From Jiangella mangrovi (GTDB lineage Bacteria > Actinomycetota > Actinomycetes > Jiangellales > Jiangellaceae): a stretch of DNA of 64,000 nt. Each line of letters begins with the position of its first letter. Position 1 is the first letter of the stretch. Where the stretch lies: NCBI RefSeq assembly GCF_014204975.1, contig NZ_JACHMM010000001.1, forward strand, positions 2,046,001 through 2,110,000. Reading direction: 5' to 3'. A program made the translations under genes and the position numbers. The notes under the pieces are model-generated. The model was not told the origin of the DNA. It did not search any database and worked only from the letters and a program-made list of their open reading frames with translations. Of this stretch, positions 1 to 64,000 are shown one piece after another.

Positions 1-1074
1 CCCGGCGAACGGCGGGACCACCACCGAGATGACGCCGAGGAACCGCTGGAACTCCGCGGCCAGCCCGGCGAACGCGATGAGCAGCGCGATCACGACGGCG
101 ATGACCGTCCACACCGGCTTCGCCACCTTGAGGCCGAGCGTGTTCGAGGCGTTGGTGAAGGCCAGCGACGCGGAGTAGATGTTGTTGTCCGCCGTGTTCC
201 AGAGCGCCAGGAACAGCATGACGGCCGCCGGCGCGAGCAGCCCGAGGCCCTGCATGACGACGACGAAGTTGCTGTTGCCGACCTTCATGGCCGACACGGT
301 GGCGATGGTCTCGAAGATCGCGGCGCCCACGGCGAAGCCGCAGAACGTGGAGATCACGACGTCGCGGGCCCGGACGGCGTAGCGCTGCACGTCGCCGACC
401 AGCGCGGCGCCCGTGACCCACGTCGCGATGACCGCGCCGATCGCCACGGAGAAGCCGATGGGGGCCGCGGGAGCGTAGTCGACGACCTCGCCGAAACCGC
501 CGTCGAGGTCGGCGATGCGGACCAGCGCGAACAGGGCGATCGCCACCTGGACCGGCACCGCGATGGCCGAGTACCGGTGCAGGCCCTTGAAGCCGAAGAT
601 CGCCGTCGTCAGGATCGCCGCGCTGAACGCGAGGATGAACGCCCACTTCGGGATCTCCGGGATGAGCTGGTTCACCGCCAGGCCCCAGGTGTCCATCAGG
701 ACGCCGATGAAGCCCATGGCGACCACGCCCAGGAACAGCGACACGATGACCGCGCCGTGGACGCCGAACACCGCCCGCGAGGTGAGGTAGCTGGTCAGGC
801 CGGTGCGGAAGCCGACCATGCCGACGAGGCTGGCCACGATCGCGAGCAGGACGTTGCCGAGCAGGATCGCCAGCAGGCCCTCGGTGAGCGTGGTGCCGCC
901 GCCGACGACCCCGCCGACCAGGAAGCTGCTGACGCTGATGTTCCAGCCCATCTGGACCACGATCAGCTGGATCAGCGGCTTGCGGCGGTCGGCCGGCACC
1001 GGTTCGAGGGCGTGGTCCTCCATGTCCGCGGCCACGGTGCTCTGGACGGCTGTGGTGTCACTCTCGGTGCTCAC
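1..1074 (-). CDS. NCS1-family nucleobase permease (cytosine permease-like), 3' end cut by window
   Basis: Integral membrane symporter of the NCS1 family (cytosine/purine permeases), expected to import a nucleobase or related compound with a cation. The 358 visible codons give a polar N-terminus of about 30 residues and then at least nine hydrophobic segments. The NCS1-like stretches QMGWNISVSSFLVGG and LWNTADNNIYSASLAFTN are readable. The start is a GTG at 1074 preceded by a strong GGGGAGG six bases upstream. The C-terminus lies beyond base 1. It is divergent from a PucR-family regulator, a pairing common for purine or nucleobase uptake genes, so control by that regulator is likely. The exact substrate cannot be read from the sequence. 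Confidence 0.88.
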   Translation of the reverse strand, partial: MSTESDTTAVQSTVAADMEDHALEPVPADRRKPLIQLIVVQMGWNISVSSFLVGGVVGGGTTLTEGLLAILLGNVLLAIVASLVGMVGFRTGLTSYLTSRAVFGVHGAVIVSLFLGVVAMGFIGVLMDTWGLAVNQLIPEIPKWAFILAFSAAILTTAIFGFKGLHRYSAIAVPVQVAIALFALVRIADLDGGFGEVVDYAPAAPIGFSVAIGAVIATWVTGAALVGDVQRYAVRARDVVISTFCGFAVGAAIFETIATVSAMKVGNSNFVVVMQGLGLLAPAAVMLFLALWNTADNNIYSASLAFTNASNTLGLKVAKPVWTVIAVVIALLIAFAGLAAEFQRFLGVISVVVPPFAG

Positions 1075-1113
1075 TGATGCCTCCCCGGTCGGCCGGCTGC
1101 CTGTTGGGGTGCC

Positions 1114-2382
1114 ATGGTGTCCACAATCCGCCCGTCGCTCTATGGGGTATCTCCGGAAGTTGCCACACTACGTTTTGTGGATCTGACACAACGGGCCGAG
1201 CTTCTTCTCAGCCGTGTTTCCGACGTGGCACAAACGCTGGTGTCCGACGTGTGGGAGCGGTTGCCCGGCTACGACGACGCGCGCATGGACCTCGACGATC
1301 TGGTCGGCGTCGTGACCCCGAACCTGCGCGCGCTGCTCGTCGCGGTGGCCGGGAACCGCGGGCTGCGCCCCGACGAAGTGACGCCCGCGGCCCAGCTCGG
1401 CGAGCGGCGGGCGGTGCAGGGCGTGCCGATCGAGGGCGTGGTGGCGTCGTGGCACTCGGCGGAGCGCCGGCTGCTGGACCAGCTGGTCGCCGCCGGCCCG
1501 CCGATGCCGCCCGAGGAGTACACGCGGCTGGCCCGGCTGCTGGCCGCCGCCGTCGACGTCATGGTCGCGGTGTCCACGGAGGCGTACCGGCGCACGCGCA
1601 CCGAGGCGGCGGCGCACCTGGACCAGATCGCGACCGACCTGGTGTCGCGGCTGGCCGGCGGCGAGCCGCTGGACCCGGCGCACGTCGAGGAACGGGCCCG
1701 GCTGATCGGCGTGGCCGCCCAGGTGCCGCATCGCGCCGTCGCCGTCGGCGGTGGTCCCGGTGACGACCCGCAGCGCGACGACCCGCTGCGGCTGGCGCGG
1801 GCGCAGCGCGAGATCCTCGACGCCCTGCGGCCGCGGCTGCGGTCGCGGATCCTGGTCGGCGCGAAGGACGCGACGATCCTGCTGGTGCTGCCCGACCTGC
1901 CCGGCATCAGCGACATGCTGGCGCGGGCGGCCGTCCGTCCGGGCGTGGCGGCCGGGACGGTGATCGGGCTGGGCGAGCCGCGGGACCGCCTGGGCGAGAC
2001 GGCGGCGTCGTGCCGGGAGGCGGTGGCCGCGCTCGAGGCCGGACGCCGGGCCGGGCTCGACCGCGTCGTGGTCCCGTTCGACCAGGTCATCGCGGACGTC
2101 ATGCTGATCGACAACCCGCTGGACGCCCGGCGACTGGCGGCCCGGGCGCTGGAGCCGCTGGCCGGGCACGGGCAGCTCGTCGACACCGTCCGGGCGTACC
2201 TCGCGACCGGGCTGTCGGTGCGGCGGACGGCGGAGCGGCTCGCGGTGCACGAGAACACGGTGTCCTATCGGCTGCGCCGGGTGGCGTCCCTGCTCGGGCT
2301 GGCCGGTCCGGACGAGCTGATCAGGGCCGACCTGCTGCTCGCGCTGCGCGCCGTCGACCTCGGGTTGTACTCGGCCGCGTGA
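1114..2382 (+). CDS. PucR family helix-turn-helix transcriptional regulator
   Basis: 422-residue regulator. Residues about 20-170 resemble the N-terminal sensor region of PucR/CdaR-type proteins. The middle is a degenerate GGDEF-like part, and the C-terminus carries the PucR helix-turn-helix with the hallmark HENTVSYRLRRVASLLG. Such proteins activate or repress nucleobase, amino-acid or sugar catabolic genes in response to a metabolite. It is transcribed away from an NCS1 permease and probably controls it. ATG 1114 has only a weak GGGG 6 nt upstream. In-frame GTG 1177 is an alternative that would shorten the protein by 21 residues. Confidence 0.88.
   Translation: MVSTIRPSLYGVSPEVATLRFVDLTQRAELLLSRVSDVAQTLVSDVWERLPGYDDARMDLDDLVGVVTPNLRALLVAVAGNRGLRPDEVTPAAQLGERRAVQGVPIEGVVASWHSAERRLLDQLVAAGPPMPPEEYTRLARLLAAAVDVMVAVSTEAYRRTRTEAAAHLDQIATDLVSRLAGGEPLDPAHVEERARLIGVAAQVPHRAVAVGGGPGDDPQRDDPLRLARAQREILDALRPRLRSRILVGAKDATILLVLPDLPGISDMLARAAVRPGVAAGTVIGLGEPRDRLGETAASCREAVAALEAGRRAGLDRVVVPFDQVIADVMLIDNPLDARRLAARALEPLAGHGQLVDTVRAYLATGLSVRRTAERLAVHENTVSYRLRRVASLLGLAGPDELIRADLLLALRAVDLGLYSAA
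1163..1191. promoter_or_regulatory. overlapping palindromes near the permease/PucR divergent start
   Basis: CCACA-N8-TGTGG (1163-1180) overlaps TTGTG-N7-CACAA (1175-1191). A further CCACAA half-site lies at 1120-1125. They are candidate operator sites for the adjacent PucR regulator. If the regulator really begins at GTG 1177, the first palindrome would be upstream of it; if at ATG 1114, both lie in its first codons. Confidence 0.35.
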
Positions 2383-2436
2383 CGGGGTCACATTCGTCCA
2401 AGCCCGCTGTACCGACTCGGGCCTAGCGTGGCCGCC

Positions 2437-2871
2437 ATGGGAACCGTCACGCCGTATCTGTGCGCCAAGGAGACCGCCGCCGCGCTCGACTTCTACGCGA
2501 CGGCGTTCGGCGCGGTCGAGACCTCGCGCTGGACCGACCCCTCGACCGGCAGCATCGGCCACGCCGAGTTCACCGTCGAGGGCGCCCGCGTCATGATCGC
2601 CGACGAGTGGCCCGACGGCGGCGTGTACGCGCCCGACCCGGGCCGGACGTCGGTGTCGTTGGTCCTCGAGGTCGACGACGTCGACGGCTTCTTCTCGCGG
2701 GCGATCGCCGCCGGCGCCACCGTCGACCGGCCGGTCACCGACTCGCCGCACGGCCGCGGCGGCTGGCTCTACGACCCGTTCGGCCACCGCTGGCACATCA
2801 CGGCGCCGGACGACACGGTGACGAAGGACGACCTGCAGCGCGCCGTCGGCGACGAGTACGAGATCAGCTGA
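2437..2871 (+). CDS. VOC (glyoxalase/bleomycin-resistance fold) family protein
   Basis: 144-residue single-module protein of the vicinal oxygen chelate superfamily, of the PhnB-like branch. It has an early F-Y-x-x-x-F-G-A helix motif, a central G-H-A-E-F strand, VSLVLEVDDVDGFF, and the terminal GGWLYDPFGHRWHI, which holds the usual C-terminal metal-side strand. The substrate is unknown; relatives include dioxygenases, epimerases and antibiotic-binding proteins. The ATG at 2437 is chosen over GTG 2428 because TAGCGT at 2424-2429 lies 7 nt before it, as in the other leaderless genes here. It converges on the lipoprotein gene. Confidence 0.82.
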   Translation: MGTVTPYLCAKETAAALDFYATAFGAVETSRWTDPSTGSIGHAEFTVEGARVMIADEWPDGGVYAPDPGRTSVSLVLEVDDVDGFFSRAIAAGATVDRPVTDSPHGRGGWLYDPFGHRWHITAPDDTVTKDDLQRAVGDEYEIS

Positions 2872-2872
2872 C

Positions 2873-2897
2873 GGCTGCGTTTCAGTAGCCCGCAGCC
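2873..2897. terminator. shared hairpin between convergent genes
   Basis: GGCTGCG (2873-2879) pairs with CGCAGCC (2891-2897) across an 11-nt loop. It overlaps the stop of the lipoprotein gene and follows the VOC stop, so it can end transcripts from both sides. There is no U-run. Confidence 0.45.
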
Positions 2898-3673
2898 AGC
2901 AGGGCCGCGTCGATGGCGCGGGCGACGTCGAGGACGGCGTCGCCGCCGCTCTCGAGGCTGGCGGCGACGGACACGGAGATGTCGTCGCGGCGCCACGCCA
3001 CCTGCACGTTCGACGGCGCTCCGAGCGACGCCCATGCCTCGGACCCGAGGTCGTCGATCTCCTCCGCGCCGCCGCCCAGCAGGCTGTCGATGCCGACCCA
3101 CTCGTCGAAGCCCGCGACGTTGACGATGAGCTCGTGGCCGCTGGCGCCGGTCCAGGCGCAGACCGGCCCGAACTCGGCCGGGTCGGACATGTCCTCGGGC
3201 GTCGGGCCGGCGCCGAGCACGCCGGCGATCTCGTCGACCCCCAGCGTGCAGGCGTCGACGGGCTGCGCGATGGGATCGGTGGGCGGGTCCTCGGTGCCGC
3301 CGTCGCCCGCGGTACCGCCGGTGCCGCCCGTCCCTCCCGTGCCGCCGTCGGCCCCGGCCGGTGCCTCACCGGCCGCGTCGCCACCGGCCGGTGCTCCCGC
3401 GGCATCGCCGCCGGCCTGGTCACCGGGGGTATCGCCGCCCTCGGCGGCGGGCTGCCCGGAGTCGGCCGCCGGTGCGTCGGCGGGTGCGTCGGATGCAGGG
3501 GTCGCGCCGGGCTCCGTGGCGCCGCCGGGGGCGCGCGTGGAGTCCCAGGCGGGTGTTGCGGACGGGTCGCCGGAGGCCTCGGCGGGGTCGTCGCCACCGC
3601 ACCCGGCCAGCGCGACGCCGGCCGCCACGATCAGGGCAGCCGCGACCGCGGACCGCTTGGACGAAGTGGGCAT
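2882..3673 (-). CDS. secreted lipoprotein, DUF3558-like
   Basis: 263-residue predicted lipoprotein. The signal peptide ends in the lipobox LAGC (residues 22-25). It is followed by about 95 residues of low-complexity Gly/Ala/Pro/Asp linker, including short GGT and PAGGDAAG repeats, and then a globular C-terminal domain of about 130 residues with two Cys (in DACTLG and PVCAWTG) probably bridged. That layout matches DUF3558-like actinobacterial surface lipoproteins, whose function is unknown. The start ATG has AGAGG nine bases upstream. It is divergent from the VOC gene at 3795. Confidence 0.78.
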   Translation of the reverse strand: MPTSSKRSAVAAALIVAAGVALAGCGGDDPAEASGDPSATPAWDSTRAPGGATEPGATPASDAPADAPAADSGQPAAEGGDTPGDQAGGDAAGAPAGGDAAGEAPAGADGGTGGTGGTGGTAGDGGTEDPPTDPIAQPVDACTLGVDEIAGVLGAGPTPEDMSDPAEFGPVCAWTGASGHELIVNVAGFDEWVGIDSLLGGGAEEIDDLGSEAWASLGAPSNVQVAWRRDDISVSVAASLESGGDAVLDVARAIDAALLAAGY

Positions 3674-3794
3674 CTGCGGATACCTCTCGTGAGCACGTCG
3701 AAGCAGGTCCTGACACTAGCAACTGAAATGCCGGATATCGATGGCGGATCGGGTAACGGTCCAGGAACAACGCCGCCGTCGAGAGGTCTCCGCG

Positions 3795-4172
3795 ATGTCC
3801 GACTCGCCCACCTTCAGTCTGTCGGGGTTCGTCATCGGGGCGCCGGACCCGCGCGCCCTGGCCGACTTCTATCGGCGCCTGCTCGGCTGGCAGGTCCGCG
3901 ACGACGCACCGGAGTGGGTGGTCCTGCGCAGCCCCGCGGTCGGGCCGACGATCGCGTTCCAGCGGGAGTCGCGGTTCCGGCCGCCGGTCTGGCCGGCCGA
4001 CGGCGACCACCAGCAGATGCTCATGCACCTCGACATCGAGGTCGACGACCTCGAGGCGGCGGTCGCCCACGCCGTCGGCTGCGGTGCGCGGGTGGCGGAC
4101 TTCCAGCCGCAGGCCCACGTCCGCGTCTGCCTCGACCCCGTGGGCCACCCCTTCTGTCTCTACACCGACTGA
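3795..4172 (+). CDS. VOC family protein (glyoxalase-like domain)
   Basis: 125-residue VOC-fold protein. The FVIGAPDPRALADFYRRLLGW opening, the QMLMHLDIEVDDLEAA strand-helix pair and the VRVCLDPVGHPFCLY end are typical of the small glyoxalase-like proteins common in actinobacteria. Their substrates are mostly unassigned. The reading frame is open upstream to GTG 3741, but ATG 3795 is preferred: it has GAGAGG about nine bases upstream and gives the usual family N-terminus. The gap 3674-3794 holds the divergent promoters. Confidence 0.8.
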   Translation: MSDSPTFSLSGFVIGAPDPRALADFYRRLLGWQVRDDAPEWVVLRSPAVGPTIAFQRESRFRPPVWPADGDHQQMLMHLDIEVDDLEAAVAHAVGCGARVADFQPQAHVRVCLDPVGHPFCLYTD

Positions 4173-4179
4173 CCCGGCC

Positions 4180-4860
4180 TCACGCCCCCTGGCGGCGGAC
4201 CATCTCGGTGATCCAGGTGGGCGCGAACGGTGGGATGCAGCCGGGCGAGGTCGGGTAGTCCTTCAGCACCTCGAGGCGCTCGCCGATGCCGATGGCCCGG
4301 GCGCGCAGGGCGGGGTTCTCGATGCCGATCTGGGCGAGGCAGTGGTTCATCGCCCACTGCAGGCGCTCGGGCGCGTCCTTCATGCCGGCCTCGACGAGGT
4401 CGAGCAGTCCGTCGAGGTCGAGGCCGTCGGGCTGCCTCGCCACGCGGTCGGTGGTCAGCGCCCAGCCCGCGCTCGCGACGACGGGGTCGGGGTCGGCGAA
4501 CCAGGCCACCCGCAGCTCTTCGCAGTGCGGGCTCTTCCTCACCACGTAGTTGACCAGCCAGTCGTGCACCTTGGGGGCGCGCGTCTGGCGGATCATCGCG
4601 TCCAGCTCGTCGCGCTCGAACGCCTTCGGGCGGCAGATCAGCAGCGCCAGCAGCCGCGCGGCGGTGTCGTCGGTGGCCCAGAGCCGGCGGGCGAGCTCGT
4701 GCTGGGTCTTCAGCCGCTTCGCGACGGCGCGCAGCTTGCTCAGGTTGACCCCGTGGTCGTCGCCGTGCCGCTCGTTCACCTCGCGCGCCTTCGGGTCCTC
4801 GAGCGCGGCCAGCTCGGCCATGACCTCGGCCACCGTCGTCTCGGTCAGCGTCTCGGCCAC
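4180..4860 (-). CDS. DNA alkylation repair protein, AlkD-like HEAT-repeat family
   Basis: 226-residue all-helical protein resembling the AlkD/AlkC DNA_alkylation family, which folds as HEAT repeats and removes cationic alkylated bases. Visible are the N-terminal KAREVNERHG stretch, LARRLWATDDTAARLLA, MIRQTRAPKVHDWLVNYVV and ALTTDRVARQ, and a C-terminus with IGIENPALRARAIGIGERLEVL. GTG 4860 is taken as the start because GGGGAGG sits five bases before it; ATG 4878 has no such site. The catalytic Asp was not individually confirmed. It is a single-gene unit converging on the VOC gene (7-bp gap). Confidence 0.8.
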   Translation of the reverse strand: MAETLTETTVAEVMAELAALEDPKAREVNERHGDDHGVNLSKLRAVAKRLKTQHELARRLWATDDTAARLLALLICRPKAFERDELDAMIRQTRAPKVHDWLVNYVVRKSPHCEELRVAWFADPDPVVASAGWALTTDRVARQPDGLDLDGLLDLVEAGMKDAPERLQWAMNHCLAQIGIENPALRARAIGIGERLEVLKDYPTSPGCIPPFAPTWITEMVRRQGA

Positions 4861-4884
4861 GTGAGCCTCCCCGTCCATGGCCCC

Positions 4885-4901
4885 GATGCACGTCGGGCCG
4901 G
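4885..4901. repeat. 17-bp direct repeat, copy 1 (left edge of low-GC segment)
   Basis: GATGCACGTCGGGCCGG, identical to 6073-6089. The two copies bracket about 1.17 kb of lower-GC DNA carrying a DUF3800 gene. Copy 1 runs into a perfect 16-bp palindrome at 4900-4915. Confidence 0.8.
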
Positions 4902-4915
4902 ACCCGATCGGGTCC
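4900..4915. terminator. 16-bp perfect palindrome beside repeat copy 1
   Basis: GGACCCGATCGGGTCC is self-complementary and could form a short hairpin. No U-run follows on either strand, so terminator function is uncertain. Confidence 0.3.
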
Positions 4916-5048
4916 TGTCCCAGTATTCTTGCGGGTGGTCAGGAGGTGGACACCTCAGCCTCGAAGTTGTCGCATCCGACCGGCTGCTTGCCAAGCGACG
5001 CTCAGCAAGCGTAACCTTAAAGCCAGGAACATGTTCCGAACCCGCCTT
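4916..5048. other. 133-bp non-coding stretch inside the low-GC segment
   Basis: No convincing gene. Short ORFs here have no ribosome site and no codon bias. It contains a perfect 12-bp palindrome GGAACATGTTCC at 5026-5037, of unknown role. It may be a remnant of whatever inserted the DUF3800 segment. Confidence 0.4.
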
Positions 5049-5073
5049 AGACCCCGCCTCAAGTGCGGGGTCT
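5049..5073 (-). terminator. intrinsic terminator-like hairpin after the DUF3800 gene
   Basis: AGACCCCGC (5049-5057) pairs with GCGGGGTCT (5065-5073) across a 7-nt loop, eight bases past the stop codon of the minus-strand gene. The nine-pair stem is strong but lacks a clear U-tract. Confidence 0.6.
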
Positions 5074-5081
5074 TCGTGCAT

Positions 5082-5792
5082 CTAGGTGCGATTCGCCATC
5101 GGGTACCAGCATCTGCGATGAGCCACCTTCGGCTCGATCCTCGCCCATAGGTTGGCGTTCGCACGCCTCGCCTTCTCGTTCGGCTCAACATGTGTCTCAA
5201 TTCGCCGATACAGGAAGACCACCAGATCGATCGCTTGGACGAGGCGTGAGGCATTCGACGGCGCAAAGTGCAGAGTATCGACGATCTGTGTGATCTTCGC
5301 GGCTCGGTACCCCCACGTGCCTGACTTCCGATAACTAGCCAGGTCGGATCGGTGCTTGGCTTGCTCACCCACTTCATCTGCGATCACAAGTGCGTGTTCG
5401 CCGGCCGCCCTCGAATACTCATCTATACGTTCGAGTAGAGCCATCAGCACGAGAGAATGTGGCGGGTCCGGCTGGGGATAACGGTCGCGCAGGCCCGCAG
5501 AGTCCAAGCCGCGAAGGATGATTGCTCTCGCGTGTTCGCCGATCACGCTGAATGCGTCGTTGTAGACGCCGATCCTTGCGCGCGGCGGCAGGTCCTTCCA
5601 CCAGCCTTCACCTTGGAAAAGTTCGTAGCCGTGAAGCTCTGCGTCCGCGGGTACGCCATGGTCCTTAATTGCCTTCTCGACTACACCGTCGAGCGCCTGC
5701 CCAATGGCCTTCGCACCTGCGCCGTCACACAACAATGCGGCCATATAGTACCAGTCTCGACTAAAGGATTCATCGACGTACGCCAGAAGCAC
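5082..5792 (-). CDS. DUF3800 domain-containing protein
   Basis: 236-residue protein. The N-terminal AYVDES is the DUF3800 hallmark (acidic residues after the first strand, RNase H-like in relatives), followed by YYMAALLCDG, and later by ALVIADEVGEQ and LVQAIDLVVFLYRRIE, also typical. DUF3800 proteins are often found in mobile or defence-associated DNA; no biochemical role is established. Base composition (about 57 % GC in a sampled line) and codon use are unlike the neighbours. The gene sits alone between two copies of a 17-bp direct repeat and next to a tRNA, so it was probably acquired horizontally. No partner gene is visible. Confidence 0.82.
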   Translation of the reverse strand: MLLAYVDESFSRDWYYMAALLCDGAGAKAIGQALDGVVEKAIKDHGVPADAELHGYELFQGEGWWKDLPPRARIGVYNDAFSVIGEHARAIILRGLDSAGLRDRYPQPDPPHSLVLMALLERIDEYSRAAGEHALVIADEVGEQAKHRSDLASYRKSGTWGYRAAKITQIVDTLHFAPSNASRLVQAIDLVVFLYRRIETHVEPNEKARRANANLWARIEPKVAHRRCWYPMANRT

Positions 5793-6072
5793 GGCGACAA
5801 TCTACCTGAAATGCCAAGTTGCAGGCCAACTGAGGCGTCATGGCTGCGGGTCGTTGGTTCGACAGGGTGGGTCGACGTGGGTGTAGCGATCACGCAGCGG
5901 CACCCGTGGTGCCAACGGCACGGTGCGGGACCAGAAGGCCTCTATGAGCACGGCGCCATCGCGGTGAGTATGCAGGTGTTGGGCCCTGACCCGTCGAGGT
6001 CGGGTCCGCGCGGCGCACGCGGTCGCGATGATGCAGAAGAGGCTGATTCGAGTCTCGCGAGAACTGCAGTCG
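5793..6072. other. gene-free stretch between DUF3800 start and tRNA-Ser
   Basis: About 280 bp without a credible gene. Open frames crossing it on both strands run straight through the adjacent tRNA and have no family resemblance. Composition climbs from low GC near 5800 to the chromosomal average near 6000. It presumably holds the DUF3800 promoter; no clear -35/-10 pair was found. Confidence 0.4.
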
Positions 6073-6089
6073 GATGCACGTCGGGCCGG
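6073..6089. repeat. 17-bp direct repeat, copy 2 (right edge of low-GC segment)
   Basis: Identical to 4885-4901 (GATGCACGTCGGGCCGG). It overlaps the left arm of the tRNA-Ser terminator hairpin and lies 41 bp beyond the tRNA 3' end. Confidence 0.8.
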
Positions 6090-6109
6090 TCCGTGTCTCG
6101 GACCGGCCC
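6083..6109 (-). terminator. terminator hairpin downstream of tRNA-Ser(GCT)
   Basis: GGGCCGGTCC and GGACCGGCCC form a perfect ten-pair stem with a 7-nt loop, 21 bases past the tRNA 3' end. Confidence 0.6.
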
Positions 6110-6129
6110 TGCGATGGTGCTGGTGGTGC

Positions 6130-6219
6130 GGAGGCGGCGGGATTTGAACCCGCGAGAGGGTTTGAGCCCTCAACCCGCTTAGCAGGCGGGCGCCATAAAC
6201 CGGGCTAGGCGACGCCTCC
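6130..6219 (-). tRNA. tRNA-Ser (anticodon GCT)
   Basis: 90-nt type II tRNA read on the minus strand. Acceptor arms GGAGGCG/CGCCTCC pair perfectly. The anticodon stem CCCGC/GCGGG encloses CTGCTAA (anticodon GCT). There is a long variable arm as in serine tRNAs, and a T-arm with GGTTCAAAT. CCA is not encoded. It decodes AGC/AGU. The 3' side faces the low-GC DUF3800 segment, the usual orientation for elements inserted at tRNA genes. Confidence 0.95.
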
Positions 6220-6289
6220 TTCGCCCGGGTGCAAGACCGGGCGACGCAAGGCTACCGTTCCACGGCCGGAGACGGCAAAGTCAGGTGGT

Positions 6290-6943
6290 GTGAGGCCTCG
6301 TGCACGACTCTGGCGGGACCGCCGCGACGCGGGCGAGCAGCTCGGTGCGGCGGTCCAGGAGCAGCTCGGCGACGTCGAGGACGTGCTGGTGCTGGGGTTG
6401 CCGCGCGGCGGCGTGGCCGTCGCGGCACGGGTGGCCGCCGCCGTCGGCGGGGAGCTGGACGTGCTGGTGGTGCGCAAGGTCGGCGTCCCGTGGCAGCCGG
6501 AGCTCGCGCTGGGCGCCGTCACCGCGTCGGGACACCGGGTCGTCAACGGCGAGGTCGCCCGCCGCATCCACCTGGGGACGGCGGAGGTCGAGGACGCCTT
6601 CAGCCGCGCGCAGGGCGCCGCCGAGGAGCGGGAGCGGCTGCTGCGCGGCGACCGCCCGCCGCCGCGGCTGAGGGCCAGGACCGTCGTCCTCGTCGACGAC
6701 GGCATCGCGACCGGCGCGACGATCCGGGCGGCGGCCGAGCTGCTCGCGTCGGCCGAGCCGGGGCCGGGACGCGTCCTCGTCGCGGTGCCGGTGGGGCCTA
6801 GGGACACCGTCGAGGATCTGGCCGCCACCGTGGACGCCGTCGTGGTGCTGCGGATCCCGGCGTCGTTCAACGCGGTCGGCGAGTGGTACGACGACTTCGC
6901 TCAGGTCGAGGATGCCGACGTCCGGGGTCTGCTGGGCCGGTGA
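6290..6943 (+). CDS. phosphoribosyltransferase family protein
   Basis: 217-residue stand-alone PRTase-fold protein. The PRPP-binding loop VVLVDDGIATGAT is at residues 132-144, and an N-terminal LGLPRGGV strand-turn is at 36-42. It belongs to the 'predicted phosphoribosyltransferase' group often linked to dienelactone hydrolase-like domains; this copy has no hydrolase domain. The real substrate is unknown. GTG 6290 has AGGTGG just upstream. It stands alone between tRNA-Ser and the LCP gene. Confidence 0.82.
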   Translation: MRPRARLWRDRRDAGEQLGAAVQEQLGDVEDVLVLGLPRGGVAVAARVAAAVGGELDVLVVRKVGVPWQPELALGAVTASGHRVVNGEVARRIHLGTAEVEDAFSRAQGAAEERERLLRGDRPPPRLRARTVVLVDDGIATGATIRAAAELLASAEPGPGRVLVAVPVGPRDTVEDLAATVDAVVVLRIPASFNAVGEWYDDFAQVEDADVRGLLGR

Positions 6944-7020
6944 CAGGGCCGCTGATCGTGCCGGCGATCGTGCCGGTGATCGTCGTCACGTCGGCAACCT
7001 TTGTGGCTGTTCGGGCGTCT

Positions 7021-7039
7021 TGTAACAGAGACGGTTACA
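7021..7039. promoter_or_regulatory. inverted repeat TGTAAC-N7-GTTACA upstream of the LCP gene
   Basis: Perfect 6-bp arms (7021-7026 and 7034-7039), 63 bp before the LCP ATG in a 158-bp intergenic gap. A possible -10 (TATCCT, 7073-7078) follows. It looks like an operator for a dimeric regulator, of unknown identity. Confidence 0.4.
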
Positions 7040-7101
7040 CGGACGTCCGGCTGGGCCAGGCCTCGGTGTGATTATCCTGGCTTCGGCGAATAGAGCGGAT
7101 C

Positions 7102-8742
7102 ATGAGAGCTGACGACGACGCGAGAGCGAGGAGGGGTGACCGGCAGGTGGCGCGTGCCCGACGAGCTCAGGGTGCTCGACGCGCTCGGTTGCAGTCGCGC
7201 CGGCAGCAGCGCAACGAGCGCTACGGCCGGTTCATCGGCTTCACCGCACTCGGCTCGCTGATCCCGGGCACCGGCCTCATCGCCGCGGGCAAGCGGCGTC
7301 TGGGCACGACGGTGCTGGTGGTCCTGGCGGCGTTGGCCATCCTCGGCCTGGCCGTGCTCGCGCTCGTCCCGAGGTCGGAGCTGCTCTCGTACGGTGGCGA
7401 CCGGCAGATGATGCTCATCGTCGGCACGCTGCTCGCGGCCGGCGCGCTCGCCTGGCTGCTCATCGCCCTCGGCACGCACCGCTCGCTGGAGCCCCAGGGC
7501 CTCACCGGCGGCAAGCGGCTGGCCGGCGCCCTCGTCGTCATCCTGTGCGCGTCGGTCGTCGTCGCGCCCATGGCGCTCGGCTCGCGGTACGCCTTCACCC
7601 AGCGCGAGCTGGTCGGCAACCTCGCGTCGTCCGGCGCCAGCAACACCACGCCCGAGGTCGACGTGTCCGACCCGTGGGCCGACAAGCCGCGGCTGAACGT
7701 GCTGTTCCTGGGCGGCGACGCCGGCGAGGGCCGCGAGGGACTCCGTCCGGACACCCAGATCCTCGCCAGCATCGACACCGAGACCGGCGCGACGACCATG
7801 ATCTCGCTGCCGCGCAACCTCCAGCGCTTCCCGTTCCCCGAGGGCACCCCGCTCGCCGACGCGTACCCCGACGGCTTCGTGGGCGGCGGCGACGCCGGCG
7901 AGTGGATGCTCAACGCCGTCTACCGCAACGTCCCGCGCGACCACCCCGACGTGTTCGCGGGGGTCGGCGACCCCGGCGCCGACGCCACCAAGTGGGCCGT
8001 CGAGGGCGCCCTCGGCATCGAGGTCGACTACTTCATCATGGTCGACCTCAACGGCTTCGAGGCGGTCGTCGACGCGCTCGGCGGCATCACCGTCGACGTG
8101 CCGCGCGACATCCCGTGGGGCAACAAGAGCCTCCCGGACGGCAGCTGCACCCAGGCCAACGGCTACATCCAAGAGGGCGACGACCAGCTCCTGGACGGTT
8201 TCCACGCACTCTGGTTCGCGCGGTCGCGGTGCGGCAGCGACGACTACGAGCGCATGGAGCGCCAGCGCTGCGTCATGAACGCCATCGTCGACAAGGTCGA
8301 CCCCACGACGCTGCTCAGCCAGTACCAGAGCCTCGCGACGGCGGCCGGCGACATCGTCACGTCCGACGTGCCGGCCGACCTCTTCCCCGAGCTGATCAAG
8401 CTCATGGTCAAGGTCCGCTCGCAGCCGCTCGAGAGCCTGACCCTCGACAACGAGTTCTTCGGCAGCATGGGCACCACGTCCAGCGACCCCGACTACGACG
8501 AGCTGCACGCGCGCATCGCCGAGATCCTCGCCGCCACCCCGGCTGCCCCGCCGGCCGGTGAGACCGCGCCGCCCAGCGACACGACCGAGGCCACCGGCCA
8601 GTCCGCGAGCGACGCCGGCACCGACCGGGCCGCCTCGATCCAGCAGACCTCCGGCACCACCGAGGAGCCCGCCGACGGCGAGAGCGGCGAGGCCGAGGAG
8701 CCCGCCGCCGACGAGCCGGTCGACACCGGCGCCGTCTGCTGA
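7102..8742 (+). CDS. LytR-CpsA-Psr (LCP) family cell-wall ligase
   Basis: 546-residue membrane enzyme expected to attach teichoic-acid, arabinogalactan or capsular polymers from lipid carriers to peptidoglycan outside the cell. A basic cytoplasmic N-terminus of about 45 residues is followed by three or more membrane helices (roughly 48-175). The extracellular LCP domain (about 195-400) shows DTQILASIDTETGATTMISLPRNL-type strands, with Asp and Arg ligands for the polyprenyl phosphate, and the RSRCGSDDYERMERQRC motif. The last 70 residues are a Thr/Glu/Ala-rich tail. It stands alone behind the TGTAAC palindrome. ATG 7102 has no clear SD; in-frame GTG 7147 is an alternative. Confidence 0.9.
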   Translation: MRADDDARARRGDRQVARARRAQGARRARLQSRRQQRNERYGRFIGFTALGSLIPGTGLIAAGKRRLGTTVLVVLAALAILGLAVLALVPRSELLSYGGDRQMMLIVGTLLAAGALAWLLIALGTHRSLEPQGLTGGKRLAGALVVILCASVVVAPMALGSRYAFTQRELVGNLASSGASNTTPEVDVSDPWADKPRLNVLFLGGDAGEGREGLRPDTQILASIDTETGATTMISLPRNLQRFPFPEGTPLADAYPDGFVGGGDAGEWMLNAVYRNVPRDHPDVFAGVGDPGADATKWAVEGALGIEVDYFIMVDLNGFEAVVDALGGITVDVPRDIPWGNKSLPDGSCTQANGYIQEGDDQLLDGFHALWFARSRCGSDDYERMERQRCVMNAIVDKVDPTTLLSQYQSLATAAGDIVTSDVPADLFPELIKLMVKVRSQPLESLTLDNEFFGSMGTTSSDPDYDELHARIAEILAATPAAPPAGETAPPSDTTEATGQSASDAGTDRAASIQQTSGTTEEPADGESGEAEEPAADEPVDTGAVC

Positions 8743-8743
8743 C

Positions 8744-9736
8744 TCACTCGTACAGCACGTAGTCCGGCGTCGGTACCAGCGCCAGCACCTGTGCGGGCGT
8801 CATCAGCGGGCCCAGCGCGGTGTCCTCGTCGAAGAACAGCTTGAAGCCGGGTGCCACGGTCGCCGGCTTCGTCGCCATGAGCGTGGTCCAGGTCTTCTCC
8901 TTGTCGGCGCGGCTGCCGATGCCGTCGACGCTCTTGATCGGCACGACGCCGGGATGAGCCACCAGGGCCGACTCGCCCTCGACCACCGACGAGTGCACCT
9001 GGTGGAACACCATGACCTTCTCGGGCAGGTCGTGCTCCTGCACCAGCGCCGACAAGTAGGCGGCGACGGAGTCCAGCTCGGCGCCCGTGGTGCTGCCGTA
9101 GACGTCGCCGGGCACCTCGCCCGGCCCGACCGCCCACTCCGGGTCCAGCGCCAGCCCGACGTCGGGCTCGAGCAGCCAGTGCTCCAGCCGGGTGACCTCG
9201 GAGAGGAAGTCGGCGCGGCCGGGCTGGATGTTGAGCAGCAGTAGCGCGCCGTGGCGGCGCGCGGCCTCGAGGTAGGCGGCGATGACGTCGTCGGGCTCGT
9301 GCGTGCGGTACAGCCCGTCGGCGGCCGGCGACCCGTGCGCGACGACGGTGATCAGCTCGAAGACCGGCAGGACGGTGCGGCCGTCGACGGCGTACTCGGC
9401 GGCGAGGGCGTCGATCTGTGCCGCCGCGGCGTCCAGCGCGTCGGGCTCGAGCCGCCCGAACGCCGGTGATCGCCCGCCGGCGAACCCGACCAACCGGTGC
9501 TCGGGCAGGATCGTCGTCCCGCCTCCGGGCAGAGTGGCCGACGGCGTCGGGCTGGGGGTGGGTGACGGGGTGGGTGACGGCGACGGGGTGGCCGACGGGG
9601 TCCGGGTCTCCCCGGGCGACGACGACGAGGCGGACCAGGGTGTGGGCGTGCGCGCGGTGTCGGTGACGCCGGTGCCCGCGGCACACCCGGCCGCCGTGAG
9701 GACGGCGGCCGTCAGCAGGACGAGTGATCTACGCAC
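8744..9736 (-). CDS. secreted lipoprotein of unknown function
   Basis: 330-residue lipoprotein. The signal peptide has lipobox TAAGC (Cys 18), then a Ser/Pro/Thr-rich spacer (about 25-70) with a repeated SPTP unit, then a globular domain of about 250 residues. Strand-like segments such as VLPVFELITVVAHG, ALLLLNIQPGRADFLSEV and VMVFHQVHSS, and an acidic, helix-alternating pattern, suggest a TIM-barrel-like fold, possibly hydrolase-related. I do not recognise a named family. GTG 9736 is supported by CACACT 7 nt upstream. The gene ends 1 bp from the convergent LCP gene. Confidence 0.75.
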   Translation of the reverse strand: MRRSLVLLTAAVLTAAGCAAGTGVTDTARTPTPWSASSSSPGETRTPSATPSPSPTPSPTPSPTPSATLPGGGTTILPEHRLVGFAGGRSPAFGRLEPDALDAAAAQIDALAAEYAVDGRTVLPVFELITVVAHGSPAADGLYRTHEPDDVIAAYLEAARRHGALLLLNIQPGRADFLSEVTRLEHWLLEPDVGLALDPEWAVGPGEVPGDVYGSTTGAELDSVAAYLSALVQEHDLPEKVMVFHQVHSSVVEGESALVAHPGVVPIKSVDGIGSRADKEKTWTTLMATKPATVAPGFKLFFDEDTALGPLMTPAQVLALVPTPDYVLYE

Positions 9737-9777
9737 TCGTTGCAGTGTGCCCGGAATGCCGGGACCACATGCGAACC

Positions 9778-10254
9778 TCAGCCGAGATCGTCGTGACCGG
9801 ACAGTGGCCGGTAGCCGCGGTCACGGTTGAGCCGGCCGCGCAGCTCGCGGGCCAGCACCCGCGGCTCGACGTCGATGGACGCGGTGCGGATGAGGCTCTG
9901 CCGGCCGCCGGAGAGGTCGACGGACACGACCGCGCCGTCGGTCTGCACCTTGCGGACGTCGCGCCAGGGCACGCGCCGGCCGAAGCCGAACCCCGTCGCG
10001 TTCACGAAGCCGTCGTCGTCGAGCACCAGCCGGGTGCCGCGGCCGAACACCCGAAGCACCCCCACCACCAGGACGACCAGCGCGACGAGGCCGGCCAGCG
10101 CGAGGACCACGAGCAGTGTGCCGCGCAGCCAGCCCGAGAGGCCGGCCGACAGCACCACCGTCAGTGCGATGACGACCAGGCCGAGGCCGGCCGCGCCCAC
10201 GCCGACGCCGCGGACCGCGAGCTGGGTGGGAGGGCCGTAGACCGTGCGAGTCAC
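9778..10254 (-). CDS. small membrane protein with PH-like cytoplasmic domain
   Basis: 158-residue protein with two membrane helices (about 15-37 and 43-68) and a soluble part beginning FGRGTRLVLDDDGFVNATG. The latter resembles the bacterial PH-like domains found in many actinobacterial membrane proteins. The role is unknown. GTG 10254 is preceded by CACACT with 6 nt spacing (leaderless type). It is followed by the lipoprotein gene on the same strand (41-bp gap). Confidence 0.65.
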   Translation of the reverse strand: MTRTVYGPPTQLAVRGVGVGAAGLGLVVIALTVVLSAGLSGWLRGTLLVVLALAGLVALVVLVVGVLRVFGRGTRLVLDDDGFVNATGFGFGRRVPWRDVRKVQTDGAVVSVDLSGGRQSLIRTASIDVEPRVLARELRGRLNRDRGYRPLSGHDDLG

Positions 10255-10297
10255 GCCGACAGTGTGACACGCGAGCGCAGGTCAGCCCCGGTGCGGG

Positions 10298-10474
10298 TCA
10301 GGCCGTGGAGGCCATGCGGGCGCGGTTCTCGGCGATGATCCGGCACAGCGGGCACAGGTCGAGCCCGTGCCGGCGGGTCCAGCCGGAAAGCGTCGCGCGT
10401 GCGTGGTGCGGCGTCGAACCCAAGGTACCCAGGTCGCCGCATTGGTCGCAGACGATGGCCACCTGTGCGCTCAT
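10298..10474 (-). CDS. 58-residue CxxC zinc-ribbon-like protein
   Basis: Small protein with two Cys pairs, CDQC near the N-terminus and CPLC near the C-terminus, separated by about 30 residues, consistent with a rubredoxin-like or zinc-ribbon knuckle. The frame is open far upstream, but ATG 10474 is chosen because GAGGAG lies six bases before it. No known function; it could be a regulator or a metal-binding adaptor. It stands alone, 43 bp upstream of the membrane PH-like gene on the same strand. Confidence 0.6.
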   Translation of the reverse strand: MSAQVAIVCDQCGDLGTLGSTPHHARATLSGWTRRHGLDLCPLCRIIAENRARMASTA

Positions 10475-10762
10475 GGTGCTCCTCGCTGTCTGTTCGTGCG
10501 CCACCCCCGCGGCGCGTTCCCACCCTGTGTCAAGAATGCCTGACCGATAGTGATGCCGCTTGCAAACTCGCCGGGCATCGCGACCGGAAGCATCCGTGAC
10601 CTGCTCCCAGGCTAGCGAGGAGACCACCGCGAGGTGGGCGAAAACGATCAATTGGCGGGATGGCGGGATTCGGGTGCCGGATCTGCGTAGGAACTCCCTA
10701 CCCAGGCCGGGCGCCCGGCCCTAGCATGAGCACGCCCCGACAGCGACGGCGGAGGTTGGAGC
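10475..10762. other. divergent intergenic region (288 bp)
   Basis: No gene is seen. It carries the promoters of the CxxC protein (minus) and of the electron-transfer operon (plus). TAGCAT at 10722-10727 is a likely -10 for the latter, giving a leader of roughly 30 nt before ATG 10763. Confidence 0.4.
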
Positions 10763-11461
10763 ATGCCTCGCAACAGTCCGCTGGTGACGCTGCTCGCCGG
10801 CGGTGCGCTCGGCGCCGGTCTGCTGATCGCGAGCATGGCCGCGACGCCGGAGGAGCCGGCGGCCGACGCCGAACCGGCGGTCGCCGAGACGGAGACGCCG
10901 GCCGCCGAGCCCACCGCCACCGAGGCGGCGACCGAGGCACCGGAAGAGACGCCCGAGCCGACCACGCCCCCACCCGAGCCGCCCGCTCCGGCCGAGCCCG
11001 AGACCTACGTGGGCTACGTCGACGGCGGCGGCGCCTCGGTCGCCGTGATCATCGACGGGGCCGAGGCGATCGCCTACGTGTGCGACGGCGCGAGCCGCGA
11101 GGCCTGGCTGGCCGGCACCGCGAGCGACGGCCGCATCGAGCTGACGGGCGAGCGCGGGTCGCTGTCGGCGGCCTTCGACGGCACGGTCGTCCAAGGGGAG
11201 ACGACGGTCGACGGGCAGAACTGGACCTTCACCATCGCGCAGGTCGACCCGCCCGAGGGGCTGTACCGCTTCGCCGACACCGTGTCCGGCGGCGCCGAGG
11301 TCGTCGGCGGCTGGATCGTCCTCCCTGACGGCACCCAGGTCGGCGCCGTCAGCGTCGACGGCGAGACCCGCCCGGCCGAGCCGATCGACGTCGGCACCGG
11401 CCGGGTCACGGTCGAGGGCGACGACGTCCAGGCCGAGCTCCAGACGGACGGGAGTCTGTGA
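10763..11461 (+). CDS. membrane-anchored or secreted protein with acidic Pro/Thr linker
   Basis: 232 residues. One N-terminal hydrophobic segment (about 6-27) serves as signal or anchor, followed by a Glu/Pro/Ala/Thr-rich spacer (28-80) and a beta-rich extracellular domain starting at YVGYVDGGG. No family is recognised. It is the first gene of a three-gene operon: its stop overlaps the next ATG by 1 nt, followed by a b561-like membrane protein and a Rieske lipoprotein. It may be an accessory to that redox pair. The start has a GGAGG about ten bases upstream. Confidence 0.72.
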   Translation: MPRNSPLVTLLAGGALGAGLLIASMAATPEEPAADAEPAVAETETPAAEPTATEAATEAPEETPEPTTPPPEPPAPAEPETYVGYVDGGGASVAVIIDGAEAIAYVCDGASREAWLAGTASDGRIELTGERGSLSAAFDGTVVQGETTVDGQNWTFTIAQVDPPEGLYRFADTVSGGAEVVGGWIVLPDGTQVGAVSVDGETRPAEPIDVGTGRVTVEGDDVQAELQTDGSL

Positions 11462-12027
11462 TGACCGACCAGGCGGCGCACGCCGTCGAGCCGGAGCGAC
11501 GGACGGCGCTGCTGCTGGTCCCGTTCCTCGTCGGCTCGGCCGTGGCGATCGTGCTCGGCGTGTACGGGAACGTGCACACGCCCACAGGGATCGCCGTCAA
11601 CGTCGCGGGCTTCTCCGGTCCGCTCGAGGCCAAGGTCTGGCTCACGTCGGCGGCGCTGGTCCTCGCGGTCGTCCAGATCGGATCCGCCCTGGCGATGTAC
11701 GGCAAGCTGGGCCGGCTGGGTGCTCCGTCCTGGATCGGTGCGCTCCACCGCTGGTCGGGGCGGGCGGCCTTCCTGCTGGCGGTGCCGGTCGCCGTCCACT
11801 GCCTCTACGCGCTCGGCTTCCAGACCGCGACGCCGCGCGTCGTCGTCCACTCGCTGGCCGGGACCCTGTTCTTCGGCGTGTTCACCGTGAAGATGCTCGG
11901 CCTGCGGCGCGACGGGCTGCCGGGCTGGGCGCTGCCCGTCCTCGGCGGCGTGGCGTTCACGCTCCTGGTGGGTCTGTGGTGGACCTCGTCCCTGTGGTTC
12001 TTCACCACTTTCGGCGTTCAGTTCTAG
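11461..12027 (+). CDS. DUF6529-like, cytochrome b561-type membrane protein
   Basis: 188 residues with about five membrane helices. Conserved-looking His residues sit in ALHRWSGR, VAVHCLYALG and VVHSLAGT, positions that could hold b-type haem as in cytochrome b561 or ferric-reductase-like proteins. The family matches my memory of DUF6529; the haem binding is inferred. It is translationally coupled to the upstream secreted protein and followed after 8 bp by a Rieske lipoprotein, suggesting a membrane/extracytoplasmic electron-transfer unit. Confidence 0.72.
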   Translation: MTDQAAHAVEPERRTALLLVPFLVGSAVAIVLGVYGNVHTPTGIAVNVAGFSGPLEAKVWLTSAALVLAVVQIGSALAMYGKLGRLGAPSWIGALHRWSGRAAFLLAVPVAVHCLYALGFQTATPRVVVHSLAGTLFFGVFTVKMLGLRRDGLPGWALPVLGGVAFTLLVGLWWTSSLWFFTTFGVQF

Positions 12028-12035
12028 GAGGCGTA

Positions 12036-12500
12036 GTGACAGCGGGTACCCCGAGGCGGCACGTGCTCGTGCTGGGCGCCGCCGGAGTCGTGACCGCCGC
12101 GACCGGCTGCACGGTCTACGGCGACGAGGACCCGCCGGCCCCTCGGCCGACCGCCGACGGGGATGGGAGCGGGGGTGACGGGGGCGGCGGCGGTTCCGCC
12201 GTCGCCACGACCGGCGACGTCGAGGTCGGCGGCGGCTTGATCCTCGCCGACCAGGGGGTCGTGATCACCCAGCCCACCGCGGGCGACTTCCGCGGCTTCT
12301 CGTCGGTCTGCACGCATCAGGGCTGCACGGTGACCTCGGTCGGCGACGGCACCATCGACTGCGCCTGCCACGGCAGCCGGTTCTCGATCGAGGACGGCTC
12401 GGTCGTGCAGGCCGCCGCCGGCCTGAGCCCGGACGACCAGGACCCGCTGCCCGAGGTGGCGGTGAGCGTCGACGGCGACCAGATCAGCATCGCTCCGTAG
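12036..12500 (+). CDS. Rieske [2Fe-2S] lipoprotein
   Basis: 154 residues. The signal region has twin Arg at 7-8 (possible Tat export with cofactor) and ends at Cys25 in TAATGC, a lipobox-like site. A Gly/Asp-rich linker follows, then a Rieske domain. Cluster ligands are readable: Cys92-x-His94 (CTH) and Cys109-x-x-His112 (CACH), with Cys97 and Cys111 placed for the structural disulfide. It is probably a surface electron carrier working with the DUF6529 protein. GTG 12036 has AGGAGG four to five bases upstream. It lies 8 bp from the tRNA-Ser 3' end. Confidence 0.9.
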   Translation: MTAGTPRRHVLVLGAAGVVTAATGCTVYGDEDPPAPRPTADGDGSGGDGGGGGSAVATTGDVEVGGGLILADQGVVITQPTAGDFRGFSSVCTHQGCTVTSVGDGTIDCACHGSRFSIEDGSVVQAAAGLSPDDQDPLPEVAVSVDGDQISIAP

Positions 12501-12507
12501 CTGTAGC

Positions 12508-12599
12508 GGAGGGCATGGGATTCGAACCCATGAGGACGGAGAGGGCCCCGCCCTAGAACTTTTCAAGAGTTCCCCGTTCGGCCACTCCGGCAGCCCTCC
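12508..12599 (-). tRNA. tRNA-Ser (anticodon TGA)
   Basis: 92-nt type II serine tRNA. Acceptor arms GGAGGGC/GCCCTCC pair. The anticodon stem GAACT/AGTTC encloses CTTGAAA (anticodon TGA). It has a long variable arm and a T-arm CATGGGTTCGAATCCCATG. CCA is not encoded. It decodes UCN codons. It converges on the Rieske gene. Confidence 0.96.
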
Positions 12600-12645
12600 A
12601 GGCAGTGCAAGTGTGCCATGTCCGGCGTGTGGCAGCATCGGGCCG

Positions 12646-13401
12646 GTGAGCGAGGGCGAGACGTCGCTACCGGGCGGCCGGGTTGGTGGTGCGGTCCGCG
12701 TCGGCGACACCGTACGGCGCCCCGCCGGGCCGTGGACGCCGGCCGTGCACGCGCTGCTCGGCCACCTGCGTGCCGCCGGGCTCGACGGCGTTCCGGAGGC
12801 CCGCGGCCTCGACGAGCAGGGCCGCGAGATCCTCGCGGTCATCGACGGCCGGGCCGTCGCGCGCGACGAGGTCGTCTCAGACGCGCTCCTGGCCGACGGC
12901 GTCCGCTGGCTGCGCCGCTACCACGACGTCGTCGCCGGATACCGGCCAGTCGGCGAGGTGACCTGGCGGCACGGACGGCGCGCGCTCGGCCCCGGCGAGG
13001 TGGTCTGCCACAACGACCCCGCCGCCTACAACTGGATCGCCGACGGCGACCGCGTGGCCGGCGTCGTGGACTGGGACATGTGCGGACCGGGCGTGCCGCT
13101 GGACGATCTGGCGTTCGTCGCCTGGATGTCGGCGCCCCTGCGGGTGCCCGGTCCCGCCGAGGTCGCCGCCGCCCGGCTGCGGCTCATGGCACAGGCCTAC
13201 GGCGACGTGGACCCGGTGCGGCTCCTGGGCCATGTCACGACCCGCATGAGCGCCGCGACCGACCGCATCGAGGCCGGTCAGCGCCGCGGCGACCCGGGCC
13301 TGCTGAACCTGGCGGCGGCCGGTGAGCCCGGCCGGACCCGCGCCGCCGTCGCGGAGCTGGCCGCCCGCGCCCCGGCGATCGTCACCGCCCTCGGGAGCTG
13401 A
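12646..13401 (+). CDS. phosphotransferase family protein (APH fold)
   Basis: 251-residue protein with the aminoglycoside phosphotransferase/choline kinase fold. The catalytic loop HNDPAAYNW (His122, Asp124, Asn129) and the metal motif VVDWDMCGPG (Asp142/Asp144) are clear. Most chromosomal members act on unknown small molecules rather than drugs. The N-terminal lobe is short. GTG 12646 is chosen because it gives the usual start and has CAGCAT 8 nt upstream; GTG 12613 in frame is possible. Confidence 0.83.
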   Translation: MSEGETSLPGGRVGGAVRVGDTVRRPAGPWTPAVHALLGHLRAAGLDGVPEARGLDEQGREILAVIDGRAVARDEVVSDALLADGVRWLRRYHDVVAGYRPVGEVTWRHGRRALGPGEVVCHNDPAAYNWIADGDRVAGVVDWDMCGPGVPLDDLAFVAWMSAPLRVPGPAEVAAARLRLMAQAYGDVDPVRLLGHVTTRMSAATDRIEAGQRRGDPGLLNLAAAGEPGRTRAAVAELAARAPAIVTALGS

Positions 13402-13417
13402 GCTCTCGGGTGGCCGG

Positions 13418-14248
13418 TCAGGAGCCGGTCGCGGCGGGGCGATCGGGGTCGTGGGACCACTGGGACCAGGAGCCCGGGTAGAGAGTGGCGTCGATGCCGG
13501 CGATCGCCAGGGCGGCCAGCTCGTGGGCCGCGGTGACGCCCGAGCCGCAGTAGACGCCGACCGGGCGGTCGCCGTCGGCGCCCAGGGCGGCGAAGCGGAC
13601 CCGCAGGACGTCGGCCGGCAGGAAGCGGCCGGTCGGGTCGAGGTTCTCTGTGGTCGGCGCGCTGACCGCGCCGGGGATGTGGCCCGCGCGCGGATCGACC
13701 GGCTCCACCTCGCCGCGGAAGCGCTCGCCGGCCCGGGCGTCGAGCAGGACGCCGCCGGACGCCACGGCGGCCGCGTCGTCGGCGGACAGGGTCGGGAGGG
13801 CGCCCGGGCGCAGCGTCACGTCGCCCCCGGGTGGCGTCACCGGGCCGGTCTCGAGCGCGCCGCCGGCCGTGGTCCATGCCGCCAGCCCGCCGTCGAGCAG
13901 CCGCACCTCGGCCAGCCCGGCCCAGCGCAGCAGCCACCACGCACGCGCCGCGGATGTGCCGCCGAGGTCGTCGTACGCGACGACGGTGTCGCCGTCGTTC
14001 ACGCCCCATCGCTGGGCTGCCGTCTGCAGCACCGCGACGTCGGGAAGCGGGTGGCGTCCCTCGGCCGGCGACGGCGGTGCGGCGAGCTCGGTCTCGAGGT
14101 CGGCGTAGACCGCACCGGGCAGGTGTCCGGCCAGGTAGTGGTCGTGGCCGTGCGGGTCGCCGAGCTTCCAGCGCACGTCGAGCAGCACGGTCCGCTCTCC
14201 CGCGGCCAGCCGCCGGCCGAGTTCCTCGGTGTCGATCAGCACGCTCAT
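13418..14248 (-). CDS. sulfurtransferase (tandem rhodanese, TST/MST type)
   Basis: 276 residues with two rhodanese modules: an inactive N-terminal one (about 1-130, with LLDVRW and YLAGHLPGAVYADLE) and a catalytic one (about 150-276). The latter contains RAGHIPGAV and the active-site loop YCGSGVTA with Cys234, the form typical of thiosulfate or 3-mercaptopyruvate sulfurtransferases. It moves sulfane sulfur to cyanide or thiols. ATG 14248 is preceded by TAGCGT at 7 nt, so the transcript is probably leaderless. It is divergent from the SRPBCC operon. Confidence 0.9.
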   Translation of the reverse strand: MSVLIDTEELGRRLAAGERTVLLDVRWKLGDPHGHDHYLAGHLPGAVYADLETELAAPPSPAEGRHPLPDVAVLQTAAQRWGVNDGDTVVAYDDLGGTSAARAWWLLRWAGLAEVRLLDGGLAAWTTAGGALETGPVTPPGGDVTLRPGALPTLSADDAAAVASGGVLLDARAGERFRGEVEPVDPRAGHIPGAVSAPTTENLDPTGRFLPADVLRVRFAALGADGDRPVGVYCGSGVTAAHELAALAIAGIDATLYPGSWSQWSHDPDRPAATGS

Positions 14249-14275
14249 GACGCTCACGCTAGCCCAGCACGATCT

Positions 14276-14325
14276 GCAACCCACGAGTTGCGCGACCATC
14301 GACCCATGTGCAACCCTGGGGTTGC
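14276..14325. promoter_or_regulatory. twin palindromes GCAAC-N6-GTTGC before the SRPBCC-ArsR-VOC operon
   Basis: Two sites, 14276-14291 and 14310-14325, share GCAAC-N6-GTTGC with 34 bp between centres (about three helical turns). They lie between the rhodanese promoter and the SRPBCC ATG. The operon encodes an ArsR-type repressor, so autoregulation through these sites is the simplest reading. Confidence 0.6.
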
Positions 14326-14350
14326 GCTACGGAAGGAGAGCGAAGCGACC

Positions 14351-14794
14351 ATGACCACCGACCGCATCGAACGCGGCATCGTCATCGCCGCCACGCCGCG
14401 GCGGGTGTGGGACATCGTCACGCGGGCCGAGCACCTGGGCATCTGGTTCGCCGACTCCGCGGCCGAGATCGACCTGCGCCCCGGCGGCGCCCTGACGCTC
14501 ACCTGGCAGGAGTACGGGGTGTCGCGCGGCGTCGTCGAGACCGTCGAGCCGCACACCACGTTCAGCTTCCGCTGGGCCGTCGACGACCAGCGGCCCGGCG
14601 ACGGCAACTCGACCCTCGTCGTGTTCACGCTGACGCCCGACGGCGAAGGCACCCGGTTGCGGGTGGTCGAGACCGGGTTCGCCGACCTCGCCGGCGGCGC
14701 CGACGAGCAGGCGCGGCACGTCGCCGAGAACACCGAGGGCTGGCGGCTCGAGCTGGACGAGCTGCGCGCCTACGCGGAGTCCGCCGCGCCATGA
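14351..14794 (+). CDS. SRPBCC domain protein (AHSA1/START-like)
   Basis: 147 residues of the Bet v1-like SRPBCC superfamily, AHSA1 (activator of Hsp90 ATPase homologue) branch. It starts IERGIVIAATPRRVWDIVT, has the RPGGALTLTWQEYG strand pair and ends with the long helix EGWRLELDELRAYAES. Such proteins bind hydrophobic ligands in a cleft and are very often encoded next to ArsR regulators, as here. GGAGAG lies about ten bases before ATG 14351. The stop overlaps the ArsR start (ATGA). Confidence 0.87.
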   Translation: MTTDRIERGIVIAATPRRVWDIVTRAEHLGIWFADSAAEIDLRPGGALTLTWQEYGVSRGVVETVEPHTTFSFRWAVDDQRPGDGNSTLVVFTLTPDGEGTRLRVVETGFADLAGGADEQARHVAENTEGWRLELDELRAYAESAAP

Positions 14795-15144
14795 GCCGCC
14801 CCGGCGCCTCGGCGCTCGACGCCGTCCTGGTCGCGCTCGCCGAGCCGACGCGGCGGCAGCTGCTCGACCTGCTCGCCGACCGCGGCGAGGCCAGCGCCAG
14901 CACGCTCGCCCAGTCGCTCCCCGTCACTCGGCAGGCCGTGGTCAAGCACCTCACCGTGCTCGACGGCGCCGGCCTGGTGACCGGGCGGCGGGCCGGCCGC
15001 GAGGTGCTCTACCGCGCCCGGCCGGAGCGGCTGGCCGAGGCGGCGCGCGGCCTGACCGACCTGGCGGCGGCGTGGGAGTCGCGGCTGGCGGTCATCAAGG
15101 CACTGGCCGAAGCCCCCGAGACACCCGAAGGAGACCCATCGTGA
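14791..15144 (+). CDS. ArsR-family winged-helix repressor
   Basis: 117 residues with one winged helix-turn-helix: LAEPTRRQLLDLLADRG, LAQSLPVTRQAVVKHLTVL (recognition helix) and a GREVLYRARP wing. No Cys cluster for metals, so it is of the non-metal SRPBCC-linked type. It overlaps the SRPBCC stop by 4 nt and the next VOC start by 4 nt (GTGA), giving a tight three-gene operon. The twin palindromes at 14276-14325 are its likely targets. Confidence 0.88.
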   Translation: MSRPGASALDAVLVALAEPTRRQLLDLLADRGEASASTLAQSLPVTRQAVVKHLTVLDGAGLVTGRRAGREVLYRARPERLAEAARGLTDLAAAWESRLAVIKALAEAPETPEGDPS

Positions 15145-15524
15145 CCTTCCAGGGCAGCATCAACATCGCCATGAAGATCCCCACCGCTCAGTTCGACCAG
15201 ACCGTCGCGTTCTACCGCGACGTGCTGGGCCTGCCGGCTGAGGACGTCACCGGCACCGAGATCGCGTCGGGCGTGGCCCGCAGCGTCGGCGTCGAGTTCG
15301 GCCCGAACAAGCTCTGGCTCGACGAGGTGCCGAACTACAGCCGCGCCGACGTCTGGCTGGAACTGTCCGCCGACGACCTCCCGGCCGCCATGGAGCACCT
15401 GGCCGCCGCCGGCATCACCGCGCGCGACGAGCTGGAGCCGCTGCCGGACACCATGCGGGCGCACTGGATCGCCAACCCGGCCGGCGTCGTGCACCTTGTC
15501 GCCCAGCGCAGCAGCTCCGGATGA
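15141..15524 (+). CDS. VOC family protein in ArsR operon
   Basis: 127-residue glyoxalase-fold protein. The opening INIAMKIPTAQFDQTVAFYRD and the ending RAHWIANPAGVVHLV fit the VOC pattern. GTG 15141 is preceded by AGGAG at seven bases and overlaps the ArsR stop. The operon SRPBCC-ArsR-VOC suggests a shared small-molecule response, for instance ligand binding plus conversion, but no substrate can be named. Confidence 0.82.
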   Translation: MTFQGSINIAMKIPTAQFDQTVAFYRDVLGLPAEDVTGTEIASGVARSVGVEFGPNKLWLDEVPNYSRADVWLELSADDLPAAMEHLAAAGITARDELEPLPDTMRAHWIANPAGVVHLVAQRSSSG

Positions 15525-15572
15525 GCATGATCCGGAAGCCTTCCGACCGGAACCGGGTCTAGCGTCGCGGGC

Positions 15573-15968
15573 ATGGCGACCCTCTGGACCCTCGGCGGCG
15601 ACGCCGCCGACCCGCACCTGCTCGCGGCGTTCTGGGCCTTCGCGCTGGGCTATGTGCCTGAGCCGGGCTACGACGACCCTGACGGCGCCTCGATCGTCGA
15701 CCCCGACGGCCATGGCCCGGCCATCGGCTTCCTGCGGGTTCCCGAGCCGAAGACGGCGAAGAACCGGCTGCACATCGACCTCCGGGTCGCCGGTGAGCCG
15801 CCCTGGGACTGGCTGGAGCGCGCCGACCTCATCAGGGCGAAGGTCGCCGCGCTCGCGGGCCGCGGTGCCACCGCCGTCCGCGAGGAGCACTACACGGACG
15901 AGCGCGGCAGCGTCCTCGGGCACGTCGTCATGCTCGACCCCGAGGGGAATGAGTTCTGCGTCGCCTGA
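15573..15968 (+). CDS. VOC family protein, two-strand variant
   Basis: 131 residues, glyoxalase-like type common in actinobacteria, with DPHLLAAFWAFALGY, KNRLHIDLRV and the terminal VVMLDPEGNEFCV motif. Independently transcribed: TAGCGT at 15560-15565, seven bases before ATG 15573, marks a leaderless promoter. The function is unknown. It converges on the 188-residue hypothetical gene. Confidence 0.82.
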   Translation: MATLWTLGGDAADPHLLAAFWAFALGYVPEPGYDDPDGASIVDPDGHGPAIGFLRVPEPKTAKNRLHIDLRVAGEPPWDWLERADLIRAKVAALAGRGATAVREEHYTDERGSVLGHVVMLDPEGNEFCVA

Positions 15969-15998
15969 TCTCGGCCCTTGGCCGACGGAGCGGGCGGA

Positions 15999-16565
15999 CT
16001 AGTCAGTCGAGGCGTCGCGGGTCCACGTCTCGTGCGTGGCGATGACCGCCGTCGAGTGGGCGCGGCCGTCGGAGCCGCCGACCTCGGGCCGCCCGAGCAC
16101 GCGGGCGCCGTCGACCTCGAGGGTCGCGTCGGTGCAGAACGTCAGCAGGTTCGTCAGGGTCCAGGGCACGCCGCCGAGCCGCCACGCCGTCGCCTGCCCG
16201 GGCCGAGTCTCGACCGGCCGGCTGATCGTCGTCACCACCCGGGTGCCGTCGGCGCCGACCACCTTCGCGCGGGCGTGGTCGGAGCCGATGTGCCACTCGA
16301 CGACGTCGCACTCGACCGGCTCACCGATCTCGGGCAGCCCGTCGAGCTCGGGGAACCAGCGGCTGAACGTCTCGGCCAGCCAGCCGCCCAGCTCGAGGTC
16401 GGGGGTGAGCAGACGGACGACGTCGTCGCCGTCGACCCAGGCCAGGACGGCCAGCCCGGCGCCCTGGACGCTCCACTCCGCCTCCCAGAGCGAGACGAAG
16501 CCCGCGCGCGACTCCGCGCGCATGAGCGTGGCGCACGGGTTGGCACCGATGAACTCGACCGGCAT
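15999..16565 (-). CDS. conserved hypothetical protein (188 aa)
   Basis: No family recognised. It is soluble with no signal peptide, acidic, and rich in beta-type segments (AVLAWVDGDDVVRLL, VECDVVEWHIG, TRVVTTISRPVE). The ATG at 16565 directly abuts the stop codon of the upstream acyl-CoA ligase gene with zero spacing, so the two are co-transcribed. A role near fatty-acid or carboxylate activation is only context inference. Confidence 0.65.
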   Translation of the reverse strand: MPVEFIGANPCATLMRAESRAGFVSLWEAEWSVQGAGLAVLAWVDGDDVVRLLTPDLELGGWLAETFSRWFPELDGLPEIGEPVECDVVEWHIGSDHARAKVVGADGTRVVTTISRPVETRPGQATAWRLGGVPWTLTNLLTFCTDATLEVDGARVLGRPEVGGSDGRAHSTAVIATHETWTRDASTD

Positions 16566-18197
<1,632 letters not shown>

Positions 18198-18328
18198 GAG
18201 ACCTCCCCATCGAGGACCCGGCGACGCCGGTATCTGTCGCTCCACCCTGCCGCAGGATCGTCGCTGGTGGAAGTGGTGATCACGGGTTAACGGCGGCGAC
18301 ATGCCGGCCGCGCTCACGACATCACCTT

Positions 18329-18366
18329 GTAACGGCCTGCGCCGTCCCGGGAAACGCCCGGGGAAC
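18329..18366 (+). promoter_or_regulatory. possible GlnR-type box upstream of amt
   Basis: GTAAC (18329), GAAAC (18351) and GGAAC (18362) fall in 11-bp phase, as in actinobacterial GlnR a/b sites (GTNAC-N6-GAAAC). One of the four expected elements (18340-18344) does not match. It lies about 70-100 bp before the ammonium transporter start. Confidence 0.35.
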
Positions 18367-18432
18367 ACGCTGTCCGCGTTCGGATGTCGCAACGACGCGG
18401 CACGGCTGACGTATGGGAGGGGACGGCACTCC

Positions 18433-19779
<1,347 letters not shown>

Positions 19780-19858
19780 TCCGCCGGCGGCAGGACCGCG
19801 CCGCGGCCCCGGGGTGTCCCGCCCCGGGCCGCGGCGTCGCCGTCCCTAGAGTGGGACG

Positions 19859-21142
19859 ATGGAGCCCGACCCCGCGAGCGAGCTCGGCACCCGTGGCACG
19901 GCGTGGTCCCCCGAGACCCGGCTGTACTCCGACGGCGTCGTCGTCGGCGCGGACGGCGGCCCGGTGATCGTGCCGCCCGGAAGCGGTCTGCGGCGGCTGC
20001 CCGGCACCGGCTACCTCGACCCGGAGTCCGGGACGCTGCCCGGTGCGGCCCTCGCCGCGGCCGACGAGGTGGCCATGGCGCGCGAGATCCTGGCCGGCAC
20101 CGACCTCCCGGGCCGCGGCACGCCGTACGAGGCCATGGCCGAGGAGGCGCTGCTCGACATCGGCGTGCTGACCTTCCCCAACGGCGCCGCGGTGGCGGCC
20201 GGCAGCCCGTACTGGCGCTACGTGTGGCCGCGCGACGCCGGGTTCATGGCCGCCGCGCTGACGGTGTCGGGCCGGCCGGAGCTGGCGTACGCGCAGCTGG
20301 CGTACGTGGCCGCCATGCAGGAGGACGACGGCACCTGGCAGGCGCGCTACCTGCCCGACGGGTCGCGCGGCGTGCCGGACGACCGCGGGCTGCAGCTCGA
20401 CGGCATCGGCTGGACGCTCTGGGCGGCGTGGGTGTTCGCCGGGGCGACGGCGAGCGACCCGAGGCCGCTGGCGGCGATGGTCCGGCGCTCGGCCGGGGCG
20501 GCGCTGGCCGCACTGGACCCCGCGACCGGGCTGCCGCGGGCGTCGCAGGACTTCTGGGAGATGGACCTCGACGAGGCGACGCTCGGCTCGGCCGCGCCGC
20601 TGCTGCTCGGCCTGCGGGCCGGGCGCGACCTGCTCGCGCTGATGGGCGACCACGAGCATGCCGCTCGGGCCGCCGACGGCGCCGCGCGGCTGGCCGAGGC
20701 GGTCACCAGCGGGTTCGGTGCGCACGGCTACGCCCGCCGGATCAGCGGGACCGGCGGCCGCGACGCCTCCGTCGCGTTCCTGCTGCCGCCGTTCGCGCCG
20801 CCGGCCGTCGGCGTCGAGGCGGCCTGGCGAGCGGCGGTCGACGCCACCACCGTCGGCAACGGCGGCGTCCGTCCGGGCGAGGAGTGGGCCGATCTGGTCA
20901 CCGGCTGGACTCCGCAGATCTCGCTGCACGCCCTCACCGCCGCGTCGGCGGGCGACACCGCGCTCGCGCACCGGCTGCTCAGCTGGCTGGACCTGCGCCG
21001 GACCGCGCTCGGGGCGCTGCCGGAGAAGGTCACCGCCGCGGGCCGGCCGGCCGCCGTCGCGCCGCTGGGGCTCACCGGCGCCACCGTCCTGCTGGCGCTC
21101 GCCGCACTCGAGGGCCGGCCGCTCCCCGTGCCTGCGGACTGA
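19859..21142 (+). CDS. glycoside hydrolase family 15-like protein
   Basis: 427 residues, all-helical (alpha/alpha)6-barrel type. YWRYVWPRDAGFMAAAL, close to the GH15 glucoamylase/trehalase signature around the first catalytic region, is at about 120-136. DDGTWQARYLPDG and QLDGIGWTLWAAW fit substrate-facing loops. It is shorter than classical GH15 enzymes (about 600 residues) because the N-terminal beta-domain is missing. It is cytoplasmic, with no signal peptide. TAGAGT 6 nt before ATG 19859 marks a leaderless promoter. The gene at 21162 follows after 19 bp. Confidence 0.78.
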   Translation: MEPDPASELGTRGTAWSPETRLYSDGVVVGADGGPVIVPPGSGLRRLPGTGYLDPESGTLPGAALAAADEVAMAREILAGTDLPGRGTPYEAMAEEALLDIGVLTFPNGAAVAAGSPYWRYVWPRDAGFMAAALTVSGRPELAYAQLAYVAAMQEDDGTWQARYLPDGSRGVPDDRGLQLDGIGWTLWAAWVFAGATASDPRPLAAMVRRSAGAALAALDPATGLPRASQDFWEMDLDEATLGSAAPLLLGLRAGRDLLALMGDHEHAARAADGAARLAEAVTSGFGAHGYARRISGTGGRDASVAFLLPPFAPPAVGVEAAWRAAVDATTVGNGGVRPGEEWADLVTGWTPQISLHALTAASAGDTALAHRLLSWLDLRRTALGALPEKVTAAGRPAAVAPLGLTGATVLLALAALEGRPLPVPAD

Positions 21143-21161
21143 CGGCGGCGATACTGGACCG

Positions 21162-22055
21162 ATGCGGCGGTTGCGGTTCGTGCTCGTCCTGGTGGTGGCG
21201 GTGCTGCTGGCCGGCATCGTGGCGGTCGTCGTGGCCCTCACGACCGGCGACGACGGCGACGAGGTGGCGGACGGCGACGACGCGCCCTTGGCGGAGGGGC
21301 CGGTGCCGGACCTCACCGCGACCGCGGAGATCCGCCGCTCGTTCAACCGCTCCGGGCTGGTCGTCATCGCCGTCACCAACCACGGCGGCGAGCCGGTGCA
21401 CGTCACGTCGGCCGAGCTGCTCAGCGACTCGTTCGAGCAGACCGGGCCGCAGCCGTTCGACTCCACCATCCCGGCGGGCGACACCCCACGCGACCTCCAG
21501 GTCGAGTACGGCCTGGCACGCTGCCCCGACGGCGTCGACTCGACGAGCGCGCAGTCGCAGGTCGCGCTGACCGCCCGGGCCGAGGGCGGCGACGAGCAGG
21601 CACTCGTCCTCGACCTCCCGTACCCGAACGGCACCCTCGACCGGCTGCTGGGCACCGACTGCGACGCCCAGATCCTGCAGCAGTCCGTCTCGCTGACCAT
21701 GGGCCCGCTGGTGCCGGCCGAGGACGGCACGCTGACGGGCATCCTCACCGTCACGCCGGTCGACCCCGCCGTTACCCCGAGCATCACCGACACCCGCGGC
21801 AGCGTGCTCTTCGAGGTCGCCCCGCAGCCCGATCCGGCTCTGCCCCCCGGACAGCTGCGCATCCGCTCCGACGTGCTGCGCTGCGGCGGGCACGCCATCG
21901 GCGACGCGAAGCGGCCCTACGGCTTCACCGCCTGGATCGATCTCGGGACGGGCGGCGAGCCGATCCCCACCGCCATCCCGGTCGACGACGGTCAGCGCGC
22001 CGCCCTGGATGCGATGCAGGCACAGCTCTGCGCCGACCGCAACGACGAGAGCTGA
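21162..22055 (+). CDS. membrane-anchored extracellular protein of unknown function
   Basis: 297 residues. One N-terminal hydrophobic helix (about 4-27) with basic residues before it serves as anchor, then an acidic spacer, then beta-rich segments with three Cys (ARCPDG, TDCDAQ, LRCGG) and a fourth near the end (AQLCADR), possibly two disulfides. No family is recognised. GATACT lies 6 nt before ATG 21162, so it has its own leaderless-type promoter, although it sits just behind the GH15-like gene. Confidence 0.72.
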   Translation: MRRLRFVLVLVVAVLLAGIVAVVVALTTGDDGDEVADGDDAPLAEGPVPDLTATAEIRRSFNRSGLVVIAVTNHGGEPVHVTSAELLSDSFEQTGPQPFDSTIPAGDTPRDLQVEYGLARCPDGVDSTSAQSQVALTARAEGGDEQALVLDLPYPNGTLDRLLGTDCDAQILQQSVSLTMGPLVPAEDGTLTGILTVTPVDPAVTPSITDTRGSVLFEVAPQPDPALPPGQLRIRSDVLRCGGHAIGDAKRPYGFTAWIDLGTGGEPIPTAIPVDDGQRAALDAMQAQLCADRNDES

Positions 22056-22141
22056 CGGCGGTTGTCGAGAACCGCGGCACGGCTCCGACCCACTGCCGAG
22101 AGCGCCCGGACCGCGGTGCTCACGAGACCGGGAGGACCCCG

Positions 22142-22501
22142 ATGAAGTACATGATCATGATGTTCGGCGACGCCGCGAGCATGCAGGAGACCGTCTCGAA
22201 GGAGTGGATCGAGGAGATGATCGGGTTCATGGTGCAGCTCGACAAGGACCTCGAGGCCTCCGGCGAGCTGGTCTTCCAGCAGGGCCTGGCCGACGCGAGC
22301 ACCGCGATGACCGTGAGCCTGCAGGACGGCCTCCCCGTCGCCACCGACGGCCCGTTCGCCGAGACCAAGGAGTCGCTCATCGGCTTCTGGGTGGTCGACG
22401 TCGAGAGCGAGGCGCGCATCGTCGAGCTGGCCGGCCAGATCGCGAAGTACGCCGGCCGGGTCGAGGTCCGCCAGGCCATGGACGCCCCGCCGGACCTGTG
22501 A
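22142..22501 (+). CDS. YCII-related DGPF-domain protein
   Basis: 119 residues. It contains the eponymous DGPF sequence within LPVATDGPFAETKESLIGFWVVD, and begins MKYMIMMFGD. DGPF/YCII proteins are small dimeric ferredoxin-like folds regularly encoded next to ECF42-type sigma factors. Here the stop overlaps the sigma-factor start (GTGA), so the two are translationally coupled. GGGAGG lies about eight bases before ATG 22142. Confidence 0.9.
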   Translation: MKYMIMMFGDAASMQETVSKEWIEEMIGFMVQLDKDLEASGELVFQQGLADASTAMTVSLQDGLPVATDGPFAETKESLIGFWVVDVESEARIVELAGQIAKYAGRVEVRQAMDAPPDL

Positions 22502-23718
22502 CCCTCGAGCCGGCCGTCGAGGACCTGCTGCGCACCGCCGCGCCGCAGGCCCTCGGCGTGCTGGTCCGCCGGTACGGGCAGTTCGACGCGTGCGAGGACG
22601 CCGTGCAGGAGGCGCTGCTGGCGGCGGCGCAGCAGTGGCCGGTCGACGGCGTCCCGGACAGCCCGCGGTCGTGGTTGGTCACGGTCGCCTCGCGCCGGTT
22701 CGTCGACGAGGTGCGCAGCGCCGAGGCCCGGCGGCGCCGCGAGGAGACCGTCGCCGCCCTCGACCTCGTCGAGCCGGGCGAGGTCGAGCAGTCCGACGAC
22801 ACCCTCACCCTGCTGTTCCTGTGCTGCCACCCGGCGCTGCCGCTGCCCGCGCAGCTGGCGCTGACGCTGCGGGCGGTCGGCGGCCTGACGACGGCGGAGA
22901 TCGCGGCCGCGTTCCTGGTCCCCGAGGCGACCATGGCGCAGCGGATCAGCCGGGCCAAGCAGAAGTTGAAGGCCGGCGGTGCCCGGTTCGGCCCGCCTGC
23001 GCCGGAGGAGCGCGCCGAGCGGCTGCGCACCGTCCTGCACGTGCTCTACCTGATCTTCAACGAGGGCTACACGGCGAGCTCCGGCAGCCGCACCCAGCGC
23101 GCCGACCTCACCGCCGAGGCGATCCGGCTGACGCGGCTGCTGTACCGGCTCGCGCCCGGCGACGGCGAGGTGGCCGGCCTGCTGGCGCTGATGCTGCTCA
23201 CCGACGCCCGGCGCGAGGCCCGCACCACCGCCGACGGCGTCCCGGTGCCGCTGGCCGAGCAGGACCGGTCGCGGTGGGACGCCGACCAGATCGCCGACGG
23301 CGTCGCCCTGCTCACCAGCGTGCTCGGCGGCGGCGCCGTCGGCCCGTACCAGCTGCAGGCCGCCATCGCCGCGGTGCACGACGAGGCGCCGTCGGCCGAT
23401 GCCACCGACTGGCCGCAGATCCTCGCGCTCTACGAGGTGCTCGAGAAGGTGGCGCCCGGCCCGGTCGTCACGCTCAGCCGGGCGGTCGCCGTCGCCATGG
23501 TGCACGGGCCACGAGCCGGGCTGGCGCTCGTCGGAACGTTGGACGACGACGACCGCATGACTCAGACGCACCGGCTGGACGCCGTCCGGGGCCACCTGCT
23601 CGAGCTGGCCGGTGACCTGTCCGGCGCGCGGGAGGCGTACCTGCGGGCGGCCCGGCGCACCGCGAGCGTGCCGGAGCAGCGCTACCTCGCGCTGCGCGCC
23701 GCCGGCCTCCCCGGATGA
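22498..23718 (+). CDS. ECF sigma factor with C-terminal extension (ECF42-like, DUF6596)
   Basis: 406 residues. Region 2 (about 20-85) includes RYGQFDACEDAVQEALLAA and the helix PRSWLVTVASRRFVDEVR. Region 4 (about 120-170) contains LTTAEIAAAFLVPEATMAQRISRAKQKLK. A helical, TPR-like extension of about 230 residues follows, starting HVLYLIFNEGYTASSG, as in ECF42 sigma factors. In that group there is no dedicated anti-sigma factor, and the extension and the DGPF partner are thought to matter for control. It is coupled to the DGPF gene upstream. Confidence 0.9.
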   Translation: MTLEPAVEDLLRTAAPQALGVLVRRYGQFDACEDAVQEALLAAAQQWPVDGVPDSPRSWLVTVASRRFVDEVRSAEARRRREETVAALDLVEPGEVEQSDDTLTLLFLCCHPALPLPAQLALTLRAVGGLTTAEIAAAFLVPEATMAQRISRAKQKLKAGGARFGPPAPEERAERLRTVLHVLYLIFNEGYTASSGSRTQRADLTAEAIRLTRLLYRLAPGDGEVAGLLALMLLTDARREARTTADGVPVPLAEQDRSRWDADQIADGVALLTSVLGGGAVGPYQLQAAIAAVHDEAPSADATDWPQILALYEVLEKVAPGPVVTLSRAVAVAMVHGPRAGLALVGTLDDDDRMTQTHRLDAVRGHLLELAGDLSGAREAYLRAARRTASVPEQRYLALRAAGLPG

Positions 23719-23722
23719 GGGG

Positions 23723-24304
23723 CTACTTCACGACCCGGTAGTGGACGTGCGTGGCGGCCTCGGTCCGCACGACGCCGAGCGTCTCCAGTTCGATGTGCTC
23801 GGCGCCGGTGCGGCCGAACAGCCGGACCCCGTCGCCGAACAGCACCGGCACGACGTGCAGCGAGATCTCGTCGACCAGGCCGGCGGCGAGGTACTGCCGC
23901 GCGACGTCCGCCCCGCCCATGATCGCCACGACGCCGCCGCCGGCCGCCGCCCGGGCCTGGGCGAGCCCGTCCTCGATGCCGGTGGTGACGAACGTGTAGA
24001 CGCCGTTCTCGGGCGACTCCGCGGGCGCCTCGTGAGTGAGCACGATCAGCGGCCGCCGGGCCGGTCCGGTCGGGCCGTCGGCGCCCCACCACGGGAGCGA
24101 GTCCTCGTAGTTCTTCCGCCCCGTGATGAGGGCGCCGAGCCGGCCGGCCGACTCCGCCGTGTACTCGCGGTCGCCCTCACCGCGGCCGAAGGCCCACTCG
24201 TGCAGGCGCTCGCCGCCGCGGCCCAGGGGCTCCTCGGCGGTCTGGCCGCCGGCCGTGATGAAGCCGTCGAGGGAGATGCTGATGTCCAGGAGAAGTGTGT
24301 TCAT
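23723..24304 (-). CDS. dihydrofolate reductase family protein (RibD C-terminal fold)
   Basis: 193 residues. It starts LLLDISISLDGFIT, with LITGRKNYEDSLPWW, GGVVAIMGGADVARQYLAAGLVDE and a final ISLHVVPVLFGDGVRLF, the pattern of the RibD-C/YyaP group that reduces unknown substrates with NAD(P)H. It is not a housekeeping folA. It converges on the ECF42-like gene (4-bp gap) and is divergent from the second ECF gene. Confidence 0.87.
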   Translation of the reverse strand: MNTLLLDISISLDGFITAGGQTAEEPLGRGGERLHEWAFGRGEGDREYTAESAGRLGALITGRKNYEDSLPWWGADGPTGPARRPLIVLTHEAPAESPENGVYTFVTTGIEDGLAQARAAAGGGVVAIMGGADVARQYLAAGLVDEISLHVVPVLFGDGVRLFGRTGAEHIELETLGVVRTEAATHVHYRVVK

Positions 24305-24371
24305 GCCCCCTGTAACGACGCGCCCGGGGCGGACTCATCGGTCCGGCGGCGACGAGTTGCAGAATGTCCCG

Positions 24372-25277
24372 ATGGACTTCCAGGCCGCCGTCCAGGAGCA
24401 CCGGCGCGAGCTGCACGTGCACTGCTACCGCATGCTCGGCTCGTTCGACGACGCGGAGGAGGTCCTGCAGGAGGCGCTGCTGCGGGCCTGGACGCACCGC
24501 GACTCCTTCGAGCCGGGCAGCAATCTGCGCGCCTGGCTGTACCGCATCGCCACGAACGGCTGCCTCGACCTGATCCGGCAGCGGCAACGGCGTCCGGAAC
24601 AGGTGCGATCCCATGCCGACCTTCCGTGGCTGCAGCCCTACCCGGACGCGATGCTCGACGAGCCGGGCGCCGTCGTCGTCGGGCGCGAGACCGTCGAGCT
24701 GGCGTTCGTCGCGGCCATACAGCTGCTCCCCGCCCAGCAGCGGGCGGTGCTGGTGATGCGCGAGGCGATCGGCTGGTCGGCGGCCGAGACCGCGGCGATC
24801 CTCGAGACGTCGGTGCCTGCGGTCAACAGCGCGCTGCAGCGGGCCCGCGCCACCCTGGAGCGCGACCGGCCGTCGGCGGAGTCGAGCCCTCCGCGCACCG
24901 TCCTCAGCGCCGAGGAGCGCGACCTGCTCGACCGCTACATCGCCGTCAGCGAGCGCCCCGACCGCGACCGCATGGCGGCCCTGGTGCGCGACGACATCCG
25001 GGTCACCATGCCGCCGCAGCCGGTCTGCTACGACGGCTGGGCGACGCTCGCCCCGCTGCACGACCTCGCGGCCGAGCACGGCGACTGGCGCCTGCTGCCG
25101 ACGTCGGCGAACCGCATGCCGGCCGCCGCCTGCTACCTGCGTCCGCCCGGCGAGTCCACGTTCACCGCGTTCAAGCTGGACGTGCTGCGCATCGAGGGCG
25201 GCCTGATCGCCGAGGTCACCACGTTCGGCCCGGAGCTGTTCCCCGCCTTCGCCCTGCCGGCGTCGCTCAGTGCCTGA
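24372..25277 (+). CDS. ECF sigma factor with SnoaL-like C-terminal domain (TIGR02960 type)
   Basis: 301 residues. Region 2 is RELHVHCYRMLGSFDDAEEVLQEALLRAW, with LYRIATNGCLDLIR. Region 4 is LPAQQRAVLVMREAIGWSAAETAAILETSVPAVNSALQRAR. Residues about 180-300 form a SnoaL/NTF2-like domain (DLLDRYIAVSERPDRDRMAALV...). Such fusions are ECF41/ECF56-like, where the NTF2 domain modulates activity. CAGAAT lies 6 nt before ATG 24372 (leaderless type). Its last 11 bp overlap tail-to-tail with the sulfatase gene. Confidence 0.9.
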   Translation: MDFQAAVQEHRRELHVHCYRMLGSFDDAEEVLQEALLRAWTHRDSFEPGSNLRAWLYRIATNGCLDLIRQRQRRPEQVRSHADLPWLQPYPDAMLDEPGAVVVGRETVELAFVAAIQLLPAQQRAVLVMREAIGWSAAETAAILETSVPAVNSALQRARATLERDRPSAESSPPRTVLSAEERDLLDRYIAVSERPDRDRMAALVRDDIRVTMPPQPVCYDGWATLAPLHDLAAEHGDWRLLPTSANRMPAAACYLRPPGESTFTAFKLDVLRIEGGLIAEVTTFGPELFPAFALPASLSA

Positions 25278-26742
25278 CGTCGAGGTGGAAGGCGTCGGTG
25301 TGGTAGCCCGGCCAGGCGGTGGCGCGCTGTTCGGCGACGGTGTCACCCTGCGGCGCGACGGCGGGCAGCTCACCGCCGTCGAGGAGACGTGAGCCGCCGC
25401 CGTCGGCGATGGCCGCGACGAGTCGGTCGCGCCAGGCGCCGAGATCCGTGGCATCGACGCCGCGTGCCAGGTCGTGCCGCTGCTCCGGGTCGGCGTCCAG
25501 GTCGAAGAGCTGCTCCGCCGGGCCCTCGGGGTACCAGATGTAGGTGTGCCGCCCGTCGGTGATCGCCAGGTAGTACGGCAGCCCGGGCGGCCCGGCGTCG
25601 CCGCTCGCGAGCCCGACGACGACTCGCGCCCGGTCGCCCCCGTCCTGCGCCGCCAGCGCCACCAGGTCGGTCCCGTCGACGCCATCCGGAGCGTGTCCGC
25701 CTGCGGCCGCCACCAGCGTCGGCAGCACGTCGGCCAGCGTCACCGGCGTGCGCACCACGGTCCCGGGCGGCACGGCCGACAGCCCTGCCGCTGGTCGCAC
25801 AATCATCGGCACCCCGGCCGACGCCTCGTGGAAGAACACCTTGTTGCCCGTGCCGTGGTCGCCGAGGAACTCGCCGTGGTCGGACGTGAACACGATCGTC
25901 GTGCGGGCCAGCTCCCCGACGTCCTGCAGCGCGGCCAGGACTCGGCCGAGGTTGTAGTCGATCTGCGTCACCAGGCCGTAGTAGGCGGCCCGCGCGGCCC
26001 GGATCGTCGCGGGGTCGAGCAGGTCGAACGAGCCGCGGTGGCGCTGCCGGCGGAACGCCGTCGGGGCGTCGTCACCGGCCCAGTCGCCCACCACCGGGTC
26101 GGGGATCGGCGCGTCGCGGTACATCGAGTAGTACGGCTCGGGCGGGTCCAGCGGCGGGTGCGGCTTGCTGTAGGAGAGCCAGAGGAACAGTGGCCGGGTG
26201 GGGTCGCGGCGGTGCCGGATGTGCTCGACCGCCTGCTCGGACAGCCAGGACGTCAGCGTCTCCGCCTCGGGGACCGTCGCCATGCCCGGGTACAACTCGT
26301 TCTGCCCCAGGCCGTGCCGCATGGCCGCGACGCCGCTGCGGCTCCCGTGCCGGTAGTAGTCGTCGGGCAGGATCAGCTCCTCGAACCCGTGATGCGCCCG
26401 CGGCGGCGTGAAGTGCATCTTCCCGATGCCGACGGTGGCGTAGCCCAGCGCGCCGAGCCGGGCCGGCAGCGTCGGCGCCCCCGGTGCCAGCACGTCGCAG
26501 GTCCGGCCGTTGTGCGTCAGACCGTGCCGCAGCGCCGACTGCCCGGTGAGCAGCGTGACCCGCGACGGCACGCAGACCGGCGTCGAGGCGTAGGCGGCGT
26601 CGAACCGGATGCCCTCGTGCGCGAGCTGGTCCAGGTGCGGCGTGCGCAGGAACGGCGGCGCGCCCGGGCCCAACGTGTCGCGGCGCTGCTGGTCGGTGGT
26701 GACGAGCAGCAGGTTCGGCCTGTCCTCGGAGCCGGAGCTCAC
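25267..26742 (-). CDS. sulfatase (formylglycine-dependent type I)
   Basis: 491 residues of the alkaline phosphatase superfamily. The active-site CVPSR (Cys57 to Arg61) supplies the residue to be converted to formylglycine. Metal ligands are visible in LVTTDQQRRDT and TSDHGEFLGDHG, with GNKVFFHEASAGVPMI as in choline-sulfatase/phosphonate-hydrolase relatives. No signal peptide, so it acts in the cytoplasm on imported sulfated substrate. It is last in the sugar ABC operon; GTG 26742 overlaps the previous stop (GTGA). No formylglycine-generating enzyme or anaerobic maturase is encoded nearby. Confidence 0.9.
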   Translation of the reverse strand: MSSGSEDRPNLLLVTTDQQRRDTLGPGAPPFLRTPHLDQLAHEGIRFDAAYASTPVCVPSRVTLLTGQSALRHGLTHNGRTCDVLAPGAPTLPARLGALGYATVGIGKMHFTPPRAHHGFEELILPDDYYRHGSRSGVAAMRHGLGQNELYPGMATVPEAETLTSWLSEQAVEHIRHRRDPTRPLFLWLSYSKPHPPLDPPEPYYSMYRDAPIPDPVVGDWAGDDAPTAFRRQRHRGSFDLLDPATIRAARAAYYGLVTQIDYNLGRVLAALQDVGELARTTIVFTSDHGEFLGDHGTGNKVFFHEASAGVPMIVRPAAGLSAVPPGTVVRTPVTLADVLPTLVAAAGGHAPDGVDGTDLVALAAQDGGDRARVVVGLASGDAGPPGLPYYLAITDGRHTYIWYPEGPAEQLFDLDADPEQRHDLARGVDATDLGAWRDRLVAAIADGGGSRLLDGGELPAVAPQGDTVAEQRATAWPGYHTDAFHLDVRH

Positions 26743-28034
26743 AGGTACTCGACCGTCCCGTTCTGCCGCGACCGCTCGGCGGCGAAGGCGACCCAGTGGC
26801 TCTCGAGGCTCTCCTCGAACGCGCTGGGCGCGGCGGGCACCGGCAGCCCGGCCCGGCGCCGCCGGGTGCGCTCGGTGAACTCCGTCATGAGGCCCGCGTC
26901 GCCGCCGGCATGTCCGCCCAGGTCCTCGGCGACCTGTTCGACGTGGCGGCCGGTGGGCTGGCGCCCGGCGACGTCCGGGACCGCGTCGAGGAACCGGATC
27001 ACCTCGATGCGCCCGCTCTCCATGTCGCCGGTGATCTCGCCGTGGCTGCCCATGAGCGTCACCTTGCGGGTGTTCTGCTGGGTGAACGCCGACACGACGA
27101 GCGACGCCGTCACGCCGTTGGCGAAGCGCAGAGACGTCGTCTGGTGGTCGGCGACGTCGTTGTCCATGCGGTAGACGCAGCGGCCGTAGTCGGTCTCGCG
27201 CAGCGCCCGCTGCCGGCCCTCGGGCGACGGATCCTTGGTGATGACGGAGACCGGCCAGGTGTCGACACCGGCCAGGTGCTCCACGTAGAACCGCTCGGCG
27301 TTGTACGGGCAGGTCGCGGCGACGGCGCACCCGTCGACGCAGCGGTCGGTCGAGCCGGGCGGCGCGTTCTCGATGCGGAAGTGCCGGCGGTCGCCGAACG
27401 ACGACACCGCGACGCACGGCGCGTCGACCAGCCAGCGCAGCATGTCGAGGTCGTGGCACGCCTTGGCCAGCAGCATCGGGCTGGAGTCGGCGGCGCGGTG
27501 CCAGTTGCCGCGGACGTAGCTGTGCGCGAAGTGCCAGTAGCCGATGTTCTCGGCGTGCTGGATGCCCTGCAGTTCGCCGATGCGGCCCTCGCGCAGCAGC
27601 CGGCGCAGCGCGTTGAAGAACGGCGTGTACCGCATGACGTGCGAGACGGTGATCGCGCCGGGCCGGTCCTTGGCGGCGGCGACCAGCCGGTCCAGCTCGC
27701 TGGGCGTCGGCGCCATCGGCTTCTCGAGCAGGACGTCGTAGCCCAGCTCGAGCGCCCGCAGGGCCGGGTCGACGTGCATGCGGTCGGGGGTGGCGACGAC
27801 GACGGCGTCCCACGGGCCCGGGCGGTCGAGGGCGGGGCGCCAGTCGGTGTACCGGTGCGCGGGGTCCACGCCGTGTGCGTCGCCGACGGCGGCCAGCCGC
27901 GCCTCGTCGCTGTCGGCCACCCCGGTCACCACGGCCGCCCCGGGATGCTGCAGGCACCAGCCGGCGTAGGCGGTGCCGCCGCGGCTCCCGGCCCCCAGTA
28001 CCAGCAGCCGCACCGGCGCGTCGATGTCGGTCAT
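26739..28034 (-). CDS. Gfo/Idh/MocA family oxidoreductase
   Basis: 431-residue NAD(P)-dependent sugar dehydrogenase. The Rossmann motif is VRLLVLGAGSRGG; VLLEKPMAPT holds the catalytic-region Lys of the EKP motif; and the C-terminal alpha/beta domain contains HDLDMLRWL. Unusually, the middle carries four Cys in CVDGCAVAATCPYN plus a further Cys (GRCVYRMDND), an arrangement seen in some members of this family. ATG 28034 has AAAGGG five bases upstream; GTG 28040 is possible. It probably oxidises a sugar delivered by the transporter, before or after desulfation. Confidence 0.88.
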   Translation of the reverse strand: MTDIDAPVRLLVLGAGSRGGTAYAGWCLQHPGAAVVTGVADSDEARLAAVGDAHGVDPAHRYTDWRPALDRPGPWDAVVVATPDRMHVDPALRALELGYDVLLEKPMAPTPSELDRLVAAAKDRPGAITVSHVMRYTPFFNALRRLLREGRIGELQGIQHAENIGYWHFAHSYVRGNWHRAADSSPMLLAKACHDLDMLRWLVDAPCVAVSSFGDRRHFRIENAPPGSTDRCVDGCAVAATCPYNAERFYVEHLAGVDTWPVSVITKDPSPEGRQRALRETDYGRCVYRMDNDVADHQTTSLRFANGVTASLVVSAFTQQNTRKVTLMGSHGEITGDMESGRIEVIRFLDAVPDVAGRQPTGRHVEQVAEDLGGHAGGDAGLMTEFTERTRRRRAGLPVPAAPSAFEESLESHWVAFAAERSRQNGTVEYL

Positions 28035-28036
28035 GC

Positions 28037-28900
28037 TCACCCTTTCTCGGCCCCGGCGGTGAGGCCCTCGACCAGCAGTCGCTCGGCGGCGAAGAACAGC
28101 GCGACGACCGGCAGCGTCAGCAGCACGGACCCGGCCATGAGGACGGTCGCCGACACGCTGATGTCGTCCAGCTGTGCCAGGCCGAGCGAGACCGTCCAGT
28201 TGTCCCGGCTCTCCAGCAGGAAGAGCAGGGCGAACAGATACTCGTTCCACGCGATCATGAAGACGTAGAGCGAGGTCGCGGCGATCGACGGCATCGCCAG
28301 CGGCAGCACGATCCGGGTGATCACCTGCGCGCGGTTGCAGCCGTCGACCATCGCCGCGTCCTCCAGGCCCTTCGGGATGGACCGGAAGTAGTTGCGCAGC
28401 ATGTAGACCGACACCGGCACCGTCGACGCCAGGTAGATGATGATCAGCGCCGGCAGCTCGCCGCGCAGCCCGAGCCGCGAGAACAGCACGAACAGCGGGA
28501 TCGCCATGACGATGCCGGGGAACATGTAGACGGCGAAGAACGACACGTTGACGGCGTTCTTGCCGGGGAAGCGCAGCCGGGTCGCGGCGTACGCCCCGAG
28601 CACCGACAGCAGCACCGTCAGCACCACGGAGCCCAGCGCCACGATCAGCGAGTTGCCGAAGAACGACAGCAGGCCGTAGCCACCGTCGTCCGGCGACGCG
28701 ACCACCCGCCGGTACGCCTCCAGGTTCAGCTCGCCGAACGACGGCACGCCGAGCGGGTCCGAGAGCACGGCCTGCAGCGGCCGGACCGACAGCAGCAGCA
28801 TGTAGAACAGCGGCAGCACGCAGGCGACCAGCACGAACGCCAGCCACACCACGCGCGCCACCCCGAGGACGCGGGTCTCGACCACCTCACGCGACGCCAT
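28037..28900 (-). CDS. carbohydrate ABC transporter permease (MalG-like)
   Basis: 287 residues with six membrane helices. The cytoplasmic EAA loop is GLEDAAMVDGCNRAQVITRIVLP. The N-terminal helix is VWLAFVLVACVLPLFYMLL. It forms the second half of the importer channel with the gene at 28900, whose stop overlaps this ATG by 1 nt. It needs an ATPase that is not in the operon. Confidence 0.93.
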   Translation of the reverse strand: MASREVVETRVLGVARVVWLAFVLVACVLPLFYMLLLSVRPLQAVLSDPLGVPSFGELNLEAYRRVVASPDDGGYGLLSFFGNSLIVALGSVVLTVLLSVLGAYAATRLRFPGKNAVNVSFFAVYMFPGIVMAIPLFVLFSRLGLRGELPALIIIYLASTVPVSVYMLRNYFRSIPKGLEDAAMVDGCNRAQVITRIVLPLAMPSIAATSLYVFMIAWNEYLFALLFLLESRDNWTVSLGLAQLDDISVSATVLMAGSVLLTLPVVALFFAAERLLVEGLTAGAEKG

Positions 28901-29901
28901 CAGACCTCCGCCTCCTGCTTGAGGACGCCGTACCGGTAGTAGACGGCGAAGGCGGTGATCAGCACGACGGACATCAGCAGGCCGAGCGCGGCCGCCCCGC
29001 CGACGTCGTTGCGCGAGACCAGGTACGTGTAGACCTGCACCGCCACGACCTCGGTGCCGGCGGCGCCGCGGGTCAGCAGGTACACGTCGTTGAAGTTCTG
29101 GAACGTCCAGATGAAGCGCAGCAGCACCAGGAGCGCGATGACGCCGGAGAGCTGCGGCGCGACGACGTAGCGGAACCGCTGCAGCGGCGTGGCGCCGTCG
29201 ACCCGCGCCGCCTCCTCCAGGTCGCGTGGCATGCCCTGCAGGCGGGCCAGGATGAACAGGAACGCCAGCGGGAAGGTCTTCCAGGCCTCGAACACAATGA
29301 CGGTGAGCAGCGCGACCGGCGCGTCGAAGCCGACGCCGAACAGCTCCAGCCGGTGGAACCGCTCGCTGAGGAACCCGATGGGCTGGTCCCACCCGAGCAC
29401 CTCGACGCCGAACACGTTGACCGGCCCGAACTGCGGGTTCAGCAGCGTCCGCCAGACCAGTGCCGCCGACACGACCGGGATGACGTACGGCACCAGCACG
29501 AACGCCCGGATGAGGAAGCGCCCGGGGAACCGCTGCCGCAGCGCGAGCGCCGTCGCCAGCCCGGCGCCGACGGAGAGCACGGTGCCGCCGATGCTGTAGA
29601 TCAGCGTCGTGCGGACCATCTCCCACAAATCCGCGCTGCCCAGGACCGTCTCGAAGTTCCGCAACGTCAGCGTGATGTCGAAGACGTTCTGCAGGTCGAT
29701 CAGCCGCAGCCGCTGGAACGACATGACGATCGTCCACAGGAACGGCAGCACGACCACCAGCAGGACGATCAGCACCGTCGGGCTGACGAGGACCAGCCCG
29801 GCCCGCGACTCGCGGGCCCGCAGCGAGGGCCCGGGGCGCCCGGGGTGCCCCGGGCGCCCGCGGCGGACGCGCCCGCGCCGGGCGAGAGGTCCGGAAGCCA
29901 T
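28900..29901 (-). CDS. carbohydrate ABC transporter permease (MalF-like)
   Basis: 333 residues. A basic, Pro/Gly/Arg-rich cytoplasmic N-terminus (about 1-35) precedes six membrane helices, the first being GLVLVSPTVLIVLLVVVLPF. The EAA loop is DLEEAARVDGATPLQRFRYVVAP. It pairs with the MalG-like permease downstream and the binding protein upstream (5-bp gap). Confidence 0.93.
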   Translation of the reverse strand: MASGPLARRGRVRRGRPGHPGRPGPSLRARESRAGLVLVSPTVLIVLLVVVLPFLWTIVMSFQRLRLIDLQNVFDITLTLRNFETVLGSADLWEMVRTTLIYSIGGTVLSVGAGLATALALRQRFPGRFLIRAFVLVPYVIPVVSAALVWRTLLNPQFGPVNVFGVEVLGWDQPIGFLSERFHRLELFGVGFDAPVALLTVIVFEAWKTFPLAFLFILARLQGMPRDLEEAARVDGATPLQRFRYVVAPQLSGVIALLVLLRFIWTFQNFNDVYLLTRGAAGTEVVAVQVYTYLVSRNDVGGAAALGLLMSVVLITAFAVYYRYGVLKQEAEV

Positions 29902-29906
29902 GGGCC

Positions 29907-31307
29907 TCAGCCCAGTTCGGACTGGAGCTGCGTGGCGCTCTCGTCCATCTGCGCGGCCGCCTCGGCCGGCGTGATGGTGCCGTCCAGGGCGTCACGCAGG
30001 ATGTTGGTCAGCTCGAGGTCGCCGTACATCGCGGTGACCAGCGCGCCCTGGCCCTGCGGAAACCCCCAGCGCTCGAACCCGGTGGCGCCCTCGGTGATGG
30101 TCTGCACCGCCTCGTCGCCGTACAGCTCGCCGACGGAGAGCTGCTGCGACCCGGTGCCGACGGGGAGGTCGGTCCAGCCGTCGACGTAGGTGGTGTCGTC
30201 GGCCGACGAGCCGTTGCGCATCGGGAACCGGCCCTCGGGCGAGATGGACAGGAACCCCATGTAGCCGTCGCCCAGCAGGTAGCGCACCAGCTCCTTCGAC
30301 GGCTCGAGGTCGGCCGACGCGGTGATGCCGAGGTTGATGGTCAGCCCGAACTGGGTGGGCTCGTCGCCCGACGGTCCCTGGAACAGCGGCAGGATCGTGG
30401 TGCGGTCGACCAGCCACTGCTGGTCATTGGCGCACTCGGCGCAGGTCAGCGGGGTGTCGGCGAACAGGCCGGCCAGCTCGTCCAGCAGGTGCGGCGACCA
30501 CGACGTCATCGCGGTCTGCCCGGCCAGGTAGTTGGCCCGCGTGGTGTCGACGTCGCCGGCGCCGGTGGGGGCGTACTGCGCGAGGTCGACGTAGAACTGG
30601 ATCGCCTCCTCGCACTCGGGGCTGTCCAGCGTCACCTCGCCCTCGTCGTCGACCAGCTGGCAGTCGTTGGCCAGCGCGACGTGCTCGAAGACCTGCATGG
30701 TGAAGCCGTCGCCGCCGGTGCTGCCGAGGGCGAAGCCGGAGACGCCGTCCTGTCCGTTGAGCGTCTCGGCGGCGGTGAGCGCCGCCTCGTAGGTGGACGG
30801 CTCCTCCAGCCCGGCGGCCTCGAACAGGTCGGTGCGGTAGAAGATCATCTGGCCCCAGCCGTCGGACGGGACGGTGGCGTACTCGCCCTCGGCGTCCTCG
30901 ACCCGGATGAGGTCCAGTGCGCTCTCGTTGAACGTGCCGGCGCCCAGCGCGTCGATCATCTCGCTGGCGGCGGCGGAGTCGAGGATGCCCTCGTCGACCC
31001 AGCCGGCGGCCAGCTCGACGCCGTGCACCACGACGTCGGGGAGGTCGCCGGCCGCGGCGGCCGAGACCATGGCCTGCGACAGGTCCGGCGCGCTGACGCC
31101 GACCAGCTCGACCTCGATGCCGGACTCCGCGGTGAAGTCGGCGAGCACGTCCTCCATGATGGCGATCCGGTCGGCGGTGTCGTAGACCGTCCAGAAGGTG
31201 ATGCTGCCGCCCCCCTCGGAGTCGGCGCTGTCGCCGTCGTCGCCGGAACACCCCGCAGCGACCAGGCCGATCACCGCGAGTGTGCCCAGAGGTCGTCGCC
31301 ACATCAT
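29907..31307 (-). CDS. extracellular sugar-binding lipoprotein of ABC importer
   Basis: 466 residues of the SBP family 1 (MalE-like). The lipobox is VAAGC near residue 18-20, then SITFWTVYDTADRIAIMEDVLADF opens the first lobe; VVHGVELAAGWVDEGIL, FALGSTGGDGF and the acidic, aromatic-rich lobe interface follow. A CAEC pair (LTCAECAND) may form a disulfide. It captures the substrate at the cell surface. The operon starts here; ATG 31307 has AGGAGG five bases upstream. The ligand is unknown; the linked sulfatase points to a sulfated saccharide. Confidence 0.92.
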   Translation of the reverse strand: MMWRRPLGTLAVIGLVAAGCSGDDGDSADSEGGGSITFWTVYDTADRIAIMEDVLADFTAESGIEVELVGVSAPDLSQAMVSAAAAGDLPDVVVHGVELAAGWVDEGILDSAAASEMIDALGAGTFNESALDLIRVEDAEGEYATVPSDGWGQMIFYRTDLFEAAGLEEPSTYEAALTAAETLNGQDGVSGFALGSTGGDGFTMQVFEHVALANDCQLVDDEGEVTLDSPECEEAIQFYVDLAQYAPTGAGDVDTTRANYLAGQTAMTSWSPHLLDELAGLFADTPLTCAECANDQQWLVDRTTILPLFQGPSGDEPTQFGLTINLGITASADLEPSKELVRYLLGDGYMGFLSISPEGRFPMRNGSSADDTTYVDGWTDLPVGTGSQQLSVGELYGDEAVQTITEGATGFERWGFPQGQGALVTAMYGDLELTNILRDALDGTITPAEAAAQMDESATQLQSELG

Positions 31308-31350
31308 GCCGTCCTCCTCGGTGGGAGTCATCGTCCGAATGTGGGGCACC

Positions 31351-31380
31351 ATGTTTGGGAAATGTGATTCAAGGTGTCAA
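31351..31380 (-). promoter_or_regulatory. promoter of the sugar ABC/sulfatase operon
   Basis: TTGACA (31380-31375), 18-bp spacer, AAACAT (31356-31351), about 44 bp before ATG 31307. The spacer contains TTGAATCA, sharing the GAATCA word with the palindrome at 31402-31413. Confidence 0.5.
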
Positions 31381-31401
31381 CGAATGGGAACGGAATGCAA
31401 G

Positions 31402-31413
31402 GAATCATGATTC
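31402..31413. promoter_or_regulatory. 12-bp palindrome GAATCATGATTC between regulator and ABC operon
   Basis: Perfect palindrome 16 bp before the Lrp-like GTG and 21 bp upstream of the operon's -35. A GAATCA half-site recurs in the promoter spacer at 31365-31370. It is the likely binding site of the divergently encoded regulator. Confidence 0.5.
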
Positions 31414-31429
31414 GCCGGGGGTGAACTGA

Positions 31430-32440
31430 GTGACATCGCTGAAGGTCGACGACCTCGACCGGCTCGTCATCGCCGCGCTGCTCGCGCATCCCCGCGCGAC
31501 GCACGCGACCATCGGCCAGGCGGTCCGCAGCTCCGAGGCGACGGTGTCGAGGCGGCTCATGCGGCTGCGGCGGGCCGGCGCCGTCCGCGTCGTCGGCGCC
31601 CTCGACTCGCAGATCAGCCACCGGGCGCGGTCGGTGTTCGTGCGGCTGCGGTGCGCGCCGGGCGCCGCCGACGAGCTGGCGCTGCCGCTGGCACAGTGGA
31701 ACGAGACGGGGTCGGTGAAGGTGCTGACCGGCAGCGTCGACTGCGTCGCGGAGATCGCCTACACCTCCAACGAGCACCTGTACGCGCTGATGATGCACCG
31801 GCTGCCGCAGTTCGACGGGGTCATGGCCACGTTCAGCAACCAGGTGATCCGCCGCTTCTCCACACCGCACGGCTGGAACCCGGGACTCCTGCCCGAGGAC
31901 GCCGTCGCCGGGCTGCGGGCGGACCGCCGCGACCGGTGGAGCGAGCGCCGCGAGCCCGACGAGGCCGCGCCCATGACCGAGCTGGACGAGCAGATCGTCG
32001 GCGAGCTCATCGGCGACGGCCGCATGAGCTGGCAGGAGCTCGCGGCCCGGTGCGGCGTCACGCCCAGCACCGCGCGCCGGCGCACCGAGGCGCTGATGAC
32101 GCGCGGTGTGCTGCGCATGCGCACCGTCGTCGAGCCGGAGGTGCTGGGCCTGACGGTGAACGCCTTCGTCTGGCTCACCATCAACCCGACGAAAATCGGC
32201 CTCGCCGGTGAGATCCTGGCCCGGCACCGCAACGTCGTGATGATCGCGGCCACGACCGGCGACCGGAACCTGTGCGGCGAGATCGCCGTCGCGAGCGACA
32301 GCGCACTCTACGAGTTCCTCTCAGAAACCGTCGGTCACCTGCCCGGACTCATCCACGCCGACGTCGCGGTGGCGCTGCGCACCGTCAAGCGGGCCGGCAT
32401 GATCGCGCCCGAACTGCTGACGGCCGTCGGGCAACCGTAG
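31430..32440 (+). CDS. tandem Lrp/AsnC-family regulator (two HTH-RAM modules)
   Basis: 336 residues, double the usual 150-160. The first HTH (about 8-50: LDRLVIAALLAHPRATHATIG...ATVSRRLMRL) is followed by a ligand-type AsnC domain. The second HTH (about 183-225: LDEQIVGELIGDGRMSWQELAARCG...STARRRTEAL) is followed by another AsnC domain. Lrp proteins normally sense amino acids as oligomers, but two-module versions in actinobacteria often sit by catabolic operons. GTG 31430 with GGGGGTG upstream. It is divergent from the sugar ABC operon it probably controls. Confidence 0.88.
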   Translation: MTSLKVDDLDRLVIAALLAHPRATHATIGQAVRSSEATVSRRLMRLRRAGAVRVVGALDSQISHRARSVFVRLRCAPGAADELALPLAQWNETGSVKVLTGSVDCVAEIAYTSNEHLYALMMHRLPQFDGVMATFSNQVIRRFSTPHGWNPGLLPEDAVAGLRADRRDRWSERREPDEAAPMTELDEQIVGELIGDGRMSWQELAARCGVTPSTARRRTEALMTRGVLRMRTVVEPEVLGLTVNAFVWLTINPTKIGLAGEILARHRNVVMIAATTGDRNLCGEIAVASDSALYEFLSETVGHLPGLIHADVAVALRTVKRAGMIAPELLTAVGQP

Positions 32441-32549
32441 TGGCGACGAGGCCAGCGGTCACCGTCCGGGCCGTGAACAGGCCCGGAACTCCGCGCGATC
32501 CTGCGTATCTCGCGCGCCCGATCAGCGCGTGGAGGGCTATGGTCGAACC

Positions 32550-33104
32550 ATGCACGAGAGTGAGGCTGCGCACGATGCTGTGCGCCGCGACCCGATAGAG
32601 ATCCTTCCTTACGACAAGAACTGGCCCGCGTCCTTCGAGCACGAGCGCCGGCGCATCGAACCGGCCCTCCGCCCGTGGCTCATCGGCTCCGTCGAGCACG
32701 TCGGCAGCACCGCCGTGCCCGGTCTCTCCGCCAAGCCCATCATCGACATGATGGCCATGGTCGCGTCCTACGAGGACGCGCACGGCGCCGTCGCCGCCAT
32801 GGAGGCGGCCGGCTGGACGCACGTGTGGGAAGCCGGCGACGAAGAGCTGCGGCGCTGGTCGTTCTGCTACCCCGATCCCGCCTGGCGTACCCACCACCTG
32901 CACGTCGTCGAGTACGTGTCGCAGCTCGGCCGCGACTGCCTCGCCTTCCGCGACCACCTCCGGCACCACCCCGAGGACGCGCAGAGCTACGCCGGCATCA
33001 AGCAGAGCCTGGCGGCGTTGCACCACGACGACCGCCCGGCCTACCGCGCGGGCAAGGCACCGTTCATCGAGGACATCATGCGACGGGCGGCCGTCGACCA
33101 CTGA
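32550..33104 (+). CDS. GrpB family protein (UPF0157, nucleotidyltransferase fold)
   Basis: 184 residues. The signature IEILPYDKNWPASFEHERRRI, VEHVGSTAVPGLSAKPIIDMM (the GSTA-x3-L-x-AKPxID motif of the GrpB group) and HLHVVEYVSQLGRD are clear. The fold is that of polymerase beta-type nucleotidyltransferases; the substrate is unknown. TATGGT 6 nt before ATG 32550 indicates a leaderless start, preferred over GTG 32529. The last 29 bp overlap the convergent DUF389 gene. Confidence 0.9.
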   Translation: MHESEAAHDAVRRDPIEILPYDKNWPASFEHERRRIEPALRPWLIGSVEHVGSTAVPGLSAKPIIDMMAMVASYEDAHGAVAAMEAAGWTHVWEAGDEELRRWSFCYPDPAWRTHHLHVVEYVSQLGRDCLAFRDHLRHHPEDAQSYAGIKQSLAALHHDDRPAYRAGKAPFIEDIMRRAAVDH

Positions 33105-34026
33105 GCCGCGGCAGCCGGCCGTCCACGCCCTTGAGCACCAGCAGGGTCAAGATGCCGGCCAGCACGATCGCGGCCATGTTGATGCCGAGCTGAGCGGCCG
33201 CGCCGCCCATCTCGGCGGCGTCGCCGAGGGCCAGGGCCAGTCCCAGGTTCCCGGCGGCGGGCACCGTCGTCACCGAGATGAACACGCCCACCAGCGCACC
33301 CGACTTCGCGGACGTGAGCGACAGGATGCCGGCGATCCCGGCGATGAACGCCACGACGAACGACCACCGGTCCGGCCGCCAGATGAACCCCGTGAGCGGC
33401 CGCTCCGCCGTCAGCACCGACGGGTCGATCCACCCTGCCCACGACGCGAGCAGGCCCAGCACCGTCGTGACGGCGATGGCGATCGTGAAGCCCACCACCA
33501 GGGTGACCACGGACTGGCGCACGATGCTGGGCCGGCGGTGCACCAGGCCGACGGCGATGCCGGCGAGCGGCCCGAACTCCGGCCCGACGACCATGGCGCC
33601 GACCACGAGGATCGCGGAGTCGAGCACGATGGCGATTGCGGCCAGCACGGCGGCCAGGCTGAGGAACCAGACGAAGGTGTTCGAGAGCACGGAGTCCTCG
33701 TCGGCGCGGCGCACCACCTGCTCCCAGATGACGGCGTCGGCGCCCTCGCCCGGGGCCTCGTCCTCGGCCCGTTCGGCGGCCTCGGAGATGGAGGTCTCGA
33801 CCGACTCCAGCGCGATGGCGCCGGTGCGGTCGACGCCGAGCTCGCGCAGCGACCGCACCATGTCCTCGGCCGACTCGCGAGCGAGCTCGGCCAGCACCAT
33901 GTCGCCCGGCGGCTTCACCGAAGCGCCGCGCATGACGGCGATGCTGGCCACGCCGGGACACCCGGAGAGCAGCTCGACGATGCGCTCCGTCGTGTCGGCC
34001 GGCGTCGTCACGCGCAGGTGCAGCAC
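33076..34026 (-). CDS. DUF389 membrane protein
   Basis: 316 residues. An N-terminal cytoplasmic alpha/beta part (about 1-110), then about five to six membrane helices with SAILVVGAMVVGPEFGPLAGIAVGLV, the DUF389 core, and GILSLTSAKSGALVGVFISVTTVPAAGNLG. The function is unestablished (a transporter has been suggested). GTG 34026 has TACGAT 6 nt upstream (leaderless type). It overlaps the 3' end of grpB by 29 bp. Confidence 0.88.
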   Translation of the reverse strand: MLHLRVTTPADTTERIVELLSGCPGVASIAVMRGASVKPPGDMVLAELARESAEDMVRSLRELGVDRTGAIALESVETSISEAAERAEDEAPGEGADAVIWEQVVRRADEDSVLSNTFVWFLSLAAVLAAIAIVLDSAILVVGAMVVGPEFGPLAGIAVGLVHRRPSIVRQSVVTLVVGFTIAIAVTTVLGLLASWAGWIDPSVLTAERPLTGFIWRPDRWSFVVAFIAGIAGILSLTSAKSGALVGVFISVTTVPAAGNLGLALALGDAAEMGGAAAQLGINMAAIVLAGILTLLVLKGVDGRLPRLSGRRPPVA

Positions 34027-34056
34027 GGCGCCATCGTAGGCGCCGTGGGTCAGGGG

Positions 34057-34209
34057 TCAGCGCAGCTCGCCCGCCAGCAGCGTGGTGTCGCACGGCCAGG
34101 CCGAGCCGCAGACGGCGCACAGCCCGGCGGCGTCGTCGTGGTCGTTGAGCACGGTGTTGCCGTCGGTGAGCTCGCGCAGCATCAGGGGCTCGCGTTCCTT
34201 GACGTCCAT
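34057..34209 (-). CDS. 50-residue small protein with CxxC and WPCD motifs
   Basis: Short ORF read directly from the sequence: it starts MDVKEREPLMLRELTDG and ends with LCAVCGSAWPCDTTLLAGELR-like residues, i.e. a CAVC pair plus a third Cys. Coding is supported by third-position GC bias and by a coherent hydrophilic-to-Cys-motif layout typical of small actinobacterial proteins. It lies 30 bp upstream of the DUF389 start on the same strand. The start codon context is weak (GGGTGG two bases before). Possibly a metal-binding microprotein; no function known. Confidence 0.5.
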   Translation of the reverse strand: MDVKEREPLMLRELTDGNTVLNDHDDAAGLCAVCGSAWPCDTTLLAGELR

Positions 34210-34293
34210 GCCACCCAGTCAATGTGGATCATGTTGAGTCCGCGGTTCGGGCACGTGACGGCTCCGTGAACTCTGGCTCGTACACTGGCGGCC

Positions 34294-35238
34294 GTGACTG
34301 ACGGCGTGATTCTGCAGGTGGGCGGGCTCCATCCGACGGTCGAGCGCGAGCTGACGACGACGTACGACGCGTTGCGGCTGCCGGCGCCCGGCGACGAGCG
34401 CGAGCGGTTCCTGGCCGAGCACGGCTCGCAGGTCACCGTGGCGGTCACCGGTCCCGGCATGGACGCCGCGCTCATCGGGGCGCTGCCACGGCTGGCCGCC
34501 GTCATCAACCTCGGCGTGGGCTACGACGCCGTCGACGTCGAGGCGCTGCGCCCGCGCGGCATCGTGCTCAGCAACACCCCCGACGTCCTCACCGACTGCG
34601 TGGCCGACCTCGCCGTCGGCGGGCTCATCGACGTCTTCCGCGGGCTGTCCGCCGGCGACCGGTTCGTCCGCCGCGGTTCCTGGGCGGCCCGGGAGCGGTT
34701 CCCGCTGCACCGGAAGGTCAGCGGCACCCGGGTCGGCATCCTCGGGCTGGGGCGCATCGGGCGCGCCGTCGCGCAGCGGCTCGAGGCGTTCGGCTGCACC
34801 GTCAGCTACCACAACCGCCGCCGCGTCGATGACGTCGCGTACGCCTACGCCGCCTCGCCGGTCGAGCTGGCCGGCTCGACCGACGCGCTGATCGTCGTCA
34901 CGCCCGGCGGCTCCGACACCCGCGCGCTGGTCTCGGCCGAGGTGCTTGCGGCGCTCGGGCCCGACGGCTTCCTGGTCAACGTGGCGCGCGGCAGCGTGGT
35001 CGACCAGGACGCGCTGGTCGCGGCGCTGGCGTCCGGTGCGCTGGGCGGCGCCGCGCTCGACGTCTTCACCGACGAGCCGAACGTCCCCGAAGAGCTGTTC
35101 GCGCTGGACAACGTCGTGCTGCTGCCGCACATCGGCAGCGCCACCGTCGAGACCCGCGAGGCCATGGCCCAGCTCGTCCTGCGCAACCTCGAGCGCTTCC
35201 TGGCCGACGGGACGCTGGTCACCCCGGTCGCGCTCTGA
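34294..35238 (+). CDS. D-isomer-specific 2-hydroxyacid dehydrogenase
   Basis: 314 residues. The NAD(P) motif is GTRVGILGLGRIGRAVAQRL. Catalytic residues fall in VNVARGSVVDQDAL (Arg), DVFTDEPNVPEELF (Glu) and LLPHIGSATVETR (His), so it is complete. It is likely a glyoxylate/hydroxypyruvate or 2-ketogluconate reductase. TACACT 7 nt before GTG 34294 is an almost ideal leaderless -10. The nitrilase-family gene follows after 22 bp. Confidence 0.92.
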   Translation: MTDGVILQVGGLHPTVERELTTTYDALRLPAPGDERERFLAEHGSQVTVAVTGPGMDAALIGALPRLAAVINLGVGYDAVDVEALRPRGIVLSNTPDVLTDCVADLAVGGLIDVFRGLSAGDRFVRRGSWAARERFPLHRKVSGTRVGILGLGRIGRAVAQRLEAFGCTVSYHNRRRVDDVAYAYAASPVELAGSTDALIVVTPGGSDTRALVSAEVLAALGPDGFLVNVARGSVVDQDALVAALASGALGGAALDVFTDEPNVPEELFALDNVVLLPHIGSATVETREAMAQLVLRNLERFLADGTLVTPVAL

Positions 35239-35260
35239 GGCCGCGCGCTTCAATGGGGTC

Positions 35261-36043
35261 ATGAAGACCGTTCTGGTCCAGCTGGCGGCGGGCACCGACC
35301 CTGACGAGAACCTGGCCGCGATCCGGCGGCTCACGAAGGGCGTCGAGGCCGACCTCGTGGTGCTGCCCGAGGCGGTGATGCACGACTTCGGCGACCCCGC
35401 CCTGCCGCTCGGCCCGGTGGCGCAGTCCTTGGACGGCCCGTTCGTGACGACGCTCGCCGACGTCGCGCGCGAGGCCGGCGCCGTCGTCGTCGGCGGCATG
35501 TTCGAGCGCTCCGACGACCCCGACCGGCCCTACAACACGCTGGTCGCGGTGGGCCGCGACGGCGCGGTGCTGGCGACGTACCGCAAGGCGCACCTCTACG
35601 ACTCCTTCGGCTACCGCGAGTCCGACCGGCTGCGCGCCGGCCCCGCCGTGCCCGTCGTCTTCGAGGTCGACGGCGTCGGCTGCGGCCTGCTCACGTGTTA
35701 CGACCTGCGCTTCCCCGAGCAGAGCCGGGCGCTGGTCTCGGCCGGTGCCGACGCGCTCGTCATCCCGGCGGCCTGGGTGCGCGGGCCGCTGAAGGAGGAC
35801 CACTGGCAGACGCTGCTGCGGGCGCGGGCCATCGAGAACACCGTCTACGTCGCGGCGGCCGCGCAGACCGGGCGGGCGTACTGCGGGCTCAGCCAGCTGG
35901 TCGACCCGCTCGGCGTGGTGGTCGCGGCCCTGGGCGACGACGAGGGGCGGCTGGCCGCGGAGCTCTCGCCGGAGCGCGTCGCCGCCGCCCGCACCCGCAA
36001 CCCGGCGCTGCGGCACCGCCGGACCTGGCCGGCGCCGACGTGA
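35261..36043 (+). CDS. carbon-nitrogen hydrolase (nitrilase superfamily)
   Basis: 260 residues with the full catalytic Glu-Lys-Cys set: Glu in VVLPEAVMH, Lys in ATYRKAHLYDSFG, Cys in LLTCYDLRFPEQSR. The DLRFPE and AHLYD sequences place it with Nit/omega-amidase-type deaminating enzymes (for example hydrolysis of deaminated glutathione or alpha-ketoglutaramate). The stop overlaps the MobA-like start (GTGA). ATG 35261 has TTCAAT six bases upstream. Confidence 0.9.
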   Translation: MKTVLVQLAAGTDPDENLAAIRRLTKGVEADLVVLPEAVMHDFGDPALPLGPVAQSLDGPFVTTLADVAREAGAVVVGGMFERSDDPDRPYNTLVAVGRDGAVLATYRKAHLYDSFGYRESDRLRAGPAVPVVFEVDGVGCGLLTCYDLRFPEQSRALVSAGADALVIPAAWVRGPLKEDHWQTLLRARAIENTVYVAAAAQTGRAYCGLSQLVDPLGVVVAALGDDEGRLAAELSPERVAAARTRNPALRHRRTWPAPT

Positions 36044-36654
36044 GCTGGGCGGCGGTCGTGCTGGCGGGCGGCGCCGGGCGGAGGCTCGGCGGGGCCGACA
36101 AGCCGGCGCTGGTCGTCGGCGGTCGGGCGCTGCTGGACCGGGCCGTCGCCGCCGCGGCAGAGGCCGGCGCCGCGCGGACCGTCGTCGTCGGACCCCGCCG
36201 CGACACCGAGGCACCCGTCACGTGGACCCGCGAGGACCCGCCCGGCGGCGGCCCGCTGGCCGCGCTGGCGGCTGGTCTCGCCGCGCTCGACGCCCTCGAC
36301 GCCGGGCCCGACGCCGTCGTCGTCCTCGCCGCGGACCTGCCCAAGGTGTCGTCGGCGCTGGTCGGGCGGCTGCTGGCCGGGCTCGGCGAGAAAGCCGACG
36401 CCGTCGCCGTCGTCGATCCGCAGGGGTGGGTACAACCGCTGGTGGCGGCCTACCGGGCCGCGCCGCTGCGGGCCGCGCTCGACGCCGTCGGCGACCCCCG
36501 CGACCGGCCGGTCCGGAGCCTGCTGGGACACCTGCGGGTGGCGACGATCGCCGACGCCGACGGTGCCGCGGACATCGACACGCCGGGCGACCTGGCCCGA
36601 TGGCAGGGTCGGCCAGGGGAGGATGTGCCGGGTGCCAGAGGGAGGGGTGCGTGA
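36040..36654 (+). CDS. MobA-like NTP transferase (molybdenum cofactor guanylyltransferase family)
   Basis: 204 residues. It begins with the nucleotide-binding loop VVLAGGAGRRLGGADKPALVVGG, followed by VVVVLAADLPKV (metal Asp) and QPLVAAYR. This is the MobA/IspD-type fold; in actinobacteria this branch with a downstream DUF6457 gene is usually annotated as molybdenum cofactor guanylyltransferase. GTG 36040 overlaps the nitrilase stop. No other Moco genes are in the window, so the assignment is by family only. Confidence 0.83.
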   Translation: MSWAAVVLAGGAGRRLGGADKPALVVGGRALLDRAVAAAAEAGAARTVVVGPRRDTEAPVTWTREDPPGGGPLAALAAGLAALDALDAGPDAVVVLAADLPKVSSALVGRLLAGLGEKADAVAVVDPQGWVQPLVAAYRAAPLRAALDAVGDPRDRPVRSLLGHLRVATIADADGAADIDTPGDLARWQGRPGEDVPGARGRGA

Positions 36655-36655
36655 C

Positions 36656-36919
36656 ATGGACAGCTGGGTGACCGCGTTGTGCGAACGACTGGGGGTGCCG
36701 GTCGACGACGTCGACGTGGGCGCGATCCTCGACGTCGCCCGCGACGCCGCCCACGGGGTGGAGCGGCCGGCCGCGCCGGTGACGGCGTTCATCGCCGGGT
36801 ACGCCGCCGCGACCAACGGCGGCGGTGCCGCGGCCGTCGCCTCAGCGCTCGACGCCGCGGGCGACCTGGCCCGCGACTGGACCGACGGCCCCGACGCCGC
36901 CACGCCCACGCTGCAGTAG
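36656..36919 (+). CDS. DUF6457 small protein, MobA-linked
   Basis: 87 residues, helical: WVTALCERLGVPVDDVDVGAILDVARDAAHGVERPAAPV. DUF6457 domains are found alone or fused to MobA-like proteins, consistent with the 1-bp gap to the upstream gene. ATG 36656 has GGAGGGG about eight bases upstream. Its TAG stop forms the first bases of the next gene's -10 box. Confidence 0.8.
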   Translation: MDSWVTALCERLGVPVDDVDVGAILDVARDAAHGVERPAAPVTAFIAGYAAATNGGGAAAVASALDAAGDLARDWTDGPDAATPTLQ

Positions 36920-36929
36920 CGTCACCGCT

Positions 36930-38039
36930 GTGCAGACCAAGAGCTCCGTCCACCTGCCGGCTCCAGCCGATGTGGTCGACCCGCTGCGCCTGCTGACCCA
37001 GCGGGTCATCATCGCGGTGTTGGTGCTGGTGCTGACGGCGCTGCTCGTCTACCTCGACCGCGACGGCTACAACGACAACTCCGACGGCTCGGTCGACCTG
37101 CTCGACGCGTTCTACTACACGACCGTCTCGCTCTCGACCACGGGCTACGGCGACATCACGCCGACGTCGGACACCGCGCGGCTGGTCAACATCGTCCTCA
37201 TCACGCCGCTGCGGGTGCTGTTCCTGATCGTCCTCATCGGCACGACACTGGAGACCCTGACCACCCGGAGCCGCGAGCAGGTGCGGCTCAACCGCTGGAG
37301 GAAGAAGTTGCGCGACCACACCGTCGTCATCGGCTACGGCGTCAAGGGGCGCAGCGCGGTGGCCACGATGCTCGCGAACGAGATGTCGCCGGACTCCCTC
37401 GTCGTCGTCGACCCCGACCCGTCCGCCATCGCCGAGGCGAACGAGCAGGGCCTGGTCGCCGTCATGGGCGACGCCACCCGCACCGAGGTGCTGCGCCGCG
37501 CCGGCGTCCCGGCCGCGAACCGCATCGTCATCACCACCGCGCGCGACGACGCCAGCGTGCTGGCCACCCTGACCTGCCGGCAGCTCAACCAGACCGCGAA
37601 CATCGTCGTCGCGGTCCGCGAGGCCGACAACGTCGCGCTGGTCCGGCAGGGCGGCGCCGACGAGGTCGTCACGTCCTCCGACGCCGTCGGCCGCATCCTG
37701 GGCCTGGCCACGGTCAGCCCGGCGCTGGGGCACGTGCTCGAGGACCTCACCACCTCGGGCACCGGCCTCGAGGTGGCCGAGCGCCTGGTCATGCCGCGCG
37801 AAGAGGGCAAGCAGCCGCGGCAGCTGACCGACCTCGTGGTGGCGGTGGTGCGCGACGGCGTCGAGCTGCCGTTCCACTCGCCGGCCATCGGTCACCTGGT
37901 CCGCGGCGACCGTCTCGTCGTCATCCGCCCGTCCGAGGAGTACCCGTGGGCCCGGCGCGAGGACGCCCACGACACGACTCTGGCCGACGACGCGGAGGAG
38001 CCCGGCGACCCGGCGGACCGGCCGCCGGGCGGCGTCTGA
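36930..38039 (+). CDS. two-TM potassium channel with RCK (TrkA-N/TrkA-C) domains
   Basis: 369 residues. Outer helix at about 24-42, pore loop with the selectivity filter TTGYGD at 70-75, inner helix at about 85-108, then an RCK domain (Rossmann start TVVIGYGVKGRS at 131) and a C-terminal TrkA-C-like part. Architecture is that of ligand-gated MthK/Kch-like channels. GTG 36930 is supported by TAGCGT exactly 7 nt upstream, and gives a natural N-terminus; the frame is open further without a ribosome site. Confidence 0.92.
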   Translation: MQTKSSVHLPAPADVVDPLRLLTQRVIIAVLVLVLTALLVYLDRDGYNDNSDGSVDLLDAFYYTTVSLSTTGYGDITPTSDTARLVNIVLITPLRVLFLIVLIGTTLETLTTRSREQVRLNRWRKKLRDHTVVIGYGVKGRSAVATMLANEMSPDSLVVVDPDPSAIAEANEQGLVAVMGDATRTEVLRRAGVPAANRIVITTARDDASVLATLTCRQLNQTANIVVAVREADNVALVRQGGADEVVTSSDAVGRILGLATVSPALGHVLEDLTTSGTGLEVAERLVMPREEGKQPRQLTDLVVAVVRDGVELPFHSPAIGHLVRGDRLVVIRPSEEYPWARREDAHDTTLADDAEEPGDPADRPPGGV

Positions 38040-38051
38040 GCGGAGGGGCAC

Positions 38052-39030
38052 GTGCACGCGGTCGTCATCACCGAGCCCGGCGGGCCCGAGGTGCTGGTCT
38101 GGAGTGAGGTCCCCGACCCGGTCTGCGGCCCGGGCGAGGTGGTCGTCGACGTCGTCGCGTCCGCCGTCAACCGCGCCGACGTCCTGCAGCGCCGGGGCAG
38201 GTACGACGTCCCCGCGGGGGTCGCCCGCCTGGCCCGGCCTCGAGTGCAGCGGCACCATCAGCGAGGTCGGTGACGGCGTCAGCGGCTGGAAGGCCGGCGA
38301 CCAGGTGTGCGCGCTGCTGTCCGGCGGCGGCTACGCCGAGCGGGTCGCCGTCCCGGCCGGCCAACTGCTGCAGGTGCCGGCGGGCGTCGACCTCGTGACG
38401 GCGGCCGCGCTGCCCGAGGTCTTCTGCACCGTCTGGTCCAACGTCGTCATGACGGCGGGCCTGCGCAAGGGCGAGGTGCTGCTGGTCCACGGCGGCGCGA
38501 GCGGCATCGGGACCGCTGCCATCCAGATCGGCCGCGCGCTGGGCGCCCGGGTCGCGGTGACGGCGGGATCGGCGGCCAAGCTGGAGCGGTGCCGCGAGCT
38601 GGGCGCGGAGATCCTGGTGAACTACCGCGACGACGACTTCGTAGAGGTCGTGCGCGAGGCGACGGGCGGCCACGGCGCCGACGTCGTCCTCGACATCATG
38701 GGCGGCCCCTATCTGGCGCGGAATCTCGACGTCCTGGCCATGGACGGGCGCATCACCATCATCGGCACCCTGGGCGGCCGCGACGCGCAGGTGAACCTGG
38801 GCGCCGTCATGAAGACGCGGGCCCGCGTCACCGGCTCGCTGCTGCGCCGGCGCACGCCCGCCGGCAAGGCCGCCGTGGTCGCCGAGGTGTGCGAGCACGT
38901 CTGGCCGCTCATCGAGTCCGGCGCGGTGCGGCCCGTGGTCGACCGGGTGCTGCCCATGGCACAGGCGGCCGAGGCGCACCGTGTCCTCGAGGCCGGCGAG
39001 CACGTCGGCAAGGTGCTGCTCACCACCTGA
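38052..39030 (+). pseudogene. NAD(P)H-quinone oxidoreductase (zinc-type dehydrogenase), +1 frameshift
   Basis: MDR-family quinone oxidoreductase, about 325 residues when restored. The first part (GTG 38052, SD GGAGGGG) reads MHAVVITEPGGPEVLVW to LQRRGRYDVPAG. After five G at 38216-38220 the frame shifts, and the remainder continues as SPAWPGLECSGTISEVGDGV, with the NAD(P) motif VHGGASGIGTAAIQIGRALG, to the stop at 39030. Removing one G restores a seamless family sequence (DVPAG-SPAWPGLE). Either a sequencing error in a homopolymer or a genuine recent inactivation; no other lesion is present. It follows the K+ channel gene by 12 bp. Confidence 0.85.
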
Positions 39031-39122
39031 GATCGTCTCGACCAGCGCCGATGACGAGGTCCCGATGACTCGATGCGACATGGACGGTCACGGTCTGCAG
39101 AGGTGGGCGTACCCTGGCGAAT

Positions 39123-39674
39123 GTGGTCATGTCGCTGGAGTCCGATCTCGACCGGTCGGTCACGCACCGCCGGACCGCCCGGGTGCTGCTCGTCGAGCCC
39201 GGCGGCCGGCTGCTGCTGTTCGAGGACAGCGATCCGTCCGCGCCCGGCGCCCCGACGTTCTGGATCACCCCCGGTGGCGGCGTCGACCCCGGCGAGACGC
39301 TCATCGACGCGGCGGTCCGCGAGGTCCTCGAAGAGACCGGCCTGCGGCTGACGCCGTCGTCGCTGCGCGGTCCCATCGCCGAGCGCACGGTCGTGCACGC
39401 CTACTCCGACAAGATCGCCGTCCAGTCCGAGACGTTCTTCGTCGCCGACGCCCCGAGTCGAGAGATCGAGCCGGCAGGGCTGACCGAGGACGAGCAGCTC
39501 ACCGTCATCGGGCACCGCTGGTGGAGCCTCGAGGAACTGCGCAGCACCGAGCGCCCGGTCTGGCCGGTGGGCCTGCCGGACCTGTTCGCCGCCGCCCGCC
39601 TGCCGGACCAGTGGCCGGTCGCCCTCAGCGCGGCCGAGGAGTCGACGGTCCCCACCAACCACTTCGCCCGCTAG
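39123..39674 (+). CDS. NUDIX hydrolase
   Basis: 183 residues. The Nudix box (GGGVDPGETLIDAAVREVLEETGL read in two parts: GGGVDPGE and REVLEETGL) is intact, so it should cleave a nucleoside diphosphate-X substrate with Mg2+. The C-terminal half has WWSLEELRST, common to this group. GTG 39123 is chosen because TACCCT lies 7 nt before it; ATG 39129 is an alternative. The substrate is unknown. Confidence 0.88.
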   Translation: MVMSLESDLDRSVTHRRTARVLLVEPGGRLLLFEDSDPSAPGAPTFWITPGGGVDPGETLIDAAVREVLEETGLRLTPSSLRGPIAERTVVHAYSDKIAVQSETFFVADAPSREIEPAGLTEDEQLTVIGHRWWSLEELRSTERPVWPVGLPDLFAAARLPDQWPVALSAAEESTVPTNHFAR

Positions 39675-39690
39675 CGTCGGACTGCAGCTG

Positions 39691-39706
39691 GCCGGGTGCT
39701 CCCGGC
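39691..39706. terminator. small GC hairpin between NUDIX and HNH genes
   Basis: GCCGGG-TGCT-CCCGGC, six-pair stem, 17 bp past the NUDIX stop and 67 bp past the convergent HNH stop. No U-run. Confidence 0.35.
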
Positions 39707-39772
39707 TCGACCCGCCACGCACGACGTGCACTCGGCGATTCCCACATCGCCGTTTCCGGCGGCGGCCAACAG

Positions 39773-41299
39773 TCAGAACGGCACCGCCTCCTGCGGCGCG
39801 GGCGCGGTCGGCATGGGTGCGGGTGCAGCGGCGAGGACGGTGCCGATGGTCTCGGGTTCGACGCGGTAGCGGTGCCCGGCGGGGGTGGTCCACCAGGTGG
39901 TGCAGGTGGTGTCGGTGACGATGCGGTAGCCGTGCCAGGTCTTGGCCTTGTGGTGCCCGCCGTGCAGCGCCCAGGTGTTGGCGGGGTCGGTGGTGCCGCC
40001 TGCGGCCCACGGGACCCGGTGGTCGATCTCGGCTTCGGTGGCGGGGCGGTGGCAGGTGGGGAAGCGGCAGGTGCGGTCGCGGGCGACGACATGCGCGGCG
40101 AGGTCGGCCGGCGGGGCATAAGTGGTGCGGCCGTACTCGAGGAGGCGCCCGTCGGCGGGGTCGGTGAGCAGGCGGCGCAGGGTGGCGTCGGCGGCGATGC
40201 GGCGGGCGGTGGCTGCGGGGATGGGCCCGAACCCGTCCAGCTCGGCGGGCGTCTCGTCGACACCGGCCAGCGCGGTGATCGGGACGGTGACGTGCACGGT
40301 CGCGGCCCGGCCTCGGCGCTGCCCGAGGACCACCGGCCCGGGCGTGCTGGTGGCCGCCGTGGTGGTGACTGGACTGGCGGTGTCGCGGGGATGGTCGCGC
40401 TGGGCAGCCGGCGGGCCGGCGGTCATCGGTTCGGGGTGGTCGGCTGGGGTAGCGCGGGCGGGGTTGGTGCAGGTGGGGTTGCAGCAGCCGAGGTGGCCGG
40501 TGTCGAGGGCGGTCCAGGCCAGGCCGGTGAGTAGGTCGAGGCGGAGTTGGTCCAGGGTGCGGGGGTCGCCGGTGGTGCGGGTGTGGCGGGCGGCGGCGTC
40601 GGCGGCGACCCAGAGGGCGGTGAGGTCTTCGGCCGGGCCGTGCAGGGTGAGGGTGGCCATGGCGTCGTCGCCGCCGGGGTTGGCGGGTTCGGGGCGCCCG
40701 ACCCGGCGCTGCTGGGCGGCCGTGGCGCGGCGGGTGTCGGCGCCGGCGGGGTCGGCGGCGATCACCTCACGACGCAGGGTCTGGTCGAGCACCCACCGGG
40801 TCCGCGCCGCGGCAACCGGCAGTACGACCTGCTCGACCCGGCGGCGCAGCGCCGGTGAGGGGAGGCAGCGGGTGCGTTCGGCGATGAGGCGTGCCTGGTC
40901 GGCGTCGATGAGGCCGGTGTCGAGCGCGGTGAGGGTGTCGGGGAGGTCTTCGAGGAGTTCGACGGCGAGCGCGACCCGGCTGGTGGCGCGGCCCGGGGTC
41001 CAGCGCAGCGCCAGGGACACCTCGTCGCCGGCGGCCTGGACCGGGCGGTGCGCATGCCCGGGGGCGAGGTCGCCCGGGGCGGTGCAGGCCTGGTACTGCG
41101 GGCGGGCGGCCAGTTCGGCGAACACGCGCAGCAGGGCGGCCTCGTCGTGGGCGAGTTGGCGTTGCCGGGCCTGCGCGACCGCGACCAGCCCACCGGCCGG
41201 CAACCCCGCGAGATCCACCGCCGCGAGCGCGGCGGCCAGGTCCGGGCCTGGCGCCAGCCCCACCAGGCCTTCGACGAGTTCGACACGATCAGCAGTCAC
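39773..41299 (-). CDS. DUF222 / HNH endonuclease (13E12-repeat type)
   Basis: 508 residues. DUF222 occupies roughly 20-330 and the HNH nuclease the C-terminal about 70 residues: RTCRFPTCHRPATEAEIDHRVPWAAGG with Cys pair, His and the HHKAKTW end. This 13E12 family is abundant and multicopy in actinobacteria; activity and biology are not settled, and mobility has been proposed. GTG 41299 is supported by GGAGG eight bases upstream. No flanking repeats or partner genes are seen. Confidence 0.88.
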   Translation of the reverse strand: MTADRVELVEGLVGLAPGPDLAAALAAVDLAGLPAGGLVAVAQARQRQLAHDEAALLRVFAELAARPQYQACTAPGDLAPGHAHRPVQAAGDEVSLALRWTPGRATSRVALAVELLEDLPDTLTALDTGLIDADQARLIAERTRCLPSPALRRRVEQVVLPVAAARTRWVLDQTLRREVIAADPAGADTRRATAAQQRRVGRPEPANPGGDDAMATLTLHGPAEDLTALWVAADAAARHTRTTGDPRTLDQLRLDLLTGLAWTALDTGHLGCCNPTCTNPARATPADHPEPMTAGPPAAQRDHPRDTASPVTTTAATSTPGPVVLGQRRGRAATVHVTVPITALAGVDETPAELDGFGPIPAATARRIAADATLRRLLTDPADGRLLEYGRTTYAPPADLAAHVVARDRTCRFPTCHRPATEAEIDHRVPWAAGGTTDPANTWALHGGHHKAKTWHGYRIVTDTTCTTWWTTPAGHRYRVEPETIGTVLAAAPAPMPTAPAPQEAVPF

Positions 41300-41543
41300 A
41301 GCAGTCCTCCGTCCACGAGCGCCTGCCACCGCCTTGAGCCCGATCACAGGGCTGGGGTGGACGACCGCGAAACCCGATGACGGGTGCGACCGTGGACGAG
41401 GTGAGAACACCTGGCGTGATGTCCTGCTTCGAGGCCCGGGAACCCACTGCTGCCGCTCCCGGTGACGGCTGATCCAACGAAACGATCTTATCGAACACCC
41501 GTCCGCACCGCAACCGGATGAGGGGTTGCGGGCACGCCCGTGC
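41300..41543. other. divergent intergenic region between HNH and PadR genes
   Basis: About 240 bp with no credible gene. An open frame of the HNH gene continues through part of it without a ribosome site. An A/T-richer patch near 41470-41500 could hold the HNH promoter. Confidence 0.4.
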
Positions 41544-41579
41544 TTGACGGGCTATACCGGGTATGCATACTTGGTAGCC
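41544..41579 (+). promoter_or_regulatory. PadR/ABC operon promoter with nested palindromes
   Basis: TTGACG (41544-41549), 16-bp spacer, CATACT (41566-41571), then 8 nt to ATG 41580. Overlapping it are ATACC-G-GGTAT (41554-41564), GTATGCATAC (41561-41570) and an outer pair GGCTA/TAGCC (41550-41554, 41575-41579). A repressor bound here would block the polymerase; PadR is the obvious candidate. Confidence 0.65.
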
Positions 41580-42173
41580 ATGTCCATCCGTCACGGTCTG
41601 CTGGCGCTGCTCGAACGCTCCCCCATGTACGGCTACCAATTGCGGCACGAGTTCGAGCGGTCCACCGGAGCCACCTGGCCGCTCAACGTCGGGCAGGTCT
41701 ACACGACGCTCTCCCGGCTCGAGCGCGACGGCCTGGTCGAGCAGACCGGCGAGTCCGACGAGGACGGCAAGGTCGTCTACCGCCTCACCGACGCCGGGCA
41801 CGCCGAGCTGACCGGCTGGTTCGCCACGCCGCTGGGCGCCACCGACCGCCCGCGCGACGAGCTGGCCATCAAGGTCGCGCTGGCGCTGACCACGCCGGGG
41901 GTCGACGTCCGTGCGGTGCTGCAGACCCAGCGCACCGCCACCCTGCGCCACCTGCAGGAGTTGACCCGGCTCAAGGCCGTGGCCGACGGCTCCGAGGACA
42001 CCGCCTGGCTTCTGGTCCTCGACTCCATGATCTTCCGGGCCGAGGCCGAGGTGCGCTGGCTCGACCACTCCGAGACCCGGCTGGCCCGCATGGGCGTGGC
42101 CATGCGCCCGCCCGCCGCCCCCGTCGCGCCCGACCCCGCCGACGCCGGCGCCGACCAGGCACTGCGGCGATGA
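41580..42173 (+). CDS. PadR family transcriptional regulator
   Basis: 197 residues. The PadR winged helix is at 1-85: IRHGLLALLERSPMYGYQL, VGQVYTTLSRLERDGLV and KVVYRLTDAGHAEL. A C-terminal helical dimerisation domain of the AphA-like type follows (about 95-180). PadR proteins repress adjacent exporters until a ligand binds. The ATG is leaderless-type. The stop overlaps the ABC ATPase start (ATGA), giving the classic PadR-ABC operon. Confidence 0.93.
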   Translation: MSIRHGLLALLERSPMYGYQLRHEFERSTGATWPLNVGQVYTTLSRLERDGLVEQTGESDEDGKVVYRLTDAGHAELTGWFATPLGATDRPRDELAIKVALALTTPGVDVRAVLQTQRTATLRHLQELTRLKAVADGSEDTAWLLVLDSMIFRAEAEVRWLDHSETRLARMGVAMRPPAAPVAPDPADAGADQALRR

Positions 42174-42901
42174 GCACCGAGGCCGTTCTCGAGCTTCGCA
42201 CTGTCAGCCGGGTCCACGGCGACGGCCCCACGGCGGTGCACGCCCTGCGCGCCGTCAGCCTCACCCTGCGCCCGCGCGAGCTGGTCGCCGTCATGGGTCC
42301 GTCCGGCTCGGGCAAGAGCACGCTGCTGCATCTGGCCGGCGGTCTCGACGAGCCCAGCGAGGGCGCCGTCCTGGTCGAGGGGACCGACCTCGCCACGCTC
42401 GACCGGGGCGAGCTCGCCGCCGTGCGCCGGCGCAGCCTCGGCTACGTCTTCCAGGACCTCAACCTCATCCCCGCCCTCACCGCGGCCGAGAACGTGGCGC
42501 TCCCGCGCGAGCTCGACGGCGTCCGGAGCCGGGCCGCGCGCGCCGAGGCGCTCGAGGCGCTCACCGAGGTCGGCGTGGGCGAGCTGGCCGACCGGTTCCC
42601 CGACGAGATGTCCGGCGGGCAGCAGCAGCGGGTCGCCATCGCGCGGGCGCTGGTCGGGCCGCGCCGCCTTGTGCTGGCCGACGAGCCCACCGGCGCGCTG
42701 GACTCGAAGACCGGCGAGGACGTGCTGCGGGTGCTCCGGGCGCGCTGCGACGCCGGCGCCTCCGGGCTGTTGGTGACCCACGAGGCCCGGCACGCCGCGT
42801 GGGCCGATCGCGTGGTGTTCCTGCGCGACGGCGCGTTGGTCGACGACACCGGCATCGCGCCGCCGCCCGAGGTGCTGCTGGCCGCGGACGGTCGCGGATG
42901 A
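42170..42901 (+). CDS. ABC transporter ATP-binding protein (LolD/MacB-like)
   Basis: 243 residues. Walker A GPSGSGKST, Q-loop VFQDLNL, signature MSGGQQQR, Walker B LVLADEPTGALD and H-loop VTHEARHAAWAD are all present. It belongs to the MacB/LolD/FtsE group that drives FtsX-type permeases, so it probably powers export of an antibiotic, peptide or lipid. Overlaps of 4 nt tie it to PadR and to the permease. Confidence 0.95.
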   Translation: MSTEAVLELRTVSRVHGDGPTAVHALRAVSLTLRPRELVAVMGPSGSGKSTLLHLAGGLDEPSEGAVLVEGTDLATLDRGELAAVRRRSLGYVFQDLNLIPALTAAENVALPRELDGVRSRAARAEALEALTEVGVGELADRFPDEMSGGQQQRVAIARALVGPRRLVLADEPTGALDSKTGEDVLRVLRARCDAGASGLLVTHEARHAAWADRVVFLRDGALVDDTGIAPPPEVLLAADGRG

Positions 42902-45651
42902 GGCTTCGCGCGCGCGGGGGCTGGGGCCCGGCGCTGCGGATCGCCCGGCGGCAGGTGCGCCGCAACCTCGGCCGGTCGGTGCTCATCGCGGTCCTGGTGG
43001 GGCTGCCGGTCGCCGGGGCCACCATCGCCGACGTCCTGTACCGCAGTGTCGAGTCGCCGGAGCGCAACGCGACGTCGCGCATCGGCGCCGCCGACGCCGT
43101 CATCGAGGTGACGCCGTGGGACACGCTGCCGATGCCCGGCAACGGCCGGCTGCCCATGGTCGACCTGAACTCCCGCGGCGACCAGCCGCCCGAGCCCGAG
43201 CGCGATGCCGCCGCGGTCGACGTCGCCGCGCTGCTGCCGCCCGGCACCGTCCTCGTGCCCGACCGCGTCAACCACGGCGTCCGGCTCGACAACGGCGACA
43301 CCGTGGTGCGCTCCGCGCTGCTCGACGTGGGGCCGCTCGGCGGCCCGCTCACCGATCACACCATCCGGCTGGAGTCCGGGCGCTGGCCCGAGGCGCGCGA
43401 CGAGGCCGCGGTCACGCCGGCGCTGGCCGACCGGCTCGGCCTGCTCGACGGCGGCGACCTGCGCCCCGACGCGACGGTCACGATCAGCGACGGGCCGACA
43501 GCCCGCGTGACGGCGGTCGTGGTCGACCCGTTCGACCTCGGCTCCGAGCGACTCAGCGTCGCGCCGGACTCCGCCGTCGCCGAGCACGCCGCGGCCGAAG
43601 CCGAGGACTCCTGGGGCATGCTCGGGTCCACCGGCGGCGTCGTGTACCTCGCCGACCTGCCCGACGGCGTCGACGTCACCTCGCTGGCCGGCGTGCTGGC
43701 CGCCGACGGTGTCGGGCTGCTGCCGCGGGGGGTGTTCAGCCATCCGGAGCAGTACTACCCCGACTACTCGGGCGGAGGGTCGCCCACCGTCGAGCAGCTG
43801 CAACAGGCCGCGCTCGTGGTGCTGGTCGTGGGGCTGGGGCTGCTCGAGGTCGTGCTGCTGGCCGGCGCGGCGTTCGCCGTCGGCGCCCGGCGACAGGTCC
43901 GCGAGCTCGGCCTCATGATGGCCGGCGGGGCCAGTGCCGCGCACGTGCGCCGGACGGTCCTGGCGCAGGGCCTGGTGCTCGGTGTTCTCGGCGCGGCCAC
44001 GGGACTCGCCGTGGGGGCGGCGCTGGTGCCCGTCGCGGCGCCGTCCTGGGAGCGCTACCTCGGCGAACTGGTCGACCACTGGACGTTCGGCTGGGCCGAG
44101 CTGGCCGCCGCTGCCGGCGTCGGCGTGCTGTCCGGGCTCGCCGCCGCGGTGGTGCCCGCCATCGGCGCGGCCCGCATGAAGCCGGTCGACGCGCTGGCCC
44201 AGCGGTTCCGGACCACCCGGCTGGCGGCCCGGCTGCCCGTGGTCGGCGTCGTACTGTTCGTCGTCGGCGCGGCCGGCGCCCTCATCGCGAGCCGGGCCAT
44301 GGCCCGCGACCTCGAGGAGTACGGCGCGGAGCTGGCCCGGCTGGCCGGCACCGGCCTGTACGTCGCGGCGCCGGCGTCGGGGCCCTACACCGCCCTGCAG
44401 CTCGGTGGCGCGCTGATCGCCACGGCGGGCATCGTCGTCCTGCTGCCCGGCCTGATCTCGGTCCTCGCCCGGACGGCCCACCGGCTCGGACTCTCGGCGC
44501 GGCTGGCGCTGCGCGACGCCGCCCGGCACCGGCACCGGACCGCTCCGGCGGTCGCGGCCATCGCGATCGTGGTGGCGGGGTCGACGGCGGTGGCGTTCGG
44601 CGCCGGCGGGACCGCCCGAGCCGACGAGCTGCGCTACACGCCGTCGCTGCCGGCCGACGTCATGCGCATCGACGTCGACCGCCAGGACCGCACCCCGGCG
44701 GAGATCGAGACGATGCTCACCGAGGCCGAGCAGGCGGCGGCCGGCGCTCTGCCCGGCGCGCAGATCATCCGGGCCACCGAAGCGACCAGCGAGTACCGGT
44801 ACGACGGCGTCTCGACTTTCGACACCGTCTGGCTGGCGACCGCGACCGACTGCATCGAGTGCCCGTACTCGGGGTCGGTGTCGGTGGCCGTCGCCGACCC
44901 CGATCTCCTCGAGCTCGTCACCGGCCGAGCCCCCGACCAGGCGATCCTCGACGCCGTCGCCGACGGCACCATGGTCGTGTTCGAGCAGCCGTACATCCAC
45001 GACGACGGGACCGTGCACATCGAGACCTATCCGGGTGAGGGGCCGCCGGAGCAGGTGCGGATCCCGGCCCGGCTCGCCGAGCGGTCCGGCGCGCACACGT
45101 CGCTGCCGGGCGCGGTCGCCTCCGCGGAGACCCTGACGGCGCACGGCTTCACCCCGATGCCGACCTCGTCCTACATCCGGTTCGGTGACGCGACGCAGCA
45201 GCAGATCGACGCCGCGCTGGGTGCCGCCGAGTCGGTCGGCGCCTGGCCGTCCGTCGAGGTGCCCCTCGACGAGGGCGTCGACCCCGCGGTGCTGGCGCTG
45301 ACCGCGGGCGCGGCATTTGTGACGCTGGTGGGCGTGGCCATCGCCGTCGCGCTGGCGGCCGCCGAGGGCCGCGCCGACCTCGCCACGCTGGCCGCCGTCG
45401 GCGCCCCGCCGAGGCGCCGGCGCAGCCTGGCCGGTGCGCAGGCGCTGGTGGTGGGTGGTCTGGGCGTGCTGATCGGGTCGGTGCTGGGCGTGTACTTCGC
45501 CTATCTGATCTGGCCGGCGCTCGGGGCGCCTGAGTTCATCTGGGCGTGGGACCACCTGTTGCTCACCGGCGTCGCGGTCCCGGTCCTGGCCGTCCTGGTG
45601 GCGGTGGTCTTCACTCCGAGCCGGTTGCCGATGATCAGGAGGGTGGAGTGA
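42898..45651 (+). CDS. FtsX-type ABC permease (large, 917 aa)
   Basis: 917 residues with two FtsX-like halves. A helix near the N-terminus (about 24-46), a large extracytoplasmic domain (50-300), then a three-helix FtsX bundle (about 310-480), further helices near 490-560 preceding a second external domain (580-790), and a final three-helix bundle with ALTAGAAFVTLVGVAIAVALAAAEGRADLATLAAVG. This arrangement suits mechanotransmission-type export. Its stop overlaps the GTG of a tiny ORF. Confidence 0.9.
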   Translation: MRLRARGGWGPALRIARRQVRRNLGRSVLIAVLVGLPVAGATIADVLYRSVESPERNATSRIGAADAVIEVTPWDTLPMPGNGRLPMVDLNSRGDQPPEPERDAAAVDVAALLPPGTVLVPDRVNHGVRLDNGDTVVRSALLDVGPLGGPLTDHTIRLESGRWPEARDEAAVTPALADRLGLLDGGDLRPDATVTISDGPTARVTAVVVDPFDLGSERLSVAPDSAVAEHAAAEAEDSWGMLGSTGGVVYLADLPDGVDVTSLAGVLAADGVGLLPRGVFSHPEQYYPDYSGGGSPTVEQLQQAALVVLVVGLGLLEVVLLAGAAFAVGARRQVRELGLMMAGGASAAHVRRTVLAQGLVLGVLGAATGLAVGAALVPVAAPSWERYLGELVDHWTFGWAELAAAAGVGVLSGLAAAVVPAIGAARMKPVDALAQRFRTTRLAARLPVVGVVLFVVGAAGALIASRAMARDLEEYGAELARLAGTGLYVAAPASGPYTALQLGGALIATAGIVVLLPGLISVLARTAHRLGLSARLALRDAARHRHRTAPAVAAIAIVVAGSTAVAFGAGGTARADELRYTPSLPADVMRIDVDRQDRTPAEIETMLTEAEQAAAGALPGAQIIRATEATSEYRYDGVSTFDTVWLATATDCIECPYSGSVSVAVADPDLLELVTGRAPDQAILDAVADGTMVVFEQPYIHDDGTVHIETYPGEGPPEQVRIPARLAERSGAHTSLPGAVASAETLTAHGFTPMPTSSYIRFGDATQQQIDAALGAAESVGAWPSVEVPLDEGVDPAVLALTAGAAFVTLVGVAIAVALAAAEGRADLATLAAVGAPPRRRRSLAGAQALVVGGLGVLIGSVLGVYFAYLIWPALGAPEFIWAWDHLLLTGVAVPVLAVLVAVVFTPSRLPMIRRVE

Positions 45652-45821
45652 ACAGCATCGCGATGCGGCGCGCCCGGCAGGCCGCGCGCCGCCGTACGCT
45701 GCAGCTTCTCGCCCTGCGGCGGGCCGAGGCCGCGGTGCGGGGGCGGCCCGGGCGGCTGACCGCCACGATGACCGGGGGCCAAGTTCGACCCGGCCGTCGC
45801 GAAGCGGGCACCGAGGGGTAA
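45648..45821 (+). CDS. 57-residue Arg-rich peptide coupled to the ABC permease
   Basis: Starts GTG 45648 overlapping the permease stop (GTGA) and has AGGAGG about six bases upstream, a stronger ribosome site than most genes here. The product is very basic (about 16 Arg), begins VNSIAMRRARQAARRRT and has no membrane segment or known domain. The coupling and SD argue that it is translated; the composition could also arise from a random GC-rich frame. TAA stop, 10 bp before bpa. Confidence 0.4.
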   Translation: MNSIAMRRARQAARRRTLQLLALRRAEAAVRGRPGRLTATMTGGQVRPGRREAGTEG

Positions 45822-45831
45822 GGATGGTCCC

Positions 45832-46416
45832 ATGACGGAGCCGAACGAGAACGCCGAATCCCACGACACCCCTGCCGACGACGAGCAGCAGCGCGTGGTC
45901 GTCGTCGGCCCCGACGGCATGGCCATCGAGTCCGCGCCCGGCGGTCACGAGGGACAGCGCTCGCTCACCGACCTGGTCGAGCAGCCGGCCAAGGTCATGC
46001 GCATCGGCAGCATGATCAAGCAGCTGCTCGACGAGGTGAAGGCCGCCCCGCTCGACGAGGCCAGCCGGCGCCGGCTGGGCGAGATCCACCGCGCGTCCAT
46101 CGACGAGCTCGAGGACGGCCTGGCGCCCGAGCTGGTCGACGAGCTCGAGCGGCTCGCCCTCCCGTTCGGCGACGACACCGTCCCCACCGACGCGGAGCTG
46201 CGGGTGGCGCAGGCCCAGCTCGTCGGCTGGCTCGAGGGCCTCTTCCACGGCATCCAGACCACGCTGTTCGCGCAGCAGATGGCCGCGCGGGCGCAGCTCG
46301 AGCAGATGCGTCGTGCGCTCCCGCCGGGCGTGCAGCTGGCTCCCGGCCAGGCGATGCCGGGCGGTCAGCCGCAGGGCGACGAGGGCGACCAGCGCGGCAG
46401 CGGGATGTACCTCTGA
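45832..46416 (+). CDS. bpa: bacterial proteasome activator Bpa (PafE-like)
   Basis: 194 residues. The DUF2587 core (about 40-150: RSLTDLVEQPAKVMRIGSMIKQLLDEVK..., IHRASIDELEDGLAPELVDELERLALPF, QLVGWLEGLFHGIQTTLFAQQMAARAQLEQMR) forms the four-helix ring subunit. The C-terminus ends GMYL, a HbYX-type tail that docks into the 20S proteasome and opens the gate, giving ATP-independent degradation. No prcB/prcA are in this window. An AAGGA lies near ten bases before ATG 45832. Confidence 0.93.
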   Translation: MTEPNENAESHDTPADDEQQRVVVVGPDGMAIESAPGGHEGQRSLTDLVEQPAKVMRIGSMIKQLLDEVKAAPLDEASRRRLGEIHRASIDELEDGLAPELVDELERLALPFGDDTVPTDAELRVAQAQLVGWLEGLFHGIQTTLFAQQMAARAQLEQMRRALPPGVQLAPGQAMPGGQPQGDEGDQRGSGMYL

Positions 46417-46853
46417 CGGTTCCGGCGGGCGATCCGCTGCTCGAGCGGATCGCCGCCGCCGTCGCCGTCGGCCACACCGAGTCGCGGACGACGGCACGCT
46501 CGCAGCTGACCGAGCTGTGGGAGGCGTCGGTGACGCCGATGCACCGCTGCGTGGTGGCGCACCACCTCGCCGACCTGCAGGACGACGTGGCCGCGGAGCT
46601 GGAGTGGGATCTGCGCGCGCTGGCCGCGGCCGAGCTGTTCGATGCCCGTGGCTTCACCGCGTCGCTGCAGCTGAACGTCGCCGACGCCTACCTGCGGTCG
46701 GGTGACGTCGCGTCGGCGCGGGCGCACGCGGCGCTGGCCCGGACGGCCTGCGCCGACCTGGACGACGACGGCTATGGCCGGATGATCACGGCCGGTGTGG
46801 CCCGCCTGGCCGAGCGGATCGACGAGGTCGACCCGGCCCGGCCACGCGGGTGA
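46413..46853 (+). CDS. helical-repeat (TPR-like) protein coupled to bpa
   Basis: 146 residues if read from CTG 46413, which overlaps the bpa stop (CTGA). The sequence from the start, DPLLERIAAAVAVGHTESRTTARSQLTELWE, through MHRCVVAHHLADLQDDVAAELEWDLRALAAAE to LQLNVADAYLRSGDVASARAHAALAR, matches a known actinobacterial type of small tetratricopeptide-like protein. The nearest AUG/GUG (GTG 46530) would delete the first 39 residues, which belong to the conserved part, so a CTG start is proposed. A scaffold or adaptor role is possible. Confidence 0.7.
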   Translation: MTVPAGDPLLERIAAAVAVGHTESRTTARSQLTELWEASVTPMHRCVVAHHLADLQDDVAAELEWDLRALAAAELFDARGFTASLQLNVADAYLRSGDVASARAHAALARTACADLDDDGYGRMITAGVARLAERIDEVDPARPRG

Positions 46854-46866
46854 TGGTGCGGGCCCG

Positions 46867-47322
46867 TCAGGCGGCGGTACGGGCGTGGCTCTCGATGACG
46901 CCGGCCAGTCGCGGCAGCGCCTCTTCGACGTGCTTCTGCGCCGACGGGCGCAGCTTGCTGTAGACCTTCTTGACGCTGTCGCGCTGCGACGCTGCGGCGC
47001 GGGCGTCGGAGACCCCGAGCAGCGCGTCGGAGATCTCGCCGCGACGGCTCTCGAAGTAGTCGGCGAGCGAGCCGCCGCCGGTGGCCTGGAAGTCGGCGTA
47101 GAACGGCTCGGCCCGCTCGACGAAGGAGTCGAGCATGTTGTCGATGGTCTCGGGAACGAACCCGGCGTTGATCTTCTTCAGGACCGCGTAGCCGCCCTTG
47201 ACGGCCATCCCCGAAACGCCGCCCTTGTCCGAGACCTCGGCGTCGACGAGCTGGTGGAGGTCCTTGACGACGGCGGGCCGGCGGCTCGGGTCGAGAAGGA
47301 TCTCGCGGAGTGTGTCAGCCAT
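46867..47322 (-). CDS. DUF6918 family protein
   Basis: 151 residues, helical and soluble. It starts MADTLREILLDPSRRPAVVKDLHQLV, with KGGVSGMAVKGGYAVLKKINAGFVP and a C-terminus ending LPRLAGVIESHARTAA. I recognise it as the uncharacterised actinobacterial DUF6918 group. The frame is open upstream, but ATG 47322 with GAGGGG about ten bases before it is the natural start. It converges on the TPR-like gene (13-bp gap). Confidence 0.8.
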   Translation of the reverse strand: MADTLREILLDPSRRPAVVKDLHQLVDAEVSDKGGVSGMAVKGGYAVLKKINAGFVPETIDNMLDSFVERAEPFYADFQATGGGSLADYFESRRGEISDALLGVSDARAAASQRDSVKKVYSKLRPSAQKHVEEALPRLAGVIESHARTAA

Positions 47323-47626
47323 GTGGGAAGTGCCCCTCAGTATCGAATCGATCATGTGTGTCAGTGCTGCCACGCCACTGTAGAACACGAAGATCCGTGC
47401 GGCGAAGAGTGGCTTTTGCCCGGTTCGGTACTCCAGCGACCTGGTGGGATCAATGTGGCCGGAGTGGCGTTCGGGGCGCGGAGGGGGCGGAGGTTGCTGC
47501 GCCGGCTCCGCTTCGCGGCGGTGAAGCATGCCGCGTGCACTCTCGACGCCGGCTCCACAACCTCCGCCCCCTCCGCGCCGTCTCGTGCCCCGGCTTCGTG
47601 TCCCGCCAGTCCGCAGCGGGAGGCCG
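47323..47626. other. 304-bp gap with a large inverted repeat
   Basis: No gene. It lies downstream of the serS-HAD operon and upstream of the DUF6918 gene on the same strand. GATACT at about 47347-47342 (minus) may be the -10 of the DUF6918 gene. The right part is dominated by the 22-bp inverted repeat described separately. Confidence 0.5.
47475..47579. repeat. 22-bp perfect inverted repeat (arms 47475-47496 and 47558-47579)
   Basis: Arms begin GGCGCGGAGG and end CTCCGCGCC and are exactly complementary over 22 bp, with a 61-bp interior. The interior carries GCCGGCTCC twice (47501-47509, 47548-47556) and a GCGGC/GCCGC hairpin (47516-47534). It could be a terminator of the serS operon, a REP-like element or a small non-autonomous element. 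Confidence 0.75.
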
Positions 47627-48442
47627 TCACGGGAGGTCGGTGAAGTAGTCGTCGAGGAGGATCGCGAGGCCGTCGGAGTCGACGTCGCCGCAGACGGCGT
47701 CGGCGATCGCCTTGACGTCGTCGGGCGCCTGGCCCATGGCCACGCCCACGCCGGCCCAGCGCAGCATCTCGATGTCGTTGTGGCCGTCGCCCACCGCGAG
47801 CGCCGCCGACGCCGTCAGGCCGAGCCGCGTCGCCACCTTCGCCAGCCCGGACGCCTTCGAGACGCCCACCGGCATGATGTCGAGCCAGGCGGTGTAGCCG
47901 ATGGCGTAGTCGACGCTGGGCAGACCGGAGTCGCGGGCGATCTCGCGCAGCCGCTCGCGGTCGCCGTTCGGCCAGCGGACCACCAGGCGGGTGACCGGGC
48001 TGGCGACCAGTTCGTCGTGCGGCACCACGGTGACGTGGCCGTCGAGGTCGCCGGTGGGGAACTCGCCCGTGACGCGGTAGCCGCGGCCCAGCTCCTCGAC
48101 CGCCAGCACCGCGTCGGGGACCTGCTCGGTGAAGTAGCGGACGGTGTCGGTGATGTCGAACGTCTCGATGTCGACGGGCGCCCGGCTGGACACGTCGATG
48201 ATGACCGCGCCGTTCGAGCAGACCGCGAAGCCGTCCTTCAGCCCGAGCTGGTCGAGCAGCGGCAGCGTGGAGTGCATGGACCGGCCGGTGGCCACGACGA
48301 CGCGCGCGCCGGAGTCGTGCGCCCGGCGCACGGCCTCGACCACGGGCGGGCGCGGCGGCCGGTGGAACTCGGCGTACGTGACCAGGGTGCCGTCGACGTC
48401 GAGCGCGACCAGCGCCGGGCGCCACCCGTTGGTCAGGGTCAC
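47627..48442 (-). CDS. HAD-superfamily hydrolase, Cof/YbiV type
   Basis: 271 residues. HAD motif I is [13 protein letters not shown], motif II is [13 protein letters not shown], and motif IV is [18 protein letters not shown], with a C2B cap in the middle. This is the Cof-type phosphatase group acting on sugar phosphates or flavin precursors. GTG 48442 overlaps the serS stop (GTGA), a coupling commonly seen in actinobacteria. Confidence 0.9.
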
Positions 48443-49701
48443 GTCGCGACCGGTTCCAGCAGCTCGCGCCCGCCGAGGAACGGCTGCAGCGCCTTGGGCA
48501 CGTACACCGAGCCGTCGGGCTGCTGGTGGTTCTCGAGCAGCGCCACGAGCCACCGGGTGGTGGCCAGCGTGCCGTTGAGGGTCGCGACCGGGCGGGTGCC
48601 GGTCTCGGTGCGCTCGCGCACACCGAGCCGCCGCGCCTGGAACGTGGTGCAGTTGGAGGTCGAGGTGAGCTCGAGATAGCGCTCCTGCGACGGCAGCCAG
48701 GCCTCGCAGTCGAACTTGCGCGCCGCGCTCGACCCGAGGTCGCCCGCGGCGACGTCGATGACGCGATACGGCAGCTCCATGTCGCCGAGCATCTGCTCCT
48801 CCCACCCGAGCAGGCGCGCGTGCTCGTCGGCCGCGTCCTCCTCGCGGCAGTAGGAGAACATCTCCACCTTGTGGAACTGGTGAACGCGGATGATCCCGCG
48901 GGTGTCCTTTCCGTAAGAACCTGCCTCGCGGCGGTAGCAGGCCGACCACCCGGCGTAGCGCAGCGGGCCGCCGTCGAGGTCGATGATCTCGTCGGCGTGG
49001 TAGCCGGCCAGCGCGACCTCGCTGGTGCCGACGAGGTAGAGGTCGTCGGCGTCGACGCGGTAGATCTCGTCGGCGTGCGCGCCGAGGAACCCGGTGCCCT
49101 GCATGATCTCGGGGCGCACCAGGGTGGGCGTGATGACCGGCGTGAACCCGGCCGCGGCGGCGGTGGCCATGCCGTGGTTGAGCACGGCCAGCTCGAGCTG
49201 CGCCCCGACGCCGGTGAGGAAGTAGAACCGCGAGCCCGACACCTTCGCGCCGCGCTCGGTGTCGATGGCACGCAGGCCCTCGCCGAGCTCGAGGTGGTCG
49301 CGGACCCGCTCGAGCGCGGGCTTCTCGCCCATCTCGCGGAGGACCACGTAGTCGGCCTCGCCGCCCGCGGGCACGCCGTCGAGCACGATGTTCGACGGCA
49401 CCCGGGCCAGCTCGTCGAGTCGCGCCTGCGCCTCGCCGGCGGCGGCCTCGGCGCTCTTCACGGCGGCGGCGAGGTCGCGCGTGCGGGCCAGCAGCTCCTG
49501 CTTCTCCTCGGGCGAGGCCTTCGGGATCAGCTTGCCGAGGCTCTTCTGCTCCGCGCGCAGCCGCTCGAACTCGGCCAGAGAGGACCGGCGCGACTCGTCG
49601 GCGGCGAGGATGTCGTCGACGACGGCTTCGCTCTCGCCGCGCGCTCGCTGCGAGGCGCGGACACGGTCGGGGTTCTCGCGGATCAGGCGCAGATCTAGCA
49701 C
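48439..49701 (-). CDS. serS: serine--tRNA ligase
   Basis: 420 residues. The N-terminal coiled-coil arm (about 1-100: [20 protein letters not shown]...) binds the long variable arm of tRNA-Ser. Class II motifs are visible: motif 2 [26 protein letters not shown] and motif 3 [18 protein letters not shown]. It charges both serine tRNAs found in this window. GTG 49701 is chosen over 49704 because TACCCT at 49713-49708 then lies 6 nt upstream and the protein starts VLDLRLIRE, as in homologues. Confidence 0.97.
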
Positions 49702-49767
49702 CACCCGAGGGTATCGGGCGGGGCGGACGGAGCGCGCGCGGGTTTCCGTGCGCGACGGCGCCGGCGC

Positions 49768-50709
49768 TCAGCCGCGGAGCTGGTCCAGCCAGGTGGCGGC
49801 GTCGGCGAAGTCGGCGTTGGACGTGCCGGGCAGGACCGGCGGGCGGACGCCGTCGGCCCGCGGGTAGGAGCCGAGGAACCGGACGGTCGCGCAGACCCGG
49901 CGCAGGCCCATCATCGCCTCGCCGACCCGGGCATCGGCGACGTGGCCCTCGACGTCGATGGCGAAGCAGTAGCGGCCCATGCCGTTGCCGGTCGGCCGCG
50001 ACTCGATGCGGGTGAGGTTGACGCCGCGCGCGGCGAACTGCTCGAGGATCTCGAGCAGCGCGCCGGGGTGGTCGTCGCGGATGAAGGCCACCAGCGTGGT
50101 CTTGTCCGAGCCGGTGGGCCGCCCGGGCTTCGTTGGCCGGGTGGCGAGCACGAACCGGGTGATCGCGTCGGAGTCCTCGCCGATGTCGACGGCGAGCGCG
50201 GTGAGCCCGTAGCGCTCGCCGGCCAGCGGCGCGGAGATGGCGGCGTCGTACACCGTCCCGTCGGGGCCCGGCGTGCGGCCGGCGACGGAGGCCGCCGCTG
50301 CCGCCGTCGACGGGCCCAGTGCGATGATGGCGTCAGGGAGCTTCGCGCTGACCCACGCCCGGCACTGCGCCTCGGCCACCGGGTGCGTGACGATGCGCCG
50401 GACGTCGGCGAGGTCCGTACCGGGGCGGGCGAGCAGCGTGAACGTGACCGGTAGCAGCACCTCGGCGGTGATGGCGAGCGGCTCGCCGCGGATCAGCTCG
50501 TCGAGCGTGGCGTTGACCGACCCCTCGACGGAGTTCTCGACCGGCACGACGGCGCCGGCGACCTCGCCCGTACGCACGGCGTTGATGACTGCGTGCACCG
50601 TCGGGAACGGCTCCAGCGTCGCGCCGGCCAGGGCGGGGAAACGCAGGGCGGCGGCCTCGGTGAACGTCGCCTCCGGGCCCAGGTAGGCGTAACGGTCGGT
50701 CATATCCAT
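49768..50709 (-). CDS. pheA: prephenate dehydratase
   Basis: 313 residues: dehydratase domain (about 1-190), starting YAYLGPEATFTEAAAL with VVPVENSVEGSVNATLDEL, and a C-terminal ACT domain (about 205-285) with the Phe-binding ESRP motif in LTRIESRPTGNG. It converts prephenate to phenylpyruvate in phenylalanine synthesis, feedback-inhibited through ACT. It is not fused to chorismate mutase. ATG 50709 has CACACT 7 nt upstream; ATG 50703 is the alternative. It lies upstream of serS on the same strand, the usual actinobacterial order. Confidence 0.95.
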   Translation of the reverse strand: MDMTDRYAYLGPEATFTEAAALRFPALAGATLEPFPTVHAVINAVRTGEVAGAVVPVENSVEGSVNATLDELIRGEPLAITAEVLLPVTFTLLARPGTDLADVRRIVTHPVAEAQCRAWVSAKLPDAIIALGPSTAAAAASVAGRTPGPDGTVYDAAISAPLAGERYGLTALAVDIGEDSDAITRFVLATRPTKPGRPTGSDKTTLVAFIRDDHPGALLEILEQFAARGVNLTRIESRPTGNGMGRYCFAIDVEGHVADARVGEAMMGLRRVCATVRFLGSYPRADGVRPPVLPGTSNADFADAATWLDQLRG

Positions 50710-50788
50710 GAAGACTAGTGTGTCGGCCTGGCCACAATTCGTGTTGTCATGGCCTTCGGAACGAGCAGGTACGGATACGGTCGACCTG

Positions 50789-53101
50789 ATGGACGTGGAG
50801 CGCGCAGGCAGGACCGGCTCGCATCCCGGGCCCGCGCGGCGCCGGATGCGGGTGGGCCGGATCCGCCTCGCCGCACTCCTGGCGGGCGTCCTCGCGGTGC
50901 TGGCGCCGCTGCTGGCGGCCTCGCCCGCGGCCGCCGAGACACCGGCCCCCACCACAGGCTCCGACCCGCAGCAGCGCGTCGTCCTGCTCGGCGTCGCGGG
51001 GCTGTCCTGGCCCGACATCACGGCCGAGGGGATGCCCACCCTGCACGCGATGGCCGGCTCTGAGGCGGCCGGCTCGCTGACCGTGCGCACGGTCAGCGCC
51101 CGCACCTGCGTGGTCGACGGCTGGCTCTCGGTGAGCTCCGGGCGGCGTTCCACCGACCTCATGGACACCGACGGCGACGGCGAGAACGACCGGTTCTGCC
51201 GGCAGGCGCCGGAGCCGGCGGCCGCGCAGGACGGCCCGGGCGCCGTCGTCCCCGGCTGGGAGCTGCTGCAGCAGCAACAGGACGACAACGCCTACAACGC
51301 CGAGATCGGCCTGCTCGGCGACCGGCTGGCCGAGGCCGGCGTGTGTGCGACGGCGGTCGGCGCGGGCGCGGCGCTGGCGCTGGCCGACTCCACCGGCCGG
51401 GTGCCGGCGTACCACCCCTACTCCGGCGAGCTCGGCGCCGGGCTGCTGAGCGAGTGTCCGATCACCGTCGTCGACCTCGGCGGGCTGCCCAACCCGGCGC
51501 CGCGCGGCAGCGACGAGGCCACCGTCCAGGCCGCCCTCGACTCGCGGGCGCAGGCCGCCGCCGGCATCGACCTGCTCGTCGAGCGGGTCATCGACCAGGT
51601 GCCGCCCGACACCGCGCTGTTGATCGCCGGGCTGGCCGACAGCGTCGCCACGCCCGTCCCGCTGCCCGACGAGCCCACGCCCGTCCCGCCGGCCGGGCTG
51701 CGGGCGGCGCTCGCCTCGGGCCCCGTCGCCGAGGGCGGAAGCTTCGGCCCGAACTGGCTGACGTCGTCGTCGACGCTGTGGCCGGGGCTGGTGCAGCTGA
51801 CCGACATCGCGCCGACGCTGCTCGCCTACGCCGGCGTCGAGAACCCCGCCCAGGACGTGGTGGGCCGGCCGTGGCGGCCGGCCGGCGCGCACCCGGGCAA
51901 CGCCGAGGCGACGGTGTCCGAGCTCAACGGCGTCGACCGCGCGGCGGCCATCTACCGCGACCAGTCCGGCCCCTTCTTCCAGATCCTCGGGGGGATCCAG
52001 CTCCTGGTGTTCGCGCTGGCCGTGCTGGCGCTGCGGCGGCGGGTGTCCGCGCGGCCGCTGGTCCTGCGGATCGTGCAGGCGGTGGCCGTGCTTGCGGCCG
52101 CGGCGCCGGTGGCGTCGTACCTGGCGAACATCACCCGGTGGTGGCGCTACGACGAGCCGAACACCGTCCTGTGGACCTCGATCGTGCTCATCTCGATCGC
52201 CCTCGCGGCGATCGCGCTGGCCGGGCCGTGGCGCCGTCGCGTGTACGGCCCGCCCGGCGTGGTGGCCGGTGTGACGGCGACGGTGCTGGCGGTCGACGTC
52301 GCCAGCGGGTCCTCGTTGCAGCAGTCGAGCCTGCTCGGGCTGTCGCCGCTGGTGGCCGGACGGTTCTACGGGTTCGGCAACATCCCGTTCGCGATCTTCG
52401 TCGTCGCGAGCCTGGTGGCCGCGGCGGCGCTGGGCCAGTGGCTGCTCGACACCGGCCGGTCGCGCCGGTTCGCCGCGGGCGCGGTCACCGTCGTCGGCAT
52501 GATCGCCGTGGTCATCGACGGCGCCCCGCAGGCCGGCGCCGACGTCGGCGGCATCCTGGCCGCCATCCCGGGCTTCGCGGTGCTGGTGCTCGGCGCCTAC
52601 GGCGCCCGCGTGACGCTGTCGAAGCTGCTGCTGGCCGGGCTCGGCGCGACGGTGCTGTTCGGGCTGTTCGCGTTCCTCGACTGGCTGCGGCCGGCCGGCT
52701 CGCGGACCCACTTCGGCAGCTTCTTCGCCGACGTGCTCTCCGGCGACGCGCTGACCGTGATCCTGCGCAAGGCCGAGGCGTCGCTCGGCACGCTGGAGCG
52801 CTGGCCCATCTACGGCTGGCTGGTGCCGCTGGCGTTCCTGGTGATCCTCTGGCTGGTGCGGCCCGACGGCGAGAACGCGGTGAGCCGCACGGTGCAGTAC
52901 TGGTCGCTGTTCCGGTACCTCGTGTGGGCGGCGCTGCTGACCGGCGCGGCCGGGTTCGCGGCCAACGACTCCGGCATCATCGTGCCGGCGCTGCTGCTCA
53001 CGGTCGGCGTGCCGCTGGGCGTGGCCGCGGTGGCCGCCGCCCAGCGACTGGCGCCCGTCCCGGCCCGCGACGAGAGCGAACTGCTGACGCCGTCGTCGTA
53101 G
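50789..53101 (+). CDS. large membrane protein with degenerate alkaline-phosphatase-like domain
   Basis: 770 residues. A signal/anchor helix (about 20-45) precedes an extracellular domain (50-390) whose RVVLLGVAGLSW start, SSGRRSTDL and LVQLTDIAPTLLAYAGVENP end follow the alkaline-phosphatase superfamily layout. However, the metal Asp expected in the first motif is Ala and no SDHG is present, so it is probably inactive. About 9-10 membrane helices follow (400-750). Conserved actinobacterial envelope protein of unknown role. ATG 50789 is preceded by TACGGT at 7 nt. It is divergent from pheA. Confidence 0.8.
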   Translation: MDVERAGRTGSHPGPARRRMRVGRIRLAALLAGVLAVLAPLLAASPAAAETPAPTTGSDPQQRVVLLGVAGLSWPDITAEGMPTLHAMAGSEAAGSLTVRTVSARTCVVDGWLSVSSGRRSTDLMDTDGDGENDRFCRQAPEPAAAQDGPGAVVPGWELLQQQQDDNAYNAEIGLLGDRLAEAGVCATAVGAGAALALADSTGRVPAYHPYSGELGAGLLSECPITVVDLGGLPNPAPRGSDEATVQAALDSRAQAAAGIDLLVERVIDQVPPDTALLIAGLADSVATPVPLPDEPTPVPPAGLRAALASGPVAEGGSFGPNWLTSSSTLWPGLVQLTDIAPTLLAYAGVENPAQDVVGRPWRPAGAHPGNAEATVSELNGVDRAAAIYRDQSGPFFQILGGIQLLVFALAVLALRRRVSARPLVLRIVQAVAVLAAAAPVASYLANITRWWRYDEPNTVLWTSIVLISIALAAIALAGPWRRRVYGPPGVVAGVTATVLAVDVASGSSLQQSSLLGLSPLVAGRFYGFGNIPFAIFVVASLVAAAALGQWLLDTGRSRRFAAGAVTVVGMIAVVIDGAPQAGADVGGILAAIPGFAVLVLGAYGARVTLSKLLLAGLGATVLFGLFAFLDWLRPAGSRTHFGSFFADVLSGDALTVILRKAEASLGTLERWPIYGWLVPLAFLVILWLVRPDGENAVSRTVQYWSLFRYLVWAALLTGAAGFAANDSGIIVPALLLTVGVPLGVAAVAAAQRLAPVPARDESELLTPSS

Positions 53102-53117
53102 CCGCGGCGTCCTCGGG

Positions 53118-53936
53118 TCAGAGGGCGGCGACGCGGGCGAGCAGCCGCGCCTCCTCGTCCGCCGTGAGCGGCACCTCCATCGTCCGCAGCCATTCCGCCA
53201 GCTCGCCGTCGCGCAGCGGCCGGTGCTCGGTGGGCTCGCCGGGCCGGCGGACGGTCACCGACTGGTGGGTGACCATGACGTGCCGGCCGGGCAGGTGCTT
53301 GCCGATCATGAGGCCGGTGCGGAAGTGGATGCCGGGGAACGTGCTCGTGTAGTGGTGCGCCATGACGACGTCGATGGGCTTCACCTCGTACTCGTCCGTG
53401 GTGTGGGCGAGCTCCCAGCCGGCCTCGCGGAAGCGCTGCAGCCCCCAGAGGCCGTCGCCGGTGCTGACGACGCGGTAGGGCCAGCCGTCCTGGTCGGACT
53501 CCGCGCCGTCGGCCAGCGGGATCGGGCGCAGCAGGCTCATGCCGAACCCCGGGTCGCACAGCAGCCGCTCGCCGTCGAGCACCACCTCGACGACCATGTG
53601 GCTGCGGCCCTGCTGGGTGCCGGCCGCGGGGTCGCCGACGCGCCCGAGGTGCCGCCGGACGTCGTAGCCCAGCCGCTCCAGCGCCGCCGCGACGACGGTC
53701 GAGTGCTCGAAGCAGTAGCCGCCGCGGCCGCGCCCGGCGAACTTCCCCTGCACGGCGTCGATGCCCACACCCGGATGCTGCTCGAGCAGCACGTCGACGT
53801 TGTCGAACGTGAAGGCGCGCACGTGTGCCTCGTGCAGCTCGTCGAGCGCCTCACGGCTCGGCTCCCGTTCCGGGATGCCGAGCCGCTTCAGATACCCGGC
53901 CAGGTCGAGCCGGTCGATCTCCCACGGATCAGCCAT
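53118..53936 (-). CDS. nat: arylamine N-acetyltransferase
   Basis: 272 residues, full-length NAT. The catalytic triad is readable: Cys in GRGRGGYCFEHS, His in SHMVVEVVLDG, Asp in LLCDPGFG. It transfers acetyl (or propionyl) from CoA to arylamines or hydrazines by a ping-pong reaction. TACGGT at 53949-53944 lies 7 nt before the ATG, so a leaderless transcript is likely. It converges on the large membrane protein gene. Confidence 0.95.
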   Translation of the reverse strand: MADPWEIDRLDLAGYLKRLGIPEREPSREALDELHEAHVRAFTFDNVDVLLEQHPGVGIDAVQGKFAGRGRGGYCFEHSTVVAAALERLGYDVRRHLGRVGDPAAGTQQGRSHMVVEVVLDGERLLCDPGFGMSLLRPIPLADGAESDQDGWPYRVVSTGDGLWGLQRFREAGWELAHTTDEYEVKPIDVVMAHHYTSTFPGIHFRTGLMIGKHLPGRHVMVTHQSVTVRRPGEPTEHRPLRDGELAEWLRTMEVPLTADEEARLLARVAAL

Positions 53937-53958
53937 GCGCCCTACCGTAGGGCGCGGG

Positions 53959-54714
53959 TCAGACGCGGCGGAACCGGGCGGGGGCGGACGGGCGGATGCC
54001 GCGCGTCACGAGGGCCCGCATGACGTGCGCGTACTGCCTGCCGCGATGCATCTGGGCCTTGAAGTCGGTGCCGGTGACCCGGTGGTGGAAGTCGACGTCG
54101 ATCTCGACGACGCGGAAGCCGGCGCGCAGCAGGTCGATGGTGAGCCCGGTCTCGACGCCGAAGCCCTGGGCGAGCGGCAGGGCGGCCTCGAACGCGGCCC
54201 GGGTGAGGCAGCGCTGGCCCGACAGCGGCTGCCGCGGCGTCCAGCCGGTGGCGCGCTCGATGCCGGTGGTGGCGAGGTCGACCACGAGTCCGCGGCCGCC
54301 CCCCTCGGTCTTCTGGGCCGGCAGCACGCCGATGGTCATGTCCGCCTCGCCGGCCAGGACGGGGTCGACCAGCGGCCGCGCGTTCGCCGCCGTCGCCTCG
54401 AGGTCGGCGTCGAGGAAGAGCAGCGCCCGCGGCGCGGTGCGACCGGCCTCGCGGGCCTCGACGGCCGCCAGCGCCGTCGCCCCGGTCTCCATGGCGGCGG
54501 CCTTGCCCCGGTTGCGCGCATGCCCGACGACGACGGCGCCGGCGTCGGTGGCCGTCACCGCGGTGCGGTCGGCCGAGCCGTCGTCGACCACGATGACCAG
54601 GTCGACCCCGGGGAGGCCCAGGGTGGCCTCGACGGTGGCCGCGATGCGGTCCTGCTCGTCCTTGGCGGGGATGATCGCGGCGACGCCGTCCGCGCGGCGG
54701 TCCTCGGAGGTCAT
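53959..54714 (-). CDS. glycosyltransferase family 2
   Basis: 251 residues. GT-A fold: VAAIIPAKDEQDRIAATVEA, LVIVVDDGSADRT, ARNRGKAAAMETG and the DXD-type LFLDADLEA are present. It has no membrane helix, unlike dolichol-phosphate mannosyltransferase fusions, so it is a soluble or peripheral GT2 of the glucosyl-3-phosphoglycerate/polyprenyl-transferase-like kind. The acceptor is unknown. TAAGCT 8 nt before ATG 54714 gives the start. It is divergent from arcA. Confidence 0.88.
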   Translation of the reverse strand: MTSEDRRADGVAAIIPAKDEQDRIAATVEATLGLPGVDLVIVVDDGSADRTAVTATDAGAVVVGHARNRGKAAAMETGATALAAVEAREAGRTAPRALLFLDADLEATAANARPLVDPVLAGEADMTIGVLPAQKTEGGGRGLVVDLATTGIERATGWTPRQPLSGQRCLTRAAFEAALPLAQGFGVETGLTIDLLRAGFRVVEIDVDFHHRVTGTDFKAQMHRGRQYAHVMRALVTRGIRPSAPARFRRV

Positions 54715-54789
54715 GGGCGCCAAGCTTAGAGGTCTGGTTGTCGTGGCGAAGGGGCAACCGGCGGGCCGCTCGCGTAGCCTCGGCTCACC

Positions 54790-56013
54790 ATGACAACCGT
54801 GCCCACCGTCGACGCCGCCGACTCGGAGGTCGGGCGGCTGCGCACCGTCATGCTCCACCGCCCGGGGCCGGAGCTGAAGCGCCTGACGCCGCGCAACAAC
54901 GACAAGCTGCTCTTCGACGGCATCCCGTGGGTGGGCCGCGCTCAGGACGAGCACGACGCCTTCGCCGGCACCCTCCGCGACCACGGTGTCGAGGTTCTCT
55001 ACCTCGCCGACCTGCTGGCGCAGACACTGGCCGGCGAGGCCGCCCGGCACGACTGCGTCGAGGCGGCGCTGGCCGACCCGCGCCACGGCGACACCCTGCG
55101 GGGCGTCCTGCGTTCGCACCTCGGCGGGCTGCACCCCGACGACCTCGCGCAGGTCCTCATGGCCGGGCTGGCCCACGACGAGCTGCGCTCCGGGCGCGGG
55201 CTGGCGTTCGAGCTGATGGACCGGCACGACTTCGTCATCGACCCGCTGCCCAACCTGCTGTTCACCCGCGACTCCAGCGTGCGCATCGGCGACCACGTGG
55301 CCGTCACCAGCCTGGCCATGGCGGCGCGACGGCGCGAGACCAGCCTGACGTCGGCGATCTACCGGCACCACCCGCGCTTCGCCGGCGGCAAGACCGTCTA
55401 CGGCCCGGAGCTCGAGAACCTCGAGGGCGGCGACGTGCTGCTGCTGGCGCCCGGCGTCGTGGCGGTCGGCACCGGCGAGCGGACCACCCCGGCCGGCGTC
55501 GAGCGGCTGGCCCGCAACGTGCTGGGCGCCGGGCTCGCGCACACCGTGCTGGCGGTCCCGATCGCGCAGGACCGCGCCACCATGCACCTCGACACCGTCC
55601 TCACCATGGTCGACGAGGACGCCATCGTCATGTACCCGAACGTCGCCGACGAGCTGACGGCGGTGGCGCTGCGCTGGTCCGGCGACGACCTCGTCATCGA
55701 CGGTGAGCCGGCGCCGTTCGTCGAGGTGGCCGCGGCGGCCATGGGCATCGACGCCCTGCGCATCGTCGAGACCGGCCTCGACCCCGTCACCGCCGAGCGC
55801 GAGCAGTGGGACGACGGCAACAACACCCTGGCCATCGGGCCGCGGCTGGCCGTCGCCTACGAGCGGAACACCGAGACCAACGCCCGGCTCGAGGATGCCG
55901 GCGTCGAGGTGCTGCGCATCCCGGGCAGCGAGCTGGGGTCGGGCCGCGGCGGGCCGCGGTGCATGTCCTGCCCCATCCGGCGCGACTCGCTGGCGGCGCC
56001 GACCGCAGGCTGA
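54790..56013 (+). CDS. arcA: arginine deiminase
   Basis: 407 residues with the guanidino-modifying fold. It starts [21 protein letters not shown], with [20 protein letters not shown], the [15 protein letters not shown] catalytic His region, and the C-terminal nucleophile Cys in GGPRCMSCP. It hydrolyses arginine to citrulline and ammonia. No arcB, arcC or antiporter is next to it, so it stands alone. TAGCCT 9 nt before ATG 54790. Confidence 0.95.
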
Positions 56014-56102
56014 CGCCGTCGTTACCTCGCGCCACGGCATCTTTTCGACAAGGGCACAGACAGGTCGAGACCGGACCCTAACGGCACGAATCTCAAGAAG
56101 TC

Positions 56103-56192
56103 GTCATTCGGTGGAACTTCTCCCCCCGGATGACGGTAAACTCCGAAGTGACCCCGGTCGCTCGTGTTCCCCCGTCGTGAGCGGTCGGGGTC
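56103..56192. terminator. two hairpins in the arcA-DUF5926 convergent gap
   Basis: GTCATTCGG/CCGGATGAC (56103-56111 with 56126-56134, one mismatch) and GACCCCGGTCGCTC/GAGCGGTCGGGGTC (56150-56163 with 56179-56192, wobble in the middle), the second followed by TTCTC. They lie in the 204-bp gap between two convergent genes and probably terminate arcA and the opposite transcript. No gene is seen in the gap. Confidence 0.5.
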
Positions 56193-56217
56193 TTCTCTGC
56201 CCGGAGTCCCCCGGGCG

Positions 56218-57135
56218 TCAGCGGATGGTGACCTGACGGTTGGCCAGGCCGGCCCGCGCGCGGCGCTGCTCACCCGTCAGCGGGGTCTTCGCTGCCACGG
56301 CCTCGGCCAGGCGTTCGCCCAGCGCGGCGGCGGGTTCCTCGACGGCGTCGGCGGTGGTGCCGTCGACCAGATCCCACACGGGGACGAGGAGCCCGGAGGC
56401 CCGGAACGTGCCCAGCAGGCGGGTGCCCTCGCCCAGCGTGTCCTGGCCGGCGGCGTGCAGCCGGGCCAGGCCGTCGAGCAGCGGCTCCTCGTCGTACGGG
56501 AGGACCCAGCGGACCTGGTCGCGGTCGCCGAGGCTGCACCAGTAGGCGGCCTCGACCGAGCTCAGGCGGGCGGACGGCACGATGGCCGAATTCGCCTCCT
56601 CGAGCGCCGAACGGGCGTCGGAGCCGGCGTCCGACTCGGGATCCAACCAGTAGTCGAATCCGTCGTGAACCGTGACCTGCAATTCCGCGTCGACGTCGAT
56701 GACGTCGTGCAGCCGCGGGGCCTCGGGCGGGCGCGGGCCGGGGCTGACGGTGCTGCCCGGCTCGGCCTCGAGCGCCGTGGTCAGCGTGTGGCCGAGGTCG
56801 GCGGCGGGGTCGCCGGTGGAGGTCATGGTCTGCAGCGCCAGCAGGATCTCGCCGTTCTCGCGCACCAGGGCGGGGAAGGCGCCCGGCAGCAGCGTGCAGA
56901 GCACGACGGAGCGGTCGTCGCCGGACGCGAGCCGCAGCGGCGCCGTCGCGGACGAGACGATCTCGCGCATGGCCACCCAGTCGCACTCGCCCGGCAGGCC
57001 CTCGAACGGGCGGGCGACGTAGTGACGCTCGGCCTCGCGGGCCTTCTTGCCGTGGCAAACCTTGTAGCGCTTGCCCGAGCCGCACGGGCAGGGCTGACGC
57101 GGGCCGACGACGGGAACCTCGGTAGTGGCACTCAC
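56218..57135 (-). CDS. DUF5926 family protein with SEC-C motif
   Basis: 305 residues. The N-terminal SEC-C zinc motif, GPRQPCPCGSGKRYKVCHG, holds the CxC...CH ligand pattern found at the SecA C-terminus. The remainder is the actinobacterial DUF5926, alpha/beta and acidic, with VIDVDAELQVTVHDGFDYW. The role is unknown; SEC-C domains usually aid protein or SecB contacts. GTG 57135 has TACCCT 7 nt upstream. Confidence 0.88.
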   Translation of the reverse strand: MSATTEVPVVGPRQPCPCGSGKRYKVCHGKKAREAERHYVARPFEGLPGECDWVAMREIVSSATAPLRLASGDDRSVVLCTLLPGAFPALVRENGEILLALQTMTSTGDPAADLGHTLTTALEAEPGSTVSPGPRPPEAPRLHDVIDVDAELQVTVHDGFDYWLDPESDAGSDARSALEEANSAIVPSARLSSVEAAYWCSLGDRDQVRWVLPYDEEPLLDGLARLHAAGQDTLGEGTRLLGTFRASGLLVPVWDLVDGTTADAVEEPAAALGERLAEAVAAKTPLTGEQRRARAGLANRQVTIR

Positions 57136-57199
57136 GGAGGCGAGGGTAGCCGGTATGGATGAGAAGGTGTGAGCCGGACGCCGCGACAGGGCCGCGGGG

Positions 57200-57652
57200 T
57201 CAGGCGACCGGCGTCCAGGGGCCGATGACGGCGTGCACCGTCACCCGGCCGGGCTCGGATCGCACTCGCCACTCGCGGGCGATGGCGTCGACGATGGACA
57301 GGCCGCGGCCCTGGTCCTCGGTGGACGTGGGCTGGCGCACCTGCGGGCGCTCGGAGCCGCCGCCGTCGCTGACCTCGATGAGGACGTCGTCGCCCAGGAC
57401 GGCCCACTGCAGCACGACCCCGGTGCGGGTGCTGCTGAGCGGCAGCGGCTGCGCGTGCAGGATGGCGTTGGTGACCAGCTCGGTGACGACGATCAGAGCG
57501 TTCTCGATGACCGTCGGCGAGACGTTGGTGTTGCGGAGATCCTCGGCGACGAGATGACGGGCGTGCGGGACGTTGCTGACCTCGCCGGTCAGCTCGACCG
57601 AGCGTGCGCTGTTGGATCGGGCCTCACGCCTCGTGGCCACGACTCGACCCAC
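57200..57652 (-). CDS. RsbW-like ATP-binding protein (anti-sigma/regulatory kinase)
   Basis: 150 residues with a GHKL/HATPase_c fold: the N-box is ENALIVVTELVTNAILHA, the G1 box is IEVSDGGGSERP, and the G2 region is QGRGLSIVDAIAREW. Single-domain proteins like this are numerous in actinomycetes and act as serine kinases on anti-anti-sigma factors or as stand-alone regulators. No partner is encoded nearby. GTG 57652 has GGGAG about eight bases upstream; the frame continues to GTG 57670. Confidence 0.85.
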   Translation of the reverse strand: MGRVVATRREARSNSARSVELTGEVSNVPHARHLVAEDLRNTNVSPTVIENALIVVTELVTNAILHAQPLPLSSTRTGVVLQWAVLGDDVLIEVSDGGGSERPQVRQPTSTEDQGRGLSIVDAIAREWRVRSEPGRVTVHAVIGPWTPVA

Positions 57653-57997
57653 CGCTTGATCTCCCTTCACCGGACCCACGCCACCCGCATCCAGTGGTGC
57701 CCACTGCACGACTCTGCCAAACCTCCCGACAGTGAACCATTCGCCACACGCTCACGTCCATATGTTGAGATGAGAGTTTGCCGATTCTCCGTCGTCGCAG
57801 GCGAGCGCCTTGGATGCCGTGCATCTGCATGTGCACCATAGATCACCAGCGCGTTTGTCTGATCTTGGGCCACCCGGGTCGCGGCGGTGCGGCGATCGGG
57901 ATGCCCTCATCGCACAGATATGTCCGACCGTGACATTTCCTTCCGTGCCGAAGTGGCGCATCGACCGCTAGGTTAGAGCGGGGCGGAGAGGATGACG
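57653..57997. other. 345-bp divergent intergenic region
   Basis: Less GC-rich than its surroundings and without a credible gene; short open frames on the minus strand lack ribosome sites and family resemblance. It must contain the RsbW-like promoter and that of the flavohaemoglobin-like gene (TAGGTT at 57970-57975 is a plausible -10). Confidence 0.4.
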
Positions 57998-59455
57998 ATG
58001 TGGACTCACTCCCGGTCTTCGGGACAACGTGGGGCGGAAGGTGGTCGGACCGGGGACACGACGGGCGAGGCCATGCCCGACGCTACCCGGACCGATGCGC
58101 ACGCCCCGGCTGACACGCGCGACCCCGTGTCGTGGTTCGAACCCGGCGTAGCCGTGCCGCCCATCCCGTTGCGCCGCAACGGCGAGGCCGTGGTTGCGGG
58201 TGCCGACGATGCGGGTGAGACTCTGTCGCGACCGGTCGAGGAGGACACGCCGTCGTCCGACGGCGAGTCAGGGGCACACCCCGTCACTGGATCCGAGGCG
58301 GAGCCGGAGCGAACACTGGACGTTCAGCCGCCCAACACCACCGGGCTCGACGGTGAGGCACTGCGCGAGAGCCTGGCGCTGGTCGAGGACCACCTCGACG
58401 CCGTCGGGACCGACTTCTACGCGCAACTGTTCACCATCGCCCCGGAGTCGCGCGACCTCTTCGGGGCCGGCATGGCGGTGCAGCGCTCGCGTCTGGTCGG
58501 CGCGCTGGTGAGCATCGTCGGCAGCGCCGACGACCGCGAGACCCTCGTCCCGTACCTCGAGGGGCTGGGCCGCGACCACCGCAAGTTCGGCGTCATCGAC
58601 CAGCACTACGCCCCGGTCGGCACGGCGCTCGTGCTGGCCATCCGCCGGGCGCTCGGCGACGCGTGGACGCCGCGCTTCGAGTCGGCCTGGATCGAGGCCT
58701 ACGACCGCATCGCGTCCATCATGGTCGGCGCCGCCCGCCGCGACGCCGTCATCGCGCCGCCGTGGTGGGACGCCGAGGTCGTCTACCACCGCCGCATCCT
58801 CGACGACCTCGCGATCATGCAGGTCCGGCCGCACACCGACTACCCGTACCGCCCCGGCCAGTACACCTACGTCACCACGCCGCGGCGGCCGAAGATCTGG
58901 CGGGCCTACTCCATGGCCTCTGCCCCCCGCGACGACGGCCTGCTCGAGTTCCACGTCCGCACCGTCGGCGCCGGCTGGGTCAGCAGCGCGCTGGTCTGGC
59001 GCACCGAGCCCGGCGACATCCTGCACCTGGGCGCCCCGCAGGGTCACGACGTCGCCACGCCGCGCTCCGAGCACGACCTGCTCTGCATCACCGGCGGCAC
59101 CGGCATCGCGCCCGTGCTGGCCACGCTGCAAGAGCTGGAGCAGCGCCAGGACGGCCGCCGGGTGCACGTCTTCTACGCCGGCCGCGACCGCGACCACCTG
59201 TACGCGCTGCCGCACCTCGAGTCCATCGGTGTGCGCTACCGCCGGCTGACGGTCGTCCCCGTCGTCTCGCCCGACGGCCCCACCGACCGCAGCCCCGACC
59301 TCATGGGCAACATCGTCTCGGCTTACGGCGACTGGCGGAAGCACCGCGTCTACGTCGCCGGCCCGACGACCATGGTGGCCACGAGCCTCGAGCGGCTGCG
59401 CGAGCAGGGCGTCCCCGACGAGCAGATCGTCGTCGACGACTACGGTCTCTGGTGA
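57998..59455 (+). CDS. flavohaemoglobin-like globin/ferredoxin-reductase fusion with N-terminal extension
   Basis: 485 residues. An acidic, disordered extension of about 115 residues precedes a globin domain (about 118-250) with B10 Tyr in TDFYAQLF and proximal His in GLGRDHRKFG. The FAD domain (about 265-355) has WRAYSMAS, and the NAD domain has CITGGTGIAPVLATL. This is the layout of Hmp-type NO dioxygenases that turn NO into nitrate. ATG 57998 has GGAGAGG six bases upstream; ATG 57992 in the same frame is too close to it. It is divergent from the RsbW-like gene. Confidence 0.88.
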   Translation: MWTHSRSSGQRGAEGGRTGDTTGEAMPDATRTDAHAPADTRDPVSWFEPGVAVPPIPLRRNGEAVVAGADDAGETLSRPVEEDTPSSDGESGAHPVTGSEAEPERTLDVQPPNTTGLDGEALRESLALVEDHLDAVGTDFYAQLFTIAPESRDLFGAGMAVQRSRLVGALVSIVGSADDRETLVPYLEGLGRDHRKFGVIDQHYAPVGTALVLAIRRALGDAWTPRFESAWIEAYDRIASIMVGAARRDAVIAPPWWDAEVVYHRRILDDLAIMQVRPHTDYPYRPGQYTYVTTPRRPKIWRAYSMASAPRDDGLLEFHVRTVGAGWVSSALVWRTEPGDILHLGAPQGHDVATPRSEHDLLCITGGTGIAPVLATLQELEQRQDGRRVHVFYAGRDRDHLYALPHLESIGVRYRRLTVVPVVSPDGPTDRSPDLMGNIVSAYGDWRKHRVYVAGPTTMVATSLERLREQGVPDEQIVVDDYGLW

Positions 59456-59467
59456 CTTCTAGCCCTC

Positions 59468-59485
59468 TCTAGCGTTCGCGCTAGA
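59468..59485. terminator. UUCG-tetraloop hairpin between flavohaemoglobin and ATPase genes
   Basis: TCTAGCG-TTCG-CGCTAGA: a perfect seven-pair stem closed by the very stable UUCG tetraloop (CGAA on the other strand), 13 bp past the flavohaemoglobin stop and in the gap to the convergent ATPase gene. Confidence 0.6.
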
Positions 59486-59510
59486 CAGTCGTAGACGACC
59501 CGATGCTCCG

Positions 59511-60707
59511 TCAGACGGTGGCGTGCCTGCGCAGATAGATGCCGAAGTGCGGGACGGTGAAGGCGATGGTGCCGCGCTCGGCCGAGTAGATGAGGCCCTT
59601 CTTGATCAGGGCGTCGCGGGCGGGCGACAACGACGACGGCTTGCGGCCGAGGTAGGTGGCGACGTCCGAGGTGGGGACGACGCCGTGAGTGTCGTCGGAC
59701 AGAGCGGCCATGGCCCGCAGGTACTCGCGCTCGGCGGGGGTGGCGCGCTCGTAGCGGGAGCCGAAGAAGCCGACCGCCAGCTCGGCCTGGGCCTCCGGCG
59801 CGGCCATGCGGACGTCGTCGGCGCCGATGGGGTCGGTGGGGGCGTTGTCCCAGGTCACCTTGCCGTAGGCCTGCACGAAGTACGGGTAGCCCTCGGTCGC
59901 CTCGTAGAGCGCGTCCAGCGCGGCCTGTTCGTAGGCGACGCCCTCCTCCGACGCCGGCGCGACCAGGGCGCGGTCGGCGGCCTCGCGGTCGAGACGGTCG
60001 ATGCGCACGTACCGGAACAGCCGCTCGGAGTACGACTTCGACGCCGACAGGACGGCGGGCAGGTGCGGCAGCCCGGCGCCGACGACCACGAGAGGCAGGC
60101 CCTGCTGCGACAGCTCGTGGCAGGCGGCGCACAGCGCGGACACGTCGGGAGCGGGGATGTCCTGCATCTCGTCGACGAACAGGGCGATGCCGACCCCCAC
60201 GTCGCGGGCCACGCCGGCGGCGTCGACCAGCAGCTCGACGAGGTCGACCTCGATGTCGCCGGTGTCGGCCCGGCCGGTCGCCGCGGGGACGTCGATGCCC
60301 GGCTGCCACCGGTCGCGCAGCTTGGCGTCGTCGCCGGCGGAGCGCAGCGCGAACGCCTTGAGCACCCCGAGGAAGGCGTCGACGCGGTCGGGGTCGCGGT
60401 GGCGCGGGGTCAGCTCGCGGACCGCCATGTGCAGCGCGCTGGCCAGCGGGCGGCGCAGCGACTGGTCCGGCCGGGCCTCGATCTTCCCGGTGCCCCACAT
60501 GCGGCCGATCGCCTGCGACCGCAGCGCGTTGAGCAGCACGGTCTTGCCGACCCCGCGCAGGCCCGTGAGGACGAGCGAGCGCTCCGGCCGCCCGCGCGCG
60601 ATGCGCTCGAGCACGACGTCGAACTGCTGCAGCTCGCGGTCGCGGCCGGCCAGCTCGGGCGGGCGCTGACCGGCGCCGGGGGCGTAGGGATTGCGCACCG
60701 GGTCCAT
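59511..60707 (-). CDS. AAA ATPase (ORC/STAND-like) with C-terminal winged helix
   Basis: 398 residues. Walker A is LVLTGLRGVGKTVLLNAL (about 45-62), Walker B is ALFVDEMQDIPA, and a sensor-type VVVGAGLPHLP follows. The C-terminal part (about 310-398) looks like a winged helix: PAEREYLRAMAALSDD, VATYLGRKPSSLSPARDALIKKGLIY. Orphan ATPases of this type are frequent in actinomycetes and have no assigned role; ATP-dependent DNA binding is plausible. TAGAGT lies 6 nt before ATG 60707, and a 15-bp inverted repeat overlaps that box. Confidence 0.82.
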   Translation of the reverse strand: MDPVRNPYAPGAGQRPPELAGRDRELQQFDVVLERIARGRPERSLVLTGLRGVGKTVLLNALRSQAIGRMWGTGKIEARPDQSLRRPLASALHMAVRELTPRHRDPDRVDAFLGVLKAFALRSAGDDAKLRDRWQPGIDVPAATGRADTGDIEVDLVELLVDAAGVARDVGVGIALFVDEMQDIPAPDVSALCAACHELSQQGLPLVVVGAGLPHLPAVLSASKSYSERLFRYVRIDRLDREAADRALVAPASEEGVAYEQAALDALYEATEGYPYFVQAYGKVTWDNAPTDPIGADDVRMAAPEAQAELAVGFFGSRYERATPAEREYLRAMAALSDDTHGVVPTSDVATYLGRKPSSLSPARDALIKKGLIYSAERGTIAFTVPHFGIYLRRHATV

Positions 60708-60716
60708 GATCGGACT

Positions 60717-60766
60717 CTATGGTGTCGTCTAGCGGCATCCGTAGATTTCGGTAGACGACACCATAG
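60717..60766. promoter_or_regulatory. 15-bp perfect inverted repeat at the ATPase promoter
   Basis: Arms CTATGGTGTCGTCTA (60717-60731) and TAGACGACACCATAG (60752-60766) with a 20-bp interior. The inner end overlaps the -10 box (60719-60714). The word GTAGACGAC at 60751-60759 recurs in the same orientation at 59491-59499, beyond the gene's 3' end. Confidence 0.7.
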
Positions 60767-60796
60767 GCGTGTCGCGAGGGCCGGGTTCACACGGGT

Positions 60797-61084
60797 TCAG
60801 ACCGGTTCGCGGAACGGGTCGTGCTCGGCGAGCAGCTTGTCGACCCTGGCCTGGTCCACCCGCTTCACCAGCGCGGTGTCCTCCTGCTGGTCGCGGATGC
60901 ACTTCGCCAGCGTGAACGCCGACGTCACGAGGTAGATGGTGCCGAGTCCGAGGAAGGCCTGGGGCCAGGGGTCGATGTCGATGTACAGGATCCCGGTGAC
61001 GACCGTGACCAGGGCGATCGAGAACGACAGGATCGCCTGGACATAGAACGCGGTGGTGTTCCTGGTGGGCGCGGCGTTGGTCAT
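60797..61084 (-). CDS. YiaAB two-helix domain membrane protein
   Basis: 95 residues with two membrane helices (about 12-32 and 40-60): FYVQAILSFSIALVTVVTGILY, and WPQAFLGLGTIYLVTSAFTLAKCIRD, the YiaA/YiaB pattern; the remaining 30 residues are charged. The function is unknown (a stress link exists in the family). ATG 61084 has CACAGT 6 nt upstream. It lies upstream of the ATPase on the same strand with an 89-bp gap. Confidence 0.85.
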   Translation of the reverse strand: MTNAAPTRNTTAFYVQAILSFSIALVTVVTGILYIDIDPWPQAFLGLGTIYLVTSAFTLAKCIRDQQEDTALVKRVDQARVDKLLAEHDPFREPV

Positions 61085-61154
61085 GTCAGCACTGTGCCGC
61101 CCGGCGACGTCGCCGTCGTGAGTGCCGGGCGTCAAACCGCATGAGTACGCGTAC

Positions 61155-61574
61155 TCATGCGGCGTCCGTGGGGTGCTGGGTGATCCGGATCTGATTGCCG
61201 AACGGGTCCCGCAGCGTGGCGTCGACGCCATAGGGCTGCTCGGTCGGCTCCTGCGTGAACTCGACCCCTACGGCAGACAGCTCCTCGAAGGCCTTGCGGC
61301 AGTCGTCGGTCGTGAGGACGCAGGCCGTGCCGAGCGCTCCCTTCGTCAGCAGGTCCCGGACCTGACCGGCGACCTCCTCGCTGAGTGCGGGCGGGCCGGG
61401 AACCTCGAGCAGGAGATGCCGTTCGGGGTCGTGGGGCAGGGCGACGGTCAGCCAGCGGGTGAAGCCCATGTCGACGTCGTTGCTGACCGCGAAGCCGAGC
61501 TTGCCGACGTAGAAGGCGATGGCCTCGTCCTGATCGAGGACCTGGACTGTCGTGATGGTGATGGCGTTGAACAT
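61155..61574 (-). CDS. VOC family protein, AraC-linked
   Basis: 139 residues. The opening TVQVLDQDEAIAFYVGKLGF and the ending DATLRDPFGNQIRI are those of the PhnB/glyoxalase-like VOC group. TAGCGT 7 nt before ATG 61574 gives a leaderless promoter that overlaps the stop of the AraC gene, and the AraC gene ends only 10 bp upstream, so the pair is probably also co-transcribed. The substrate is unknown. Confidence 0.85.
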   Translation of the reverse strand: MFNAITITTVQVLDQDEAIAFYVGKLGFAVSNDVDMGFTRWLTVALPHDPERHLLLEVPGPPALSEEVAGQVRDLLTKGALGTACVLTTDDCRKAFEELSAVGVEFTQEPTEQPYGVDATLRDPFGNQIRITQHPTDAA

Positions 61575-61584
61575 GGATTCCACG

Positions 61585-62019
61585 CTAGGGGCCGGTGACG
61601 GCGGCCGCTTCTCCGAAACTGCTCGATGCCGCGGGACGGGTCCAGGCGTGCACGAAGCAGCCGGGCGCCGGCAGTGGTCTGCTCCGGGCGCGGTACGCCG
61701 AGGACGACACCCCGATGATCGATGCGAAGGTCCGGCTGAAGGTCCCGGTGCTGGCGAACCCGACGGCGAGGCCGACGTCGGTGACGCTCGCCGCGGAGTC
61801 ACGCAGCAGGGTCATCGCCCGCTCGAGGCGACGTCGCTGCAGGTAGCGATGCGGCGGCTCGCCGAACGTGGCCTTGAACTCCCTGATGAAGTGGGCGGGC
61901 GACATCAGCGCGACCCGAGCCAGCGTCGGGACGTCCAGCGACTCGGCGAAGTGCCGGTCGATCGCGTCGCGGGCGCGCAGCAGCCGGCGGTTGGCGTCCT
62001 CGGTCGCGCTCAGCCTCAC
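61585..62019 (-). CDS. AraC-family regulator, single DNA-binding domain
   Basis: 144 residues containing just one AraC-type HTH pair at the N-terminus: AIDRHFAESLDVPTLARVALMSPAHFIREFKATFGEPPHRYLQRRRLERA... and VGFASTGTFSRTFASIIGVSSSAYR; no sensor domain, then about 30 Pro/Ala-rich residues. GTG 62019 is 6 nt after TATCCT. It regulates, or is co-regulated with, the VOC gene behind it; single-domain AraC plus VOC pairs are common in actinobacteria. Confidence 0.87.
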   Translation of the reverse strand: MRLSATEDANRRLLRARDAIDRHFAESLDVPTLARVALMSPAHFIREFKATFGEPPHRYLQRRRLERAMTLLRDSAASVTDVGLAVGFASTGTFSRTFASIIGVSSSAYRARSRPLPAPGCFVHAWTRPAASSSFGEAAAVTGP

Positions 62020-62072
62020 GCGACGAGGATACGACCGGCCTGGTCGACCGACGGACGTCACCGCGTCCCAGG

Positions 62073-62711
62073 TCAGCCGTCGTCGAGGCCGTGCTCGATC
62101 GCGTAGCGGGCCAGCTGCACCCGGTTGTTGAGGTGCAGCTTGCCGAGGATGTTCTGCACGTGGTTCTGGACCGTGCGGTGCGAGACGACCAGCTGCTCGG
62201 CGATCTGCCGGTAGGACCGCCCGGTGGCGACCAGCCGCAGCACCTCGGTCTCGCGCGGCGTGAGCACGTCGCGCGCCGGCACGGTGGACGCGAGCTGGCG
62301 GAACTCGCCCAGCACGAGGCCGGCGAGACCGGGTGTGAACACCGGCTCGCCCCTCGCGGCGCGGTCGACGGCGGCGAGCAGCTCCTCGCGGGTGGCCGAC
62401 TTGGTCAGGTAGCCGGTGGCGCCGGCCTTCATCGCGTCGAGCACGTCGCCTTGCTCGCCGCTGGCGGACAGGATCAGCACGTACGGCACCGGCGGCGGGC
62501 CGGCGCACAGCGCCCGGGTGACGTCGACGCCGCCGCGGCCGGGCAGTTGCAGGTCGAGCAGGACGAGGTCGGGCGACGTGGCGGTGGCGACGCGCAGCGC
62601 CTGGTCGCCGTCGCCGGCGGTGCCCACGACGGTGCAGCCGGCGTCGGCGAGGTCGCGGGCGACGGCGTCGCGCCAGAGCGGGTGGTCGTCGACGACGAGG
62701 ACGCGGGTCAC
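62073..62711 (-). CDS. NarL/LuxR-type response regulator
   Basis: 212 residues. The receiver domain has the Asp pair in VLVVDDHPLWRD and the phospho-acceptor Asp in LVLLDLQLPGRGG, with Lys in YLTKSATREE. The LuxR HTH is LTPRETEVLRLVATGRSYRQIAEQLVVSHRTVQNHVQNILGKL. GTG 62711 overlaps the histidine kinase stop (GTGA), so the pair is expressed together. Confidence 0.95.
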   Translation of the reverse strand: MTRVLVVDDHPLWRDAVARDLADAGCTVVGTAGDGDQALRVATATSPDLVLLDLQLPGRGGVDVTRALCAGPPPVPYVLILSASGEQGDVLDAMKAGATGYLTKSATREELLAAVDRAARGEPVFTPGLAGLVLGEFRQLASTVPARDVLTPRETEVLRLVATGRSYRQIAEQLVVSHRTVQNHVQNILGKLHLNNRVQLARYAIEHGLDDG

Positions 62712-63862
62712 GGTGCGCTCCGCCGGGCCAGAACGGCGGCGGTGCGCCGCGGCAGCCGCAGCGTGACCTCGACGCCGTCGCCGGGGGTGCCGGTGACGAC
62801 CGCGGACCCGCCCAGCGCGCCCAGCCGCCCGACCACCGACCGCGCCACGCCCAGCCGTCCTTCGGAACGGGCCGCCTCGAGCCGTCCCGGACCGAAGCCG
62901 GCGCCGTCGTCGCGGACCACGACGGTGACCTCGCAGCCGTCGTCGTCGAGCAGCACGAACGCCCGCGCGCCCGGACCGGCGTGCCGGGCGACGTTGTCCA
63001 GAGCGGCGGCGACGGCGGCGGCCAGCTCGTCCGCCACCCGCGCGGACAGCCGGACCGGCGCCGCCGGCACCGCCACCGACACCCGGGGCGTCGCCTGCGC
63101 CTGCAGCAGCTCACCGAGATCGACCCGGCCCGACGACGGCGCCGGCTGCGGCTCCGCGGTGATCAGCGCCCGCAGCGCCACCTCCTGCTCGGCGGCCAGC
63201 CCGGCCAGCTCTGCCGCGTCGCCGCCCAGCTCGCGGCCGCGCCGCGTCACGTACGTCAGCACCTGCAGCACGCCGTCGTGGACCACGCGGGCCAGCCGGT
63301 CGCGCTCCTGGGCGGCGGCCTGGGCCCGCAGCGCGGCCGCCAGCCGCCGCTCGGAGCGCCGGGCCAGCCCGCACACGTACCCGACCGTCGCTCCGGCGAT
63401 CAGCACCAGTGCGGTGTTGTGCAGCAGTGGTGGCGTGACGGCGCCGCGTTCGGCCACGTTCGCCAGCCCGATGACCACCGACGCCGGCAGCGCCGCCGCC
63501 CAGCCGTACACCAGAGCCCAGCCGATGACAGGCGCGACCACCCAGAAGACGGGCAGCGTCTGAGCGCCTCGCTCGACGGCGGACTCGAGCTGCAGGGGCC
63601 GGGTGGCCACGACGGCGGCGGCCGCGAGCAGGAGGTCGACGGTGAGCAGCGGCCAGCGCCGGGCACCGGGCCGGCGGTACCAGGCGAACGTCAGCGCGGT
63701 CCACAGCGCGAGCCCGGCCAGGACCAGCCAGCCAGCGGTGACGTGCTCGTAGTCGTCGCGGGCGAACGCGTAGAGGGTGGCGGCGTAGAGCACGGAGAAC
63801 GTGCGGAACACCGCCAGGGCGCGCCACCACTGCTCCTCGTACCCCGGCAGTGCGGCGTCCAC
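62708..63862 (-). CDS. sensor histidine kinase (MacS/NarX-like)
   Basis: 384 residues. Five or six membrane helices (about 15-165) form the sensor. The dimerisation segment RDRLARVVHDGVLQVLTYV carries the phospho-His. The HATPase region has ALDNVARHAGPGA and DDGAGFGPGRL, with G-boxes shorter than usual. It is the cognate kinase of the regulator at 62073. GTG 63862 is chosen since TACGAT lies 6 nt upstream; the frame is open further. The signal is unknown. Confidence 0.92.
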   Translation of the reverse strand: MDAALPGYEEQWWRALAVFRTFSVLYAATLYAFARDDYEHVTAGWLVLAGLALWTALTFAWYRRPGARRWPLLTVDLLLAAAAVVATRPLQLESAVERGAQTLPVFWVVAPVIGWALVYGWAAALPASVVIGLANVAERGAVTPPLLHNTALVLIAGATVGYVCGLARRSERRLAAALRAQAAAQERDRLARVVHDGVLQVLTYVTRRGRELGGDAAELAGLAAEQEVALRALITAEPQPAPSSGRVDLGELLQAQATPRVSVAVPAAPVRLSARVADELAAAVAAALDNVARHAGPGARAFVLLDDDGCEVTVVVRDDGAGFGPGRLEAARSEGRLGVARSVVGRLGALGGSAVVTGTPGDGVEVTLRLPRRTAAVLARRSAP

Positions 63863-63932
63863 GGCGTCATCGTAATGAGCGGTCCGGACGTTTCGCCCGG
63901 GTCTGTCGGTGCCCCCGCCTAGGCTCGACGAC

Positions 63933-64000
63933 ATGGCCTGGTACCGACCCGTCGCCGTCGCGCCCGAACTGCGCGACTCGCTGGTCTGCGCCTGGACCGC
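63933..64000 (+). CDS. AraC-like regulator with DUF6597-type N-terminus, cut by window
   Basis: Only 22 codons visible, starting MAWYRPVAVAPELRDSLVCAWTA, a beginning typical of DUF6597/AraC-type regulators. TAGGCT at 63920-63925, 7 nt before ATG 63933, marks a leaderless start. It is divergent from the histidine kinase. The rest is outside the window. Confidence 0.6.
   Translation, partial: MAWYRPVAVAPELRDSLVCAWT

Follow-up and report, generated by a model that had tools for sequence, protein, structure and literature searches.

A probable horizontally acquired DUF3800–RNA module at the tRNA-Ser(GCT) flank of Jiangella mangrovi

Structured RNA motifs associated with DUF3800 genes were reportedly described by Weinberg et al. 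in 2017, and two of the families are said to be held in Rfam as RF02969 (DUF3800-I) and RF02968 (DUF3800-IX). The passages on DUF3800 in PMC11701678 name the families DUF3800-I and DUF3800-IX, those in PMC10910872 state an earlier link of the domain to ncRNA, and those in PMC10910872 and PMC12669027 describe the DUF3800 of some CRISPR loci as a nuclease with an RNase H fold. Neither an RNA of the type analysed here nor insertions at tRNA-Ser genes are described in the passages concerned of these three papers and of PMC7657543. No paper on DUF3800 with a retron was found in the collection searched. The DUF3800 domain, which has no settled function, occurs next to ncRNAs and in rare CRISPR loci.

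Here we have analysed a 64,000-nt stretch of the Jiangella mangrovi genome (the window) in which a DUF3800 gene lies beside tRNA-Ser(GCT) between two copies of a 17-bp repeat (Table 1). The reading that we prefer, at a probability of about 0.68, is that a horizontally acquired DUF3800–RNA module was inserted at the tRNA-Ser(GCT) flank, between an intact and a decayed copy of the terminator. The pairing of enzyme and RNA matters more than the repeat. Such a compact unit of gene and RNA, with a predicted RNase H fold and homologues on plasmids, raises a directly testable question, namely whether the enzyme binds, processes or obeys its RNA and whether the pair serves as a defence system, is a mobile element or combines a toxin with an RNA that acts as its antidote.

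The cassette and the tRNA-Ser(GCT) locus

The features from which the cassette was recognised in a first-pass annotation were borne out. The 17-mer GATGCACGTCGGGCCGG occurs exactly twice, with no mismatches, and no further copy is present in the window or in the 7.16-Mb genome with up to one mismatch allowed. GC content is lower inside the cassette (60.5%) than in the window (73.2%), DUF3800 is the sole convincing gene between the repeat copies, and there is no open reading frame for an integrase; a tblastn search of the window with the integrase of the congener G003 as the only query gave no match. Each copy does adjoin a palindrome: the right one overlaps the terminator-like hairpin, which ends 18 bp from tRNA-Ser(GCT), and the left one overlaps GGACCCGATCGGGTCC. 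The cassette is probably an att-like insertion without an integrase.

Table 1. Features of the cassette and its surroundings (window coordinates)
Feature	Position	Strand	Basis or remarks
Glyoxalase-like gene	3741..4172	+	PF18029, E 7e-25; left edge common to nearest congener G011
alkD-like DNA alkylation repair gene	4180..4878	-	PF08713, E 4e-23; adjoins cassette on left
Left 17-bp direct repeat copy, attL-like	4885..4901	+	Exact sequence search
Probable decayed duplicate of tRNA-Ser terminator, spacer and tRNA 3' edge	4902..4949	+	In-register match 28/48
Structured RNA element	4985..5083	-	R1 60.2 bits; P1 5038-5083, possible P2, predicted hairpin P3 4986-5010
DUF3800 gene, 236 aa, predicted RNase H-like fold	5082..5792	-	PF12686
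Gene-poor stretch between DUF3800 and right repeat	5793..6072	+	Short or weak matches elsewhere, no convincing gene
Right 17-bp repeat copy, within conserved tRNA-Ser flank	6073..6089	+	Congener comparison
Terminator-like hairpin of tRNA-Ser(GCT)	6083..6109	-	Fold of 6066-6130: z -4.2, 0/200 shuffles as good; conserved in congeners
tRNA-Ser(GCT), intact	6128..6219	-	ARAGORN; Rfam tRNA 54.2 bits

A bare match of 17 bp is weak evidence, because 20 exact direct repeats of at least 17 bp, the GATGCACGTCGGGCCGG pair included, are present in the 64 kb of the window; the repeat is significant through its context and not through the match itself. The 48 nt that follow the 17-mer match in register at 28 positions, a score equalled or exceeded at four of 63,753 other positions in the window, and the in-register stretch extends across the spacer as far as the first bases at the tRNA end. 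From this continuation the duplication probably spans ~65 bp and reaches the first tRNA bases, with identity dropping to 58% outside the 17-mer. In free local alignment the left duplicate matches the flank of the congener G004 best (score 29; reached in none of 1000 dinucleotide shuffles), and over all targets the best flank alignment was reached by none of 500 shuffles. The alignment is moderate with the flanks of G009 and G011 (5 and 10 of 1000 shuffles, respectively) and is not significant with the window's own flank (77 of 1000). With a strong alignment to G004 but none of significance to its own flank, the left copy is likely, although not certain, to be a decayed duplicate of terminator, spacer and tRNA edge. 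The duplication of the att core or tRNA end is present at both ends of the cassette and is decayed outside the 17-mer. Thus, the original picture is supported in so far as it describes an integrase-free insertion with duplicated ends beside a tRNA gene, but not in a repeat of only 17 bp, which is probably longer.

The locus was compared across 12 genomes of the genus, the window genome and 11 congeners. The tRNA-Ser(GCT) flank is conserved in the 11 congeners, nine of which carry the 17-mer once beside the tRNA in 3-kb loci (at most three mismatches); in G003 a resident 15-kb element carries it at its far end, and G011 lacks it beside the tRNA. From this conservation and the single 17-mer, we take the right copy to be the tRNA's own native flank. 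DUF3800 is absent from all 11 congeners and is therefore not a conserved vertical neighbour. Comparison with an empty site gave a mixed outcome: congeners have the flank in single copy, but no site is cleanly empty, because the nearest congener, G011, also lacks alkD and its terminator nearly abuts the glyoxalase gene. The alkD-like neighbour is no housekeeping gene in this genus, being present in 3 of the 12 genomes and broken in one of these; its start codon may lie further in (the G002 match begins at residue 11). The glyoxalase-like gene is 93% identical in L004. Gene content to the left of the tRNA, as given by a simple ORF caller, varies among the 12 genomes, and the 3' flank of tRNA-Ser(GCT) is an integration hotspot in the genus.

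The presence of DUF3800 in one of 12 genus genomes, its closest homologue found (in Micromonospora mirobrigensis, 74–75% protein identity) and its low GC content argue for horizontal acquisition. Ongoing movement, one sense of the earlier term non-autonomous element, is unsupported, since there is no second DUF3800 copy in the genus genomes examined.

The same variable spot could be read in another way, with the repeat being no att duplication: the left copy would have arisen by chance, gene conversion or slippage, and the DUF3800 gene would have entered by ordinary recombination. The abundance of exact repeats in the window is consistent with this, as is the score of the best second match to the tRNA flank, 35 in the window against chance values of 34 in G007 and 32 in G008, and the fact that congeners, G003 excepted, carry unrelated genes here with no clear second copy of the flank. 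This account is improbable in view of the in-register match and the shuffled flank alignments given above, the integrase-bearing element at the same site in G003 and the clear tRNA-end duplication at a second DUF3800 locus (L124, below).

The G003 element (L045) is 15.2 kb long and lies at tRNA-Ser(GCT) between two copies of the tRNA end, its tyrosine integrase (PF00589, E 9e-20) adjoining the full tRNA. As cargo it carries a protein kinase, a GntR-UTRA regulator, an IrrE-type protein and a Gp49-like/HTH pair. Next to the full tRNA, the spacer is that of the sister genome G010, which scores 24 with this copy and 14 with the far one, and the hairpin loop is that of the sister G009; on these grounds the crossover would lie to the left of the spacer, in TCGGGCCGGTCCTG, which overlaps the 17-mer. 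G009 is the closest sister of G003 by the neighbouring gene (92.5%), yet its spacer gives low scores with the copy at the tRNA (10) and with the far copy (14), and the placement, made from sequence comparison, is not clean. Integrase-arm-like double repeats, AACTGAGACNNAAACTGAGAC, are found at both ends of the G003 element, and similar ones, with at most two changes, lie 78–79 bp from the tRNA in G002, G004, G005 and G008; none is present in the window at up to two substitutions. At L039, L042, L044 and L048, where no resident element was seen, double AACTGAGAC-type repeats lie 78–79 bp from the tRNA and are likely scars of past integrations.

Several further candidates were set aside. Integrase remnants in the gene-poor stretch were rejected, as it has weak matches elsewhere and none to the G003 integrase, and a degenerate arm repeat to the left of 6073 was too weak (10/21 by eye). 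A hidden tRNA gene to the right of the left repeat has no Rfam tRNA match there; the anticodon-stem-like shape seen by eye is the P3 hairpin of the RNA element. In G010 a GNAT gene is flanked by a repeat pair, but chance hits in other genomes also reach its score of 31, and the pair was discarded. The 16-mer CACGTCGGGCCGGTCC, found in 28 stretches of viral contigs, was taken as chance: by eye, none of the 28 has a tRNA-Ser flank in the ~110 nt around the match, and ARAGORN found no tRNA in the 15 on which it was run.

The structured RNA behind DUF3800

A structured RNA element directly behind the DUF3800 stop codon, missed in the first-pass annotation, is more conserved than any other feature of the cassette. 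The window copy belonged to the training set of the covariance model (R1) that gives its score in Table 1. The fold of 4985-5085 has a z of -3.6, with one of 200 shuffled sequences folding at least as well. Taken by itself, the part that follows P1 does not fold better than shuffled sequence in the window copy (z 0.3), and its z ranges from +1.3 to -3.4 in other copies. The DNA match to the M. mirobrigensis homologue runs ~48 bp past the end of the gene. The element shared by homologues in Actinomycetota consists of GCACGAA, a nine-pair hairpin and TAAGGC, often with further hairpins. Patterns written after the first seven loci had been seen located it behind 27 of 34 DUF3800 loci, four of the 27 in a variant form, or behind 25 of 32 distinct loci when repeats (L116 = L059, L134 = L130) are removed. 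The seven loci in which the patterns missed it (L119, L127, L090, L131, L091, L092 and L132) are distant homologues, fragments or, in the case of L119, one with a copy recognisable by eye as diverged; the L132 fragment has a model match beside it.

The alignment supports the structure. GCAC and AAGGC are invariant in 21 of 21 rows, and 98.4% of cells are paired in these 21 distinct rows. Five pairs show double-sided changes, a number reached in 4 of 500 shuffles, and the covariation score was reached by none of 500 shuffles and by no slid version; further pair types are no more numerous than in shuffled alignments, 411 of 500 having at least as many. Covarying structure next to DUF3800 genes, the defining property of the DUF3800-associated kind of RNA, is thus present. 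An outer closing helix was not accepted as a general trait: the longest complement averages 5.3, against 4.8 in shuffled sequences, although it reaches 10 in L111 and 9 in L122. The variants L112–L115 (Microbacteriaceae/Dietzia) were left out of the R1 model. These loci, on plasmids of Curtobacterium, Frondihabitans, Rathayibacter and Dietzia, have another conserved element behind DUF3800, AACGAAG-hairpin-CTTCGGCTGGCAACGTTCCGGTAACCGGCCCGTCGT and near variants, which is probably a second type of DUF3800 RNA.

Searching 393 genomes of the class with R1 under strict filters gave 16 places in 13 genomes at E <=0.01. Nine of these lie below 1e-6: six follow DUF3800, one (G114) follows what is left of its C-terminus, where tblastn finds 15 identical residues out of 27 with L119 (E 7e-6), and two are beside a LysE-type gene without DUF3800. 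The other seven matches are weak (E 5e-4 to 8e-3) and were left out of the members. DUF3800 itself is present in 11 of the 393 genomes, and the RNA matches accompany the six proteins with at least 43% identity and not the five with 27–40%. A second run covered 35 genomes chosen from 240 (17 DUF3800-positive, 18 negative) and gave 19 matches. Sixteen of them adjoin DUF3800 or a fragment of it and come from 16 of the 17 positives, and three lie elsewhere, two of them in DUF3800 negatives; most positives match by construction, because most had supplied the model. Among eight strong matches outside the training set, three are beside DUF3800 or a remnant (G114, G474, G565) and for five the profile search detected no DUF3800 within ~2 kb on each side. 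From these counts, the RNA is strongly but not exclusively tied to DUF3800. The strong copies without a detected DUF3800 are L161 (G401), L162 (G395), L163 (G565), L165 (G019) and L166 (G020), and they lie behind or near unrelated genes, namely those of a 339-aa protein, a VapB-like antitoxin and LysE-type transporters and a glpD-like gene (named by eye).

Could the element be an intrinsic terminator, inherited with the gene and with no role of its own? It begins at the stop codon and has a GC-rich hairpin, and the weak model matches resemble ordinary terminators or coding sequence. We nevertheless regard this as unlikely, since a terminator needs neither the GCAC nor the AAGGC that are invariant outside the stem in every row, no T run follows the hairpin, homology among four loci reaches 86–125 nt behind the stop, and the element survives with a decayed gene in G114 and with no detectable gene in five places. 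The 111-nt element has no match to the DUF3800 families of Rfam 15 at E up to 10, nor do 1.6 kb of the window or 10 further loci at E up to 5, and its pattern was not found in viral contigs. The RNA is therefore a DUF3800-linked structured RNA outside the curated Rfam 15 families, the link between DUF3800 and ncRNA being already in print.

The DUF3800 protein and its loci elsewhere

The protein matches PF12686 above the gathering score (E 4e-11, 44.3 bits against a cut-off of 21), and seven acidic residues (D7, E8, E52, E121, D139, E140 and D189) are invariant in 21 sequences. A structure predicted from 16 sequences has a pLDDT of 91.4, and its closest solved fold is that of Bst-RNase HIII (VIA-align Z 10.5, 165 aligned, rmsd 5.2); the best Foldseek E is 8.8e-5, with TM-scores of just 0.33–0.49 in the RNase H2 rows. 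On this model the enzyme is predicted to have an RNase H-like fold. By sequence, a search of the PDB gave no match below E 0.35, and DUF3800 is unmatched in NCBIfam and PHROGs. The window and L059 proteins are likewise unmatched by PADLOC-DB models at E up to 1, and L088 has a weak AbiEi match alone (E 0.008). Homologues occur on 13 plasmid records, and no relatives were found in viral contigs or phage records. On a plasmid of Micromonospora zamorensis (L111, 3210-4711) a gene annotated as of the AbiEii/AbiGii toxin family is followed by DUF3800.

Among three Micromonosporaceae genome loci (L122, L123 and L124) and the Micromonospora plasmid locus L111, DNA homology extends only from 2–34 bp before the gene to 86–125 bp behind the stop, and with these limits gene plus RNA is what the four loci share. 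The loci L088 and L125 match over their whole length and seem to represent one locus in closely related genomes. At L124 (G525), DUF3800 and its RNA stand on their own between tRNA-Ser(TGA), which is intact, and a decayed second copy of the T-arm, acceptor end and terminator of this tRNA, ~1.07 kb away. This duplication scores 67 against a shuffle maximum of 31 (n = 1000). No relatives of the G003 integrase were found within ~9 kb on either side of the unit, and its orientation relative to the tRNA is opposite to that in the window. The window and L124 are the two of 27 distinct DUF3800 loci screened that have a tRNA-linked flanking duplication. A flanking repeat above the shuffle maximum at L118 (17.0 against 15.5, 47 nt) was set aside as probably coding; that at L116 scores 15.0 against 14.5, and the same stretch at L059 has a shuffle maximum of 16.0. 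At L127 (G511), a stretch resembling a tRNA T-arm lies ~0.9 kb behind a DUF3800 fragment without the RNA element.

Duplication of a tRNA end is a known mark of tyrosine integrases, and the RNase H fold is common to DDE transposases and RuvC-like nucleases. The latter would allow a bolder proposal, in which DUF3800 and its RNA form a self-mobile minimal ribonucleoprotein element whose enzyme, perhaps RNA-guided, inserts itself at tRNA-Ser ends and duplicates them without an integrase. Two cassettes of ~1.0–1.2 kb from different families, with DUF3800 and RNA as the sole convincing content between copies of tRNA-Ser ends, would fit such an element, as would the DNA homology among four loci that stops at gene and RNA. 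However, 25 of 27 distinct loci have no tRNA-linked duplication, the module is turned differently relative to the tRNA in the two cases, RNases HII/HIII and not transposases have the closest solved folds, and the tRNA-end duplication is what a tyrosine integrase leaves. We consider the proposal very improbable.

Site-specific insertion at tRNA-Ser ends has probably hit the module, or larger elements that left it as their last cargo, at least twice. Self-movement is less likely than relic cargo or mobilisation in trans, either of which explains without new biology why no integrase was found in the two cassettes. In the acquired module that we favour, an RNase H-fold DUF3800 enzyme would be joined to a structured RNA of ~100–120 nt encoded directly behind it. 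Site-specific recombination, crossing over within or beside the 17-mer, would have made the duplication; the integrase responsible would have acted in trans or been lost afterwards, leaving the module as relic cargo or as a minimal non-autonomous element. The enzyme may bind, process or be controlled by its RNA, and we offer only tentatively that the two act as a mobile defence or toxin-control ribonucleoprotein. The ends of tRNA-Ser genes are in any case places where such modules can settle.

Comparison with known systems

The nearest likeness is to the DUF3800-associated RNA motifs, which, as in the window, are structured RNAs next to a DUF3800 gene; the window RNA differs in matching no Rfam 15 DUF3800 family, and a 2017 motif outside Rfam may correspond to it. 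The CRISPR-linked TPR-DUF3800 of some Cas12a2 loci, as presented in the relevant passages of PMC10910872 and PMC12669027, has the DUF3800 domain and the RNase H fold in common with the window protein, whereas the latter has no TPR match and its cassette no other convincing gene.

RNases HII and HIII share the predicted fold with DUF3800, which has invariant acidic residues in addition, but identity is 8–18% in the listed rows and TM-scores are modest. Unlike these universal enzymes, DUF3800 is tied to a structured RNA and is patchily distributed.

With tRNA-targeted tyrosine-integrase elements, represented by that of G003, the window cassette shares the same tRNA-Ser(GCT) and the duplicated tRNA end and terminator, and the crossover zones probably overlap. 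It differs in having a single convincing gene and neither integrase nor arm repeats. In its arrangement of one gene followed by a 3' hairpin element, the cassette also resembles an integron gene cassette.
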